A stretch of DNA of 56,798 nucleotides from Candidatus Gastranaerophilales bacterium (GTDB taxonomy: Bacteria; Cyanobacteriota; Vampirovibrionia; Gastranaerophilales; Gastranaerophilaceae). Position numbers and translations under genes: made by a program. The notes beneath the pieces were generated by a model. That model did no database searches and was not told the origin of the DNA. It was given only the letters and a program-made list of their open reading frames with translations. Shown here in pieces: positions 1 to 56,798 of this stretch. The stretch lies in assembly GCA_947624975.1 (NCBI GenBank), contig CANQMP010000012.1:1-56798 (forward strand), read 5' to 3'. The first letter of the stretch is position 1. Every line of letters starts with the position of its first letter.

Positions 1-336
1 GAGATGTTAAAGATTTCTCTTGACCTTTTATTCTACAAAGACTTTATCCTTAATGCAATGAAAAGTTGACAATCCCCCCCCTGCGGGAGAGGGCTAGGGT
101 TGAGGGGTCATATTTTTGCACGAAGTGCCGTAATATTTCTCCCTCCCCTGATGGGGAGGGTTAGGGTGGGGTGCAATTCTGGTGCTTTAGCACACGATAT
201 GAACCTCTCACCTTTCACCCAAAGAATAACGTGCAGACTCAACCTGCCACTTTTCACCTCTCACTTTTCACTTGTAAAAAATTTGTTGGGGTAGAAACCC
301 CAACTTACATTTTAGGCATTCGCTCGTAATGACGGT
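1..336. repeat. Mosaic intergenic repeat island A
   Basis: I see no convincing gene in this stretch. From about 70 on it is built from short GC-rich palindromic modules that recur elsewhere in the window. They include a CCCTCxCC/GGGGAGGG hairpin (about 140-160), GGTGCTTTAGCAC (180-192, again at about 56529-56541), runs of CTCTCAC/TTTTCAC (about 205-272), and a 36-bp module with stem GTTGGGG/CCCCAAC (279-314) that is identical to 47818-47853. A degenerate piece of the CATTGCGAGCGAATGC module is present in reverse orientation near 316-333. The island lies just 3' of lpxK. An eight-C run at 74-81 sits inside the island and is not in a gene. Confidence 0.75.
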
Positions 337-1359
337 TTATCCCCTTATAGTTAACAATTTTTCAACATCCAATATGGTTTGAAGTTTCAGGGCATAAATG
401 TCATTACGGCTAAATTCGTTCATCTTTACTGCATCCTTTTCTGTCGTTACAACTATCCCTTCAGGAATTTCACTCTCTTTAAATCTGTGATGATCGTCAA
501 ATGTTACCGTTTTATTCAACATATAATCTTTCAAAAACCCGTAAAACTGCTCGGGCTGACCTATTCCCGATACCGCCGTGATTTCCGAACCCACATCCAA
601 CTGCTCGTTTGATTTTATATTATATATGTAAAAAGGCTCGATACGACACAATAAAGTTTCAATTCCCGTTTTCTTTTCGGTTATTTTTGCAAGCTTTTCA
701 GCCCTGCTGTGGTCAGTGTTTTTACTTACGATAATAAATTTATCAATACGCGAAAACGCCTCTTTACCCTCTCTTAAAGGCCCTGCGGGCAGAAGTTTTT
801 CGTTGCCGAAACCTTTTTCACTGTCAGTTAAAACAATATCCAAATCCCTGTGAAGTTTTCGGTGCTGAAAACCGTCGTCAAGTATGATTTTTGTCGCCGA
901 AAAATTCTCTATTGCGTATTTTGATGCCTTGTAACGGTTTTTTGAGGTTATTACAATTACGCCTTTTATGTTATTTGCAAGCCAAAAGGGTTCATCTCCC
1001 GCCATTTGCGAATTGTAGTAAATATTTTCACCGTCAGAAATTACGTTGATGTTCTTGTTTGAAAGTTTTCCGCCGTAACCTCGTGAAACTATCGCAACTT
1101 TTTCGCCTTTAGCGATTAGATATTTGGCAATTTCAGCCGTTACTGGAGTTTTTCCGACTCCGCCCGTTGTAAGATTTCCCACGGATATTACATAAGCATC
1201 AACCCTTTTCGGCTTGATTATGTTTTTGTCGTAAAGCATGTTCTTTAATCCGCTGCCTAAACCGTAAAACAAAGACAATATTTCAAGAATTTTTACAAAA
1301 ATCCCTTTTGCATTTTTGTCATAATGAATTTTAGTTATGCGTGATTTAAGGTTTTTCAT
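337..1359 (-). CDS. lpxK: Tetraacyldisaccharide 4'-kinase LpxK
   Basis: LpxK phosphorylates the 4' position of the tetraacyl disaccharide to give lipid IVA, a late step of lipid A synthesis at the inner face of the cytoplasmic membrane. The 340-residue length fits the family. The Walker A motif is at residues 61-72 (GNLTTGGVGKTP), followed by SRGYGG near 93-98, the family signature DDGFQHRKLHRD in the middle and TTEKDAVK near the C-terminus. A hydrophobic helix at about residues 22-40 precedes the P-loop, as in other LpxK proteins. It starts 6 bp after the upstream MCE gene ends, so the two are probably co-transcribed. With lpxI and lpxB elsewhere in the window it supports a lipid A-bearing outer membrane. 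Recognition is strong. Confidence 0.95.
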   Translation of the reverse strand: MKNLKSRITKIHYDKNAKGIFVKILEILSLFYGLGSGLKNMLYDKNIIKPKRVDAYVISVGNLTTGGVGKTPVTAEIAKYLIAKGEKVAIVSRGYGGKLSNKNINVISDGENIYYNSQMAGDEPFWLANNIKGVIVITSKNRYKASKYAIENFSATKIILDDGFQHRKLHRDLDIVLTDSEKGFGNEKLLPAGPLREGKEAFSRIDKFIIVSKNTDHSRAEKLAKITEKKTGIETLLCRIEPFYIYNIKSNEQLDVGSEITAVSGIGQPEQFYGFLKDYMLNKTVTFDDHHRFKESEIPEGIVVTTEKDAVKMNEFSRNDIYALKLQTILDVEKLLTIRG

Positions 1360-1365
1360 ACTTCT

Positions 1366-2727
1366 TTAGAACATTAACCTGAACAGTAAAAATCTCTTAT
1401 TGAGTTTTTCCGAGAATTTTCTGAGGTTGCAGGTCGTAACTTTTGTATCCTCGATTATGGTTTGTAATTCCGTTTTCTTTTCGGGCGTAAGTCTGTTTAC
1501 GGTATCAAGAGTTGTTGAAATATCCGTCATTGCAGTGTTTACGCTCGATACTGCTCTGTTAATATCTTTTTTAAGCTGTTCGTCTTTGGTTAAGGAATTT
1601 ACATAACCGCTTATTTCGTTTACGTTGTGCGTAATTGCTCTTAAATCTTCCGCCATAACTTTTGACTGTTCCTCATCACCGAGAATTTTGTTTATGTTTT
1701 GAGTAAGTCTGTCAAACGAATCTGCCGAAGAATAAAGCGTAGTTTTGAATTTCGGGTCGCCTATAATGCTGTTAATGTTATAGGAAAGCATGTTGAAATC
1801 GGTCGTCGCCTTATCCATCATAACCATTAACTGACGAATATCGCCTTTTGACATGTCAAGCATATCGTTAAGTTTCACCATTGTTGAACTTGTTTGACCC
1901 GTCAGAGCGTTAATATTTTGGACGGACATTTTGAGTTCCGCAATAACTTTATCGGATAACAAATCGTTAATTTTTTTATTGGTTTCGGTAAGTGATTCTG
2001 CCGCTCTGTATTGCCAATCCAAGAAGTCCGCAATTCTCATCGGCTCAATTATTGTATATGGCGAGTTTTGAACGGGATAAGGCAAAATTACACCGTCCAA
2101 TGTCGAAATTCTTAGGATATCTTTGCCGTCATACTTAACAATTTGACCTTTGAGGAATTCAGGAAGAATTAACCCCGGAAGATTAACGACATAGTCAACT
2201 TTATAGGCATAATTTGTTGTTATGGTTTCTTTAACCGTGTAAGGTACGATATCTCTGGAAACTACTTCAACATCTTTAATTTTGCCGACATTATGGAATG
2301 TTTTGTCCAGTTTCATCTGAACATCGTCATCTTTGTAGATAATATCTTTTGTTTCCATCGGAATATAGACGGTTCTTGTTTTTGGCGGGGTAATTTCGAG
2401 GAAAAGTTCGCCAATAAGCCCCGACTGCTGAATAGAAAGTGCGGAAGCTTTTGGAATTTCTATATTCGGCTCGGTTATTACGAATTTTACTTTAACATAG
2501 CTGTTTTCACCGTCAACAACGGGTGTAATTTCTTCAACCTGACCGACACGAAGTCCCATCATTTGAACGCCTGCACCGGGACGCATGCCGTTTACGTCTT
2601 TAAAAATTACCTCTGTTCTGCCCGCAGCGGAAAACGTTCTGCCTTTTACCTTGAATACTACTCCGATGAGCAGTACAATGGCTATCAGTGCTAAAAGTCC
2701 TACCTTAAAAGATGACGAAAATTTCAT
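1366..2727 (-). CDS. MCE/MlaD-family substrate-binding protein (453 aa)
   Basis: MCE-domain proteins anchor in the inner membrane and handle lipid traffic towards the outer membrane as part of ABC-type transporters. An N-terminal membrane helix spans about residues 9-27. An MCE domain follows at about 36-115, with the typical motif pattern VNGMRPGAGVQMMGLRVGQV and then IPKASALSIQQSGLIGELFLEI. The rest is a long region rich in Asn, Ser and Thr with coiled-coil character. A Shine-Dalgarno AAGAGGA lies upstream of the ATG. The gene precedes lpxK by 6 bp. No MlaE permease or MlaF ATPase gene is next to it, so partners must be elsewhere. A second, shorter MCE protein is at 35600. Family assignment is firm; the substrate is inferred. 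Confidence 0.9.
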   Translation of the reverse strand: MKFSSSFKVGLLALIAIVLLIGVVFKVKGRTFSAAGRTEVIFKDVNGMRPGAGVQMMGLRVGQVEEITPVVDGENSYVKVKFVITEPNIEIPKASALSIQQSGLIGELFLEITPPKTRTVYIPMETKDIIYKDDDVQMKLDKTFHNVGKIKDVEVVSRDIVPYTVKETITTNYAYKVDYVVNLPGLILPEFLKGQIVKYDGKDILRISTLDGVILPYPVQNSPYTIIEPMRIADFLDWQYRAAESLTETNKKINDLLSDKVIAELKMSVQNINALTGQTSSTMVKLNDMLDMSKGDIRQLMVMMDKATTDFNMLSYNINSIIGDPKFKTTLYSSADSFDRLTQNINKILGDEEQSKVMAEDLRAITHNVNEISGYVNSLTKDEQLKKDINRAVSSVNTAMTDISTTLDTVNRLTPEKKTELQTIIEDTKVTTCNLRKFSEKLNKRFLLFRLMF

Positions 2728-2785
2728 ATATTCTTCCTCTTAATTATTATTGTATCAAAAATAACAAAAAAAGGGAATATATTAA

Positions 2786-2814
2786 CAAAAAAAAAGAGGT
2801 CAGAAAACCTCTTT
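2786..2814 (-). terminator. Rho-independent terminator of the flagellar cluster
   Basis: Read on the minus strand, AAAGAGGT pairs with ACCTCTTT (2814-2807 and 2800-2793) across a six-base loop and is followed by a run of T. It lies 16 bp after the stop of the hook/rod gene, ending the fliJ-fliK-hook/rod unit before the MCE-lpxK unit begins. Confidence 0.85.
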
Positions 2815-2829
2815 GGAGTTTAAATATTA

Positions 2830-3666
2830 TTAGTTGCCTACAAGTCTTAATGCTTCTTCAAGAAGTTCTTTGTTTGATGAAATTAACTTGTTGGAAACTT
2901 CCATCTGAAGTTTTGCCATCTGGTAGTAAGAAATATTTGCTTTAAAATCAGCATTGGACATTTCGAGTAAGCCTGAGCGGATTTCGCCGACACCGATTAG
3001 GGGTTTGCCTGATTCTTCGGTTTCCAAAAACTGTCCTTCTTTAAATTCGTATAAAGCTGCCGCATTATGGAAATTTCTTGTGGTTATGCGGTAAAGCGGT
3101 ACGGAACGTTTTCCTCCGTCGGCTTTTCCGTAAATTGTACCGTCGCCTTTTATCTCGTAATCGTCATATTTACCTAAAAATTTACCGTTATTCGGGTCTA
3201 TCCAGAGTTTAATATTTGTTGTCGGAATATCAACGGCACCGCCTTTTGTTGCAGTTTCCTGATACAAGTCAGAGGTTATGGATTTTGTTCCCTGCATAAT
3301 TTCGCCTTTGTCGTTCAGTATGTAGCCTTGAACGGTGTTTCCGCTTCTGTCACGATAAACGCCTTCGCTGTCAAACTTGAATTCGCCGAGTCTTGTATAA
3401 ATACTTTTTCCTTCGGCATTTTTTACAAGGAAAAACCCTTTGCCTTCAAGGAATAAGTTTTCTTTTGAAGTTCCGGGGGTTGATTTGCCCTGATCGATTT
3501 TTTTATCGTAATCGTCTGCAATCGCACCTCCTAAGAATGTTTTGAAGTTTACCTGCTGTTCTCTGAAACCGGGGGTATAAATGTTTGTCATGTTATGTGC
3601 GATGACATCCATCCAGTTTACTGTTGATTTTTGAGTGTTAAGTGCCGTAATAAACGAATCATTCAT
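2830..3666 (-). CDS. Flagellar hook/rod protein (FlgE/FlgF/FlgG family)
   Basis: This is a structural protein of the flagellar rod or hook. The N-terminus carries the family motif in the form AHNMTNIYTPGFREQQVNF (residues 23-41, compared with the usual ANNxANxxTxGFK). A central stretch, GKGFFLVKNAEGKSIYTRLGEF, matches the FlgE/F/G core. The C-terminal helix LEMSNADFKANISYYQMAKLQ matches the conserved end of the family. At 278 residues it is close to FlgF/FlgG and short for FlgE, yet its position just after fliK would suit the hook protein. The ATG overlaps the end of fliK by 8 bp, with AAGGAG upstream. I leave the exact paralogue open. The usual flgD neighbour is absent. Confidence 0.85.
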   Translation of the reverse strand: MNDSFITALNTQKSTVNWMDVIAHNMTNIYTPGFREQQVNFKTFLGGAIADDYDKKIDQGKSTPGTSKENLFLEGKGFFLVKNAEGKSIYTRLGEFKFDSEGVYRDRSGNTVQGYILNDKGEIMQGTKSITSDLYQETATKGGAVDIPTTNIKLWIDPNNGKFLGKYDDYEIKGDGTIYGKADGGKRSVPLYRITTRNFHNAAALYEFKEGQFLETEESGKPLIGVGEIRSGLLEMSNADFKANISYYQMAKLQMEVSNKLISSNKELLEEALRLVGN

Positions 3667-4510
3667 TGTCGTTCTCCTTTTTACGTCTTTGCTGCTGCTG
3701 TTTATCCCGCTGATTTGAGTAAGTCAGCTCGCTGTAGGGAAGATTTTCATCATCAAAACGCTGTTTTAATGACGAAATGTTGTTCCTCAAATACTGTTCG
3801 ACGGCTTTGTCGCCGGGAATGAAATTCGCGGATAAACTTCCGTCTTTATTTACTTTTATAATGACGGATATGTCTTTGTCAAAATCTATTCTGAAAGGTT
3901 GATTTGTTTTCATTGACGAGGCAAGTTTTTCCATCAAAACCGAAGATATTTGCACACTTGATGTAATATTTTTGTTTGCGGAATTTGTAATTTGTTCCGT
4001 CAGACTTTGCATTGACATGTCGGTGTGTTGAACTAGATTTGCGAAGAAATTTGCGTCGCTGTCGGACATGTTTATAACGTCATAATCAAATGTTGATGCG
4101 GAATTTATCGTGCTTATGAGTGATTTTGTATCAAGAAGGCTTTGAATATTTTGAGAAAGCAGGTTTTGGCTTTCACCGTTGTATTTAAAATCGGTGAAAT
4201 TTACCGTACCGTTAAGTATTTCAGCCGTCATAATATTTTCATCCGTTGTATTTTTTTTATCGTTTGTGTTTTCTTTTTCGTTAACTTTTTTGTTTGCATC
4301 TTTGGAAGTTTCTTTTGATTCTTTGAGGTCTTTAGATGATTTACTTTCATCGGTTTCTTTGGTTTCTTTTGTTTCTTTTGCCTCTTGAGATTTCATTTCT
4401 TTATCAAAAGAAGAATCGGAAGTTTTCGATTTCGACTGAGTTTGCGAAGTCGAGTTCATCTCCGATATTGAACTTGTTACCGATATTGTTGATGTGCTGC
4501 CGAAATCCAT
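3659..4510 (-). CDS. fliK: Flagellar hook-length control protein FliK-like
   Basis: FliK is secreted through the flagellar export gate and measures hook length, switching FlhB specificity. The 283-residue protein has a Ser/Thr/Lys/Glu-rich low-complexity N-terminal half with repeated KETKETKET-type runs (about residues 42-90). A globular C-terminal domain follows at about 190-270 (FRIDFDKDISVIIKVNKDG then VEQYLRNNISSLKQRFDDE), which fits the FliK C-terminal pattern. The tail is Gln/Arg-rich. It starts at the base after the fliJ stop and overlaps the next gene by 8 bp, so the three genes are translationally linked. Low-complexity N-termini are normal in FliK. The assignment rests on domain pattern and context. 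Confidence 0.8.
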   Translation of the reverse strand: MDFGSTSTISVTSSISEMNSTSQTQSKSKTSDSSFDKEMKSQEAKETKETKETDESKSSKDLKESKETSKDANKKVNEKENTNDKKNTTDENIMTAEILNGTVNFTDFKYNGESQNLLSQNIQSLLDTKSLISTINSASTFDYDVINMSDSDANFFANLVQHTDMSMQSLTEQITNSANKNITSSVQISSVLMEKLASSMKTNQPFRIDFDKDISVIIKVNKDGSLSANFIPGDKAVEQYLRNNISSLKQRFDDENLPYSELTYSNQRDKQQQQRRKKENDNE

Positions 4511-5014
4511 TTAACCTCCGTCTATTTCTTCAAGTTGTTTCATAATAGCTTCGTCTTCTTCGATTTTTTCCTGACTTTGTCTGAAAAATCTTGTGATACC
4601 GAGTTCCGAAAAGTTTTTCAGTTCTGCGGCTTTTTCTTCTGCGATGTAAGCTTCCCGATTTTTTTCTTTGTGTTTTTCAAGGACTTTTACACCTTGTTCG
4701 AGTTTTACAAGAATTGCCGTTTCTTCATCAAGCTTGCGTTGTGCTTCTTTTCGGATTTCTTCCAGTTCGTCGGCTTTATCGTACAGATGTATAAGATATT
4801 TGTCGTAAGCATCATACATCATCGGGTCAGCCGTTCGCATATTCACTTTTGTCGTCCGAATTTCCTCATCATTTTTTCTTATGTTTTCTTCCGCGATATA
4901 AACCGCTTGCTGTGCTCTTTGAACAACCATGAGCTGTTCGTCTTTTTTGTGAATGCGGAATTCGAGAACCTTCTGCAACCTGTATCTGAAAGGCATTTTG
5001 TTCCACTCTTGCAT
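4511..5014 (-). CDS. fliJ: Flagellar export chaperone FliJ
   Basis: FliJ is a coiled-coil stalk protein that works with the FliI ATPase and FlhA in flagellar protein export. The 167-residue protein is almost entirely charged helix and carries the family start FRYRLQKVLEFRIHKKDEQ at about residues 9-27. The usual FliJ N-terminus (M-x-F-x-Y) suggests the ATG at 4996 may be the true start rather than 5014; neither has a strong ribosome site. It is first in a tight fliJ-fliK-hook/rod cluster. FliI and FliH are not next to it. Confidence is good for the family and moderate for the start. Confidence 0.82.
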   Translation of the reverse strand: MQEWNKMPFRYRLQKVLEFRIHKKDEQLMVVQRAQQAVYIAEENIRKNDEEIRTTKVNMRTADPMMYDAYDKYLIHLYDKADELEEIRKEAQRKLDEETAILVKLEQGVKVLEKHKEKNREAYIAEEKAAELKNFSELGITRFFRQSQEKIEEDEAIMKQLEEIDGG

Positions 5015-5083
5015 GTATTATCACTTATTTTAAGAGTGTTTTAAACATCTATATGTATGATATTAATGACGATTTTAAAAAAG

Positions 5084-5818
5084 TCAATCTAAAATTCTGA
5101 CGCCTGTTCCCGCACCTCTTTGCGTATTTGAATATCCCCAGCCGTGATTGCTTCCGTAAATCGCACCGTTATCAGAGTTCATCATTGCTCTTTCGGCTTC
5201 AAAGTAATCCATATAGGCAGGGTCCATTGCGGGTGTAAAACCTGTAGGCATGCCCATCATTTGGTTTTTTAAATTTCCGAGTAAATTTCTTTTCCAGCTC
5301 GTTCCCGTTGAACCCGTTATTATCGGTGGTCTGTAACCGTTGTACGAATGCGGTAATTCATATTCCGTGTCGGGGTTAAATGACATGTAATTTTTTGATG
5401 CACTTTTTAATACTGTCAGTCTTTCCGATAAATCCCCGCTCTGCACCGTCCCGAACATTTTTTGCTCAAGCCTTTCTATTCTGTTTTTGGTTAAATCGTA
5501 TTCAAAACTTTGACCTAAAACTTTTTTCTCAAGTCTTTCAAGTCCCGTAAATTCATTTGATATATTTTTAATTTGATTTTCAAGCGAACTTCTTCTGACT
5601 CTGTTTCTGTAAATTATTGGCTGATTGTAATAGTTGTAGGGTCTTAATTTACGTGGTGAATAATATCTTCTGCCGTAATATCTGTTTGGATAACGTGTAT
5701 TGTTGTACTTTACGGCATTGTTATAATATGCGTTTGAAAGCACGGATGAAATAATTCCCGCATCTGCCGTTTGTAAAAATAATAATAAAATTCCCGTTAA
5801 TATAATCAATTTTTTCAT
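5084..5818 (-). CDS. Secreted hypothetical protein with repeated RLExKxFG motif
   Basis: I do not recognise a named family. Residues 1-20 form a signal peptide ending TADA|G, so the product is exported. A Tyr/Asn/Arg-rich stretch (about 30-75) follows. Next come two copies of a short motif, LERLEKKVLGQSFEYDLT and IERLEQKMFGTVQSGDLS (about 92-131), which I associate with secreted proteins of this lineage. The remainder is Gly/Tyr/Asn-rich. A palindrome lies between the presumed promoter and the ATG and includes part of the Shine-Dalgarno sequence. A surface or periplasmic structural role is a guess. The ORF itself is well supported by its signal peptide and SD. Confidence 0.7.
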   Translation of the reverse strand: MKKLIILTGILLLFLQTADAGIISSVLSNAYYNNAVKYNNTRYPNRYYGRRYYSPRKLRPYNYYNQPIIYRNRVRRSSLENQIKNISNEFTGLERLEKKVLGQSFEYDLTKNRIERLEQKMFGTVQSGDLSERLTVLKSASKNYMSFNPDTEYELPHSYNGYRPPIITGSTGTSWKRNLLGNLKNQMMGMPTGFTPAMDPAYMDYFEAERAMMNSDNGAIYGSNHGWGYSNTQRGAGTGVRILD

Positions 5819-5821
5819 AAA

Positions 5822-5849
5822 ATAAATCCTCTGTTATAAGGATTTATTA
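5822..5849 (-). promoter_or_regulatory. Hairpin in the 5' leader overlapping the Shine-Dalgarno
   Basis: AATAAATCC (5822-5830) and GGATTTATT (5841-5849) form a perfect 9-bp stem with a 10-base loop, 3 bp upstream of the minus-strand ATG at 5818. On the transcript the Shine-Dalgarno AGAGGA straddles the loop and the 3' arm, so folding would hide part of it. The stem is AU-rich and weak, as in thermo-responsive or translation-control hairpins. Function is inferred. Confidence 0.45.
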
Positions 5850-5890
5850 AGTAAAAGGACAATACATTCCCCAATAAGCTATATGCGAGG

Positions 5891-6358
5891 TTAAAACTTT
5901 TTGTTTAAATCATTTGAATGTCCAAATCCCAAAACATCTTTAAAAAACTTGACGACGGCGTAAATTCCGAGTCCTATTGTACTGCCTTTTGCAATAATAC
6001 CTTTGCCTAAAAGTCCGCCAAGACCCAGAGTCAACGGAACCGCACCGTCAATAAGCATTGAGCCGAAACCTCTTATATAACCGATTCCGCTGTTTATGAA
6101 GTGTCTTAAATTGTTGTCCGCTTCAAGTTTATATACGCTGTCTTTTAATTTTGCCGTTGTTTGGACTGGGCCTGCAAGAACTCTTGTGTTGTTGTATGCT
6201 GCAGCCATGGCATCGGCATCTTTGGTTTTGGAATACGTGTCCGATTGAATTTTACCGATTACGTGTGCATCGTATCCGACTACACCCAATGCACCTATTC
6301 CCAAAGCTTTTGGACCGTATTTAACTATTGTATTTTTTATTGATGATGTAATACTCAT
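5891..6358 (-). CDS. Hypothetical protein with Gly-rich hydrophobic segments (155 aa)
   Basis: I do not recognise this protein. It has a hydrophobic Gly/Ala-rich stretch near the N-terminus (about residues 16-32) and a longer one in the C-terminal half (about 95-140, with repeated GLGG/GKGI/GLGI), which suggests membrane association. Its ATG shares one base with the stop codon of the upstream gene (TAATG at 6358), so translation is probably coupled and the two products may act together. No motif gives a function. The coding call rests on that coupling, the full-length open frame and the absence of a better ORF on either strand. Confidence 0.65.
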   Translation of the reverse strand: MSITSSIKNTIVKYGPKALGIGALGVVGYDAHVIGKIQSDTYSKTKDADAMAAAYNNTRVLAGPVQTTAKLKDSVYKLEADNNLRHFINSGIGYIRGFGSMLIDGAVPLTLGLGGLLGKGIIAKGSTIGLGIYAVVKFFKDVLGFGHSNDLNKKF

Positions 6359-7131
6359 TATTCTGCCTTTTTATCGGTTTTGTTTTCTTTTTTGTCAGAG
6401 TCTTTTACTTCAAATTCTTTTTCAACGGTTTGACCTGACATCTTCAAGAGAATGTTGGTTGCTTGAAGTGCGTCTTGACCATATGCTGCTGTGGAGTTTT
6501 GCATTTGTTTTAATAATTGAACGGTGAAATCGTCACCAGTTGCAATTCTTGAATCGAGAGCACTCATTGCAAGCAGTCTGACAGGTGTTGAGGGGTCTTG
6601 TAGCATTTTATTTACGAGTGCGTTTAATGCTCTGTCGTCACATCTTGAATGATCCTCATCAAGTCTTGCAAATACTTCTTTTGCACCCATTAATCTGACT
6701 TCTTTATCCTGACTGTTCAGATAATTTTCAAGATTTCTTATGTAATCATCCGTGAGCTGTACAATTTTTCTTTTTTCGGTTTTCTTAGAATTGTCTTTTC
6801 CGTCAGTCCCATTTGCTCCGTTAGTTCCGTTTAATCCGTTTTGCTGATTATTACACATACATTTTGTGTAATATTCGCTCGGATAGCAGCCTTTTGAATA
6901 ATTCGGTGCGTTAACGTTATAAACTGGTGCAGCAGCTCCCGGAGGCGTAACGGAAGGGTTAAATATTTGAATATTAACACCCGAATATCCCGCAGGAACA
7001 TTTACGGCAGACTGTCCGGAAACATAAGGCTGTGCATAAGGCTGTCCGTAGTATTGTACGGGCGGTTGTGCCGATGCTTGCATATTTACGGGCTGAGCCT
7101 GAATATTCTGTTGTCCAAGCGTATTTTGCAT
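6358..7131 (-). CDS. HEAT-like repeat protein with Pro/Gln N-terminus and collagen-like stretch
   Basis: The 257-residue protein has three visible parts. Residues 1-80 are rich in Pro, Gln, Ala, Tyr and Val. A short Cys-bearing segment is followed by a Gly-X-Y stretch (GLNGTNGANGTDGKDN, about residues 99-114), like a miniature collagen run. From about 125 to 230 there are helical repeats resembling HEAT repeats (SQDKEVRLMGAKEVFARL and DPSTPVRLLAMSALDSRI). The end is Lys/Glu-rich. HEAT-like repeats are protein-binding scaffolds. No signal peptide is evident. It is coupled to the following membrane-associated hypothetical gene by a TAATG overlap, so the pair may form a membrane-linked scaffold; that role is inferred. 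Confidence 0.65.
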   Translation of the reverse strand: MQNTLGQQNIQAQPVNMQASAQPPVQYYGQPYAQPYVSGQSAVNVPAGYSGVNIQIFNPSVTPPGAAAPVYNVNAPNYSKGCYPSEYYTKCMCNNQQNGLNGTNGANGTDGKDNSKKTEKRKIVQLTDDYIRNLENYLNSQDKEVRLMGAKEVFARLDEDHSRCDDRALNALVNKMLQDPSTPVRLLAMSALDSRIATGDDFTVQLLKQMQNSTAAYGQDALQATNILLKMSGQTVEKEFEVKDSDKKENKTDKKAE

Positions 7132-7229
7132 AATACTACCTACTTATATTTATATAAAGTATAACAAGCAAAATTTATTGCCATTTTGTTAAGAAATATT
7201 AAAAGATTTTTATATTTTTCTTTGGTGAA

Positions 7230-7235
7230 TATAAT
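7230..7235 (+). promoter_or_regulatory. -10 box giving a predicted leaderless start for the YkgJ-type gene
   Basis: A consensus TATAAT ends 6 bases before the ATG at 7242 and no Shine-Dalgarno lies between. Transcription would begin at or within a base or two of the start codon. The -35 region is poor. It is one of a class described in the findings. Confidence 0.6.
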
Positions 7236-7241
7236 TAAATT

Positions 7242-7823
7242 ATGTCAAGTTATGAAGAAAATTATTTGGCTTCTCGTCCTCAATCTCTTTGCAAAATGTG
7301 CGGTAAATGTTGCCGTGTGGTTACGACATCTTTGCCTTACGAAAAATTATGCAAAATGAGGGATGAAAATGATTCGGGAGCCTGTGATTTTCTGTCACTT
7401 TTTGAACCGTTTGATTCTGTTGAGTCCGCAAGAAAAGTCGATGAGGAAACCGTTGATAATATTATCAATTTGCTTGAACAGGACGGAAATTTTCCCGATG
7501 AAGGCATAACCTTTTACACCTGCAAATACTTGCGGGATGATAATTTGTGCTCAAATTATGAAAATCGTCCCAGACTTTGCAGGTACTGCCCTTCAACCCC
7601 ATGGTCCATAGTCCCTCCGGGGTGCGGTTTTGAAGGCTGGCTGTTTTGGAAACGTGAAGAAGTTAAACAAAAAATCCGCAAAGCAAAAGAAGAATTAATT
7701 GAACTAAAACTGTTGAAGAAAAAATCCATCAATGACGATATGTTGAAAAAAATCACAACGGTTGAACAAAAACTTCAAAAAAACATTGATGCTTACGCAA
7801 AATACGGCTCGTATATGTGGTAA
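7242..7823 (+). CDS. YkgJ-family cysteine-cluster protein (putative metal-binding)
   Basis: YkgJ/UPF0153-type proteins carry a Cys cluster thought to bind zinc or an iron-sulfur centre; their biochemical role is not settled. The 193-residue protein has CKMCGKCC near the N-terminus (Cys 17, 20, 23, 24) and a second group at Cys 94, 103, 113 and 116 (CKYL, LCSNY, LCRYC), the expected spacing for the family. It ends 2 bp from the convergent GH57 gene. It is the only plus-strand gene in the first 13.5 kb. Its -10 box is 6 bp from the ATG, suggesting a leaderless mRNA. Family confidence is good; function is open. Confidence 0.8.
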   Translation: MSSYEENYLASRPQSLCKMCGKCCRVVTTSLPYEKLCKMRDENDSGACDFLSLFEPFDSVESARKVDEETVDNIINLLEQDGNFPDEGITFYTCKYLRDDNLCSNYENRPRLCRYCPSTPWSIVPPGCGFEGWLFWKREEVKQKIRKAKEELIELKLLKKKSINDDMLKKITTVEQKLQKNIDAYAKYGSYMW

Positions 7824-7825
7824 AA

Positions 7826-10312
7826 TCAGCTTTGTACAAGTAATTTGTCGAGTTTTTTTCTGTAAAATTCCGTGTTAATATTCAATTTTTCACCGATATC
7901 AAGCAGCATTTCAATAAAGTGCATATTTGATTTCGTTGAATTTTCAATGATATCGCCTATACGATGATATATTTTTGTGAAATAAATATTCTGAGCTTCG
8001 GAAATATCCACTTCGAGATGAAGTTTTTCAATATTGTCAAAAATTTCAAGAATCGCGTCAGCTTGCCTTATTTCAAGGCTGTGAACTAATCTGTTAATGT
8101 TTTGGAGAATTTTTCTTCCGAAAATTATGCTTGCCTGAGATTTGTCGAGTTTAATTCCTATTGTGTCGGCTTCATAATTTATGTCGGATGCACTCTGAAT
8201 TATTTCCTCGTCAATAAATCCGCCCGAATGGATAACGGTGTCGTTAAATCTTCGGCTTAAAGCGTAACCTGCCGAAAGCTTGAATTCATCGGGGATTTTT
8301 AACCCGAGTCCCTGCAAATGGTAAATTGAACCCTTGCTTTCATCATATATATCCTGATAAATCTGTGAAAATTTCGCCAATTTGCCTTTCAAAAGTATCT
8401 GCAAAATTTTTCTTCTTTCTTCAATGAATATATCTTTGAGCGTGAAATATTCTTTTCCGAAATATTCGTCCAATGAACGTATAATCTCCGTTAACGGACT
8501 CATAAGGTATGATTTTATAAGATTTGTTTTTATGGTGTTAAATTCGGCTTCATCCGAATATTCTTTGATTGCACAGTGGAAATCTCCGCCTGAATACTGC
8601 ATTAATGCGAAAATTAAGTCTGATTTTTGTAGAGTTATTTTTGAACGGATTTCGATGTGTCCGATTATAAATACTGATGAGCCTTTTTCAACTTTTTTGT
8701 ACGATTTTCTGTTAATCGTATAGCAATAAACGCTTTCTTCATCCTCAAAATCCTGATACAGTGACGATAATGCCCAAAGGCTCGCAATTTGTTTAACCGT
8801 TACAATAGAAGGTTTTACAAAGCGTTCAAATATATCTTTGCCCGTGCCGTATTCCGAAATGTTGCTTTTCGCCTCGGAAAGAATATTCAGGAAATTTTCT
8901 TCAAGATTTTTATTTGTAAACTTGCAGGCAAGCTGCATCGCACGTGCTGCGTATTTCATAATTTGAACGGTTTCAATTCCCGATATTTCGGAGAAGAACC
9001 AGCCGCAGCTTGTGTACATCAAAAGGGTTTGACGTTGAATTTCCAACAATTCCATAGCGGAAACGATTTGAGCTTCACTCAATTCTTCTTTAAAATTCTC
9101 CTGCTGGAATTTCTTGACATTCATTTCTCCTCGGTCAAGAATAACGTTAATATAGTTATTTCGGACTTCCCAAACGTTTTTGTTAAAGAGTTTTTTACCT
9201 TCTTTTTCATAAACCGAAATCAACTCATCTCTGAGGTAATCGAGAGCGTTTCTCAATGGTTTCCGCCATTTTTGATTCCAACCGGGGTGTCCGCCCGTTG
9301 AACATCCGCAATCTTCTTTCCATCTGCCGACACCGTGGAAACAACTCCAGCTCGATGCCTGCTTAATCTCAACCTCATAATCACTTCTGTATTTTTCAAG
9401 ATATTCGGCATAATTCGTTATCGTGAAGCCTTCATCTTTTGCCTTGATTTTCAGGACGTAAGAAAGTGCCATGTCGCCGAATTTTGTATGATGACCGTAA
9501 CTTTCGCCGTCCGTTGCGATATTTACAAGCTGCGGGTAATCTCTGCACTCGGAAACTCCTTCTTTTAATCTCTTTATGAATTTGTTTCCGTCTTTCAAAA
9601 GCTCATCAAATGCTACAGAACGTGAAATTGCACCGTCATAGAAAAATAAATCAATATATTTTCCTGGGGCGGATTTTATGTAATATCTGTAAGAGCGTGC
9701 AGGGTCAATGTTTCCCCAGCTTGCGTCAGTCCAATCTTTATCGTCTTTGTGTTTAAATTTTTCCGCCTGATACGGAGAAAGCACGGTAAATTTAATCCCG
9801 TTTTCCTCCAAAACCCTCAATGTGTCATCGTCAACGGCAGTTTCCGCAAGCCACATGCCTTCCGGTTTTCTTCCGAAACGGTATTCAAAATCTTTTATCC
9901 CCCAGATAACCTGCGTGCGTTTGTCGTTTTCGTTTGCAAGCGGCATTATCATGTGGTTATAAACCTGTGCCATGGCGTTTCCGTGTCCGTTGTGTTCTGA
10001 AATACTTTCAATATCGGCTTTTATAATTCTTTCGTAAGTCAGAGGTGCAAAATGTTCCATCCAAGAAAGCAGTGTCGGCCCGAAATTAAAGCTTATGTGT
10101 TCATAGTTGTTAACCATGTCAAGAATTTTGTTCCTGCTGTCAACGATTTTGGAAACGGAATTAGGGTTGTAGCATTCTCTGTTAATCCTTTCGTTCCAGT
10201 CGTGGAAAGGCAATGCACTGTCTTGCAGCTCTATTGCTTCCAGCCATGGGTTTTCCCGAGGGGGCTGGTAAAAATGTCCGTGAATTGTCAAAAATACTTC
10301 GTTTTTGCTCAT
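7826..10312 (-). CDS. Glycoside hydrolase family 57 protein with C-terminal DUF3536-type region
   Basis: GH57 enzymes act on alpha-glucans (amylase, 4-alpha-glucanotransferase or branching activity) with a retaining mechanism. The 828-residue protein shows conserved region 1 (HGHFYQPPRENPW, residues 11-23), a probable nucleophile Glu157 in GMWLAETAV, and a probable acid/base Asp268 in IATDGESYGHH. The long helical C-terminal part (about 480-828) matches what I know as the DUF3536 arrangement found in cyanobacteria and relatives. No signal peptide is seen, so it is cytoplasmic and likely processes storage glycogen. A Shine-Dalgarno GGAG precedes the ATG, and the gene starts 24 bp after the upstream gene ends. 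Exact specificity cannot be told from sequence alone. Confidence 0.88.
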   Translation of the reverse strand: MSKNEVFLTIHGHFYQPPRENPWLEAIELQDSALPFHDWNERINRECYNPNSVSKIVDSRNKILDMVNNYEHISFNFGPTLLSWMEHFAPLTYERIIKADIESISEHNGHGNAMAQVYNHMIMPLANENDKRTQVIWGIKDFEYRFGRKPEGMWLAETAVDDDTLRVLEENGIKFTVLSPYQAEKFKHKDDKDWTDASWGNIDPARSYRYYIKSAPGKYIDLFFYDGAISRSVAFDELLKDGNKFIKRLKEGVSECRDYPQLVNIATDGESYGHHTKFGDMALSYVLKIKAKDEGFTITNYAEYLEKYRSDYEVEIKQASSWSCFHGVGRWKEDCGCSTGGHPGWNQKWRKPLRNALDYLRDELISVYEKEGKKLFNKNVWEVRNNYINVILDRGEMNVKKFQQENFKEELSEAQIVSAMELLEIQRQTLLMYTSCGWFFSEISGIETVQIMKYAARAMQLACKFTNKNLEENFLNILSEAKSNISEYGTGKDIFERFVKPSIVTVKQIASLWALSSLYQDFEDEESVYCYTINRKSYKKVEKGSSVFIIGHIEIRSKITLQKSDLIFALMQYSGGDFHCAIKEYSDEAEFNTIKTNLIKSYLMSPLTEIIRSLDEYFGKEYFTLKDIFIEERRKILQILLKGKLAKFSQIYQDIYDESKGSIYHLQGLGLKIPDEFKLSAGYALSRRFNDTVIHSGGFIDEEIIQSASDINYEADTIGIKLDKSQASIIFGRKILQNINRLVHSLEIRQADAILEIFDNIEKLHLEVDISEAQNIYFTKIYHRIGDIIENSTKSNMHFIEMLLDIGEKLNINTEFYRKKLDKLLVQS

Positions 10313-10336
10313 CTCTTAACTCCGTTTTTGAAAAAG

Positions 10337-10813
10337 CTACTTATCTTCTTTACTTATAACAGTAAAGTTTTCCGCATCCATCCAGGGGTCGCCGAGTGCC
10401 GTTGAAAAGACTTTACCCGAAAACTCCACAATATCTCCGGAATTCAAATCAATATATTTTTCGGCTTTTGTTCTTTCCAAAAATATTTTCAGCTCGGAAA
10501 GCGGTATGTTATGGTTTGTTACGTCGGGACGTTGAATTAAAAATGAGATATACTTTTCCGAACTCCTCATTGCAGGTTTGTAATCCAAACCGAGAGTGGA
10601 AAATTTATCAAATTTTGCCTTGATTTTAACGTCTTTGTTGAGGTAAAAGTTCGGTCTGGCAACCAGATCAAGCGGACTTACGCTCTGATAAGTTTTTTCA
10701 GCCTTTGTAATCGGTGCAATATCAATGTTGGACGGAACTTGCTGCGTTACCGCAAAAACATTTAATCCGACTGCAACTGTTAATACCAAAATTATATTTT
10801 TCAATTTATTCAT
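10337..10813 (-). CDS. Secreted hypothetical protein (158 aa)
   Basis: I do not recognise a named family. An N-terminal signal peptide (about residues 1-22, MNKLKNIILVLTVAVGLNVFA) points to export. The mature part is a small beta-rich domain with phrases such as NKDVKIKAKFDKFSTLGLDY and GDIVEFSGKVFSTALGDPW, which resemble an OB-fold-like domain; that is a weak inference. I chose the ATG at 10813 over an in-frame TTG at 10831 because AAAGGGG sits 8 bp ahead of the ATG and the codons between would encode the Shine-Dalgarno itself. The gene lies 24 bp upstream of the GH57 gene and may share its transcript. Confidence 0.7.
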   Translation of the reverse strand: MNKLKNIILVLTVAVGLNVFAVTQQVPSNIDIAPITKAEKTYQSVSPLDLVARPNFYLNKDVKIKAKFDKFSTLGLDYKPAMRSSEKYISFLIQRPDVTNHNIPLSELKIFLERTKAEKYIDLNSGDIVEFSGKVFSTALGDPWMDAENFTVISKEDK

Positions 10814-10895
10814 ATTATTATCCCCTTTCAATAATATATTATCACAAGTTTAATATTTTTGTAACTACCCTAATAATATAATTATAACTAATAAT

Positions 10896-10922
10896 AAAAA
10901 AAGCACCAAAGGTGCTTTTTTA
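10896..10922. terminator. Bidirectional Rho-independent terminator
   Basis: AAAAAAGCACC and GGTGCTTTTTT form a perfect stem with the loop AAA. It has A-runs on one side and T-runs on the other, so it can terminate in either direction. It sits 6 bp after the stop of the minus-strand winged-helix gene ending at 10928, which it must serve. Confidence 0.9.
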
Positions 10923-10927
10923 AAAAA

Positions 10928-11524
10928 CTAAATATTGAGGATAAATCCGCCCGAATCGGCATTTTCAAGTTTATCGCCTTCAATTTTAGCCCTGAGATTT
11001 TTTATGTACTTGTAAACATAATCTCTGGGTAATTCCAAAATTTCTGCGAGTTCTTTTGCGTAAACGATTTTTCCTCTGTTTTGAGCAAAGTGGTCAAAAA
11101 CTTTTTGTTCTCTGTCGGTGAGAGCCTTTTTGAACACTACTCTTACTTCTTCTCTCAAATCTGCGGGTTCTGTCTTTTTAACAGGTTTTGGTGCAGCTTT
11201 TTTGAGAGCCGGTTTCTTTTCTGTTTTGGCGGGTTTTGCGGGTTTCGCTTCACTTTTGTGAATAGAAAAAGGTGTGGGTGCGATAATTTGTTCACGTTCG
11301 TACGCACGTTCCGCGATAGTGCTTAACCTTTCCGCATGCGATTGTTTGTAATCGCTTTCGGTCGAAATCACCGGTTTACCCTTCAAAACGATGTCAACCA
11401 AATCGTTTGTTGGTTTTGATTCTTCAATTTTCTTCCCTAATCTGGCAGCGTATTCTTCAAGCGTAATTTTTTCTAATGAACTTCTCCACTGCTTAATCTC
11501 TTCTTTGCTCAAATATTCCGACAT
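10928..11524 (-). CDS. Winged-helix DNA-binding protein without receiver domain
   Basis: The 198-residue protein has an N-terminal helical region (1-60), a Lys/Pro/Ala-rich linker (about 92-122) and a C-terminal domain (about 128-198). That domain reads LTDREQKVFDHFAQNRGKIVYAKEL then DYVYKYIKNLRAKIE, as in the OmpR-type trans-reg-C winged helix. The phospho-receiver that normally precedes this domain is absent, so it is probably a regulator working without a sensor kinase. It has its own Shine-Dalgarno (ATAGGAGA) and is closed by the terminator at 10896. Targets are unknown. Confidence 0.75.
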   Translation of the reverse strand: MSEYLSKEEIKQWRSSLEKITLEEYAARLGKKIEESKPTNDLVDIVLKGKPVISTESDYKQSHAERLSTIAERAYEREQIIAPTPFSIHKSEAKPAKPAKTEKKPALKKAAPKPVKKTEPADLREEVRVVFKKALTDREQKVFDHFAQNRGKIVYAKELAEILELPRDYVYKYIKNLRAKIEGDKLENADSGGFILNI

Positions 11525-11623
11525 TCATTAATCTCCTATAATCTTTTTAACATATTCTAATTTATCATAAACCATGCCAAATGGTTCAAAATGTTTCATA
11601 ACGTAAATTTTTGTGTAAATACG

Positions 11624-13231
<1,608 letters not shown>

Positions 13232-13237
13232 TTACCC

Positions 13238-13519
13238 CTAATTGATTTTCGGCACCTTGAAAAATCCGTTTTCTTCTTCGGGTGCGTTAGCCATTAAATC
13301 TTCTTTGCTGATTTCCTGAACGACTTTATCTTCTCTCATTACGTTAACAAAATCTATAACCTGAGTCATGGGTTTAACCTTTGAGGTGTCAACTTCGTTC
13401 ATCTGATCAACGTACTTCAAAACATCGCCGAGCTGTTTGGTGTAAAGCTCTTTTTCTTCTTCCGTTAATTCCAGTCTGGCAAGTTTTGCTACATGTTCAA
13501 CATCTTTAATTGTTATCAT
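13238..13519 (-). CDS. gatC: Asp-tRNA(Asn)/Glu-tRNA(Gln) amidotransferase subunit C
   Basis: GatC stabilises the GatCAB complex that converts Glu-tRNA(Gln) to Gln-tRNA(Gln). The 93-residue length and the pattern VEHVAKLARLELTEEE, followed by LGDVLKYVDQMNEVDTS, are diagnostic. GGAG lies 8 bp before the ATG. GatA and GatB are not adjacent; instead gatC leads a two-gene unit with pyrG. The upstream region (13520-13632) separates it from the divergent sigma factor. Confidence 0.95.
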   Translation of the reverse strand: MITIKDVEHVAKLARLELTEEEKELYTKQLGDVLKYVDQMNEVDTSKVKPMTQVIDFVNVMREDKVVQEISKEDLMANAPEEENGFFKVPKIN

Positions 13520-13632
13520 ATTTTACTCCATTTATTCTTGAATAATATCACAGACAAATTTTAAATGTTGGAATTATTACGTAAATTTAACCATATTAAA
13601 TAAAATAAAATTTATGATATAATATAAATATT

Positions 13633-14409
13633 ATGGATGAGAGAGTGAACGATTTAGAGGGGCTTGATGATATGCTTTTGGCTTACAAAAGCTGTTCTGA
13701 TGCAAAAAAGAAACGTATGATTCATATCGAAATTGTTCAAAAAGGTATGGGGCTTGTAAAACGTATTGCAGGTTCAATCGCTTCTCAGTCTGGAATTTCG
13801 GTCGAAGATTTGGTTCAGGTGGGTTCAATAGGACTTATTAAGGCTGTCGAATTTTTTAACCCCGAAAAAAATACAAGGTTCAGAACTTATGCAACATATT
13901 TTATAAAAGGTGAAATTAAACATTATCTGCGGGATAAGGCGTCAATAATTAAAGCCCCGAGAGAACTTCACGAGCTCGTGTTTAAAATCGGCAATACCGT
14001 TAAACGCTTAAAGGAAAGCGGTATTGATGAGCCGACGGAAGAACAGATTTCCAAATTATCGTCAATTCCCGAAAAAAAAGTTCATGAAGTTATGGAAATA
14101 GAGCTTTACAAAACTACTCTGTCACTTGATCAGGCGATTTCTTCGGTCGATGATGAGGATTTGACGTTGATAGACCGAATTCCGTCGGGTGATTATCAGG
14201 AATTTATGAATTCTTATGAAAACAAAATCATGCTTGAACAGGCGATAGAAAGACTTCCTGCCGAACTGAAAGAGATTTTGGAATTGAGTTATTACCATGA
14301 TTTAAACCAGCGGGAAATATCCGAAAAAATAAATATTTCTCAAATGCAGGTTTCCCGAAGGTTGAAAAAAGCTTTGAATAAGATGTATGAAATTATAAAG
14401 AAAGAGTAA
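13633..14409 (+). CDS. sigF: SigB/SigF-type group 3 RNA polymerase sigma factor
   Basis: This sigma-70 family factor lacks region 1. The 258-residue protein has region 2 (GLVKRIAGSIASQSGISVEDLVQVGSIGL, then FRTYATYFIKGEIKHYLRD), region 3 (LHELVFKIGNTVKRL) and region 4 (RLPAELKEILELSYYHDLNQREISE with the helix-turn-helix ISQMQVSRRLKKAL). The pattern fits the SigB/SigF group; in cyanobacteria SigF controls type IV pilus genes (established for that phylum). That fits its position 10 bp upstream of the prepilin peptidase. A TATAAT at 13618-13623 ends 9 bp before the ATG, with no Shine-Dalgarno. The symbol is given by subgroup resemblance. Confidence 0.85.
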   Translation: MDERVNDLEGLDDMLLAYKSCSDAKKKRMIHIEIVQKGMGLVKRIAGSIASQSGISVEDLVQVGSIGLIKAVEFFNPEKNTRFRTYATYFIKGEIKHYLRDKASIIKAPRELHELVFKIGNTVKRLKESGIDEPTEEQISKLSSIPEKKVHEVMEIELYKTTLSLDQAISSVDDEDLTLIDRIPSGDYQEFMNSYENKIMLEQAIERLPAELKEILELSYYHDLNQREISEKINISQMQVSRRLKKALNKMYEIIKKE

Positions 14410-14419
14410 AGGAGAAAAA

Positions 14420-15409
14420 ATGGGTGCTTATATTGCGATTTTTGCATTAATTTTTATTGTCGGAATTTGTATCGGCAGTTTTTTAAATGTTGTGATATTA
14501 AGGAGTTTAAGCGAGGAATCAATAGTGTTTCCGGCATCGAAGTGCCCGAAATGTCAAACACCGCTTAAATGGTGGCATAATATACCGATTATTTCTTATA
14601 TATTTTTAAAAGGAAAATGTGCATTCTGCAAAGAGCCGATAAGCATTCAATATCCTATAATCGAACTTTTTACGGGTATAATTTTTACATTAATCTTTTG
14701 GAAATACGGTTTTTCTTTTGACACTTTGTTCTTATGGGCAATATCGTCGATGTTTGTTGTAATTGCGGGAACCGACATAAAAGAAAAGGTTGTATTTGAT
14801 GTTCATACGTATATTTTAATGGGTTTGGGCTTTGCCTATGCAATTTATAAAACGGCATTAATTCTGATAAATATGAATAATGCGGGAATTCCGTTTGTAT
14901 TAACGGGAGAATTTTTAATGGATAATCCCATAACGCTTTCGATATTCGGTGCGTTGGCGGGTGCTTTAATTTTGGAAATTTTTGCAAGGTTCGGGTATGT
15001 GGTTGCGGGAACGAGAGCATTCGGCGAAGGTGACACGCTTATTGCCGCAGGTTTGGGTGCGGTTTTCGGATGGAAAAGCTTATTGTGGGTGCTTGTTTTA
15101 AGCGTTGTAATTCAGGTTATAATGTTCTTTCCGTTCTTTATCAAGCGTCTTATCGAGGATAAGGAGTGGAAAACTCTTGTAACATTTACGGGATTTGTTG
15201 TTTATGCAATAGCGTTTTATGTTATACAGAAGCTTGAATTATTGTCGGGAAGAAGTGTCCTGCTGTCGTTGATTTTATCGTTAATTCTTGCTTTTCTCGG
15301 AATTTTGTCTTGTATAATGATACTTCGCGGTATGAAAAACAAATCAAAGACTTATATTCCGTTTGGGCCTGCACTTGTTCTTGCGGCGCTGGTTTTTCTT
15401 CTGTGGTAA
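14420..15409 (+). CDS. pilD: Type IV prepilin leader peptidase/N-methyltransferase
   Basis: This integral-membrane aspartyl protease cleaves prepilin leaders and methylates the new N-terminus. The 329-residue protein has the N-terminal GSFLNVVI and a zinc-binding loop with CPKC (Cys 42, 45) and CAFC (Cys 67, 70), typical of the methyltransferase half. Catalytic Asp119 (GTDIKEKVVFD) and Asp205 in the GxGD motif (FGEGD) are visible. About eight membrane helices are evident. GGAG precedes the ATG. It follows sigF by 10 bp and would mature all four prepilins in this window. Confidence 0.93.
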   Translation: MGAYIAIFALIFIVGICIGSFLNVVILRSLSEESIVFPASKCPKCQTPLKWWHNIPIISYIFLKGKCAFCKEPISIQYPIIELFTGIIFTLIFWKYGFSFDTLFLWAISSMFVVIAGTDIKEKVVFDVHTYILMGLGFAYAIYKTALILINMNNAGIPFVLTGEFLMDNPITLSIFGALAGALILEIFARFGYVVAGTRAFGEGDTLIAAGLGAVFGWKSLLWVLVLSVVIQVIMFFPFFIKRLIEDKEWKTLVTFTGFVVYAIAFYVIQKLELLSGRSVLLSLILSLILAFLGILSCIMILRGMKNKSKTYIPFGPALVLAALVFLLW

Positions 15410-15524
15410 AAAATTATCGGGCTAAAACTTTCGATTTCATATACTGTTAAAATATTAATGAAAAATGTCGAGGCTTTGGATAACCAAAAATTAAGAAATG
15501 TTTACAAAATTCTTCGGGCATTGA

Positions 15525-16118
15525 TTAATTAGTTATAATAACAAGGTTTCGAGCAAAATTTTCCTCTGTTGGAAGCTCATATTCAATGATATCAATAATT
15601 TTTGCATTGTGCTTTTTTAAAACTTTTTGTGCGTTTTGAATTTCTTCGTTAACTTTTACGGACTTATAAGCGATGAAATAACCGCCTTTTTTAAGCAGGG
15701 GAAGGGCAAAATCAAGAATTTTATCAAGCGATGATACCGCACGTGCGGTGATAATATCATATTTCCCAGTAAGATTTTCCGCCCTTGAGCAAAGCGGATG
15801 AAGGTTTTTTATATTTAATTCGGCTTTAATATTTTCAAGTGCGTTTATTTTTTTCCTGATGCTGTCAAGTGCCGTAACTTCGATTTCTGGATATGCAAGG
15901 GCGGTCGGAATTGACGGGAAACCTCCGCCTGTACCGATATCAAGCAGTGTTTTAAAGCTTTTTTGAGGATATTTTTTGAAAAAATTTTCTATGGAAAGGC
16001 TGTCAAAAATGTGTTTTTCCCATAAATATTTCTCGTCGTTTTTTGATATTAAGTTCAGCTTTGAATTCTGCTCCAAAAATACTCTTATGTAGTCTTTAAA
16101 AAATTCTTTATCCTTCAT
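15525..16118 (-). CDS. rsmG: 16S rRNA (guanine527-N7)-methyltransferase RsmG
   Basis: RsmG (GidB) methylates G527 of 16S rRNA. The 197-residue protein has the start FLEQNSKLNLISKNDEKYLWEKHIFDS broken across residues 14-40, the SAM-binding motif LLDIGTGGGFPSIP (about 58-71), then ALDSIRKKINALE and ITARAVSSLDKIL, all diagnostic. Its ATG lies 11 bp inside the end of the upstream ATPase-TPR gene, so translation is coupled. The 115 bp downstream of it (15410-15524) hold no gene I can support. Confidence 0.95.
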   Translation of the reverse strand: MKDKEFFKDYIRVFLEQNSKLNLISKNDEKYLWEKHIFDSLSIENFFKKYPQKSFKTLLDIGTGGGFPSIPTALAYPEIEVTALDSIRKKINALENIKAELNIKNLHPLCSRAENLTGKYDIITARAVSSLDKILDFALPLLKKGGYFIAYKSVKVNEEIQNAQKVLKKHNAKIIDIIEYELPTEENFARNLVIITN

Positions 16119-18429
16119 TATAAACCTTTTTTATGTCGTTAATTCGGGCTTCAATTTTTTCAATATTGTCTTTGGTAAAGTTTTCTATTGCGGATTTGTG
16201 AGCTTTTTCAAAGTAGGAAAGAGCGGTTTTGTAATCCTGTTTATTGTAATAGTAGTCGCCGAATTCCAAATCCGCGGAGGCAATATAGAATGTTTCATTG
16301 AGTTCTTCGGCACAGGTTTTTGCTTTTTCAAGGTAAGTAAGTGCTTTTTCCTGCGGCTGATAGTGTTCGGCAAGCTTCATTGAGGAAATGTAAATTCCGT
16401 TGTAATTATTCGACAGTTCGTCAAGCCTTAAACTTTCTTTCAAATATTTTATTGCGGTGTCTGATTTGCCGTTTTCGTCGTATATTGAGGCAAGATTTGA
16501 AAGTGCGGATGAAAGATATTCGTTAACTTTTATGTCTTGCGAAGTTTCGACGCATTTTTTGTAATATTTCACGGCATCGGGAATTTTTCCCTGTTCGTCG
16601 CAGTTGAGTGCGTATTTGAAGTACAATTCGGCAAGAACGGGTTTTTCTATTTCGCTGACATCGTCAGGAAGCGTATCTTTCACGGAATTTCCGGTTATCG
16701 TGCAAAGTAAAAGCTCCGATTTGATTTTTAAATTCATTGAAATATCTTCTTCAATAATTTCGTTCAACAATTTTTCGGATTTATCACGTTTGAAGGTTAT
16801 ATAATAAATATTTGCAATTTCATATTTGCATTCGTTGATTTTTTCCGTATCACCCGTTGATTGAAAAAATTCCTGTGCAAGTTCAAAGTATTTCAGCGAA
16901 TTGAACCAGTCTTTCATATTTTTGAAACTTTGTGCAAGTTTTGTGTACAAAGTTGGTAAAAATGTGTAATAATCATCGTCTGTATTCATTGTAAGAGCTT
17001 TTTGATAAATCATTACGGCTTTGAGATATTCAAAATTTTCCTCCTCTTTTTTGGCAAGATTAATCAAATTTACAAGCGATAAATCCTTGATTTCTTCAAG
17101 CGTTTCGGATTTTTTATCAGATATGTCGACAAATTTGTTTATGGAATTGGCAATTTTATTCATTATAGCCATTTCATTTGCCTCGGATTCAAACACAAAC
17201 GAAATATTTTTGATTTGTTCGTCTTTTTCTTTAATAGTAGCCGGTGGTGCGGATTTCGTCTGAATTTGAATGTCTGAAACTTCGACTTTCGGAACAATTA
17301 CGGGCTTTTTGGGGATAAAAAGACTGTGATACTCTATTTCTTTACGCATCGTCTGACGAGAAATCAAAAGATCTCTTTCAAGCGGTTTCAAAGGAAGTTG
17401 AGTTTCGTACAAATCCACACAGCTTTTGTGAATTTTTACGGCGATGTTTTCGGCAATAGAATTTTCCGCAATAACCTTGTAATAGTCTTGGAGATAAATC
17501 AAAGAACCTTCTTTTGTCAAAACCATGTTATCGGTAAAAAACGCTATTCTGTCGGCATCATAAAGGTTAATTGCCTGTAAAAGTTTTACGTTAACGGGAT
17601 GACGCATTATTGTCAAAAACCTGAATAAATGCCCGCTCACAGGGTCAACCAGCGATAAGGCTTCACGAAGAATGAAGTCGTTAAACGACAAAAAGCTTTT
17701 TGTGTAGCCTGATAAAAAGTCGGCAAGCGAAAGATGCCGTTCGCTCATGATTTTCATTGAAAGGAATGTGTAAAAATAGTAGCCTCTTGTGTGTTTGTAA
17801 AGTTCGTCGGATACAGGCCCTATTTGTTTAAAACCTTCCGAACGTAAATATTTCTCAAAAATACCTTTTTCTAACGCGCCGATTGATACCCGCTCAAAAT
17901 TCTGTCTGAAATCTTCATAAGAAAATTTCCTTGAAATAATAATCGTTTTTATTTTATAAGATTTTGAAAGATGAAACAAAAAGTCCAAAATTTCCGCTTT
18001 GTTGTCCTTCAAGACCTGTTCAAACGAATTTATTACTATAACAACGGGCTTTTCAACCGACTCAAAATAGGCGTTAATCTTTTGGGTAAAGTTTTCCGTT
18101 CTTGCTTTCGGCATAGAGATAACATTTTGGGCGGTAAGTTTTTTGAACGTATCAAAAAATTCAAGCAAAATATCATCAAGAATTGTAGTTTCAAAACAGT
18201 TGTAACGAAGTTTTATTACATCTTCGTTTAAAAAAGAAAGTGCCTGATTTACGGCAAAAACCTTCCCGGTTCCCATAAAACCGTTTACAAGAAGCAAAGG
18301 AACTTGTGAATTTAAAAAGTTTACGATTTTTTCGATTTTATCGGCGTTGTTTTCTATAAGTAAAGGATTTATTCCTATGTCCCGTTTCAAAATTAATTTT
18401 TTGTCGATGTTTTCAACCGTGAATTCCAT
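16108..18429 (-). CDS. P-loop ATPase with C-terminal TPR array (STAND-like, 773 aa)
   Basis: An N-terminal AAA/STAND-type ATPase has Walker A at residues 50-57 (GFMGTGKV) and a probable Walker B near 130 (PVVIVINSFEQ). It is followed by a helical region and then by tetratricopeptide repeats from about residue 450 to the end (for example YLKAVMIYQKALTM, DWFNSLKYFELAQEF, PDAVKYYKKCVETS, YKTALSYFEKAHKS). This layout is that of signal-transduction ATPases that oligomerise on ligand binding and of MalT-like regulators, but no DNA-binding or effector domain is recognisable at the N-terminus. The ATG has no Shine-Dalgarno. TAATAT ends 6 bp upstream, so the mRNA may be leaderless. It overlaps rsmG by 11 bp. 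Confidence 0.75.
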   Translation of the reverse strand: MEFTVENIDKKLILKRDIGINPLLIENNADKIEKIVNFLNSQVPLLLVNGFMGTGKVFAVNQALSFLNEDVIKLRYNCFETTILDDILLEFFDTFKKLTAQNVISMPKARTENFTQKINAYFESVEKPVVIVINSFEQVLKDNKAEILDFLFHLSKSYKIKTIIISRKFSYEDFRQNFERVSIGALEKGIFEKYLRSEGFKQIGPVSDELYKHTRGYYFYTFLSMKIMSERHLSLADFLSGYTKSFLSFNDFILREALSLVDPVSGHLFRFLTIMRHPVNVKLLQAINLYDADRIAFFTDNMVLTKEGSLIYLQDYYKVIAENSIAENIAVKIHKSCVDLYETQLPLKPLERDLLISRQTMRKEIEYHSLFIPKKPVIVPKVEVSDIQIQTKSAPPATIKEKDEQIKNISFVFESEANEMAIMNKIANSINKFVDISDKKSETLEEIKDLSLVNLINLAKKEEENFEYLKAVMIYQKALTMNTDDDYYTFLPTLYTKLAQSFKNMKDWFNSLKYFELAQEFFQSTGDTEKINECKYEIANIYYITFKRDKSEKLLNEIIEEDISMNLKIKSELLLCTITGNSVKDTLPDDVSEIEKPVLAELYFKYALNCDEQGKIPDAVKYYKKCVETSQDIKVNEYLSSALSNLASIYDENGKSDTAIKYLKESLRLDELSNNYNGIYISSMKLAEHYQPQEKALTYLEKAKTCAEELNETFYIASADLEFGDYYYNKQDYKTALSYFEKAHKSAIENFTKDNIEKIEARINDIKKVYNEG

Positions 18430-18458
18430 AAAGCTATATTAATTGATTTTTTAAAATT

Positions 18459-18487
18459 TTGCAAATCAAAAATTTTTATAGTAAAAT
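18459..18487 (+). promoter_or_regulatory. Promoter of the smORF-M23-lptD unit
   Basis: TTGCAA (18459-18464) and TAAAAT (18482-18487) are separated by 17 bp. They sit ahead of the 34-codon ORF with its AAGGGG ribosome site. The region is shared with the divergent ATPase-TPR gene. Confidence 0.6.
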
Positions 18488-18514
18488 GAAATTATAGCAA
18501 TTAAGGGGAATAAA

Positions 18515-18619
18515 ATGGAATTTTTCAGGAAACACCAAAGAGCAATAATTGCAATAATAGCAGTCACTTTCATTGCATGGACTGTCGGCTTAATGCTCCT
18601 CCCGATTCTGGTAAAATAA
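18515..18619 (+). CDS. Small single-span membrane protein (34 aa)
   Basis: This 34-codon ORF starts with ATG 6 bp after a clear AAGGGG Shine-Dalgarno. It encodes a basic N-terminus (MEFFRKHQRA) followed by one hydrophobic helix (about residues 10-33, ending LLPILVK). Its stop overlaps the ATG of the M23 peptidase gene (TAATG at 18617-18621), which has no ribosome site of its own, so translation is probably coupled. The sequence resembles the membrane anchor of SurA/PpiD-type N-termini without any following domain; this is only a resemblance. The SD, overlap and composition together make a real gene likely. It may anchor or regulate the downstream envelope proteins, or serve only as a leader for coupling. 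Confidence 0.7.
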   Translation: MEFFRKHQRAIIAIIAVTFIAWTVGLMLLPILVK

Positions 18620-19740
18620 TGTATATAAAAAGAAATTTAAAAAAAATATTTATATTCTTTATAGTGATGCTTGTCGGAAATATGAGCTTGCTTTGTTCTG
18701 CGGATCAGCTCAAAAATATTCAGCAGAAACAGAAAGCTGCTCATGAAAAGATTAACAAACTTAAAAATTTGGAAAAACTTGAAAAAAGCAAACTTTCCAA
18801 AAATCAGAGAAAGTATGAACAGGCATCGACAAGTTTACAGCGGTACAAAAACCAGAAAGTGACTCTGGAATACCAGCTTGCACAACTTGAAAAAGATTTG
18901 AATTCTTCCGTTGCGGAACTTAACAATTCTACAATTCAGATGAGAAAGAGAATAAGACAGGTGTTTAAAAATCAGAGAACAGGCATGTTTGAACTGATTT
19001 TGACCGCAAAAGATTTGAATTCGCTTTTGGATGTCGTTTACTTTGAAAAAATCGTGCTCAAAAAAGATTACGCAAAGATTGCGGCAATTCGAGTCAAGTC
19101 ACAAAAAATTGCGGCAATGAAACGCGAACTTGAACAGAAAAAAATTGCTCTTGCTCAATCCATTCAGGATATGGACGCACAGCAGAAAAATATTAAAAAT
19201 GCTATCGCTCAAAATCAAAATATGATTAACAAATACAAAACCGACAGAAGAAGTTACGAAAAAGCCGAACGGGAACTGGCTCGACAATCGGCAAGTTTAC
19301 AGAGTATGATAGCGAGAAACAGTTCATCCGATGTAAGAATTTCTTCTTCGGGATTTTTGCGTCCGATAGGAGGAAGAATTACTTCGCCTTTCGGATGGAG
19401 AACACACCCGATATTCAACAGCAGAACATTTCACTCAGGTGTTGATATCGCAGGGCCTAACCGCGGAAGCATAAAAGCATCAAACTCCGGCAAAGTTATA
19501 TATTCGGGCTGGTACGGAGGTTACGGTAAGGTCGTAATTGTCGATCACGGTAAGGTTAACGGACAGCCGACAACAACTCTTTATGCCCACATGTCATCCA
19601 TAAAAGTCGGAAACGGACAGTACGTAAACAAAGGTGATGTGTTGGGTTATGAAGGTACAACGGGTTACAGCACGGGCCCGCACGTTCACTTTGAAGTAAG
19701 AATTAACGGAAAACCGAATAATCCGCTTAATTACATTTAA
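18619..19740 (+). CDS. Exported coiled-coil M23 metallopeptidase (EnvC/NlpD-like)
   Basis: This murein hydrolase or hydrolase activator acts in the periplasm. A signal peptide (about residues 1-27, ending LLCSA|D) is followed by about 200 residues of coiled coil (KINKLKNLEKLEKSKLSKN and similar). The C-terminal M23/LytM domain retains its zinc ligands: FHSGVDI supplies His and Asp, and HVHFEV supplies the third His. With these residues present it could be catalytic. I chose the ATG at 18619 (TAATG overlap with the small ORF) rather than an upstream in-frame ATG at 18577, because only the former starts with a signal peptide. The 373-residue length and layout match EnvC-type proteins. The LptD-like gene follows 11 bp later. 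Confidence 0.9.
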   Translation: MYIKRNLKKIFIFFIVMLVGNMSLLCSADQLKNIQQKQKAAHEKINKLKNLEKLEKSKLSKNQRKYEQASTSLQRYKNQKVTLEYQLAQLEKDLNSSVAELNNSTIQMRKRIRQVFKNQRTGMFELILTAKDLNSLLDVVYFEKIVLKKDYAKIAAIRVKSQKIAAMKRELEQKKIALAQSIQDMDAQQKNIKNAIAQNQNMINKYKTDRRSYEKAERELARQSASLQSMIARNSSSDVRISSSGFLRPIGGRITSPFGWRTHPIFNSRTFHSGVDIAGPNRGSIKASNSGKVIYSGWYGGYGKVVIVDHGKVNGQPTTTLYAHMSSIKVGNGQYVNKGDVLGYEGTTGYSTGPHVHFEVRINGKPNNPLNYI

Positions 19741-19751
19741 GAAGGTATAAC

Positions 19752-21929
19752 TTGAAAAAATATATTATAACAACATTATTAATACTTTTATCTTCTCCCT
19801 GTCTTGCACAGGAGCTTTTTGAAACTCCGGAAGATTTGGAAAAAATGCAGGAGATTTTTTATGAAGCTCCGTTCAGCCCGATTCCGGAGGTTAAATACGT
19901 TGACGGAAGCACGCAAAAAGAAGTTCAAGGAATGCCGCTTTTCAAAAAAACTCGTGTTAAAATAACCAATTTCTTCCGTGAACGTGACTATAACAAAGCT
20001 CAAAAACTTATCGAGAAAGAAAAACAGGAGCAGGAAAAACTTGAAGCCCAAGAAAAAGAAGAAATGGATAAGGTTTTTAATGTGAATTTCAAACCCGATA
20101 AAAAATCAAATTCCGAAGATGTAAAAAAGTCCGAGGATGAAAGTTCCGATTCTTTGGAGTTGGAAGGCGGAGTCAGAGAACATGTTACGGCTGACGATAT
20201 TTTGCTTGATGCCGAAAACATAGATTTTGACGAAAATACGTTGGATTTTACGGCGACAGGTTCTCCCGTTTTGGTCTTTCCGCCTCAGGGGGTTACGATT
20301 AAAGCCGAAAAAATGGTTTATAACAAGGCGTCAAATATATTGAAAGCTTTCGGAAGCGTTGAGGTTATCAAAGACGGCAACAGCATGTTCGGAGATTATA
20401 TGCAGGTTAACATGAACGAAGAAAATGCGTTTATTGACAACCTCTCAACCAAAGAATCCGTTGTGAAAATCGATGCAAAAAAAGCCGATATGGAAGATGA
20501 TAAAATCACTTTACATAACGGTAAAATGGTTTCGGAAGAAGATTATGTAATGAATTTCCACACCAGAATGATAGGCGGAAACATGTTTAACAACTTAATT
20601 CTGGATGATGACGAAAAATCTTCAATTTCGAATGAAATCGGCGATACCACGGTTAACATAAAAGCCAAAGAAATATACGTAAATGCAAAGAAAAGTAATG
20701 ACGTTATAACTCTCAAAAAAGCAAAAATAGACTACGGCGGTTTTGATTTGCTGAATATACCGAGTTTCACCGTTCACACGAACAAAAAACGTGAGTTTTT
20801 TGATGCGAATTATCCCGAATTGGGTTCTCGAGCTCAGCTGGGTATGTTTGCAGGTCCGGGTTTTGTTTTTGATACACCGCTTCAAAACGGTTCTACGGTC
20901 AAACTTTTACCTATAATTAACAACAAAAGCGGTATAGGATTTGGCGGAATGCTTAAATATCGCAGTGCGACAAACTTTACCGATATGGGTTACGGTTCAT
21001 CCGCTGACATTTTTATTTTAAAAGGCCGTCAATATCTCGATGATAAACTGTATATGCAATATGGTGTTAACTCCTATATGGATGAATGGTTTATGGGTCC
21101 GAGAATGTCAAAATATAATGCCGAATTGATTTATCACGACGATGCCGTTATACATTCGACAATAGGTAAAGATTTGAACTTGAATTTCCGTCATCGTTTC
21201 GGATTCGGTTATATGCAAAATCCTGATTTTAACAGGCATGACGAAAACCTTCCGACGGATAATCTCGGAACTACAAGAACACGATATATGGCTCAGGTTT
21301 CACAAACTTTGTTTAATTATCGGGATTTGGAAAATAAAAAACTCTTAAATTTATCTCTTGTTATGCAGGGAAGTGCCGCTTTATACGGAACGGGTGATAC
21401 ACAGTTTATCGGACGGGTAGGCCCTGCATTGCATACTCAATATAAGCACTGGATGCAGGATTTGATGTTTTTCCAGGGTGCATATCAGGACGGTACTCCA
21501 ATGCAAGCGTATGATATTTACAGATACGGTCATTCTACACTTCACATAAGAGAATCTTTGCGTCTTTGCAAGTATCTGACCGTTGCATGGTCGGGAACGT
21601 TAAACCTGTCCGATGATTCGCCAAACGGTGATGTTTTTCAGGAAAATTCGTTTATTGTAGCTATCGGTCCCGATGATTTGAAATTCAACATCGGCTATGA
21701 CTGGGTAAGACGTCAGACATATTTCGGTTGTATTATTGCGATGAACACGAAAGGTTCATCACTTGAATATGAAAAAATGGTAATAAAAAATCCCGATAAA
21801 CTTTCCCGTGACAACACGGAAATAATTGAACCGAAAGTGTTTGAGCAGGAAAATGAACCGACAGTTCCCAAAAAGATGATTTATGCCGAAGTTATTGATA
21901 TGGAAGATCCTGATAAGGAGCAGATATAA
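19752..21929 (+). CDS. lptD: LptD/OstA-like outer-membrane LPS assembly protein
   Basis: LptD is the beta-barrel that inserts LPS into the outer leaflet. The 725-residue protein has a signal peptide (1-19, ending CLA|Q). An unusual Lys/Glu-rich, partly coiled region follows (about 85-145). An OstA/LptA-like beta-jellyroll comes next (about 150-290: DDILLDAENIDFDENT, VTIKAEKMVYNKASN). The rest is a barrel-like part with alternating hydrophobics and many Tyr/Gly. The start is a TTG, preceded by AGAAGG at 6 bp; no in-frame ATG precedes the signal peptide. It ends by overlapping the aldolase ATG by one base. Conserved Cys pairs of enterobacterial LptD are not evident. The assignment is good at family level, less sure as the functional orthologue. 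Confidence 0.78.
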   Translation: MKKYIITTLLILLSSPCLAQELFETPEDLEKMQEIFYEAPFSPIPEVKYVDGSTQKEVQGMPLFKKTRVKITNFFRERDYNKAQKLIEKEKQEQEKLEAQEKEEMDKVFNVNFKPDKKSNSEDVKKSEDESSDSLELEGGVREHVTADDILLDAENIDFDENTLDFTATGSPVLVFPPQGVTIKAEKMVYNKASNILKAFGSVEVIKDGNSMFGDYMQVNMNEENAFIDNLSTKESVVKIDAKKADMEDDKITLHNGKMVSEEDYVMNFHTRMIGGNMFNNLILDDDEKSSISNEIGDTTVNIKAKEIYVNAKKSNDVITLKKAKIDYGGFDLLNIPSFTVHTNKKREFFDANYPELGSRAQLGMFAGPGFVFDTPLQNGSTVKLLPIINNKSGIGFGGMLKYRSATNFTDMGYGSSADIFILKGRQYLDDKLYMQYGVNSYMDEWFMGPRMSKYNAELIYHDDAVIHSTIGKDLNLNFRHRFGFGYMQNPDFNRHDENLPTDNLGTTRTRYMAQVSQTLFNYRDLENKKLLNLSLVMQGSAALYGTGDTQFIGRVGPALHTQYKHWMQDLMFFQGAYQDGTPMQAYDIYRYGHSTLHIRESLRLCKYLTVAWSGTLNLSDDSPNGDVFQENSFIVAIGPDDLKFNIGYDWVRRQTYFGCIIAMNTKGSSLEYEKMVIKNPDKLSRDNTEIIEPKVFEQENEPTVPKKMIYAEVIDMEDPDKEQI

Positions 21930-22546
21930 TGCTTGACGAATTGAAATCCGAAATAATCGAATACGGAAAACTTTTGGGCGGTAAAAATTATTCTCCCGGA
22001 ACTTCAGGCAATATTTCCATGAGATTTGAAGATAAAATTCTTATTACATCATCAGGTTCGGCTAATTCTTTTTTGAATAAAGACGATATTGTTTTGATTG
22101 ATTTTGACGGTAATCTTGTTGACGGTAACAAAAAACCGTCGTCTGAAAAAATGCTTCATGCAAGTTTTTACAAGCAAAGAGCGGATGTAAATTGCATTAT
22201 TCACGTTCATTCGCCCTATTTGAGTACGTTTGCCTGCATGAGAAAAGCACTCGATGAACCCGTAATGGCGGAGAATGTTTTTTATTTCGGACAAATTCCG
22301 CTTGCAAACTACGGTCTGCCTTCATCTGATGATTTGGTTGAAAAAACCTCAATTTATTTCAAGGATTACGATGTGGTTTTGATGGCAAATCACGGAGTTA
22401 TAGCAGGTGCGGATTCGATGAAAAACGCTTATTTAAAACTTGAACTTGCGGAATCTTATGCGCAAGTTGTTTTTAACACAAAACTGCTTGGCGGTGCGGT
22501 TTTGCTAAACGGCAGAGAGGTAGAGGAGATTAACTCTTTAAAATAG
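21929..22546 (+). CDS. Class II aldolase/adducin family protein
   Basis: These zinc enzymes cleave or epimerise sugar phosphates (fuculose-1-P aldolase, ribulose-5-P 4-epimerase, methylthioribulose-1-P dehydratase). The 205-residue protein shows the phosphate-binding start SPGTSGNISMR (residues 22-32), SSGSAN, the acidic PSSEKMLH containing the catalytic Glu, and the metal ligands HVH (about 92-94) and NHG (about 154-156). AAGGAG precedes the ATG, which overlaps the lptD stop. The true substrate cannot be read from sequence. Its place between LPS genes hints at an envelope sugar, but that is inference. Confidence 0.85.
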   Translation: MLDELKSEIIEYGKLLGGKNYSPGTSGNISMRFEDKILITSSGSANSFLNKDDIVLIDFDGNLVDGNKKPSSEKMLHASFYKQRADVNCIIHVHSPYLSTFACMRKALDEPVMAENVFYFGQIPLANYGLPSSDDLVEKTSIYFKDYDVVLMANHGVIAGADSMKNAYLKLELAESYAQVVFNTKLLGGAVLLNGREVEEINSLK

Positions 22547-22570
22547 TTGTGATATAATTGGTAAGGAGAT

Positions 22571-23389
22571 ATGATGTCTTTAATGTTGGAAAATAAACAG
22601 GGATTAATAGCGGGCGACGGAATTTTGCCCGTTGAGATGGCTCGTCATGCAAAAGAGAACGGGTTTGAAGTGATTTGTGTTTCTCTCGCTAACGATAATT
22701 TCAAAGAATTGAAAAAATATTGCTCAAAAATCTATTCCTGCCACCCCGGTGAAATGTCGCGAATTGAGAAGATATTCACGGATAATGAAATTAAACAGGT
22801 TACTTTTTTGGGAAAAGTTCATAAACGTGTTCTTTTGCAGCCGTATAAGTTTGATAAAAAGGCTTTGGAAATTCTGAAATCAGTTAAAAGACTTAACGAT
22901 GATGAAGTCATGCTGCTTATCGTTAATGAGTTTGAAAAGCGTGATATAAAAGTTCTTGACCAGACTATATTTATCAAAAATCTGATGATACCATCAGGTG
23001 TGCTGGGTAAACTGAAACCCACGGAAAACCAGATGCAGGACGTAAATTACGGTTTTTGGCTTGCCAAAGAGATGGGAAAAATTGATGTCGGGCAATCGGT
23101 AGTGATAAAAGACAAAATGGCGATGGCGGTTGAGGCTATTGAAGGTACTGATATGTGTATCAAACGCGGTTCAAAGTTTGCAAAAAAGGGTGCGGTTGTG
23201 GTTAAAGTTTCAAAGCCGTCGCAGGATAAGAGGTTTGATATTCCCGCAATCGGGCTGAGAACTTTAAAAACGATGAAAAAATACAAAGCGTCCCTGATTG
23301 CCGTCGAGGCTAACGAAACAATTATCGTAAATCAGGAAGAAGTTATAAAATTTGCGGATAACAACAACATAGTGATAATGGCAGTATGA
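22571..23389 (+). CDS. lpxI: UDP-2,3-diacylglucosamine pyrophosphatase LpxI
   Basis: LpxI hydrolyses UDP-2,3-diacylglucosamine to lipid X, replacing LpxH in many alpha-proteobacteria and cyanobacteria-related groups. The 272-residue protein (DUF1009) begins with GLIAGDGILPVEMARHA, carries VTFLGKVHKR in the middle and ends with the catalytic motif QDKRFDIPAIGLRT, in which Asp223 corresponds to the essential Asp of the family. AAGGAG lies 6 bp before the ATG, and a TATAAT at 22553-22558 could give it an own promoter. Its end overlaps lpxB by 4 bp (ATGA), so product and next enzyme are made together. Confidence 0.95.
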   Translation: MMSLMLENKQGLIAGDGILPVEMARHAKENGFEVICVSLANDNFKELKKYCSKIYSCHPGEMSRIEKIFTDNEIKQVTFLGKVHKRVLLQPYKFDKKALEILKSVKRLNDDEVMLLIVNEFEKRDIKVLDQTIFIKNLMIPSGVLGKLKPTENQMQDVNYGFWLAKEMGKIDVGQSVVIKDKMAMAVEAIEGTDMCIKRGSKFAKKGAVVVKVSKPSQDKRFDIPAIGLRTLKTMKKYKASLIAVEANETIIVNQEEVIKFADNNNIVIMAV

Positions 23390-24510
23390 AGAAACTTTTT
23401 ATTGTAACCGGCGAATATTCGGGTGATATTCACGCATCGCATGTCGTGAATGCTTTGCACGGCATTAATGCTGATATTGAAATAGAGGGTGTAGGCGGCG
23501 AAAATATGGAAAGAGCCGGCGTTAAACTCTTTGCAAATCACAGTAAAATGGCGTCAGTCGGGCTTTCTTTACAAATAATAGTAAATCACTTTTTGCTCGG
23601 GAAAAAGCTTTTGGATTACCTTGTTAACGATTATAAGCCCGATGCGGTGCTTTTGATTGATTACGGCGGATTTAATCTTCGTATTGCGGGATTTTTGAAA
23701 AAACACGGAATAAAGGTCATTTATTACATCCCTCCGCAAGTTTGGGCGAGCCGTAAGGGCAGGATAAACAAAATTAAGAAAAATATTGATGAGGTTTTGT
23801 GTATATTTCCGTTTGAAAAAGAGTTGTATGAAACACATGGTATAAAGACGCATTACTGCGGTCATCCGCTTGTGTCGCAGCTTCCCGAAAAAGTCGAAAG
23901 AAAAGAATTTTTTGAAAAACACGGTTTGGATTTAAACAAGAAACTCGTTTCAATTTTTCCGGGTTCAAGGGAGTTTGAGCTGAAATATTTGATGAATGTG
24001 TTTATAAAAACGGCTCAATATTTACGGAAAAAACATCCCGAATTGCAATTTTGTATTTCCCATGCGCCGAATTTGTCGGATAAGGCTTACGAAAAATATA
24101 TTAAAAAAACTGATTTCAAGGTTATAAAAGGCGAAAATCAAGCGTTGTTAAGTGCTTCTGATGCTTTGATTTTGGCTTCGGGAACTGTTGCACTTGAGGC
24201 TTGCCTTTATCAAACCCCTATGATTATTGCATATCGCGGTCCATGGCTATTCTATTTCATCTATCTTATTGTACGATGCATAAAGCGAGTTTCGTTGCCG
24301 AACATTATTGCGGATAAATCAATCGTTCCCGAGATAATTCAGGGTGATGTCCGAGTTTCTAAAATTGCCTATGAAATTGAAAAATTGCTTTATGACACTT
24401 CGTACAGAGAATGGAATATAAAAGAGCTGGGGGCTGTTAAAAACATGCTTTCCGACAAAGTTTCTTCAAACGAGGCAGCCAAAGAAATTGCTCAAAATCT
24501 TTCTGATTAA
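23386..24510 (+). CDS. lpxB: Lipid-A-disaccharide synthase LpxB
   Basis: LpxB joins lipid X and UDP-2,3-diacylglucosamine to make the lipid A disaccharide at the membrane surface. The 374-residue GT19 protein starts KLFIVTGEYSGDIHASHVV and contains GVGGENMERAG, VLLIDYGGFNLRIA, YYIPPQVWASRKGRI and GHPLV, followed by SIFPGSREFE, ASGTVALEA and TPMIIAYR. All are family signatures. It is coupled to lpxI by an ATGA overlap. Together with lpxK at the left end it completes the steps from the UDP-diacyl sugar to lipid IVA. Confidence 0.97.
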   Translation: MKKLFIVTGEYSGDIHASHVVNALHGINADIEIEGVGGENMERAGVKLFANHSKMASVGLSLQIIVNHFLLGKKLLDYLVNDYKPDAVLLIDYGGFNLRIAGFLKKHGIKVIYYIPPQVWASRKGRINKIKKNIDEVLCIFPFEKELYETHGIKTHYCGHPLVSQLPEKVERKEFFEKHGLDLNKKLVSIFPGSREFELKYLMNVFIKTAQYLRKKHPELQFCISHAPNLSDKAYEKYIKKTDFKVIKGENQALLSASDALILASGTVALEACLYQTPMIIAYRGPWLFYFIYLIVRCIKRVSLPNIIADKSIVPEIIQGDVRVSKIAYEIEKLLYDTSYREWNIKELGAVKNMLSDKVSSNEAAKEIAQNLSD

Positions 24511-24571
24511 CAATTCTTTACAAATAAGCAAATTATTTTATTTATTTTTGTTTATATAAATGTAGTGTTTT

Positions 24572-26188
24572 ATGATTAATCCGACGTTACCGATAAATAA
24601 CGCACAGTCAGATGCGTTTAAAGATTTTCGACAACCGGCTGATAACCGTTATATTTTGCTGCCTCAACAGAATGATAAGAAAAATAATTCATCCAAAGCC
24701 GGCAGAATAATTGTATTTTCTGCTTTGGGAGTGGCTTTTGCGACTATCGCACTGTTGAAAGGTGGATTTTCAAAAACTTTTACCAAATATTTAAATAATT
24801 GGAAAATCGCATTGGAAAATAAAGAATTCAGCGAAGGGAAACTCAGCGGTTTTTACAGATATTGTTTAAGCAAGGTAAATTTGTTTTTAGATAAATCTCA
24901 AAGCATTAACAATTTAACTTCTTTGAAAGATATTCTTGTGCAGAAGTTTATGTGGGGTAAAAACGGTAATCGTAAATTTACAAAGAAAATTCATCAGGGT
25001 ATAACGGCTCTTTTCGACAGAATAGGAAGAAATACCGTAAATTCATCTTATGCGGGAACAAATAAAAAATTCGCCTCATTAAATGAGTATATTTTAAATC
25101 TTAATCGTAAAATATCCGATAAAAACCCGTCAGATGAAAGGGTTGCGTCGATACTTCAAAATATAAATTCCCGTTTGAAAAATGTTAATATAAATTACGA
25201 AAAAGGTTTCGGCATTAATGCGAGAAATAATCGTTTAAAACAGATAAGAGAAACTGCTGACGGGCTTTATGATTATTTTTGGAACGTAAGTTTTAAAGAT
25301 ATCAAAAATTTCAAATCCAAAAACATGTATCAGTCATTTATTGCCGATGATTATATTCTTCCCGCCAAAATGAAGATGGCACGGGAGGTCGGAGAGTTAA
25401 GGACGGCTGTTACTCACGATATTACGGATAATTTCAATGCTGTTACGGGTCTGCTTGACCAGCTTCAAAAATGCGTTAACCCTTACGATGCGGAAATTAA
25501 CAAAATAATGGGTTCGCTGAGAAAAAATATGAGCAAATATAAACACCTCTCGGGTAACGGGGAAGTCGCACAAAGAGTGGTTCTGAACAAGGAAATCATT
25601 GAGTCTTTGAACGGTCTGAAAAGTATTTTTGCTAATTCAAATTCTCCCTCAAAAGATGTCATTTTGAAGTCGGCAGAAGATATTGAAAAAATTATTTCAT
25701 CAAGCTCAAAAGGTGAATTGCAGGAGATTTTGACATTATATAAACAGGTTTTACCGAGAGAAGAATATATTAAAGTCAAAAACAAAATACAGTCTGCGGT
25801 GAAATCACTTGATAAATCTATCGAAACGGAAACAACACGTTATTTTGAAAAAGCCAGAGATTTAAGATTAGGTTCTGCTCCGACAGATATTATAACTATT
25901 TTGACAGCAGGCGGAACAGTCGGCTGGTATATCCAAAAATCCAAAAACAAAGATGAGAAAATTTCGGCTTCTTTAAAATACGGTATTCCTGCTATAGGAA
26001 CGGTTGCTACGGCACTTTACTGCACGGCAAGATTAGTTTCGGGTGTTAAATCAATGGCATTAGGTATGGTCAGCGGTTTTCTTATCAATAAATTAGGTGT
26101 GTATGTCGATAATACACGGAAAAAATATTCTTTGAATTTTTCCGTACAAAACAGATTATCCGAGAAAGCTCAATCGGATAGTGTATAA
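24572..26188 (+). CDS. Large helical membrane-associated hypothetical protein (538 aa)
   Basis: I do not recognise this protein. It has an Asn/Pro/Gln-rich N-terminus (1-40), a hydrophobic segment (about 44-65, IIVFSALGVAFATIALLKGG), a long charged helical middle (about 70-440), and two or three further hydrophobic stretches near the C-terminus (about 450-520: IITILTAGGTVGWYI, GIPAIGTVATALYC, MALGMVSGFLINKLG). It has no signal peptide and no catalytic motif. The ATG has no Shine-Dalgarno; a TATAAA ends 11 bp upstream. The length of the open frame and its clean intergenic borders make it a real gene. It may be specific to this lineage. Confidence 0.65.
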   Translation: MINPTLPINNAQSDAFKDFRQPADNRYILLPQQNDKKNNSSKAGRIIVFSALGVAFATIALLKGGFSKTFTKYLNNWKIALENKEFSEGKLSGFYRYCLSKVNLFLDKSQSINNLTSLKDILVQKFMWGKNGNRKFTKKIHQGITALFDRIGRNTVNSSYAGTNKKFASLNEYILNLNRKISDKNPSDERVASILQNINSRLKNVNINYEKGFGINARNNRLKQIRETADGLYDYFWNVSFKDIKNFKSKNMYQSFIADDYILPAKMKMAREVGELRTAVTHDITDNFNAVTGLLDQLQKCVNPYDAEINKIMGSLRKNMSKYKHLSGNGEVAQRVVLNKEIIESLNGLKSIFANSNSPSKDVILKSAEDIEKIISSSSKGELQEILTLYKQVLPREEYIKVKNKIQSAVKSLDKSIETETTRYFEKARDLRLGSAPTDIITILTAGGTVGWYIQKSKNKDEKISASLKYGIPAIGTVATALYCTARLVSGVKSMALGMVSGFLINKLGVYVDNTRKKYSLNFSVQNRLSEKAQSDSV

Positions 26189-26204
26189 CATTTTTTATTA
26201 TTTT

Positions 26205-26213
26205 TGATAAAAT
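26205..26213 (+). promoter_or_regulatory. Extended -10 promoter, leaderless start for dGTPase gene
   Basis: TGATAAAAT (extended -10, TGn plus TAAAAT at 26208-26213) ends 6 bases before the ATG at 26220, and no Shine-Dalgarno is present. The -35 region is not recognisable, as is usual with extended -10 promoters. Confidence 0.55.
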
Positions 26214-26219
26214 GCACTT

Positions 26220-27248
26220 ATGGTAAAGACGGGTGAAACAATAAAATATAAACTTGAACAGCGTGAAATTGATAATCTAAGTGAATTTGCGACGAAAAGC
26301 AGGTTTACCAAAGGCAGAAAAAAACTTGAGGACAGCTGCCCTTTAAGGACAGAATTTCAGCGTGACAGAGATAGAATATTGCATTCAAAAGCTTTCAGAA
26401 GGCTCAAACACAAAACGCAGGTATTTTTATCTCCGTTTGATGACCATTTCAGAACACGTTTGACGCATACTCTTGAAGTGTCGCAAATAGGTAGAACAAT
26501 AGCCCGTGCACTGGACATGAACGAAGATTTGGTCGAGGCAATAGCTTTGGGACACGATTTGGGGCATACTCCTTTCGGACATTGCGGAGAAGGTGTGTTA
26601 AACGAACTTGTCAAAGGCGGTTTTCATCATAATGTTCAAAGTGTCAGAGTTGTGGAAGTTCTTGAAGATTTGAATTTGTGTCAGGAAACTATAGACGGTA
26701 TATTAACCCACAGCTGGGGCTACAAACCCAAAACTCCCGAGGCTCAAATCGTACAGCTTGCCGATAAAATAGCTTACATCAACCATGACATTGAAGATTC
26801 CATTCGTGCGGGAATTATTGCGGAAAGCGATTTGCCAAAGGACTGCATAAAGTATTTTTCATCAGTTCAAAGCAAGCGTCTGAACAAGATGATTAACGAA
26901 ATAGTAAATAATTCGATAGGGAAACCGAATGTTTCCATGAGCGAAGAAGGCTGGCATTATACGACACTTCTCAGACAGTGGATGTTTGATAATGTCTATA
27001 TAGATTCACCTGCAAAGATGGAGGAAAAGAAAGCCCGCAATGTTATCCGCGAACTTTTCTTCTTGTATGTCGATATGTTAAAAAATGTTTGCGAAGAAAA
27101 CAAAATAGAACGTATAGTAACCGACTATATATCAGGTATGACGGACAGATATGCGGTCGAAAAGTATAAAGAAAACTTTATCCCGAAAGGTTTGCAGTCA
27201 GGGGCTAAAGAAGATTATTTGTTTAAACTTGCAAAAATTATTGATTAA
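26220..27248 (+). CDS. dgt: Deoxyguanosinetriphosphate triphosphohydrolase-like protein (HD domain)
   Basis: This HD-domain enzyme hydrolyses dNTPs to deoxynucleoside and triphosphate, shaping dNTP pools. The 342-residue protein shows RDRDRILHSKAFRRLKHKTQ, the metal-binding sequence RLTHTLEVSQIG, and GHDLGHTPFGHCGE with the HD pair, then LTHSWGYKP and ADKIAYINHDIEDS. These are the motifs of the dGTPase-like type 2 family. Its predicted promoter gives a leaderless mRNA. The following gene begins 15 bp downstream but has its own strong promoter. Nothing is missing. Confidence 0.93.
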   Translation: MVKTGETIKYKLEQREIDNLSEFATKSRFTKGRKKLEDSCPLRTEFQRDRDRILHSKAFRRLKHKTQVFLSPFDDHFRTRLTHTLEVSQIGRTIARALDMNEDLVEAIALGHDLGHTPFGHCGEGVLNELVKGGFHHNVQSVRVVEVLEDLNLCQETIDGILTHSWGYKPKTPEAQIVQLADKIAYINHDIEDSIRAGIIAESDLPKDCIKYFSSVQSKRLNKMINEIVNNSIGKPNVSMSEEGWHYTTLLRQWMFDNVYIDSPAKMEEKKARNVIRELFFLYVDMLKNVCEENKIERIVTDYISGMTDRYAVEKYKENFIPKGLQSGAKEDYLFKLAKIID

Positions 27249-27257
27249 AACTATAAT
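27229..27257 (+). promoter_or_regulatory. Near-consensus promoter, leaderless start for WecG/TagA gene
   Basis: TTGCAA (27229-27234) and TATAAT (27252-27257) are spaced by 17 bp. The -10 ends 6 bases before the ATG at 27264, without any Shine-Dalgarno. The -35 lies within the end of the dGTPase gene. This is the clearest leaderless promoter in the window. Confidence 0.75.
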
Positions 27258-27263
27258 ACACTT

Positions 27264-27968
27264 ATGGCAAAAGTTAGTTTACTCGGTTATGATATAGATT
27301 CTTTAAGTTTTGAGGGTGCAGTTGCACGGGCGAAAGAGATTTCGGGGCAGGTTGTGACTATTAATCCAGAAATGATTTCAAATCCCGATTTGCTGGAGGT
27401 TATAAATTCCTCGGAACTCGTTATTCCTGACGGTATCGGTGTTGAAATCGGGTTGAAAATTATGGGACGCAGGTTAAGACGTATTCCCGGTGTTGAGTTC
27501 GCTCACAGAATGATAGAAGAATGTGCAAGTGAAGGGAAAACGGTTGCGTTAGTCGGTGCAAAACCCGAAATCGTTCAAAAAACCGTTGAAAATTTGAAAG
27601 CAGAATATCAAAATCTTGACATAGTCTATGTTCATGACGGTTATTTTAAAAATGATGAAGAAATATTCAAAAGTTTGACAGACTTACAGCCGAGGCTTGT
27701 TTTGTGTGCTTTGGGTTCTCCGAAACAAGAATTTTTTATAAATAAAGTTAAAAAAGATTTGCCGAACAGTCTTTTAATAGGAGTCGGCGGAAGTTTTGAT
27801 GTTTGGGCGGGTGAAGTTTGCAGAGCACCTGAGATTTGGCAGAAAGCAGGACTTGAATGGCTTTACAGAGCAATTAAAGAGCCTGAAAGATTTAAAAGGA
27901 TTTTTCCCGCTTTACCGCTTTTTGTTTGGAGAGTTTTGAAAGAAAGATATATACCGAGAGGAGTTTAA
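27264..27968 (+). CDS. WecG/TagA/CpsF family glycosyltransferase
   Basis: GT26 enzymes add N-acetylmannosamine or its uronic acid to a lipid-linked GlcNAc in the synthesis of teichoic acid, enterobacterial common antigen or surface polysaccharide. The 234-residue protein starts with VTINPEMISN and IPDGIGVEIGLK, then RRIPGVEFAHRMIEE, VALVGAKPEIV, CALGSPKQEFFI, and GVGGSFDVWAGEVCRAPEIW with a C-terminal LEWLYRAIKEPERFKR. All are family motifs. No other glycan gene is adjacent. It abuts the transketolase gene directly, so both lie on one transcript. Confidence 0.93.
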   Translation: MAKVSLLGYDIDSLSFEGAVARAKEISGQVVTINPEMISNPDLLEVINSSELVIPDGIGVEIGLKIMGRRLRRIPGVEFAHRMIEECASEGKTVALVGAKPEIVQKTVENLKAEYQNLDIVYVHDGYFKNDEEIFKSLTDLQPRLVLCALGSPKQEFFINKVKKDLPNSLLIGVGGSFDVWAGEVCRAPEIWQKAGLEWLYRAIKEPERFKRIFPALPLFVWRVLKERYIPRGV

Positions 27969-28796
27969 ATGTTATCCGATAATGAAGTAAAAAATTTGGA
28001 AAATTTGTGCAAATCAACAAGACGTAATATTGTAAAAATGGTCTATAATGCTCAGTCGGGACACATCGGCGGAGCTCTTTCAGCCGTCGAGATTATGACC
28101 GTGCTTTATCACAAAATCATGAAGGTTTGTCCGAAATGGACCGAAGATAAAGAGTTTCAAAATCGTGACAGATTTGTTCTGTCAAAGGGGCATGCATCTT
28201 CAGTTTTGTATTGTGTGTTATCTCAGCTCGGATTTTTTCCCGAAAAAGAGTTAATGACATTCAGGCTTTTCGGCTCACGGCTGCAGGGACATCCCGTTCC
28301 GATATGTCCTGGGGTGGATGTTGCAACAGGTTCGTTGGGACAGGGTTTGTCGATAGCCTGCGGGATGGCACTCGGGCTGCGTATTGACAAAAACGATGCA
28401 AGAGTCTACTGTCTTTTAGGTGACGGAGAATTGCAGGAAGGCAGTGTTTGGGAAGCTTTTATGCACGGAGCTCACGAAAAACTTTCAAATCTTACCGCCA
28501 TAATCGACAGAAACAGACTTCAAATTGACGGATGTACCGAAAATGTTAAGTCACTTGATAATTTAGCGGAAAAAATAAAAGCTTTTAACTGGAATGTTAT
28601 TGAAATTGACGGTCACAATATCAGAGAAATTTATTCGGCATTTGAAAAGGCAAAATCTTCTGATGCTCCGACCGCAATTATAGCGAATACTATTAAAGGA
28701 AAAGGTGTTTCATTTATGGAAAATAATGCAGGCTGGCATGGTAAAGCTCCGAAATCCGAGGATTATGAGCGTGCCATGCTTGAATTGGAGAAATAA
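27969..28796 (+). CDS. Transketolase N-terminal (TPP-binding) subunit
   Basis: Split transketolases are made of two chains; this is the one that binds thiamine pyrophosphate. The 275-residue protein contains KGHASSVLYC, LGQGLSIACGMALG and the TPP motif GDGELQEG with its matching Asn in IIDRNRLQIDG, then NTIKGKGVSFME near the end. The pyrimidine-binding half and the C-terminal domain are absent. In many genomes that second subunit follows directly; here the next gene is a pseudopilin, so the partner must be encoded elsewhere. GAGG precedes the ATG. Confidence 0.92.
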   Translation: MLSDNEVKNLENLCKSTRRNIVKMVYNAQSGHIGGALSAVEIMTVLYHKIMKVCPKWTEDKEFQNRDRFVLSKGHASSVLYCVLSQLGFFPEKELMTFRLFGSRLQGHPVPICPGVDVATGSLGQGLSIACGMALGLRIDKNDARVYCLLGDGELQEGSVWEAFMHGAHEKLSNLTAIIDRNRLQIDGCTENVKSLDNLAEKIKAFNWNVIEIDGHNIREIYSAFEKAKSSDAPTAIIANTIKGKGVSFMENNAGWHGKAPKSEDYERAMLELEK

Positions 28797-28797
28797 T

Positions 28798-29769
28798 ATG
28801 AGAAAGAGAGCATACACACTTGCGGAAGTTATTATTGTTTTAGTTATAATGGCTGTAATCGCAGGAATAAGCATAAAGATTACAAAAGCGAAGCTGGAGT
28901 CTTTGATTTCGGTCAATTACTACACCGCTTATTCAACATTGGACGAGGTTACAAAAGCGATTTTGGATAATTTCGACAAAAAACAGGACGGAAGTTATTT
29001 GAAAGGTGGTTTTACTTTAGAAAGCTGTACAGGCGGACAGGAATGGGATGCACTGAAAAATAAATGTGTTTCTCCGATAAAAACTTTACCTAGAACGGCA
29101 AAGAATTTTTGTGAAGTTTTTGAATCTTACCTGAACACGTCAAACTCATTGGGAGAAAAGATTTCAGGCTGGACTGATTCTTGTTCTTCAACATCTTCAA
29201 TAACGGACAGTACAACGGATTTTAAAAATATTGTTCCCGATATGGTTTTGCGTAACGGTATGCGTTTATATAACCTGAGTAAATCGAATCCGACAGTGAT
29301 TTCGGATTTGAGTAGTGCGCAGTTGTCGTCTGATGAAAATTCGGCGTACTACACAAACGCATCAGGAACCGTACTATATTCGGCACAGAGCGGTTACAAA
29401 GTTTATGTGGATTTGGACGGCGAGTCGGGTGATTCGGAACTCTGGTATGATGTTTATCCTTTCTATATAACTATGGACGGAAATGTTATCCCCGCTTATG
29501 ATATGTCAGCATCAGCCGAAGAAACAGGTGCAAGCAGCAAATTCCATTTATTGACAAATGCGTATGACCAGTTTGTTGAGAGTGATGAAGTAAAAATTGA
29601 GAAAATTCTTAATAACGAATCTTACAAAAATTCCGCTTGCAGAGCTAAAAGAATAAACAGTGATACAAAGTATTGCAGCGGAACTTCGGATATTCTTGAC
29701 AGATGTTCACAGGACGGTCATCAATGTTATATAGAGGCGGTTAGACGGGTTACACTTTTAGGGTATTAA
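28798..29769 (+). CDS. Type II/IV pseudopilin (323 aa)
   Basis: This prepilin has a very short leader, MRKRA, followed by the cleavage region A|YTLAEVIIVLVIMAVIAG with Glu at position 5 of the mature form and a hydrophobic helix to about residue 30. The rest is a large soluble domain with eight or more Cys (for example SCTGGQEW, FCEVFES, TDSCSSTS, YCSGTSDILDRCSQ), probably disulfide-bonded outside the cell. GGAG lies 7 bp before the ATG; an upstream in-frame start inside the transketolase gene is not credible. It overlaps the convergent TOPRIM gene by 20 bp. Unlike the two poly-G pilins it has no homopolymer in its leader. Confidence 0.85.
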   Translation: MRKRAYTLAEVIIVLVIMAVIAGISIKITKAKLESLISVNYYTAYSTLDEVTKAILDNFDKKQDGSYLKGGFTLESCTGGQEWDALKNKCVSPIKTLPRTAKNFCEVFESYLNTSNSLGEKISGWTDSCSSTSSITDSTTDFKNIVPDMVLRNGMRLYNLSKSNPTVISDLSSAQLSSDENSAYYTNASGTVLYSAQSGYKVYVDLDGESGDSELWYDVYPFYITMDGNVIPAYDMSASAEETGASSKFHLLTNAYDQFVESDEVKIEKILNNESYKNSACRAKRINSDTKYCSGTSDILDRCSQDGHQCYIEAVRRVTLLGY

Positions 29770-30724
29770 AGATTTCTCCGATAATTTCTTTGATTTCGGT
29801 TGAAATATCTTCGATTTCCGATATATTCTTTTTCACAAGCTGTGCAAATTCGGCTTTCTTGAACTCGTGCATGCCTCTGTGTCTGAAAAATTCCGTCAAA
29901 AATTCAACATGTGAACCGTAATTTTTTATTTCATCATAGGATGCCGTTGAAATATTTTCGGTTGCATAATTTAAAGTTTTTATAATAAGATTTTCGGGCA
30001 GTAAGTCCTCAAATTCTCCGCTTTTTACCAGATGAATTTTGTCAAAATTCCGTAATTTCGGGGTTAATTGATTAATATTTTCTTTTGCATCATTGTCAAG
30101 CAGAATAAAAATCGGAATTTTCAGACATTGTGCAAAATTATAAAAATATTTTACCACTTGATTTTTTCCGCCTGCCGAAACGATATACACACCGTTTTCA
30201 CTGAAATCATATCCGCAAAGTTTCGCAAATTCAGGCAAAAGAATTTCCTCCGTTATGCCTTCGCACAATATTAACTTTCTTATAGGAAAACCGCCTAAGT
30301 ATTTACTGTCGCAAAGTGATTTTAAAAATTTCAAATTTTCGGGTATATTATCGGGCAAAATTGATACTATTCCAAGGTAATTTATTTTGTTATTAAGCAG
30401 TTTTTCGGTGTTTTTGCCGATAATAAAAATTGAATTTTCATATTCCGCCAATTTTTGATTAATTGATAAGTCGTAATCGACATCCCCAAGCGAATAATTA
30501 ATTATGCTTTCGGCGTAATATTTGAGTTCATCGTAATCCGTTTCATCAAGTTCGTGTTTTTTGAATTTCGGTTCAATCAGGTTGTTTAAAATTATCTCTT
30601 TGAAAACCCTAAGATATTTTATTTCAGGGTGCTTAAAACGCGTCAGTCTGTCAGCGGAAATTATCAGTTGTTCTTTACTTAGCGGTTTAATTTTTAACTG
30701 TTTTTTATGTAACATTTTCTTCAT
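29750..30724 (-). CDS. Solitary OLD-type TOPRIM domain protein
   Basis: TOPRIM domains catalyse phosphoryl transfer on DNA or RNA in topoisomerases, primases and OLD nucleases. The C-terminal half shows KLILCEGITEEILLPEFAKL with the conserved Glu (about residues 155-175), then IFILLDNDAKENI with the Asp pair (about 206-218). That spacing resembles OLD-family nucleases. The ABC-type ATPase that precedes it in OLD proteins is missing; the N-terminal 150 residues are helical and unfamiliar. I place the start at the ATG at 30724 (324 residues) instead of an upstream in-frame codon, because the longer form would run into the divergent gene and its extra residues look non-coding. Function is uncertain; a DNA repair or defence role is possible. 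Confidence 0.65.
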   Translation of the reverse strand: MKKMLHKKQLKIKPLSKEQLIISADRLTRFKHPEIKYLRVFKEIILNNLIEPKFKKHELDETDYDELKYYAESIINYSLGDVDYDLSINQKLAEYENSIFIIGKNTEKLLNNKINYLGIVSILPDNIPENLKFLKSLCDSKYLGGFPIRKLILCEGITEEILLPEFAKLCGYDFSENGVYIVSAGGKNQVVKYFYNFAQCLKIPIFILLDNDAKENINQLTPKLRNFDKIHLVKSGEFEDLLPENLIIKTLNYATENISTASYDEIKNYGSHVEFLTEFFRHRGMHEFKKAEFAQLVKKNISEIEDISTEIKEIIGEIFNTLKV

Positions 30725-30792
30725 ATAGTTGTTCCATGTCGGCAATTTTTTTCTATTTTGTTTTTTTATAATAATAGTGGTAGGTGGAAATA

Positions 30793-32148
30793 GTGTACTC
30801 GTTTGATTTGAATAAATTTCAATACAATAATTATAGCACGGCAAAACCCGTAAAATCTATAACGGTTGAGGGAAAAAAGTGCGAAGATAAACCCGTTGCT
30901 TACGGCACAAATCCGATTATGAGGGAAATACCCTTTAATCCGACGTTTTCGGCATCAAATTTCAGAACGGAACTTATCTCTAAGGCTGAAAAAGAAAAGT
31001 ATAACGCCGTTGTAAGCATGGCGGACAAAGATACAAAAAAACGTCTACACACTTTGTTAAAGACAGGTGTTCTTTTAAATTCTGATTCAAACGACAATTC
31101 CACCACATTGGATAACATATACAAAATAGTTGCAAATCCGCGTGTACAAGGTTTAACAAATGAAAATATTTTGAAAGAAACGGTTATGACGTTGTATGAT
31201 CCGCATGTTATAACTCAGCAGTTCGGAAATATTCCGTCAAAATATCAGGCGAAAGTCGCTTCCATAGCTCAACCTAACCCCGCCGATGCCAATGTTGAAC
31301 ATTCCGGAACTTGCACTGTTTCAAGTATCGAATTTAATATGGCTCAAAAACATCCGGCAGAATTTGCAAGATTTGTTGAAGGTTTAAGCTCCCCCGCAAT
31401 GCAGGTCGATAAAACAATTAAACTTTCAAACCTTGCAGACAGCACTCTTGAAGCCGTTTGGCTTTTGAATGCTTTTGACATGAAGTTTGAAACAAACAAT
31501 TTTAATGAAGCAAAATTGAAATTTGCACCTGATAAAAATGCTATTATCAGAGCTCATATTCAAACCGTTGACAAAGATGCCTCGGAACGCTCATCGGTCG
31601 ATGTTCTCATGCAGTCAACTCTTATGCAGATCGGCTCTCAACAGTCTTACGATACTTTGACTGACAAACGTGCAGGCAAGTTTAATCAAAATGACAAAGG
31701 ATTAATCGAGTTTGAAAAAACTTTCACGGAGTCCGTTGTCGATGATAAAAATAAAATTTCCATGACTTACCAAAAAATTGATGAAAACGCAAAATTAACG
31801 GGCTATGAAACCGATTTTGACACAATAAAAAGACATATAAAAGAAGCTCTCGGCATGGGCGAAAATGTAATCATCGGTTACACTCAGGTTGATGGCACAA
31901 ATACGGTAATTAACGGGCATGAAATTACGATTACGGGAATAAAAAAGGATAAAAACGGAAAACTGATTTTCGTTTGCAACGATACCGACGATGGAATTAA
32001 TAAATCGGTTGAGTACACGGAAGATTTTCTTCTTCCGAAAATTCATCATGCCACGCTGCCTCAGGTTGTAGCTTCAAAAGATATTAAATTAACTCCTAAT
32101 TGGGTTGAGAGTTTGAATAAATACAAAGAAATGAAAAATGCAGCTTAA
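30793..32148 (+). CDS. Putative papain-like cysteine protease (about 451 aa)
   Basis: I do not recognise a named family, but a papain-like triad can be seen. Cys174 lies in HSGTCTVSSIEFNMA at the start of a helix, His376 in INGHEITITGI on a strand, and Asn396/Asp397 in FVCNDTDDG after a beta-turn. The order C-H-N/D and the spacing fit transglutaminase/papain folds. The N-terminal 60 residues are Asn/Pro/Lys-rich, and a helical segment follows (about 60-160). No signal peptide is visible. I chose the GTG at 30793 because AGGTGG lies 5 bp upstream of it; a GTG at 30784 is the alternative. It is divergent from the TOPRIM gene and is followed by a 5'-nucleotidase family gene. Confidence 0.55.
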   Translation: MYSFDLNKFQYNNYSTAKPVKSITVEGKKCEDKPVAYGTNPIMREIPFNPTFSASNFRTELISKAEKEKYNAVVSMADKDTKKRLHTLLKTGVLLNSDSNDNSTTLDNIYKIVANPRVQGLTNENILKETVMTLYDPHVITQQFGNIPSKYQAKVASIAQPNPADANVEHSGTCTVSSIEFNMAQKHPAEFARFVEGLSSPAMQVDKTIKLSNLADSTLEAVWLLNAFDMKFETNNFNEAKLKFAPDKNAIIRAHIQTVDKDASERSSVDVLMQSTLMQIGSQQSYDTLTDKRAGKFNQNDKGLIEFEKTFTESVVDDKNKISMTYQKIDENAKLTGYETDFDTIKRHIKEALGMGENVIIGYTQVDGTNTVINGHEITITGIKKDKNGKLIFVCNDTDDGINKSVEYTEDFLLPKIHHATLPQVVASKDIKLTPNWVESLNKYKEMKNAA

Positions 32149-32220
32149 TCTAATTTAACATAAAACAGTTATAAGGCAAAAAAAATTTTTGACGGGTTTT
32201 ATGATTAAAAAAGGTGAAAA

Positions 32221-33759
32221 ATGAACTTAACGATAAATTCAATAAATAAATACAGACCGCCGGGTTTTTATGCAAATAATTCTCAAAATCAGCCTAAACA
32301 GGTTAAGACCGATATCTTTTATATTGCGGATTTGCACGGCAAAATGACGAATATGGAACGTGTTTGCACGATGTCAAAACTTTTTGATTCGGATAACTCC
32401 GACAGCATAAAGCTTAAACTCTCATCAGGCGACATTTTGCTCGGGTCAAACTCTTTAACCAATAAAGTTGCAAGCAGTTTCTTAAATTGGATAGGTGTCA
32501 GTGCCAACGCTCTCGGAAACCACGAACTTGACGCTACGCCGCAGGCTCTGTCGGAAATTTTATCCGATGCGAAATACAAACTTCTTGCCGCTAACGTTAC
32601 CGTTGCTCCGAACAGTCCGATGACAAATAAAATTCAAAAATCAATGATTCAAGAGTATAACGGTGAAAAATTCGGTATAATCGGTATAGCCCCATCCGAT
32701 GCTCTGGAAAGAGTCGGTACACGTGAATCTCTCGATGAAATAAAAGTGGATGACATTGATACTACTATTAAAAAAGTGCAAGAGGAAGTAAATAATCTTA
32801 AATCTCAAGGCATAAACAAAATCATCGTCCTTTCGCACATCGGTAAAGACTCGGATAAACGACTTGCACGCGAAACGGAGGGAATAGATATTATTCTTGG
32901 CGGTCACACTCACGATTTGTACAAAGATATAAAATCAGGCGACAACCTTCTTACATCAAAATCGGGCGAACCTGTTTTACTTACGCAAATAGGAAAAGAC
33001 GGCGAATATGCAGGTATTTTAAAAACCGTGTTTGACCAAAACGGTGTGTTGATAAAAGCTCAAAACAATGTGGTTAAATCGAGTTTATTTTCAAGAACTT
33101 TACCCTATAAGTATGCGATAGAATCAATTATCGGAAAACCCGAAATAGTTGCGGAGATAAAATCCGCTCCGCCATCGCCTGAAAACAGGCTTTTATCCAA
33201 TAATCCGCACGGAAATTTAATCGTTGATGCAATGAGACATGAGCTTGGAACGCAGATAGGTATTCTTAATGCGGGAAATATCAGAGGTTTCTTCCCCACG
33301 GGTAAGATTGACTCAAGGCGTGTAAACGATGTTACACCGTTTGAAGATAAAATGATGATTTGTTCTCTTTCGGAAAAACAAATCGTCGATGCAATAAAAA
33401 CCGGTGCAAAATCTTTCTTATCCCCCGCAGGTAAACCCGGAATTATACTTGTTTCGGGGCTTGAATACACAATTACCGACAAAGGCAGACTCGTTGATTT
33501 GAAATTCGTCGATAAAGACGGAACTAAAAAAGATATAGATATTAATAATCCCAGTGAAACCAATAAATTCACGGTGGCTTGCGATGACTTTTTTGCCTAT
33601 GGCGGTGATAATTATTTGCCCGTAAATCCAAATCCCGACTACGTGATTAAGAAAACAGACGTCGATAAAAATGTTTATACGGTAAATTATTTAAAAAATC
33701 TTCCTCAGCCTGTTGAAATAAAAGCCGATGACAGAATAAAAATAATTCACGAGGATTAA
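32221..33759 (+). CDS. 5'-nucleotidase/UshA-family metallophosphoesterase
   Basis: These two-domain enzymes hydrolyse nucleotides, usually in the periplasm. The 512-residue protein has the calcineurin-like metal-binding blocks ADLHGK, SSGDILLG, GNHELD, VLSHIG and GGHTHD in the first half. The C-terminal substrate domain has NAGNIRGFFPTGKI and FFAYGGDNY. It starts with an Asn/Pro-rich stretch (1-35) and has no recognisable signal peptide, which is unusual for the family. AAAGGTG precedes the ATG. It ends by overlapping the convergent sigma factor gene by 4 bp. Catalytic residues appear intact. Confidence 0.88.
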   Translation: MNLTINSINKYRPPGFYANNSQNQPKQVKTDIFYIADLHGKMTNMERVCTMSKLFDSDNSDSIKLKLSSGDILLGSNSLTNKVASSFLNWIGVSANALGNHELDATPQALSEILSDAKYKLLAANVTVAPNSPMTNKIQKSMIQEYNGEKFGIIGIAPSDALERVGTRESLDEIKVDDIDTTIKKVQEEVNNLKSQGINKIIVLSHIGKDSDKRLARETEGIDIILGGHTHDLYKDIKSGDNLLTSKSGEPVLLTQIGKDGEYAGILKTVFDQNGVLIKAQNNVVKSSLFSRTLPYKYAIESIIGKPEIVAEIKSAPPSPENRLLSNNPHGNLIVDAMRHELGTQIGILNAGNIRGFFPTGKIDSRRVNDVTPFEDKMMICSLSEKQIVDAIKTGAKSFLSPAGKPGIILVSGLEYTITDKGRLVDLKFVDKDGTKKDIDINNPSETNKFTVACDDFFAYGGDNYLPVNPNPDYVIKKTDVDKNVYTVNYLKNLPQPVEIKADDRIKIIHED

Positions 33760-34406
33760 TAGCCGAATTGACCTTTGGAATTCAGGTATTCTTTTACCGT
33801 GTTGAGAGATGATTGTACGATACGTGTAACACGTGAGGGTGATAAGCCGACCTGACGTGCAATATCTTTAACCTGCATGTTTCTGTAAAATCTGTATTCA
33901 ACAACGGTTCTGTCTTTTGCGGGAAGTTGTGCGATAGCGGCTCTGACCATACGTCCGAGTTCGGTAATTTCCGCACTTTCATCGGGGGTTGCGTGTCCGT
34001 CTTTCAGAAAGTCAAACGGTGAATCGTTATCGCTTGCCGCCGCTGCAAGTCCGTCAATAGAAAGAATTGTTTCATAAACCGCTTCACGGACTTTTGCCTT
34101 TTGCATATCCATGCCTTCAACGGCTTCTTCATCATCGTATTCCTCATCAGGCTTGTGTTTCAGAGAATACCACTTATACCTTATTCTCAATTCGTTTCTT
34201 ATTGCCCATCTTACCGCTGTTGCTATGTATGCGGAATTGTATCTTTCTATCTGCTCAGGGGTTTTGTTTTTCAAAAGCACTTGAACCGCAAGAATACCAA
34301 TGGAAACGAGTTCTTCGTAGTCAACCATGTGGGAAGGTATCCTTCTGTATTCGACTTTTGCAACTCGTTGGACTAAATCTATATATTCTTGAAGTTTATT
34401 TTGCAT
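33756..34406 (-). CDS. Sigma-70 family RNA polymerase sigma factor (possibly FliA-like)
   Basis: The 216-residue protein has region 2 (MVDYEELVSIGILAVQVLL, then YIATAVRWAIRNELRIRYKW), a short acidic linker, and region 4 (IAQLPAKDRTVVEYRFYRNMQVKDIARQVGLS broken over two helices, with SPSRVTRIVQSSL as recognition helix). It sits 37 bp downstream of flhB, as fliA often lies near flhB/flhA, so a flagellar sigma is likely but not proved. I prefer the ATG at 34406 to that at 34412. A TATAAT ends 7 bp before it, so the upstream ATG would fall only 1 bp after the -10 and could not be on the mRNA. Confidence 0.78.
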   Translation of the reverse strand: MQNKLQEYIDLVQRVAKVEYRRIPSHMVDYEELVSIGILAVQVLLKNKTPEQIERYNSAYIATAVRWAIRNELRIRYKWYSLKHKPDEEYDDEEAVEGMDMQKAKVREAVYETILSIDGLAAAASDNDSPFDFLKDGHATPDESAEITELGRMVRAAIAQLPAKDRTVVEYRFYRNMQVKDIARQVGLSPSRVTRIVQSSLNTVKEYLNSKGQFGY

Positions 34407-34413
34407 AATCATG

Positions 34414-34419
34414 ATTATA
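34414..34419 (-). promoter_or_regulatory. -10 box, leaderless start for the sigma factor gene
   Basis: TATAAT on the minus strand (34419 to 34414) ends 7 bases before the ATG at 34406. It decides the start codon, since the alternative ATG at 34412 is 1 base from the -10. The -35 is weak. Confidence 0.55.
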
Positions 34420-34442
34420 AGCTGATTGTATCATACAACATT

Positions 34443-35516
34443 TTATATTCTACCTTTATTTGTAGGATTTTTCAAATTATACACAAAAAGTAAGATTTCT
34501 GCAATCGCTTTATACAATTCGGGCGGAATTTGGTGGTTAAGCTCGACCATTTTATATAAAGCTCTTGCGACGGGTGCATTTTCGATTACGGGAACAGAAT
34601 GTTGTTTTGCGATATCAATGATTTGTTTTGCGATAAGTTCCGTTCCTTTTGCGATAAGCATAGGGGAAGCCATTTCTTCGGCTTTGTATTTCAAGGCACA
34701 GGCGATATGTGTCGGGTTGGTTACGACAAAATCCGCATCGGGTACGGCATCCATCATGCCTCTTTGAAGCATTTGCATACGCCTTTGACGAAGTGCGGCT
34801 TTGACGTTGGGGTCGCCTTCGGTGTTTTTATATTCGTCTTTAATTTCTTTGAAAGACATTTTTTGGTCTTTTAAAAATTTCCATTTTGTTACGCCGTAAT
34901 CGGCGGCAGAGATTACAAGGAACGCTATACAGGCTTTGAAAATAAAATCGGTAATAAGTTTTCCGAATTCAACCATAACGGCAAAATTGTTGTCTATGGA
35001 GGCAAGCATAAGAATGCTTTCAATATGCTCCATATAGACACTGTAACCGATGAAACCGAGTACAACAACTTTGAGAATATTTTTTAAAAGCTCAAAAAGC
35101 GTTTTGACCGACATGATGTTTTTAAAATATTTGGTCGGATTAAGTTTATCGAGTTTAGGCATAAGCGGTGCGGTTGCAACAAGAGGTCCTACCTGAATAA
35201 AATCCGCCATAATCGCTACAAACCACGCAACAAAAAGCACAGGCCCGATAATGAGTGCCGCACATTTTACCGTAACCGTAAAAATATACATCATTCCGAT
35301 ATTTTCCATATGCCCGTTCGGAATTTGTTCGTAAAGCAGAGTGTACATCTGTACGATTTGGTTCCAGATGAAAGGTGCAAGTCCGATGATAACGGAAAAC
35401 AAAATTAGAAGCGAAACAGCGGTGGAAAAATCTTTCGATTTAACAACCTGTCCTTCTTTTCTTGCCTGTTCAAGTTTCCTCGGAGTGGCATCAAATTGTT
35501 TATCTTCATCACCCAT
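34443..35516 (-). CDS. flhB: Flagellar export gate protein FlhB
   Basis: FlhB is the membrane switch protein of flagellar type III export that changes substrate class after hook completion. The 357-residue protein begins MGDEDKQFDATPRKLEQARKE, the signature of the family. It has four membrane helices (about residues 30-220) and carries the autocleavage motif NPTH in DFVVTNPTHIACALKY, followed by the conserved ENAPVARALY. I use the ATG at 35516; a longer frame to 35570 adds unrelated hydrophobic residues. A TGTTATAAT extended -10 ends 7 bp upstream. The other flagellar genes in the window are 30 kb away, so the set is dispersed. Confidence 0.95.
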   Translation of the reverse strand: MGDEDKQFDATPRKLEQARKEGQVVKSKDFSTAVSLLILFSVIIGLAPFIWNQIVQMYTLLYEQIPNGHMENIGMMYIFTVTVKCAALIIGPVLFVAWFVAIMADFIQVGPLVATAPLMPKLDKLNPTKYFKNIMSVKTLFELLKNILKVVVLGFIGYSVYMEHIESILMLASIDNNFAVMVEFGKLITDFIFKACIAFLVISAADYGVTKWKFLKDQKMSFKEIKDEYKNTEGDPNVKAALRQRRMQMLQRGMMDAVPDADFVVTNPTHIACALKYKAEEMASPMLIAKGTELIAKQIIDIAKQHSVPVIENAPVARALYKMVELNHQIPPELYKAIAEILLFVYNLKNPTNKGRI

Positions 35517-35523
35517 TACACAT

Positions 35524-35532
35524 ATTATAACA
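35524..35532 (-). promoter_or_regulatory. Extended -10 promoter, leaderless start for flhB
   Basis: TGTTATAAT read on the minus strand (35532 to 35524) is a perfect extended -10. It ends 7 bases before the flhB ATG with no ribosome site in between. It is back-to-back with the promoter of the MCE gene. Confidence 0.65.
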
Positions 35533-35563
35533 TGGTAAAATTCAAAAATTATAATAATATTAT

Positions 35564-35593
35564 TTGGCAAATCCGTTAAATTTATGCTATAAT
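35564..35593 (+). promoter_or_regulatory. Promoter, leaderless start for the short MCE gene
   Basis: TTGGCA (35564-35569) and TATAAT (35588-35593) are separated by 18 bp. The -10 ends 6 bases before the ATG at 35600, and no Shine-Dalgarno is present. An in-frame codon at 35564 lies inside the -35 and is thus rejected as start. Confidence 0.7.
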
Positions 35594-35599
35594 CGCACT

Positions 35600-36202
35600 A
35601 TGAAATTATCTGCTAAAAGGTTAATGTGGATAGAGCTTTCCGTTTGGTTGTTGATTGTGTGTATCACCATTGTCGGAATAAGAATTCACAGAATGAACAA
35701 GCTTAAAGAACTTGTTACCTATCAGATTTTTATGCCTGATGTTGACGGGGTTATAAAAGGTTCTCCCGTAAAGTTTATGGGTGTTCAGGTCGGATATGTC
35801 GATAAAGTTAAAATTTTGACCGACACGGTGTATTTGAAAATTGTCATTACCGAAAAAGATATTGTCTTACCGAAAGGTTCAATAGCAACGGTTGAATTTA
35901 ACGGAATGGGCGGGTCTAAATCGCTTGAAATCTATCCGCCGACGAAGGAAAGTATTGCCTCGGGAAATTTGATTAACGTTCAATCTCCGAAAAGGCTGCA
36001 TGACTCTTTGGGACTTTTAAACGACATGTTTGATAAAATTGATTCGATTATGAACAGAATGTCGGTATTTTCAAAAGAAACGGGTGTTACCGATATCAGT
36101 AAAGGTATTAAAATCGAAGGTATTGAAGGAAATGTCGGTTTGGTTAATGATTTTATAAAAGAAATAGGAGAGTATCATGAAAAACGTAAGAATAATAAGT
36201 AA
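35600..36202 (+). CDS. Short MCE/MlaD-family protein (200 aa)
   Basis: This is a lipid-transport MCE protein with one N-terminal membrane helix (about residues 7-28, LMWIELSVWLLIVCITIVG). A single MCE domain (about 38-120) contains VDGVIKGSPVKFMGVQVGYV and LPKGSIATVEFNGMGGSKSLEI, followed by a short helical tail. It is half the length of the paralogue at 1366, lacking most of the C-terminal region. Its stop lies 26 bp inside upp, which has its own ribosome site within this gene. No permease or ATPase gene adjoins it. The two MCE proteins may feed a shared transporter encoded elsewhere. Confidence 0.88.
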   Translation: MKLSAKRLMWIELSVWLLIVCITIVGIRIHRMNKLKELVTYQIFMPDVDGVIKGSPVKFMGVQVGYVDKVKILTDTVYLKIVITEKDIVLPKGSIATVEFNGMGGSKSLEIYPPTKESIASGNLINVQSPKRLHDSLGLLNDMFDKIDSIMNRMSVFSKETGVTDISKGIKIEGIEGNVGLVNDFIKEIGEYHEKRKNNK

Positions 36203-36821
36203 TCCTGTTGTATATTTAAACTTATGTACAATGCGTGACAAAAACACTGACAGTCAGGGGGTTAGAATTGCAACAAGAAAAATTACCCGCTGTCTTTTGT
36301 ATGAGGCTTCCAAAAATCTTCCGCTGGTTGATGTTGATATTACAACACCACTTACGACTTTTACGGCTAAGACGGTTGATCCTGATATAAATTTGATTAT
36401 TTCTCCGATTTTGCGTGCGGGATTAATTTTTACCGATGAAGCTATTGATATTCTTCCGCAGGCGACTATTCGCCATATCGGAATGTACAGGGATGAAAAG
36501 ACTTTAAAACCGGTATGGTATTACAATAAAGTTCCCATGGAAGCTCCTAATCCCGAAAAATTTTACATTTATATAACAGACCCGATGCTTGCAACGGGAA
36601 ATTCGCTTTTGGAGGCGATAAAATTGTATGCCGATAAAGGTATTCCGATAGAAAATATTAAAGTTATTTGTATAATAGCAGCTCCGCAGGGTATTGAAAA
36701 TATTCATAAAAAATATCCCGACATTGAAATCATTACGGCGGCAGTTGACAGTCACCTGAATGAAAAGGGTTATATAGTTCCGGGCATGGGCGATGCCGGT
36801 GACAGAATTTTCAACACCTGA
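36177..36821 (+). CDS. upp: Uracil phosphoribosyltransferase
   Basis: Upp salvages uracil with PRPP to give UMP. The 214-residue protein has VYLNLCTMRDKNTDS near the start, RAGLIFTDEAIDILPQA, the PRPP-binding loop DPMLATGNSLLEA and the uracil-binding end VPGMGDAGDRIF, all typical. TAGGAGA lies 5 bp before the ATG, within the end of the MCE gene (26-bp overlap), so the two are co-transcribed. The N-terminus and length fit the family. Confidence 0.96.
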   Translation: MKNVRIISNPVVYLNLCTMRDKNTDSQGVRIATRKITRCLLYEASKNLPLVDVDITTPLTTFTAKTVDPDINLIISPILRAGLIFTDEAIDILPQATIRHIGMYRDEKTLKPVWYYNKVPMEAPNPEKFYIYITDPMLATGNSLLEAIKLYADKGIPIENIKVICIIAAPQGIENIHKKYPDIEIITAAVDSHLNEKGYIVPGMGDAGDRIFNT

Positions 36822-36822
36822 T

Positions 36823-36850
36823 TTGAAAAATATTTTTTTCTTGATATAAT
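36823..36850 (+). promoter_or_regulatory. Promoter, leaderless start for prfA
   Basis: TTGAAA (36823-36828) and TATAAT (36845-36850) are spaced by 16 bp. The -10 ends 6 bases before the prfA ATG. The hexanucleotide CAGGGT between them is too close to the start to act as a Shine-Dalgarno and would be upstream of the transcription start. Confidence 0.65.
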
Positions 36851-36856
36851 CAGGGT

Positions 36857-37939
36857 ATGAAAGATATGTTAGATAAAATTCTTCAAATAGAGAAGAAATA
36901 TAACGAATTGGGAGTGACACTTTCCGACCCCGCTGTTATTCAGGACTATAACAAGTTTAAAGATTTATCAAAACAGAGAAAGTCGATGGAAGAAACTGTC
37001 GAGCTTTACTATGCGTGGAAAAAAGCCGTTGATTCAATAGAGGAAGCAAAAGAATTAATTCATAATGAAACCGATGAAGAAATGAAAAATTTCCTTAGAA
37101 CCGAAATGGCTGAAAATGAGGCTAAATTGCCTGAATACGAAGAAAGAATGAAAGTTTTACTTCTTCCCCGCGACCCGATGGATGATAAAGACATTATGCT
37201 TGAAATCCGCGGTGGTGCAGGCGGTGACGAGGCAAACATTTTTGCGGGCGATTTGGCACGTATGTATATGAGATATGCCGATAAACAGGGTTGGCAGACT
37301 CAGGTTTTGAGTAAAACCGAATGTGAAGCAGGCGGAGTATCGGAAATTATAATTTCCATGAAAGGCGACAGCATTTATTCACGCTTAAAGTATGAATCCG
37401 GTGTTCACCGTGTTCAAAGAGTTCCAGCAACGGAATCGCAGGGCAGAGTTCACACATCAACCGCAACGGTTGCCGTAATGCCCGAAGTTGACGATGTTGA
37501 AGTCGAACTTAATATGAATGATGTCGAAATTACAACAGCTCGCTCGGGCGGTGCGGGCGGTCAAAACGTCAACAAAGTCGAAACTGCCGCTCGTGTTTTC
37601 CACAAACCCACGGGAATTATGATTTTCTGTACGGAAGAACGCTCTCAACTCCAGAATAAAGAACGTGCTTTACAAATTCTTAAAGCGAAACTTTATGATA
37701 TGGAAGTTCAAAAACAGATGCAGGAAATAACCGATTTAAGGCGTTCTCAAGTTGGTACGGGCGACAGGAGCGAACGTATAAGGACTTATAATTTCCCTCA
37801 AGGAAGGTTGACTGACCATAGAATTAATCACAACCTGAACGTTAATACCGTTATTGACGGTGATTTGGATGAACTGATTAACCTTCTTGTTGAACATGAC
37901 CAAAAATTAAAACTGGAAAAGCTTGCCGAGGTGAATTAG
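36857..37939 (+). CDS. prfA: Peptide chain release factor 1
   Basis: RF1 terminates translation at UAA and UAG. The 360-residue protein has the codon-recognition motif PAT in [14 protein letters not shown] and the catalytic GGQ in [17 protein letters not shown], where the Gln can be methylated. The C-terminus ends [15 protein letters not shown] as usual. It starts the unit prfA-rnpM-infB; the rnpM GTG overlaps its stop by one base. The PAT tripeptide identifies RF1 rather than RF2. Confidence 0.97.
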
Positions 37940-38184
37940 TGACCGATAGAAAATGTGCAGGATGTGGAAAAATTAAAAACAGAGATGAATTAATAAAGAT
38001 TACAAGGCAAAACCCTGACGGCACAATAGTTATTAATCCCGAAAGTAAAATATTTGGCAGATCCGTATATCTTTGTTATAATAATGACTGTATAGAAGCC
38101 GCATTTAAAAAAAACAGAATCGGAAAGATACTGAAAGCTCCTATACCCGAAGATTTGAAAGGAAAATTAATAAATGAGTTTTGA
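37939..38184 (+). CDS. rnpM: RNase P modulator RnpM (YlxR family)
   Basis: YlxR/RnpM is a small RNA-binding protein, shown in Bacillus to modulate RNase P. The 81-residue protein starts DRKCAGCGKIKNRDELIKI, with CxxC and the family pattern, then GRSVYLCYNNDCIEAAFKKNR broken by a second Cys pair. It begins with GTG sharing a base with the prfA stop and overlaps infB by 11 bp. Its place directly before infB is the usual one. NusA, which normally precedes it, is not here. Confidence 0.9.
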   Translation: MTDRKCAGCGKIKNRDELIKITRQNPDGTIVINPESKIFGRSVYLCYNNDCIEAAFKKNRIGKILKAPIPEDLKGKLINEF

Positions 38185-40660
38185 TACAATAAGGATAAAT
38201 GAATTAGCAAAAGAATTAGGGCTTCCGAGTAAGGAAGTCGTGGAGAAATTCGCACAGATTTCAATTACGGGCAAAACTCATTCCAGCACGGTTACTATGG
38301 AGCAGGTAAAGAAGTTAAAAGATTTTTTGGCAACGGGCGGAGTAAAAGAAACAAAAAAACCTAAAGCTTTTGTCGTAAAAAAAGCTAAAACTGCGGAACC
38401 TGCTGTGGCTCAAGAAACTAAACCCGAAGAAAACAAAGAAACTGCCGCTAAAAGTGATTTTCCGAAAGTGGAAGTTGTAAAACCCAAAAGCAGACTCGAA
38501 ATAGTTCGCAAAGCTCCGCAAAAACCTTCTACTGCAAGACCTGAACGTAAATTGGAAAGAAATTTTCCTCCGCGCAGACCTGCAGGAGAAAAAGCAGAAA
38601 GACCCGATAGACCCGATAGACCTTCCAAAAAAGACGGCGATGCGAAAAAACCGTTTAACAGACCATCAGGCGAAAGAAAACCTATCCAAAGAACGATTAT
38701 TCCGCAAGAAATCTATGATAACAGAGGTTCGGGCAGACGTCGTCTCGACGGTAGGAGAAAAGGTAAAGATTTCAATTCCAAAAAAGAAGAACAGGAAAGA
38801 ATTTCATTAGAAAAAGCGGCGGCTCAAAAGCATAAAAAACGTTCTCACAAAGAGGAAGAAGCGGAAAAAGTTACGCAAATTGTCGTTAACAGAGCCATGA
38901 CAATAAGCGAGTTATCGGAAAAAATCCAAAAAACTCCCGCCGAAATCGTTAAATTCCTTATGTTGAACGGCATTATGGCGACTGTTAACCAGCTCATTGA
39001 TATTGATGTTATCAAAAAAATCTGTGCCGAATACGAGCTTGAAGTTCTCGATGAGGACTTGGAAGCTTATATGGAAGAAGAACTTGAAAAAGAAGAAAAA
39101 GTTAAAAAACTAACCGAGGTTGATAAAAAACTTCTCAAAAAACGTGCTCCCGTTGTAAGTATTATGGGACACGTTGACCACGGTAAAACGACACTTTTAG
39201 ACAGTATCAGAGCTTCAAAACACAAAATTGTCGCAACCGAAGTCGGCGGAATTACTCAGTCTATCGGTGCTTATACCGTATTTCTCGATAACTCCGATGA
39301 AAAGAAAATTGTATTTGTCGATACACCGGGTCACGAGGCTTTCACGGAAATGAGGGCTCGCGGTGCAAAAGCAACAGATATAGCAATTCTTGTCGTTGCG
39401 GCTGATGACGGCATAATGCCTCAGACGATTGAGGCTATCAGCCATGCCAGAGCGGCGGAAGTTCCTATTATTGTTGCGGTTAACAAAATAGATAAGCCCG
39501 GAGCTAATCCCGATAAGATTTTACAGCAGTTAACGGAACACGGACTTGTCCCCGAGGAATGGGGCGGTGATACCATCACTGTCAAGGTTTCGGCTTTGCA
39601 GGGAACGGGTATTGACGAACTTTTGGAATATATTTTGCTTGTGGCTGATGTTCAGGATTTGAAAGCTAATCCAAAAGCCGAGGCGTCAGGCGTTGTTATT
39701 GAGGCTAATTTGGACAAAGGTAAAGGCCCTGTTGCCACACTGCTTGTCCAAAACGGTACATTACGTGTCGGAAACTGTATTGTTGTCGGTACGGCTTGCG
39801 GTCGTGTAAGAGCCTTGTTGTCAGATGCGGGTGAAAGAATTCAAAAGGCTGAACCTTCCACCCCTGTTGAAATTCTCGGTTTAACGGAAGTTCCGCAGGC
39901 AGGTGATTATTTTGAAGTCGTTAAAAACGAAAAGGAAATGAAATCTATCGTTCAGGCTCGTAAAGAAAAAGAACGTGAAAAACGTCTTGATGCAATGCTT
40001 CCTGCTCATGTTCGTCGTGAAGCGGTTGCAGGTGAAGGCGATATTCCGCAGTTGAATTTGATTATCAAAGCGAACACAAACGGTGCTGCGGAAGCTGTTT
40101 CGCAGGCTATTGCACAGCTTGAATCTACAGAAATTAAAACAAAAATTATCCATGTCGGTGTCGGTGATATATCTGAAGCCGATGTTATGCTTGCATCCGC
40201 GTCGAACGCTTTAATTCTCGGATTTACCGTAAAAGAGGATTCAAACGCACTTGCGGCGGCGGAAAAAGAAGGTGTTACGATTAAAAAATATGATATTATC
40301 TATCAAATTCTTGAAGATATGGAAAAGACCATGCTTTCGCTTCTTGAACCTGAAGTTAAAGAGGTTGAACTCGGTAAAGCCGAAGTTCGTCAGGTATTTA
40401 CGATTGGTAAGACGACCAAGATTGCGGGCTGTTACGTAACGGAAGGTAAGATTGTCAGAAGCAAAGACGCCGTTTTAATCCGTAACGGTGAAGAAATCTT
40501 CAAGGGTGCTATCGACCAGCTCAAACGCTTTAAAGATGATGTCAAAGAGGTTGCACAAGGTTTTGAATGCGGTATTTCGTTTGCAAAATGGAACGACATT
40601 GAAGTTGGCGACATCATAGAGGTTTCCACAACGGAAGAAGTCGAACGTAAATCGCTTTAG
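38174..40660 (+). CDS. infB: Translation initiation factor IF-2
   Basis: IF-2 is the GTPase that brings initiator tRNA to the ribosome. The 828-residue protein has an N-terminal IF2_N motif (INELAKELGLPSKEVVEKF), a low-complexity Lys/Pro/Arg/Glu-rich region (about 55-220), and a second IF2_N-like domain (about 235-290). The G domain follows with GHVDHGKTTLLDS, DTPGHEAF and NKIDKPG. Domains II to IV lie at the C-terminus. It overlaps rnpM by 11 bp. The downstream rbfA of many bacteria is absent; instead a convergent hypothetical gene overlaps by 4 bp. Confidence 0.97.
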   Translation: MSFDTIRINELAKELGLPSKEVVEKFAQISITGKTHSSTVTMEQVKKLKDFLATGGVKETKKPKAFVVKKAKTAEPAVAQETKPEENKETAAKSDFPKVEVVKPKSRLEIVRKAPQKPSTARPERKLERNFPPRRPAGEKAERPDRPDRPSKKDGDAKKPFNRPSGERKPIQRTIIPQEIYDNRGSGRRRLDGRRKGKDFNSKKEEQERISLEKAAAQKHKKRSHKEEEAEKVTQIVVNRAMTISELSEKIQKTPAEIVKFLMLNGIMATVNQLIDIDVIKKICAEYELEVLDEDLEAYMEEELEKEEKVKKLTEVDKKLLKKRAPVVSIMGHVDHGKTTLLDSIRASKHKIVATEVGGITQSIGAYTVFLDNSDEKKIVFVDTPGHEAFTEMRARGAKATDIAILVVAADDGIMPQTIEAISHARAAEVPIIVAVNKIDKPGANPDKILQQLTEHGLVPEEWGGDTITVKVSALQGTGIDELLEYILLVADVQDLKANPKAEASGVVIEANLDKGKGPVATLLVQNGTLRVGNCIVVGTACGRVRALLSDAGERIQKAEPSTPVEILGLTEVPQAGDYFEVVKNEKEMKSIVQARKEKEREKRLDAMLPAHVRREAVAGEGDIPQLNLIIKANTNGAAEAVSQAIAQLESTEIKTKIIHVGVGDISEADVMLASASNALILGFTVKEDSNALAAAEKEGVTIKKYDIIYQILEDMEKTMLSLLEPEVKEVELGKAEVRQVFTIGKTTKIAGCYVTEGKIVRSKDAVLIRNGEEIFKGAIDQLKRFKDDVKEVAQGFECGISFAKWNDIEVGDIIEVSTTEEVERKSL

Positions 40661-41307
40661 ATGTTGAAAGTTTTTCTTGCCCCTTCTTCGTGGTAATGCA
40701 GCAGACCGCCGCCGCAGATTATTTCGATAACTTTCAGGGCAAATTCTCTTGGTGCGTCAACCTGATTAAGTGAAAATTCACGATTTGAGGCATGCGGAAT
40801 TTTCATGATGGAGTTTTGGGTAGTTTCGGGCGGAATAAAGAGTGATGCGACTTCGTTATCGAGAAGGATTTTCATTTCTTCATCGTGGCTTGTAATATCT
40901 TTCATCATGTTATTATAATTTCCGCCGATAGCCATAATCCTTGTTGAGAAAAGGTGTTGACCGTTTTCTCTCCACAGTGCTTGCGGTTGGTAGTTGCATC
41001 TGGTCGTAAAACTCATTTCACGCCACAAAATATTCACAATAGCGACGGATTTTTGCGAATCGGTTTCCATGTAAATATTTTGAGTTGTAATATTTCTTGA
41101 TGAGAAAGCTTCTTTTATCGAATCAACGATAATGTAAAGATTATCAACCATTTTGGAAAAAATTTCATTAGCGTTAACCATGGCATGCTGATAATCGTAA
41201 AATTGTTTATACATTTGCACGGAAACGAGATTAACCCTTTCCTGAATTAATGCTGATTTCCTTGTGGAGGTTTCCGAGTTGTCAAAGCTTTCAAAGTTGT
41301 TTAACAA
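40657..41307 (-). CDS. Hypothetical protein (216 aa)
   Basis: I do not recognise this protein. It is soluble, with a helical N-terminal half (about residues 15-75, Tyr/Gln/Met-rich) and a mixed C-terminal half containing TTRCNYQPQALW, FSLNQVDAPREFALKVIEI and the Gly/His motif GGGLLHYHEEG at about 198-208. The motif is a possible ligand site, but that is speculation. The longest frame starts with TTG at 41307, 9 bp after AAGGA. No ATG occurs until residue 32, so a TTG start is likely, as for lptD and aroE. It overlaps the end of infB by 4 bp on the opposite strand. Confidence 0.6.
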   Translation of the reverse strand: MLNNFESFDNSETSTRKSALIQERVNLVSVQMYKQFYDYQHAMVNANEIFSKMVDNLYIIVDSIKEAFSSRNITTQNIYMETDSQKSVAIVNILWREMSFTTRCNYQPQALWRENGQHLFSTRIMAIGGNYNNMMKDITSHDEEMKILLDNEVASLFIPPETTQNSIMKIPHASNREFSLNQVDAPREFALKVIEIICGGGLLHYHEEGARKTFNI

Positions 41308-41441
41308 TTTTTATTTTCCTTACAAAAACATGTAATAATAAACATGAAATTATGTAAATATTATATCGGTATTTTTTACAAACTGCATACATAAAACTAT
41401 GTATTTGTATATTTTGAAATTATAAATTAAAAAATAACATC

Positions 41442-41469
41442 TTGCAATTTTGTCAAAATAGTGTATAAT
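41442..41469 (+). promoter_or_regulatory. Promoter of the poly-G prepilin gene 1
   Basis: TTGCAA (41442-41447) and TATAAT (41464-41469) are spaced by 16 bp. A 5' leader of about 27 bases follows, with AGGAGA 6 bp before the ATG. The second poly-G prepilin gene has the same 16-bp arrangement. The gene is therefore equipped for transcription and translation whatever the state of the G tract. Confidence 0.7.
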
Positions 41470-41502
41470 ATTTATGTAGTTTAGCAAAAAAGGAGAAATA
41501 TT

Positions 41503-42376
41503 ATGAAAAAGTACACTACAAAAACGTTAAACCCATCGGGGGGGGGGGGGGATTGCTCATAGCAAGGACTTTGCGGGTATTATAGCCTCAAAACCCGGTA
41601 GTTTTGCCTTTACATTGGCGGAAGTTCTCATTACTCTCGCTGTCATAGGTGTTGTAGCGGCGATGACTATACCTATGTTGGTTTCTAATTATCAAAAAAA
41701 GGTATTCGTTACACGACTTCAAAGAACATATAATACACTTTCTAATGCTTTTGTCAGTGCTCAAGTTGATTACGGAGATTCTTCTAAATGGGATTATGAA
41801 GGTGTAGGGGTAGACCCGACTGTGTCCGACGAAAATAAAATTCTAGCTTATAATTCTGTGGTGAGTTGTATTCAAAAATATATTCTGCCATACTTGGCAA
41901 AAGGATATACCTTTAATCCTGAAAGAAACAAAAAACTGGCAGATTTGAGTTATAGTTCAGATCTATTATATCGTAGCGGTTCTCCTATGATATCTCTATC
42001 ATCTAATGTACCGCCTTATTTAATTTTAAATGACGGCACATGGATATTCTTTTCATATCTTACTTTTGGTGGTCAAGATTCTGATGGAAATGAACACCCA
42101 TATAGAAGTTATGGTTTAAGAATGATGGTAGATATTAACGGACCCAAACCTCCTAATACATTAGGTAGAGATATTTATATGATGTATATGTTTTTCAGTG
42201 CAAATTCTAAACTTATTATGGCTACGCCTGTGTCGATTAATTTAGGAACATTATTGATTACTTATAAAAATACCTCACGAGAAGATCTTCTTGAAGATTG
42301 TAAAACTTCCGGACAATATTGTGGAGCGTTAATACAAAGAGATGGCTGGCAAATAAAAGACGACTATCCATGGTAA
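41503..42376 (+). CDS. Phase-variable prepilin, out of frame (OFF) as assembled
   Basis: AGGAGA and an ATG at 41503 open a frame encoding MKKYTTKTLNPSGGGG, interrupted by 14 consecutive G (41538-41551), after which the frame meets a TAG at 41560. The pilin frame with FTLAEVLITLAVIGVV starts at about 41606 and runs to 42376, one base out of step. With 13 G (or 10, or 16) a single 290-residue ORF results: a 35-residue leader ending PGSFA, cleavage A|F, Glu5, a hydrophobic helix, and a soluble domain ending DGWQIKDDYPW. The end is typical of pilins in this lineage. A terminator follows. The intact flanking signals argue that this is a switchable gene and not a decayed one; a miscount of the homopolymer in assembly is the main alternative. 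Confidence 0.8.
41538..41551 (+). repeat. G14 homopolymer in the prepilin leader (contingency tract)
   Basis: Fourteen uninterrupted G in an AT-rich genome, placed 36 bp after the ATG and within codons for Ser-Gly-Gly-Gly-Gly. Slippage by one base switches the downstream frame on or off. The count is uncertain by one or two because such tracts are hard to sequence. Confidence 0.85.
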
Positions 42377-42408
42377 ATTTCCAAAAAACTTTTCATAACA
42401 ATAAATAA

Positions 42409-42434
42409 GTCGGGCTAAAACCCGACCTTTTTTT
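42409..42434 (+). terminator. Terminator of prepilin gene 1
   Basis: GTCGGG (42409-42414), loop CTAAAA, CCCGAC (42421-42426), then C and seven T. It is 32 bp after the pilin stop and just ahead of repeat island B. Confidence 0.88.
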
Positions 42435-42760
42435 GTATAACCCACCCCAACCCTCCCTTGAAAAAGGAGGGAGCAAGACTGCACCCCACCCCATTCGAAA
42501 TTTCTAAATTCGCATGCTCATTAAGAAATTTCCCTCTCGCAAAACGATACTTAATCGTTTTGCTCGGCAGAGTCCATTTGGGGAGGGAAATTATTTGTCA
42601 TTGCGAGCGAATGCGAAGCAATCCAGCTAATTTGCACGTAGTGCCGATTTATTTAACCCCTCACCCTAGCCCTCTCCCGCAGGGGGAGAGGGAATTTATA
42701 TATATTTCCGCACGCAGTGCCGAAATGAACCTCTCACTTTTCACTTCTCACTTTTCACCA
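42435..42760. repeat. Mosaic intergenic repeat island B
   Basis: No gene is supported here. The island is made of palindromic modules. They are CCCTCC(C)TT/AAGGAGGG (about 42449-42472), an A/T hairpin AAATTTCTAAATT...TTAAGAAATTT (42498-42531), CTCGCAAAACGAT/ATCGTTTTGC (42536-42563), the CATTGCGAGCGAATGCGAAG module (42599-42625), GCACGTAGTGC (42634-42644), CCCTCTCCCGC/GGGGGAGAGGG (42670-42692), and TCTCACTTTTCAC runs (42732-42757). The segment 42480-42694 is repeated in inverse orientation at 56300-56520. Open frames through it encode only low-information repeat translations. Confidence 0.8.
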
Positions 42761-42780
42761 CTGTACGTATTTTGCTCAAA

Positions 42781-42811
42781 AATAATGGAGGGTGTTATCC
42801 CCTCCATTATT
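42781..42811 (-). terminator. Terminator of fusA
   Basis: AATAATGGAGGG (42781-42792) and CCCTCCATTATT (42800-42811) form a perfect 12-bp stem with a 7-base loop. On the minus strand the stem is followed by TTTTTG. It lies 101 bp after the fusA stop. Confidence 0.85.
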
Positions 42812-42911
42812 TCTCGCAAAATAACTTTATGTTCGCTCGTGTTTAACGGGTCTGCGGTTGACATCTGCAATGACTTCGTCATTTCGCCGTCAAGCCTCGC
42901 CCTCAGCTCGC

Positions 42912-45002
42912 TCACGCTTTGCTCGCTCCCGCTTTCTCGATGATTTCTTTTTCGATGTTTGCAGGAACTTGTTCGTAGCACTGGAATTCCATTGAGAAAG
43001 TTCCGCGACCTTGAGTGTTACTTCTCAAGTCTGTTGCGTAACCGAACATGTTTGCAAGCGGTACTATCGCTCTTACGATAACGTTTCCTGTGTTGCCTTG
43101 CGGTTCTTGACCTTCAACACGTCCGCGGCGTCTTGAAATATCGCCGATAATCGTTCCGGTGAATTCATCAGGAATTTCAATTTCAACTTTCATCATCGGT
43201 TCAAGAATGCACGGTTGAGCTTTACGGCAGCCTTCTTTGATAGCCATGGAACCCGCGATTTTAAACGCCATTTCTGATGAGTCGACTTCGTGGTAACTTC
43301 CGTCGTAAAGTTCGACTTTTACGTCTATCATCGGGAATCCTGCTAAGATACCGCCTTCAAGGGCTTCTTCCATACCTTTTCTTGCTGGTTCGATGTATTC
43401 TTTAGGAATTGCACCGCCGACAATTTTGTTTTCAAATACAAATCCTGCGTTTTCTTCTGCCGGTGAAATTCTGACTTTACAATGTCCGTATTGACCTTTA
43501 CCGCCTGACTGACGAATGAATTTTGAATCCTGATCGGCGTTTCCTCTGATGGTTTCACGGTATGCAACCTGCGGTTTACCGATGTTTGCTTCAACTTTGA
43601 ATTCTCTAAGCATTCTGTCAACGATAATGTCAAGGTGAAGTTCGCCCATACCGGAAATAATCGTCTGACCTGTTTCGGTGTCGGATTTAACCCTGAATGA
43701 CGGATCTTCTTCCGCAAGTTTTTGTAACGCAATACCCATTTTATCCTGATCGGCTTTTGTTTTAGGCTCGATAGCAACCGAGATAACAGGTTCGGGGAAA
43801 GTCATTTTTTCTAAGATAATCGGGCTTTTTTCGTCGCAAAGCGTGTCGCCTGTAGTGGTGTCTTTCAATCCGACTGCCGCACAGATGTCGCCTGCGTAAA
43901 CCGCATCTTCTTCAAGTCTTTGGTCTGCATACATACGTACCAACCTTGCGATACGTTCTTTTTTGCCGTTAGTAGCGTTGAGAACGTATGAACCTGCGGT
44001 AATTATACCCGAATAAACTCTCAAGAATGTTAAACGACCAACGTAAGGGTCAGTCATAACTTTGAAAGCCAAAGCAGAAAAAGGTTCTGTGTCTGATGAA
44101 TGTCTTTCGGTCTTAGTGCCGTCTTCCAGTTCGCCTTCGATAGCTTTTACATCAACGGGGGATGGCATATAGTCAACAACGTTGTTCAACAAAAGCTGAA
44201 CACCTTTGTTCTTGAACGCCGTACCGCAGCAAACAGGAACGATTTTGTTTTCGCAAACTGCTTTTCTTAAACCCGCTTTCAATTCATCAACGGTAATTGA
44301 ATCGGGATCCTCAAAGAATTTTTCCATCAAAGTATCATCTTCCGATGCAATAGCTTCGACCATCGCATCTCTGTATTCTTTTGCTTTGTCTGCAAGCTCT
44401 GACGGAATATCTTCTTCCTTGATATCAGTACCCAAATCGTTTGTATAAATTTCGGCTTTCATAGTCATCAAGTCCACAAGACCCGTAAATTTGTCTTCAG
44501 CACCGATAGGAAGCTGGATAGGAACAGCATTTGCACCTAATCTTGTTTTAATTTGGTTAACAACTCTGTAAAAATCCGCACCGGTTCTGTCCATTTTGTT
44601 AACGAAAACCATTCTCGGAACTTCATATCTGTTAGCTTGACGCCAAACTGTTTCAGACTGCGACTGAACACCGCCGACTGCACAGAATACGGCAACAACA
44701 CCGTCCAATACACGTAATGAACGTTCTACTTCAATAGTAAAGTCAACGTGTCCCGGGGTGTCGATAATGTTAATCTGGTGTCCTTTCCATTCAGCGGTAA
44801 CTGCTGCTGACTGGATTGTAATCCCTCTTTCTCTTTCCTGTTCCATAAAGTCGGTTACGGCTGCACCGTCGTGAACTTCTCCGATTTTATGCGTTTTACC
44901 CGTGTAGAACAGGATACGTTCGGTAGTGGTGGTTTTGCCGGCATCAATGTGAGCCGCAATACCAATGTTTCTGATTTTTTCTAATGGAGTTTTTCTAGCC
45001 AT
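42912..45002 (-). CDS. fusA: Translation elongation factor G
   Basis: EF-G is the GTPase that drives translocation. The 696-residue protein begins [30 protein letters not shown] (P-loop AHIDAGKT, residues 17-24), with [18 protein letters not shown] and NKMDRTGAD, then domains II to V with the usual end [19 protein letters not shown] start it at the ATG at 45002 with AAGGAAA upstream; the open frame extends to 45221 but that part is intergenic. It is divergent from uppS. The usual rpsL-rpsG-fusA-tuf neighbours are absent, so the str operon is broken up here. Confidence 0.97.
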
Positions 45003-45100
45003 TTTTTTGTTTTCCTTTTTATATTGTGTACTTTCGCTATTATATATTTTAGCTTCATGTAAATTATTGCACAAAAAAATATTTTTACAAATTTTATTTA

Positions 45101-45128
45101 TTGTAATTTTAAATATTTGCAATATAAT
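45101..45128 (+). promoter_or_regulatory. Promoter, leaderless start for uppS
   Basis: TTGTAA (45101-45106) and TATAAT (45123-45128) are spaced by 16 bp. The -10 ends 7 bases before the ATG at 45136, with no Shine-Dalgarno. Confidence 0.65.
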
Positions 45129-45135
45129 AAGTGTA

Positions 45136-45864
45136 ATGATTACATTAGAAAAAGAATTAAATATATCCGAAATAGTTAAATCAACTGACTTAAAGCATGT
45201 TGCGATAATTATGGACGGCAACCGCAGATGGGCGAAAGAACATGCTCTGCCTTCAGCAATGGGACATAAAAAAGGCGTGGATGCACTGAAAGAGTCACTT
45301 AGGGCATGTAACGATTTCGGCGTAAAATATTTAACGGTTTACGCTTTTTCGACCGAAAATTGGAACAGAAAAAAAGAAGAAGTCGATTTTCTTATGGAAC
45401 TTCTCGCCCTTACTTTGCAAAATGAACTTGCAGAAATGAACTCACAAGGTGTCGTAATCAATTTTATCGGCGATATTACAAAGTTAAGTCCGAAATTACA
45501 AAAAATTCTCGCCAATTCCGTTGAAACTACAAAAAATAATACGGGTGTAAATCTTCAAATCGCATTTAACTACGGTGCGAGAGATGAACTTGTTCATGCC
45601 GTAAAATCAATAGTATCAAAAGGAATTAGCCCCGATGAGATTACAGAAGATTTGATTTCTCAAAATCTTTACACCAAAAATATTCCCGACCCCGATTTGC
45701 TAATCAGAACGGGCGGTGAAATGCGAATTTCAAATTACCTTTTGTGGCAGATAGCATACAGTGAAATTTATATTACAAAACAGTATTGGCCCGAATTCAA
45801 CAAAGACTCCATGGCACTTGCAATACAAGAGTTTCATAACCGCCAGAGAAGATTTGGCAAGTAG
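45136..45864 (+). CDS. uppS: Undecaprenyl diphosphate synthase
   Basis: UppS makes the C55 lipid carrier for peptidoglycan and O-antigen from FPP and IPP. The 242-residue protein has [15 protein letters not shown] with the catalytic Asp, [32 protein letters not shown] and the end [15 protein letters not shown] with YSEIYIT, all typical. An in-frame extension upstream to 44965 is antisense to fusA and hydrophobic; I reject it because the promoter ends 7 bp before the ATG at 45136. rdgB follows after 6 bp. cdsA, often next to it, is absent. Confidence 0.96.
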
Positions 45865-45870
45865 GAAAAA

Positions 45871-46479
45871 ATGAAAATAGTTTTCGCAACGGGAAATCCG
45901 CACAAATTACAGGAAATAAATGAAATAGCTCAGGGTTCGGGAATTGAATTTGTTCTTCCTCCCGACGGGTTTGACCCGATAGAAAACGGAACTGCTTTTG
46001 AAGAAAATTCTCTGATAAAAGCCCGTGAGGCGGCACGCATAAGCAATATGATTTCGCTTGCGGACGATTCGGGACTTTGTACGGAAGCTCTAAACGGTGC
46101 TCCGGGTATTCACTCCGCAAGGTATGAAAAAACCGCACAAAAACGCATTGAAAAACTTCTTAATGCTTTAAAAAACGAAAAAAACAGAAAAGCAAAATTC
46201 GTTTGTGCAATGACCCTTGTTGACCCCCAAGGCAAAATTTTGTTTGAAACAGTCGGAGAATGTCACGGTGAAATAGCTCTGAAACAGTCAGGAACGAACG
46301 GATTCGGTTATGACCCGATTTTTATCGTTGACGGGACGGGAAAAACAATGGCAGAACTTTCCGAAAACGAAAAAAATAAAATTTCACACAGAGGAAAAGC
46401 TTTAAGAAAAGTTCTTAATGCTTTAAAAAACTTAACGATTTTTTCTGACGGCGTTGATAATATCCTTAATGAGCTTTAA
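45871..46479 (+). CDS. rdgB: Non-canonical purine NTP pyrophosphatase (RdgB/HAM1)
   Basis: RdgB removes ITP, dITP and XTP from the nucleotide pool. The 202-residue protein begins KIVFATGNPHKLQEINEI, then ENSLIKAREAARIS, the catalytic LADDSGLCTEALNGAPGIHS, GTNGFGYDPIF and the conserved end SENEKNKISHRGKALRK. It follows uppS by 6 bp. Its last 48 bp overlap the end of the convergent HTH gene, so the C-terminal LTIFSDGVDNILNEL tail is encoded opposite that gene. The tail is slightly longer than usual. Confidence 0.95.
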   Translation: MKIVFATGNPHKLQEINEIAQGSGIEFVLPPDGFDPIENGTAFEENSLIKAREAARISNMISLADDSGLCTEALNGAPGIHSARYEKTAQKRIEKLLNALKNEKNRKAKFVCAMTLVDPQGKILFETVGECHGEIALKQSGTNGFGYDPIFIVDGTGKTMAELSENEKNKISHRGKALRKVLNALKNLTIFSDGVDNILNEL

Positions 46480-46755
46480 TTCAGATTTGGTGGACGTTTG
46501 GATAAGATTATAAATTTCAGTTTTTAATTTATCGTCATTCTCGGGGGTAAGATTAAAAAAATCATTGATATCTATATCAAGAACTTCCGCAATTTTGACG
46601 AAAGTCCCGATAGACGGCACTGATTTGCCGTTTTCGATAGTGCACATGTGCCTCGGTGAAATATCAATTTTTTCCGACAGTTCTTCCTGCGAAAATCCTT
46701 TGTTAATGCGTTTTTGCCTGATTTTTTGACCGATAATTTCTTTACTTAAATCCAT
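46432..46755 (-). CDS. XRE-family HTH transcriptional regulator
   Basis: This small Cro/CI-type repressor has a helix-turn-helix at about residues 8-62 (IRQKRINKGFSQEELSEK, then ISPRHMCTIENGKSVPS with recognition helix, and LDIDINDFF). A C-terminal helical tail (about 65-107) probably dimerises. I take the ATG at 46755, with GGGGTG upstream; an ATG at 46767 is the alternative. The gene is divergent from the prepilin gene at 46883, and three TATCAA/TTGATA hexamers lie between them, so it may control that pilin. It overlaps the rdgB end by 48 bp. It is too short to be a phage CI with a protease domain. Confidence 0.85.
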   Translation of the reverse strand: MDLSKEIIGQKIRQKRINKGFSQEELSEKIDISPRHMCTIENGKSVPSIGTFVKIAEVLDIDINDFFNLTPENDDKLKTEIYNLIQTSTKSELKLIKDIINAVRKNR

Positions 46756-46819
46756 AGCACCCCACATCTAAATATATAGATTATTTTAATTTGTTATAAT
46801 GAAATTTGTATCAATAATC

Positions 46820-46848
46820 TTGACAAATTGATATTTATATCGTATAAT
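46820..46848 (+). promoter_or_regulatory. Consensus promoter and possible operator of prepilin gene 46883
   Basis: TTGACA (46820-46825) and TATAAT (46843-46848) are spaced by 17 bp, a perfect sigma-70 consensus, the strongest promoter in the window. Hexamers TATCAA (46809-46814), TTGATA (46828-46833) and TATCAA (46857-46862) surround it and may be sites for the divergent XRE repressor; that part is inferred. Confidence 0.8.
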
Positions 46849-46882
46849 GTACATGTTATCAAATAAGAAAGGTGGTATTTTT

Positions 46883-47554
46883 ATGAAAAAATCAAACGCA
46901 TTTACTTTAGCGGAAGTATTGATTACTCTTGGTATTATCGGTGTTGTTGCGGCAATGACGATGCCTACTTTGATTAATCAGACAAACGGTGCTCAATTCA
47001 GAGCAGGATTTAAAAAGGAATTATCCGTAATTTCACAGGCAGCAGCATTGAATCAGGCTTTAGAGGACTGGGATTTCTCAGGTTTGCAAAAATCTGATGG
47101 TTACAGACTCTCAGATTTACTAAAAGAACGTACGAATGTTATTAATGAAGTTGATACATCCAAGTTACCAACAGACTATAAACCAAGTTGGAATCTGGCA
47201 GATTTTGACCTTAGTCCAAATGACAAACTAGCGGATTCCAGCACCAATGTTAAATATTTTTTATTTAATGACGGTTCTATGTTCGTATTTGATAACGATG
47301 ATGAAGGTTGTACAGATGTTAAAGTCGGTACGGGGACAAATCATCACTGTCACGGATATTTCGATGTAAACGGTTTTAAAGGCCCAAATAAAGTTACTAC
47401 ATGTGATAATACCTCAGCTACAGAAGCTGACTGCTATGTAAAATCACCTTCAGATATATTCCCTGTAATATTCTACGATCAGACGGTTTTACCCGGTTCA
47501 AAAGCAGGACAGGCTGTTTTGGCTGACAGAACAACCAAAACAGCAAGTGAATAA
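46883..47554 (+). CDS. Type IV/II prepilin (223 aa)
   Basis: This prepilin has a short leader, MKKSNA, followed by FTLAEVLITLGIIGVVAAM with Glu at mature position 5 and a hydrophobic helix to about residue 30. The soluble domain contains motifs shared by this pilin family: NDKLADSS and FLFNDGSMFVFDNDD, GYFDVNGFKGPNKV and SDIFPVIFYDQTV. AAAGGTGG lies 8 bp before the ATG; a longer frame from 46847 is not credible. The leader has no homopolymer, so this pilin would be made constitutively, subject to its regulator. It ends with a hairpin and terminator. Confidence 0.9.
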   Translation: MKKSNAFTLAEVLITLGIIGVVAAMTMPTLINQTNGAQFRAGFKKELSVISQAAALNQALEDWDFSGLQKSDGYRLSDLLKERTNVINEVDTSKLPTDYKPSWNLADFDLSPNDKLADSSTNVKYFLFNDGSMFVFDNDDEGCTDVKVGTGTNHHCHGYFDVNGFKGPNKVTTCDNTSATEADCYVKSPSDIFPVIFYDQTVLPGSKAGQAVLADRTTKTASE

Positions 47555-47619
47555 TGTTCTAATAAAAAAATATAAACTGTCTGCCGTGCAAGCGGCAGGT
47601 AAATATCGAATCTTTTTGC

Positions 47620-47656
47620 AGACCGGAAATCTTTTCATGCCGGTCTTTTTTTTTTT
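47620..47656 (+). terminator. Terminator of prepilin gene 46883
   Basis: AGACCGG (47620-47626) and CCGGTCT (47640-47646) enclose a 13-base loop and are followed by an 11-T run. A second small hairpin, CTGCCG/CGGCAG, lies upstream at 47581-47598. Confidence 0.9.
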
Positions 47657-47669
47657 GCTCTTGTACACC

Positions 47670-48440
47670 AAACCCGTACTCTCTCCCTTTCCAATGGAGG
47701 GGTTAGGGTGGGGCGCAATTTTCCCCTCCCTTTCCAAGGGAGGGGTTAGGGGTGGGTTAAATTCACAACATAAAACCTTAAAATCCGACGTCATTGCGAG
47801 CGGATGCCTCAGCTAATAAATTTGTTGGGGTAGAAACCCCAACTTACATTTTAATTCTCAACATGAAAAATCAAAATCCGACGTCATTGCGAGCGAATGC
47901 GAAGCAATCCAGCCTATTATTCCGCACGCAGTGCCGATTTATTTAACCCCTCACCCTAGCCCTCTCCCGCAGGGGGAGAGGGAACTAACACACCCCTGCC
48001 CTCCCTTGAAAAGGAAGGGAGTTTACCCCTCACCCGAATTTCTAAGTTCACTGCGTTCACTAAGAAATTCTTCCCTCTCCCGCAGGGGGAGAGGGGTTAG
48101 GGTGGGCGCAATTTTCCCCTCCCTTTCCAAGGGAGGGGTTAGGGGTGGGTTTAATTCTTAATATAAAACCTTAAAATCCGACGTCATTGCGAGCGAATGC
48201 GAAGCAATCCAGCCTATTATTCCGCACGAAGTGCTGATATAATTGACCCCTCACCCGAATTTCTAAGTTCACTACGTTCACTGAGAAATTCTTCCCTCTC
48301 CCGCACGAAGGTCAATTCGACGGGGAGAGGGGGGAATTTTTATGCAAGGGGCGAGGGAAAATCCTACGTTAAAACCAAATATTGCGTGCAGACTCAGTCT
48401 GCCACTTTTCACTTTTCACCTTTTTTCCACATCCGCTCTT
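47670..48440. repeat. Mosaic intergenic repeat island C
   Basis: No gene is supported in this 770-bp stretch. It holds two near-identical units of about 100 bp in direct orientation (about 47700-47802 and 48095-48196). Each contains CCCCTCCC/GGGAGGGG hairpins, the phrase ATAAAACCTTAAAATCCGAC and CATTGCGAGCG. The 27-bp CATTGCGAGC...CAATCCAGC module occurs at 47885-47913 and 48185-48213. The GTTGGGG/CCCCAAC module at 47818-47853 equals 279-314. Further hairpins are GAATTTCTAAGTT/TAAGAAATTC (about 48036-48070 and 48256-48291). ORFs through it on both strands are translations of these repeats. Confidence 0.85.
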
Positions 48441-48522
48441 AAAAAGTAAACGGGATAAATATATGTTCATATAAGTTCAAATATAAACTGTTTAATCTTT
48501 TTTTGTGTTATTATTTTGGTAT

Positions 48523-49170
48523 ATGAATATAGCAAAATTAAAAAGTTTGATTACGGATTATGTTCTTAAACCCATTGTCACAAAACTGAATTCGCTCACG
48601 AAACGTCAGAAAGCTTATGCGGGTGCGTTCGGGGTTCTGGTTGCAATTTTGCTCTGGGCATTCATTTCCGCAGGAATAATTACGCATAACTTTAACAGAA
48701 GTCAGCTTCAAACCGATCAAAACAGGCAGGAAGCCGCTATTCGAGGAATAATACTTACCGAAACCAAAGACGAAAAAAAATACTGGGAAATCTACGGAGA
48801 AAACGGTAATTATGACAGTAAAAACGGAATTGCAATGCTTGATAATGTTATCGGTAACTTCTTTGACGAAAATAATCAGGTTTCAATGAGCTTTGAATCC
48901 TCAAAAGGTACTTATAACGAAAAAAAAGGACAAATTATTCTTTACGAAGATACTTATATTGTATTGAAGGATTTTACGACTCTGCGTGCAAACAGGCTTA
49001 TCTGGTCGGGGAAAAATATTCCCACGGTTGCGACGGGAAATGTAACTATTACCAGAAACAATGATTTTATTGCAACGGCAGACAAGGTTGAAATAAGTCC
49101 CGATTATGATAAATTTAAAATTACGGGTAATACCGTTTCCAAAGCTTTTAACAATAAGGAGAAAAAGTGA
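48523..49170 (+). CDS. lptC: LptC-like LPS export protein
   Basis: LptC is a bitopic inner-membrane protein that passes LPS from LptBFG to LptA. The 215-residue protein has a membrane helix at about residues 33-55 (AYAGAFGVLVAILLWAFIS), then a periplasmic beta-jellyroll with KYWEIYGENGNYDSKNG, MSFESSKGTYNEKKGQI and LRANRLIWSGKN, which fits LptC/YrbK. I use the ATG at 48523; an upstream frame to 48505 lacks support. A TATTAT lies 8 bp before the ATG without a Shine-Dalgarno. The stop overlaps the GTG of the LptA-like gene by 4 bp. Confidence 0.83.
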   Translation: MNIAKLKSLITDYVLKPIVTKLNSLTKRQKAYAGAFGVLVAILLWAFISAGIITHNFNRSQLQTDQNRQEAAIRGIILTETKDEKKYWEIYGENGNYDSKNGIAMLDNVIGNFFDENNQVSMSFESSKGTYNEKKGQIILYEDTYIVLKDFTTLRANRLIWSGKNIPTVATGNVTITRNNDFIATADKVEISPDYDKFKITGNTVSKAFNNKEKK

Positions 49171-50132
49171 AAAAAATATTTTTGATTACGGCATTATGTA
49201 TTTTAGGGTTAGCGGTTCATTCGTCAGACCTTGTTATTGAATCCAAAACGCAAAGTTTTGCGGAAAACGAAAATAAGATAAAATTCGAGGGTGACGTAAA
49301 AGTTTCCATTGACGATATGAAAGTCGTCGGTGATTCTGCCGATGTAAGTATGGATAAAAACCAAAACCTTGATACCGCAACGTTTTACGACAAACCTTAC
49401 GCTTTTGAGGTTAAAAAGAACAAGAAACGCGAAGTTAAAGCAAATATTTTGAAAATGTCTTTGATAACAAAAATCGTGAAAGCCGAAGGTGATACTCAGT
49501 CCATCGTCTTTGACGGCAAAACGCCGATAGTTGTTATAAATGCGGATGAACAGGAATACGATACCAAAACGGGCATTATGACCGCAGGCGGTGCTGTTAC
49601 GATTTTTTACAAGGAAATTGAAACGTTTTCCGATAAAGCGAAAGTCAGAACGGATAAAAACGGCGATTTGAAAGACATTGAACTTATAGGAAATGCAAGA
49701 ATTAAACAGCAGGGAAACGATTCTTACGCGGATCACTTCTTCTACAATGCTGGAACAAAAATTCTTACGGCAACGGGAAATACCACCTCTAACGCTTTAA
49801 TGGAGGACGGTTCAAAACTCGTTTTGAAATCTTCAAGACAGGAGTATTCGCAGGATAAGAATATTTTCAACGCGTCGGGAAATGTCAGGGTTTGGTATCA
49901 GGATTATTATGCGGCAGGGCCGAAAATCGTCGTTTATCCGAACAGTGCGGGAAAACCGAACGAGGTTTATTTTAACGGACGCTCAAGTATTACGCAAGGC
50001 GTAAGAACGATTTATGCCGATAGAATTAAAATGACCATGAATCCGAAAGATTTCCATGCTGACGGTAATACAAGAACGGTTATAAAAAATATCGGCTCGG
50101 GAAGTGACAATTCAATGGGATTAGGATTATGA
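49167..50132 (+). CDS. lptA: LptA/OstA-like periplasmic LPS transport protein
   Basis: LptA forms the periplasmic bridge for LPS. The 321-residue protein has a signal peptide (1-19, ending AVHS|S) and two successive OstA-type domains: about 22-150 (FEGDVKVSIDDMKVVGDSADV) and 160-300 (AGGAVTIFYKEIETFSDKA, FNASGNVRVWYQDYYAAG). It is about twice as long as the enterobacterial protein, a form common in other phyla. The start is GTG with AAGGAG 5 bp upstream, overlapping the lptC stop. The TPR gene follows with a 4-bp overlap. The LptD-like partner is at 19752. Confidence 0.85.
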   Translation: MKKIFLITALCILGLAVHSSDLVIESKTQSFAENENKIKFEGDVKVSIDDMKVVGDSADVSMDKNQNLDTATFYDKPYAFEVKKNKKREVKANILKMSLITKIVKAEGDTQSIVFDGKTPIVVINADEQEYDTKTGIMTAGGAVTIFYKEIETFSDKAKVRTDKNGDLKDIELIGNARIKQQGNDSYADHFFYNAGTKILTATGNTTSNALMEDGSKLVLKSSRQEYSQDKNIFNASGNVRVWYQDYYAAGPKIVVYPNSAGKPNEVYFNGRSSITQGVRTIYADRIKMTMNPKDFHADGNTRTVIKNIGSGSDNSMGLGL

Positions 50133-50899
50133 TAAATGTTGATGATGCAATAGAATTATATAATAAAGGAGATTACCAAAAGGCTATAGATTCTTTCAGC
50201 GTGGTTTTGGAATCTGCTCCCGACAATGCGGAATTATACAATAATATCGCTCTTTGTTACGCAAATCTCGGGGATTACAAAAAAGCCGAGAAAAATTATC
50301 TCAAAGCTCAGGAGTTGAACCCGAAACTTGCGGAAGTTTATATAAATCTTGCCGATATTTATTACCGTGAAAAAGATATGGGAAGCGGAATTGAGCTTAT
50401 GTCGCAGGGAATTTACGAAATTCCCGACAACCTTGTTTTACGCCATTATCTTGCAAGGTTTTATATGGAAGATGCAAAACTTGATTTGGCTATTGACGAA
50501 TTGGAACATATTCTTGAAAAACAGCCCGATAACTACGATGTTTACTACGATTTGGGAAAAGTGCATTTTGAACTCGGAAATTATGCCTGTGCTATTGAAA
50601 ATTTTGAAAATGTGCTTGAATATAAAAACGAAAACCCTTGGATTTATTACTATCTTGGCGAGGCTTACGAGGCAAACGACGAAATTGACAAGGCAATTTC
50701 AAATTACCTGAAAGCTATCGCACACAATGATGCGTTCGCACCTGCTTACAAGAAGGTCGCAATTTTGTTTTTGGCAAGAGGGGATTTTGAAGATGCTATT
50801 GAATACTTTGAAGATTACACAAATCTCGGAGTCGCAAAAGAAGAAGCTGACAAGGTCAAAGAGTTAATTGTAAGAATAAAGAAAAAACAAAATGGATAA
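50129..50899 (+). CDS. Tetratricopeptide repeat protein (256 aa)
   Basis: Almost the whole protein consists of TPR units of 34 residues, about seven of them (for example YQKAIDSFSVVLESAPDN, YKKAEKNYLKAQELNPKL, LDLAIDELEHILEKQPDN, IDKAISNYLKAIAHNDAF). It has no signal peptide or membrane segment, so it is a cytoplasmic scaffold. Its ATG overlaps the lptA stop (ATGA) and its end overlaps dprA by 8 bp, placing it in the lptC-lptA-TPR-dprA-topA-aroE unit. The partner is unknown. Confidence 0.88.
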   Translation: MINVDDAIELYNKGDYQKAIDSFSVVLESAPDNAELYNNIALCYANLGDYKKAEKNYLKAQELNPKLAEVYINLADIYYREKDMGSGIELMSQGIYEIPDNLVLRHYLARFYMEDAKLDLAIDELEHILEKQPDNYDVYYDLGKVHFELGNYACAIENFENVLEYKNENPWIYYYLGEAYEANDEIDKAISNYLKAIAHNDAFAPAYKKVAILFLARGDFEDAIEYFEDYTNLGVAKEEADKVKELIVRIKKKQNG

Positions 50900-51968
50900 A
50901 TACTGGATAGCTTTATCATCTATTGAAGAAACAGACAGCAGTTTTATTTTAAGACTGTATAATTATTTTGGTGATATAGAAAGTGTTTTCAACGCTGATA
51001 ATTTATCTGGTGTTGAGGGTTTAAGCGTTAAAAAAGCAGAAAATTTTTTAAGACTTCGTGATAAAGTTAATCCTGATAAGGTTTTAGATGAAGTTTTAAA
51101 TCGAGGGATAAAATTTTTCACTTATGACAGTCCTGATTATCCTAAAATGCTTAAAAATATAGACAACCCGCCCGCAATTCTTTATTACAAAGGTAATCCG
51201 CAGTCTATAAATTTTGAAAGGACTTTAGCAGTCGTGGGTTCAAGGCGTGCGACACGTTATGCAAAAGAAGCACTTCAAAAAATTATATCCGAGCTTTGCA
51301 ATACGGATATCTGCATAGTATCGGGTTTGGCATCAGGAATTGATACAACGGCTCATGAATCCGCTTTGGAAAACGGACTTAAAACTATAGGCGTTATCGC
51401 AAGCGGTTTTGATTTTACGTATCCCGCCGCAAACAGAGATTTGTATAAAAGAATAGAAAACGGCGGCGGTCTGATATTTAGCGAATATTACCCGACATTT
51501 GAACCTTTAAAATACAGATTTCCGCAGAGAAACAGGATAGTTTCGGGGCTTTCTTACGGAACTGTCGTTGCTGAAGCCTCATTGAAAAGCGGTGCATTGA
51601 TTACGGCAAATTTAACCCTTGAACAGGGCAGAGAGCTGATGTGCATTCCCGGACTTATTACAAATCCCAATACTCAAGGGATTTATAAATTAATCAAAAA
51701 CGGAGCGTCGATTATAACTTGTTCCGATGATATTTTGGAGGCTTTGGGGTGGGAAATAAAAATTGAGCAGAAAACAATTTTTGATGTTCCCGAATTGAGC
51801 AATGATGAAAAAATTATCTATGAAGCTCTTGAAATAGAGGAAAAAGGTATTGATGAACTTCAAGCTTACACAAAACTTTCTATAGAAAATCTTTTGACTT
51901 ACTTGACAACGATGGAGCTTAAAGGGATAATTAAACAAGTCGACGGAGATAGATACAGGAAAATATAA
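50892..51968 (+). CDS. dprA: DNA processing protein DprA
   Basis: DprA protects incoming single-stranded DNA and loads RecA in natural transformation. The 358-residue protein has an N-terminal helical SAM-like domain (1-70), the Rossmann core with VVGSRRATRYAKEA, VSGLASGIDTTAHE, GVIASGFDFTYPAANR, FPQRNRIVSGLS and CIPGLITNPNTQG, and a C-terminal winged helix (about 295-358). It overlaps both neighbours (8 bp with TPR, 1 bp with topA). Linkage dprA-topA is common in bacteria. Along with prepilins and PilD it fits, but does not prove, a capacity for DNA uptake. Confidence 0.95.
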   Translation: MDKYWIALSSIEETDSSFILRLYNYFGDIESVFNADNLSGVEGLSVKKAENFLRLRDKVNPDKVLDEVLNRGIKFFTYDSPDYPKMLKNIDNPPAILYYKGNPQSINFERTLAVVGSRRATRYAKEALQKIISELCNTDICIVSGLASGIDTTAHESALENGLKTIGVIASGFDFTYPAANRDLYKRIENGGGLIFSEYYPTFEPLKYRFPQRNRIVSGLSYGTVVAEASLKSGALITANLTLEQGRELMCIPGLITNPNTQGIYKLIKNGASIITCSDDILEALGWEIKIEQKTIFDVPELSNDEKIIYEALEIEEKGIDELQAYTKLSIENLLTYLTTMELKGIIKQVDGDRYRKI

Positions 51969-54253
51969 TGGCAGTCAAAAAAGAAAAATCACTAGTAATA
52001 GTCGAATCACCCGCAAAATCCAAAACCATTAAAAAAATTCTCGGTGACGGATTTCAGATAGAGGCGAGTTTCGGGCATGTAAGAAATTTGCTCACAAAAG
52101 ACCCCGCAACACAGAATTTGGGGTTCGATATAGAAAACCATTTTGAACCTAAGTTTGAAATTATTCCAGGTAAACAGGCAGTGGTTAAAAAGCTTAACGA
52201 TATGGCAAAAAAAGTCGACAGAGTTTACCTTGCATCCGACCCTGACCGTGAAGGTGAAGCTATTGCGTGGCACGTACGCCAGATTTTAAAAGTACCTGAC
52301 GATAAGATTTCTCGAATTGTATTTAACGAAATAACGCCGAAAGCCGTCAAAAATTCCGTCGAAAACCCTCGTACGATAGATATGGATATGGTTCAGGCAC
52401 AGCAGACAAGGCAGATTTTGGATAAGCTTGTGGGCTATAAATTGAGTCCCGTTTTATGGAAACAAATCGGTAACAGAAAGCTTTCCGCGGGTCGTGTTCA
52501 GTCTGTTGCACTCAGAATGATTTGCGAACGTGAAGAAGAAATTGAGGCATTTGTTCCGCAAGAATACTGGTCAATTCACGCAGATTTGGAAAAAGAAGGT
52601 AAAATATTTGAGGCAGAATTATCCAAGATTAAAGATAAGCCTGTGGAAAAAACGATTAAAAATAACGAGGAAGCTCAAAAAATCGTCGATTATCTTCAGG
52701 ATAAATCAAGAGAATTTGAAATTTCAAAGGTAACTCAAAGAACAATAAAACGAAAACCGACAGCACCGTTTATAACCTCGACCTTGCAGCGTGCGGCAAG
52801 CTCAAAATTAGGTTTCGGTGTTCAAAAAACCATGCAGGTTGCCCAAAAACTTTATGAAGGTATGGAAATTGACGGAACTCCCGTCGGCTTGATTACCTAT
52901 ATGAGAACGGACAGCGTAAGGGTTTCCGACGATGCTCAGACAATGGCAAAAGATTTTATCCTTGCAAATTACGGCGACAAATATTATCCTGAAACGCCAA
53001 ATGTTTATACAAAAGGCAAACAGAATGTGCAGGACGCTCACGAAGCTATCAGACCGTCTTACCCCGAACGTACGCCCGAAAGCATTAAACAATACCTTGA
53101 TAACGACCAGTACAGATTATACAAGCTTATTTGGGATAAGTTCATGTCCTCGCAAATGTCTAATGCCGAAGTCGCAAACAAATCAATAGAAATTACGGCA
53201 GGTGACTGTTTGTTGAAAGCAGGTACGAGTAAAGTGACTTTTGATGGTTTTTTGAAACTTTACAGTGACACGGAAGATGATGAAAACGATGCGGATGCAA
53301 AAATTCCTGATTTAGACAAAGGCGACAAAGTTATTTGTAAAAAAATTAACCCGAAACAGCACTTTACACAGCCTCCGCCGAGATACAACGAGGCTTCTCT
53401 GGTCAAGGCTCTTGAAGAATACGGAATAGGCAGACCGTCGACTTATGCAACAATTATAACCGTAATCCAAACCCGTAAATACGTTGAAAAGAGAGATAAA
53501 GCACTTCATCCGACACTTTTGGGAAGAACGGTTTCAAAACAGCTTGTGGCACAATTCGCCGATATTATGGATTATAAATTTACGGCAGGCATGGAAAATA
53601 AACTCGACCTTATTGCCGAGAAAAAAGCCGTTTGGAACAATGTTTTACAGGAATTTTACGACCCGTTTATCGTTGAAGTCAATAAGGCACTTGACAATAA
53701 CGAGCGTGTAAGAATTGAAAGTAAGATTAAATGCCCCAACTGCGGAAAACCGATGGTTCTCCGCACAAGCAAATCAGGCGCACAGTTTTTGGGTTGTTCG
53801 GGATTTCCTGAGTGCAAAACGATTATGTCATTGAACGCACTTACCGATAACGATTCCGATGCCGGGAATGAACCCGAGGTTTGCGAGGAAAAATGTGAAA
53901 AATGCGGTTCCGATATGGTGTTCAAAATGGGACCGTACGGGAAATACATGGAATGCACAAACGCTGAGTGCAAGCACAGAAAGCCTTACCGAAAATCAAC
54001 GGGTGTAAAATGTCCGAAATGCTCGGAAGGTACTATTGTTGAACGTAAATCCAAACGCGGTACGGTGTTTTACGGCTGTGACAGGTATCCCGAATGCGAT
54101 TTCACGCTCTGGAACGAGCCGACAGGCGAAAAATGCCCGCAATGTGACTCACTTCTTGTTAAAAAAGTGCTTAAAAAAGGCACCGTAATTACTTGTTCAA
54201 ATATAAAATGCGGTTACAAAAAAGATTTCGAGGAGGAACAAATTGAATCCTGA
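51968..54253 (+). CDS. topA: DNA topoisomerase I
   Basis: TopA relaxes negative supercoils through a 5'-phosphotyrosine. The 761-residue protein has the TOPRIM domain (SLVIVESPAKSKTIKKIL; ASDPDREGEAIAWH), the active-site Tyr in LITYMRTDSVRVSD, and the DAHEAIRP and RPSTYATIIT motifs. Four C-terminal Cys4 zinc ribbons follow (CPNC...CSGFPEC, CEKC...CTNAEC, CPKC...CDRYPEC, CPQC...CSNIKC). Its first base overlaps the dprA stop and its end overlaps aroE by 11 bp. Complete and typical. Confidence 0.97.
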   Translation: MAVKKEKSLVIVESPAKSKTIKKILGDGFQIEASFGHVRNLLTKDPATQNLGFDIENHFEPKFEIIPGKQAVVKKLNDMAKKVDRVYLASDPDREGEAIAWHVRQILKVPDDKISRIVFNEITPKAVKNSVENPRTIDMDMVQAQQTRQILDKLVGYKLSPVLWKQIGNRKLSAGRVQSVALRMICEREEEIEAFVPQEYWSIHADLEKEGKIFEAELSKIKDKPVEKTIKNNEEAQKIVDYLQDKSREFEISKVTQRTIKRKPTAPFITSTLQRAASSKLGFGVQKTMQVAQKLYEGMEIDGTPVGLITYMRTDSVRVSDDAQTMAKDFILANYGDKYYPETPNVYTKGKQNVQDAHEAIRPSYPERTPESIKQYLDNDQYRLYKLIWDKFMSSQMSNAEVANKSIEITAGDCLLKAGTSKVTFDGFLKLYSDTEDDENDADAKIPDLDKGDKVICKKINPKQHFTQPPPRYNEASLVKALEEYGIGRPSTYATIITVIQTRKYVEKRDKALHPTLLGRTVSKQLVAQFADIMDYKFTAGMENKLDLIAEKKAVWNNVLQEFYDPFIVEVNKALDNNERVRIESKIKCPNCGKPMVLRTSKSGAQFLGCSGFPECKTIMSLNALTDNDSDAGNEPEVCEEKCEKCGSDMVFKMGPYGKYMECTNAECKHRKPYRKSTGVKCPKCSEGTIVERKSKRGTVFYGCDRYPECDFTLWNEPTGEKCPQCDSLLVKKVLKKGTVITCSNIKCGYKKDFEEEQIES

Positions 54254-55385
54254 ACTTTATGAACGTTACCTTGCAAAAAAAGCCAAAAAATTAGGAATTT
54301 CGGTCGATGAACTGAAAGCTCGCTCATCTGCCGAGTCAGGTCAAACCGTTTCAAACCAAACCTTTTCAAACCAAACTTTTTCTAATCAGTCCGTGCAGAC
54401 TGCCTCAAATCAATTTGGTTCAAGCGATTACGAGCCTTTGCAGGCGAAACCCGAAAAAATGGAAATTCCCTCTTATGTTTTTGGTCCGACTAAAATGGAG
54501 GATACGCCAAACGCTTCTCAAACTCCTGTTTTTAACGATAACCGTGAAAATAAATTCGCACTTATCGGCTATCCGCTCGGACATTCGCTCTCAAAAGTTA
54601 TTCACGAGGCAGGGTTTAAAAGCTTGGGAATTGATGCAAAATACGAAATTTTGGAAACTCCGCCCGATGGACTTGTTGACAGAATTAAATACTTGAAAGT
54701 CAACGGGTATAAGGGATTTAATGTCACGATACCCTTGAAACTTCCTATTTCATTGTTTGTTAATGAGGTTGATAAATATGCTGACTTGTCACGAGCTGTT
54801 AACACGGTTTACATTGATGAAAATAAATTTCTGAAAGCTTACAATACGGATGTAAACGGGTTTAAATCCGCTATCCCGTCGGATATAAATTTGCGTGGCA
54901 AAAAAGTCGCAATTCTCGGAACGGGAGGTGCTGCACACGCAGCCTGCGTTGCTTTGAGCGAACTTAACGTCGCAAAAACAGATTTTTTCACAAGAAATAT
55001 TCCTAATTCGATAGATTTTATCAATTATTTCAGACGTCAATATCCGTCAATGAATTTTGATGTTTACCAGATAGAAAACATCAGAAGTCTTGAAGAATAT
55101 GACTTGCTTGTCAATGCAACTCCTATCGGAATGCTCGGGAAAGCAGGCGATATGTCGCCCGTTGAGTTGAACACACTGCAAACGCTTAATAAAGACGCCG
55201 TTGTTTACGATGTTATTTATAATCCCAAACGTACGGTGCTTATTAAAATGGCGGAAAAACTGAGGTTAAGGACAATAACAGGTTTGGATATGCTGATTTA
55301 TCAGGCTGTTGCGGCTCAAAAGATTTGGTTTGGTGCAGCTCCCGACTTTAAAGATATGAAAATTGCGGCTCTGGAAGAAATGTAA
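54243..55385 (+). CDS. aroE: Shikimate 5-dehydrogenase with long N-terminal extension
   Basis: AroE reduces 3-dehydroshikimate with NADPH. The 380-residue protein carries the shikimate-binding motif GYPLGHSLSKVIHE (about residues 109-122), the catalytic Lys in NVTIPLKLP, AVNTV, NTDVNGF, the NADP motif ILGTGGAAHAACV and the C-terminal TGLDMLIYQAVAAQKIWFG, so the enzyme looks active. Residues 1-103 are extra: a helical start (YERYLAKKAKKLGISVDELK), then a Ser/Asn/Gln/Thr-rich linker with SNQTF repeats (about 36-58). The start is TTG with GAGGAGGAA 4 bp upstream, inside topA. No ATG near the enzyme domain has a ribosome site as good. Confidence 0.92.
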   Translation: MNPELYERYLAKKAKKLGISVDELKARSSAESGQTVSNQTFSNQTFSNQSVQTASNQFGSSDYEPLQAKPEKMEIPSYVFGPTKMEDTPNASQTPVFNDNRENKFALIGYPLGHSLSKVIHEAGFKSLGIDAKYEILETPPDGLVDRIKYLKVNGYKGFNVTIPLKLPISLFVNEVDKYADLSRAVNTVYIDENKFLKAYNTDVNGFKSAIPSDINLRGKKVAILGTGGAAHAACVALSELNVAKTDFFTRNIPNSIDFINYFRRQYPSMNFDVYQIENIRSLEEYDLLVNATPIGMLGKAGDMSPVELNTLQTLNKDAVVYDVIYNPKRTVLIKMAEKLRLRTITGLDMLIYQAVAAQKIWFGAAPDFKDMKIAALEEM

Positions 55386-55483
55386 TTATATTTAATATTA
55401 ATTGTAAAGTTTTGTAAAATTCATGTGCTAAAAAAGGCAATTATTTACTTCTTATATACTTTATATATACAGAGAGGTATATT

Positions 55484-56005
55484 ATGAGTTTTCAAGTTTT
55501 TAACCGAAACATAATAATCAGCAAGACGTATAATTACGGCAGCGGAGGTGGTTTCACGAGTTTTGGCGGATTAACCGGTCCGTCTTTGTTCGGTTGCGGA
55601 TTTCCGCAGAATACTTATGTTGCCCCTCACTGTCATGACTGTTCTAGCGGTGGAGGTGACGGCGGACTTGGCAAGGCATTGTTATGGGGTTCGGCAGCCG
55701 GTTTGGGTGTGGGACTTCTTGTAAAATTTCATCAGCCTATCGGCAAATTTTTAGGCACAGTTGGTAAAGGTATCGGCAAGGGTGCGACCTGGGTATGGAA
55801 TAAAGCTTTAAAACCAGCAGGTAAAGGTATAGCAAATGCCGGAAAATGGGTCTGGAACAACGCTTTAAAACCTGCGGGTCAAGGCATCGCAAAAGCCGGA
55901 GAATGGGTCTGGAACAAGGTTCTAAAACCTGTAGGTCAAGGCATTGCAAACGCAGCAAAATGGGTTTGGAACGGTATAACGGGCTTATTTAAAAAAAATA
56001 AATAA
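55484..56005 (+). CDS. Hypothetical protein with tandem 19-residue WVWN repeats
   Basis: I do not recognise this protein. Residues 1-60 are Gly/Ser-rich with a His/Cys patch (HCHDC at 49-53). A Gly-rich hydrophobic helix follows (about 61-81). Residues 103-159 are three tandem 19-residue units of the form WVWNKALKPAGKGIANAGK, with a partial fourth (WVWNGI) from 160 and a degenerate unit before 103, ending in a Lys-rich tail. The repeats alternate aromatic, basic and small residues and would form amphipathic helices that could lie on or cross membranes. AGAGAGG lies 8 bp upstream of the ATG, and a strong terminator follows. Roles in surface attachment or membrane activity are speculative. Confidence 0.72.
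   Translation: MSFQVFNRNIIISKTYNYGSGGGFTSFGGLTGPSLFGCGFPQNTYVAPHCHDCSSGGGDGGLGKALLWGSAAGLGVGLLVKFHQPIGKFLGTVGKGIGKGATWVWNKALKPAGKGIANAGKWVWNNALKPAGQGIAKAGEWVWNKVLKPVGQGIANAAKWVWNGITGLFKKNK
55790..55960 (+). repeat. Three tandem 57-bp coding repeats
   Basis: Three in-frame 57-bp units begin at 55790, 55847 and 55904, each starting TGGGTNTGGAA and containing AAACCxGxxGGTxAAGGxAT. They differ mainly at synonymous or conservative positions, so the repeat is old enough to have diverged but is kept at protein level. Confidence 0.8.
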
Positions 56006-56014
56006 CAAATTAAT

Positions 56015-56056
56015 AACAACTAGCCCTCTCCAAAAGGAGAGGGTTAGTTGTTTTTT
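56015..56056 (+). terminator. Terminator built on a repeat-island module
   Basis: AACAACTAGCCCTCTCC (56015-56031), loop AAAA, GGAGAGGGTTAGTTGTT (56036-56052), then further T. The stem of about 17 bp has one G-U pair. The core CCCTCTCC/GGAGAGGG(T)TAG is the same module seen throughout the islands. It lies 9 bp after the stop of the repeat protein. Confidence 0.88.
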
Positions 56057-56600
56057 CAAGGGAGGGCAGGGGTGGGTTTAATTTTTTGCATGAAATGTAA
56101 AAAATTGTAAGTTGGGGTTTCGTCCCCAACAAAAACCGTACCCCATCTATCCTACGGACATCTTCCCTATTTGGGGAAGAAATGTAAAGCCCCTTAAAAG
56201 AGTTAATGGTAGCAATGGTTCCCTCCCCAGATGGGGAGGGCTAGGGTGGGGTGCGGTTTCCCCCTTCCTTTTCCAAGAGAGGGGTCAGGGGTGGGTTAGT
56301 TCCCTCTCCACGTGCTGGAGAGGGTTAGGGTGAGGGGTTAAATAAATCGGCACTATGTGCAAATTTAAAAAGCTGGATTGCTTCGCATTCGCTCGCAATG
56401 ACAGTCTTACTCCCTCCCCTAATGGACTCTGCCGAGCAAAACGATTAATTATCGTTTTGCGAGAGGGAAATTTCTTAATGAGCCTTGCGAATTTAGAAAT
56501 TTCGGATGGGGTGGGGTGCAATTATTTAGGTGCTTTAGCACCTGTAACGAACCTCTCACTTCTCACCTTTCACTATATTTTCATTAAGAATTTTTAAAAT
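56057..56600. repeat. Mosaic intergenic repeat island D
   Basis: No gene is supported. Modules include the inverse GTTGGGG/CCCCAAC unit (56109-56130), CCCTCCCC/GGGGAGGG (56221-56240), CCCTCTCCACGTGCTGGAGA (56303-56322), the CATTGCGAGCG module in reverse (about 56373-56402), ACGATTAAT/ATCGTTTTGC (56441-56460), AATTTCTTA/TTTAGAAATTT (56469-56503), and GGTGCTTTAGCACC (56529-56542). The segment 56300-56520 is an inverted copy of 42480-42694. The island ends about 85 bp before the second poly-G prepilin gene. Confidence 0.82.
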
Positions 56601-56626
56601 TTTAAAAAAAATTTCCATTTCCCCCC

Positions 56627-56654
56627 TTGCATTTTTTGAAAAATAGTTTATAAT
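56627..56654 (+). promoter_or_regulatory. Promoter of the poly-G prepilin gene 2
   Basis: TTGCAT (56627-56632) and TATAAT (56649-56654) are spaced by 16 bp, the same layout as prepilin gene 1. AAAGGA follows 7 bp before the ATG at 56687. Confidence 0.7.
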
Positions 56655-56686
56655 GAGAATGTATAGAAAAACGAAAGGAAAAAACT

Positions 56687-56798
56687 ATGAAGAAGATTAC
56701 TACAACGGTATTTAACCCATCGGGGGGGGGGGGATTTTTCTCCTAGCAAGGGTTTCGATGGTATTCTAACCTCAAAAAATAAGAATTTCGCGTTTACT
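56687..56798 (+). CDS. Phase-variable prepilin, 5' part only, out of frame (OFF) as assembled
   Basis: The gene is cut by the window edge. ATG at 56687 with AAAGGA upstream opens MKKITTTVFNPSGGG, then a run of 12 G (56722-56733). As assembled the frame hits TAG at 56744. With 11 G the frame continues through DFSPSKGFDGILTSK and NKNFA to FT at the window end, the beginning of the A|FTLAE cleavage region. The restored leader is 35 residues, the same as in gene 1, with 20 identical positions. What follows lies outside the window, so the pilin body is inferred from the leader and cleavage start. Confidence 0.75.
56722..56733 (+). repeat. G12 homopolymer in the second prepilin leader (contingency tract)
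   Basis: Twelve uninterrupted G at the same codon position (after Asn-Pro-Ser) as in prepilin gene 1. In-frame lengths would be 11 or 14 G here, against 10, 13 or 16 in gene 1, because the next bases differ. The count is subject to assembly error. Confidence 0.83.

Follow-up and report, generated by a model that had tools for sequence, protein, structure and literature searches.

The prepilin gene at 41503-42376 of this 56,798-nucleotide stretch (the window, contig C12 of a 1.91 Mb genome in 59 contigs) raises the question of whether the length of a G tract between its start codon and its leader-peptidase site decides if a pilin is made. The ATG (41503-41505) is followed by the leader MKKYTTKTLNPS and a run of 14 G (41538-41551), after which the sequence continues GAT TGC TCA TAG. 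At this length the ATG frame yields a product of 19 aa (MKKYTTKTLNPSGGGGDCS), as the prepilin frame, which reads A-F-T-L-A-E from 41606 and stops at 42376, is offset from it by one base; with 13 G, leader and prepilin are fused into a single 290-aa ORF. Sequence and translations thus bear out the arrangement described in the first-pass annotation, with one small correction: the early stop had been placed after four more codons, and is in fact the fourth codon past four Gly codons. Given the window's own G-to-G frequency, the number of runs of 14 G or more that it should contain is about 3e-5, so this tract did not arise by chance.

Features of the prepilin locus and associated elements (window positions)
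Feature	Position	Strand	Remark
Promoter-like TTGCAA, 16-nt spacer, TATAAT	41442..41469	+	box position common to family leaders
Shine-Dalgarno AAGGAGA	41490..41496	+	read from sequence
ATG and 5' leader codons MKKYTTKTLNP, with first two bases of Ser codon	41503..41537	+	
14-G tract	41538..41551	+	prepilin in frame at 13 G (n = 1 mod 3)
Leader 3' part, prepilin frame IAHSKDFAGIIASKPGSF	41552..41605	+	at 14 G, its TAG stops translation from the ATG
Prepilin body AFTLAEVLITLAVIGVVAAMT..., 256 aa plus stop	41606..42376	+	leader-peptidase site A|FTLAE
Terminator-like hairpin, 3' of prepilin gene	42407..42428	+	
Second switch copy (putative): ATG 56687, leader, 12 G (56722-56733), prepilin start	56687..56798	+	out of frame, 1 G too many; truncated by contig end
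Prepilin peptidase (Peptidase_A24, PF01478)	14738..15124	+	sole copy found in genome
Prepilin gene without a tract, contrast case	46847..47554	+	

The product of 41606..42376 matches TIGR02532 at 17.4 bits (cut-off 16.3) and, like type IV prepilins, has a leader-peptidase motif with Glu at +5 and a hydrophobic N-terminal helix. Structure modelling gave a 55-residue N-terminal helix followed by a beta region (mean pLDDT 86), and a Foldseek search with this model returned no match at E <= 0.001, including no solved pilin for the globular domain. The protein is presumably surface-exposed. The upstream TTGCAA-16-TATAAT pair, initially called a good promoter, is not significant when taken alone (6 promoter-like sites against 5.6 in shuffled sequence), but the TATAAT box occupies the identical position in 27/27 family leaders with enough upstream sequence, the 41503 locus included. 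Downstream, the intergenic region 42440-42740 is repeat-like (CCCTCTCCCGCAGGGGGAGAGGG), and similar sequence adjoins other tracts in the same genome.

This genome contains 74 G runs of at least nine that are preceded by another base. Examination of the surrounding sequence stretches for genes revealed that at least 34 of these tracts sit in prepilin leaders of one design, comprising a TATAAT box, a purine-rich Shine-Dalgarno-like stretch and an ATG exactly 35 nt 5' of the tract, the distance also found at 41503. The leader follows the pattern MKKITISALNPS-G(n)-FSPSKGFEGILTSK and continues as AFTLAEVLITLAVIGVVA, with a longer spacer ahead of the cleavage site in some paralogues. A length-switched prepilin, as first suggested for this locus, remains the best reading, but as a property of at least 34 such genes rather than of a single one. 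Tract lengths in the prepilins span 10-16, and otherwise identical 34-nt leaders carry 13, 14 and 11 G in one set, and 12 and 13 G in another. Of the prepilins, 30 have their start on the contig and could thus be scored; 6 of these are in frame, 18 (the 41503 gene included) need one G fewer and 6 need one more; the one-G-fewer class is over-represented against equal thirds (chi-square p = 0.008, gene relatedness being ignored). Whether in or out of frame, the ORF bodies are intact (206-487 aa), with the exception of one cut by the end of its contig stretch. Closest paralogues display Ka/Ks values of 0.10-0.40, indicative of purifying selection, and low values are also seen where both members of a pair are out of frame: 0.29 for the window gene and L107, 0.17 for L068 and L074, and 0.20 for L109 and L113. 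Given intact bodies and such Ka/Ks values, the prepilin copies do not look dead.

Several prepilins and tracts of this genome show further peculiarities. The cleavage motif is doubled (FTLAEGATHVAL...R.AFTLAEVLITL) in L103 (884-1699, minus strand), L064, L034, L036, L042, L046 and L054, a pattern resembling the insertion of a short coding unit behind the first FTLAE. In L102 (1044) and L105 (1045) the tract reads G10-A-GG, a 13-long run with a single interrupting A; such a break would tend to lock the gene out of frame. The longest tract seen, a run of 26 G at L088 (1004), is in frame within a 300-aa ORF.

About 15 of the remaining tracts in this genome interrupt readable glycan or surface genes, encoding GT2, GT8, GT61, polysialyltransferase-like, polysaccharide deacetylase, FkbM methyltransferase, TupA-like and DUF4422 proteins and, on our reading of the translations, epimerases. 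Surface-glycan genes are the usual targets of phase variation. From the table of states, we read all three frames as being represented roughly equally amongst them. Contigs C5, C8 and C10 each have a terminus that falls exactly on a tract, and the sequence beyond is unrepeated in the stretches of this genome that were compared; these breaks hint at several tract lengths amongst the reads, though PCR stutter would give an identical picture, and PCR is reported to inflate phase variant frequencies 20-35 fold (PMC4965091). MutS is present in this genome, and loss of mismatch repair was rejected as the cause of its longer tracts.

Relatives were scanned with heuristic rules, in which the start was picked by a nearby purine-rich site and a prepilin motif had to follow within 480 nt, so that single assignments may err. 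Tracts are present in 315 of the 383 genomes of the order, with the high counts falling in one family and a same-genus maximum of 176 G9+ tracts (G011). Exactly 10 long are 169/176 tracts in G011 and 73/77 in G015, where 30/30 tracts examined proved to lie in prepilin leaders. When tract-bearing prepilins of relatives were sampled without regard to tract length, 67 of 82 proved to carry a run of 10, one base short, and 3 were in frame. Taking every copy of length 11 (G11/C11) together, 27 of 43 are in frame. All 7 scored prepilin tracts of G082, from another genus, are 11 long, one too many, and in G138, from a third genus, 3/3 scored G10 copies need one more. Several prepilins of G009 have an in-frame length of 10 and do carry 10, which indicates that this length is not tied to the out-of-frame state. 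Three near-orthologous pairs from G009 and G012 differ in length, with 9 against 10 G at 99.3% DNA identity, 9 against 10 G again at 98.7%, and C11 in frame (ON) against C10 out of frame (OFF) at 90%. The runs occur as G or C, with the tract in three codon phases, and the ATG frame of G-type leaders mostly ends 4-8 nt past the tract.

In the relatives, the bases on either side of the tract are retained in both leader types (CG10C, GC10G). Once reverse-complemented, the C-type upstream flank is similar to the G-type downstream flank; this similarity is only suggestive, and the idea that C-type leaders are an inverted G-type element was not retained. Several G-type leaders have a Shine-Dalgarno sequence, GGAGCAA, complementary to TTGCTCC just past the tract, a pairing that could possibly form a hairpin over the start. 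Four loci of G067 (L256, L262, L268 and L277) have N's inside their G tracts, whose lengths are unreadable. Searching genome_contigs with peptide patterns gave no confirmed relative of this pilin, and the leader-plus-tract DNA pattern matched only outside the lineage, by record title, in genome_contigs and viral_contigs, the viral_contigs match reading as unrelated GC-rich DNA; phage records gave no match.

Judged from these genome sequences, the probable explanation is slipped-strand phase variation, OFF by default, of a very large pilin repertoire. Replication slippage would add or remove G's in the tract. At 13 G, or any length of 1 mod 3, the ATG frame would read through the leader into the prepilin, and the single prepilin peptidase could cleave the product at the A|FTLAE site; at other lengths translation would end a few codons past the tract and no pilin would be made. 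Changes in length are predicted to be frequent and reversible, and the in-frame state to supply pilus subunits. The length-switch reading is strengthened by paralogues that share a 34-nt leader but carry 11, 13 or 14 G, by downstream ORFs that are intact and under selection, by the G11 copies that are in frame in relatives, and by the near-orthologous pairs of unequal tract length. As at contingency loci, the repeat lies within an ORF that is under selection and its length sets the frame, and ON and OFF lengths both exist at related loci (6/30 in frame in this genome; the C11 and C10 near-orthologues). Under slipped-strand phase variation, the unequal lengths, the undamaged bodies, the presence of both ON and OFF copies and the tracts in glycan genes all find an explanation.

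The main rival is programmed recoding, in which slippage of RNA polymerase, or frameshifting by the ribosome, on the G or C run would yield a constant in-frame fraction from out-of-frame genes, and selection would hold the length with no switch; it has to be weighed because the relatives' tracts are so uniform and yet out of frame. The 67/82 relatives' prepilins held at 10, one short, across three codon phases and in both G and C runs, the early stop 4-8 nt past most G-type tracts and the 7/7 tracts one too long in G082 are all as recoding would have it. The same numbers weaken phase variation, since independent free switching should give a more even mix than 67/82, 7/7 or the skew behind p = 0.008. 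Against recoding, the offset varies by lineage, with +1 needed in most relatives and -1 in G082 and mostly in this genome; copies are in frame at G11, at C11 and in some cases at 10; near-orthologues are unequal in length and frame; and in this genome the glycan genes occupy all three states and prepilin tracts run from 10 to 16. A fixed out-of-frame run holds for most relatives, but neither for this genome nor for the direction of the shift. Overall, we regard recoding as unlikely. The uniformity itself is compatible with switching: in C. jejuni an insertion bias at G8-G9 gives way to a deletion bias at G10-G11 (PMC8224891), and where such biases meet, a resting length of about 9-10 follows. 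The frame would then be set so that this resting length is mostly OFF. Phase variation alone does not explain why one offset recurs so often within a genome, which may reflect common descent of the leaders together with selection against constant expression.

That the 14 is a miscount of a true in-frame length is very improbable. Long homopolymers do invite errors, contigs are broken at tracts and N's lie beside tracts in some relatives' assemblies, but error would have to run at +1 in this genome and at -1 in many independently assembled relatives, whilst the 26-G run is resolved in frame and all three states coexist within this genome. Scarcely credible is a family of decaying pseudogenes in which the tract is the lesion: the majority of copies are indeed out of frame, but their bodies are intact, Ka/Ks is well below 1 even for pairs that are both out of frame, and promoter box and leader are kept.

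Homopolymer phase variation as such is well known. As in Neisseria pilC1/pilC2, where a homopolymer inside the reading frame drives phase variation (PMC5953494), a pilus gene would here be ON or OFF by frame; PilC, however, is a protein associated with the pilus and exists in two copies, whereas this family comprises pilin-like subunits in at least 34 copies, with the tract between the ATG and the leader-peptidase site. Likeness to the poly-G/C contingency loci of Campylobacter jejuni lies in the G/C tracts of surface genes, which are 7-13 long in that species (PMC8224891, PMC4965091); its 12-29 tract genes per strain (PMC8224891) compare with 74 tracts of at least nine in this genome and a maximum of 176 in a relative, with many of these tracts lying in prepilins. 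The use of a family of copies as the source of a variable pilin recalls the antigenic variation of Neisseria, in which pilE recombines with silent pilS cassettes (PMC5953494), except that here each copy is equipped with a promoter-like box, an ATG and a tract of its own. The conserved out-of-frame homopolymer also resembles genes with programmed transcriptional slippage, which usually rely on A or T runs (PMC3711429), unlike the G or C runs of this large gene family. The open literature that we searched, which is not the whole literature, yielded no account of tract-switched pilins in Gastranaerophilales. What is new is the place of the tract, between the ATG and the leader-peptidase site of pilin subunits, the copy number and the mostly-OFF default. 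We advance more tentatively, as a possibility that we hold in some doubt, that throughout the family dozens to more than 100 pilins are kept at a nearly constant homopolymer length that leaves them OFF by default, to be expressed when, rarely, the DNA slips in an individual cell or through RNA slippage built into the G/C run, a stochastic display whose size and default state would not have been described before.

Most of the large homopolymer phasomes known come from pathogens, Campylobacter and Neisseria among them. This pathogen bias may stem from database bias, according to a 2025 review (PMC11868660), and the set described here is larger and found in an uncultured, probably gut-dwelling lineage, where it is aimed at pilin subunits and surface glycans. 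With the switch repeated in at least 34 paralogous prepilins and joined by the glycan-gene tracts, the cell surface would become a combinatorial, mostly-OFF repertoire from which each cell probably switches on a few pilins by chance, and the benefit may be surface variation in the face of phages or the host. If this is true, consensus genomes misreport these pilins as broken genes, metagenome reads could test the switching at once, and pilus display in these bacteria would be a per-cell lottery.
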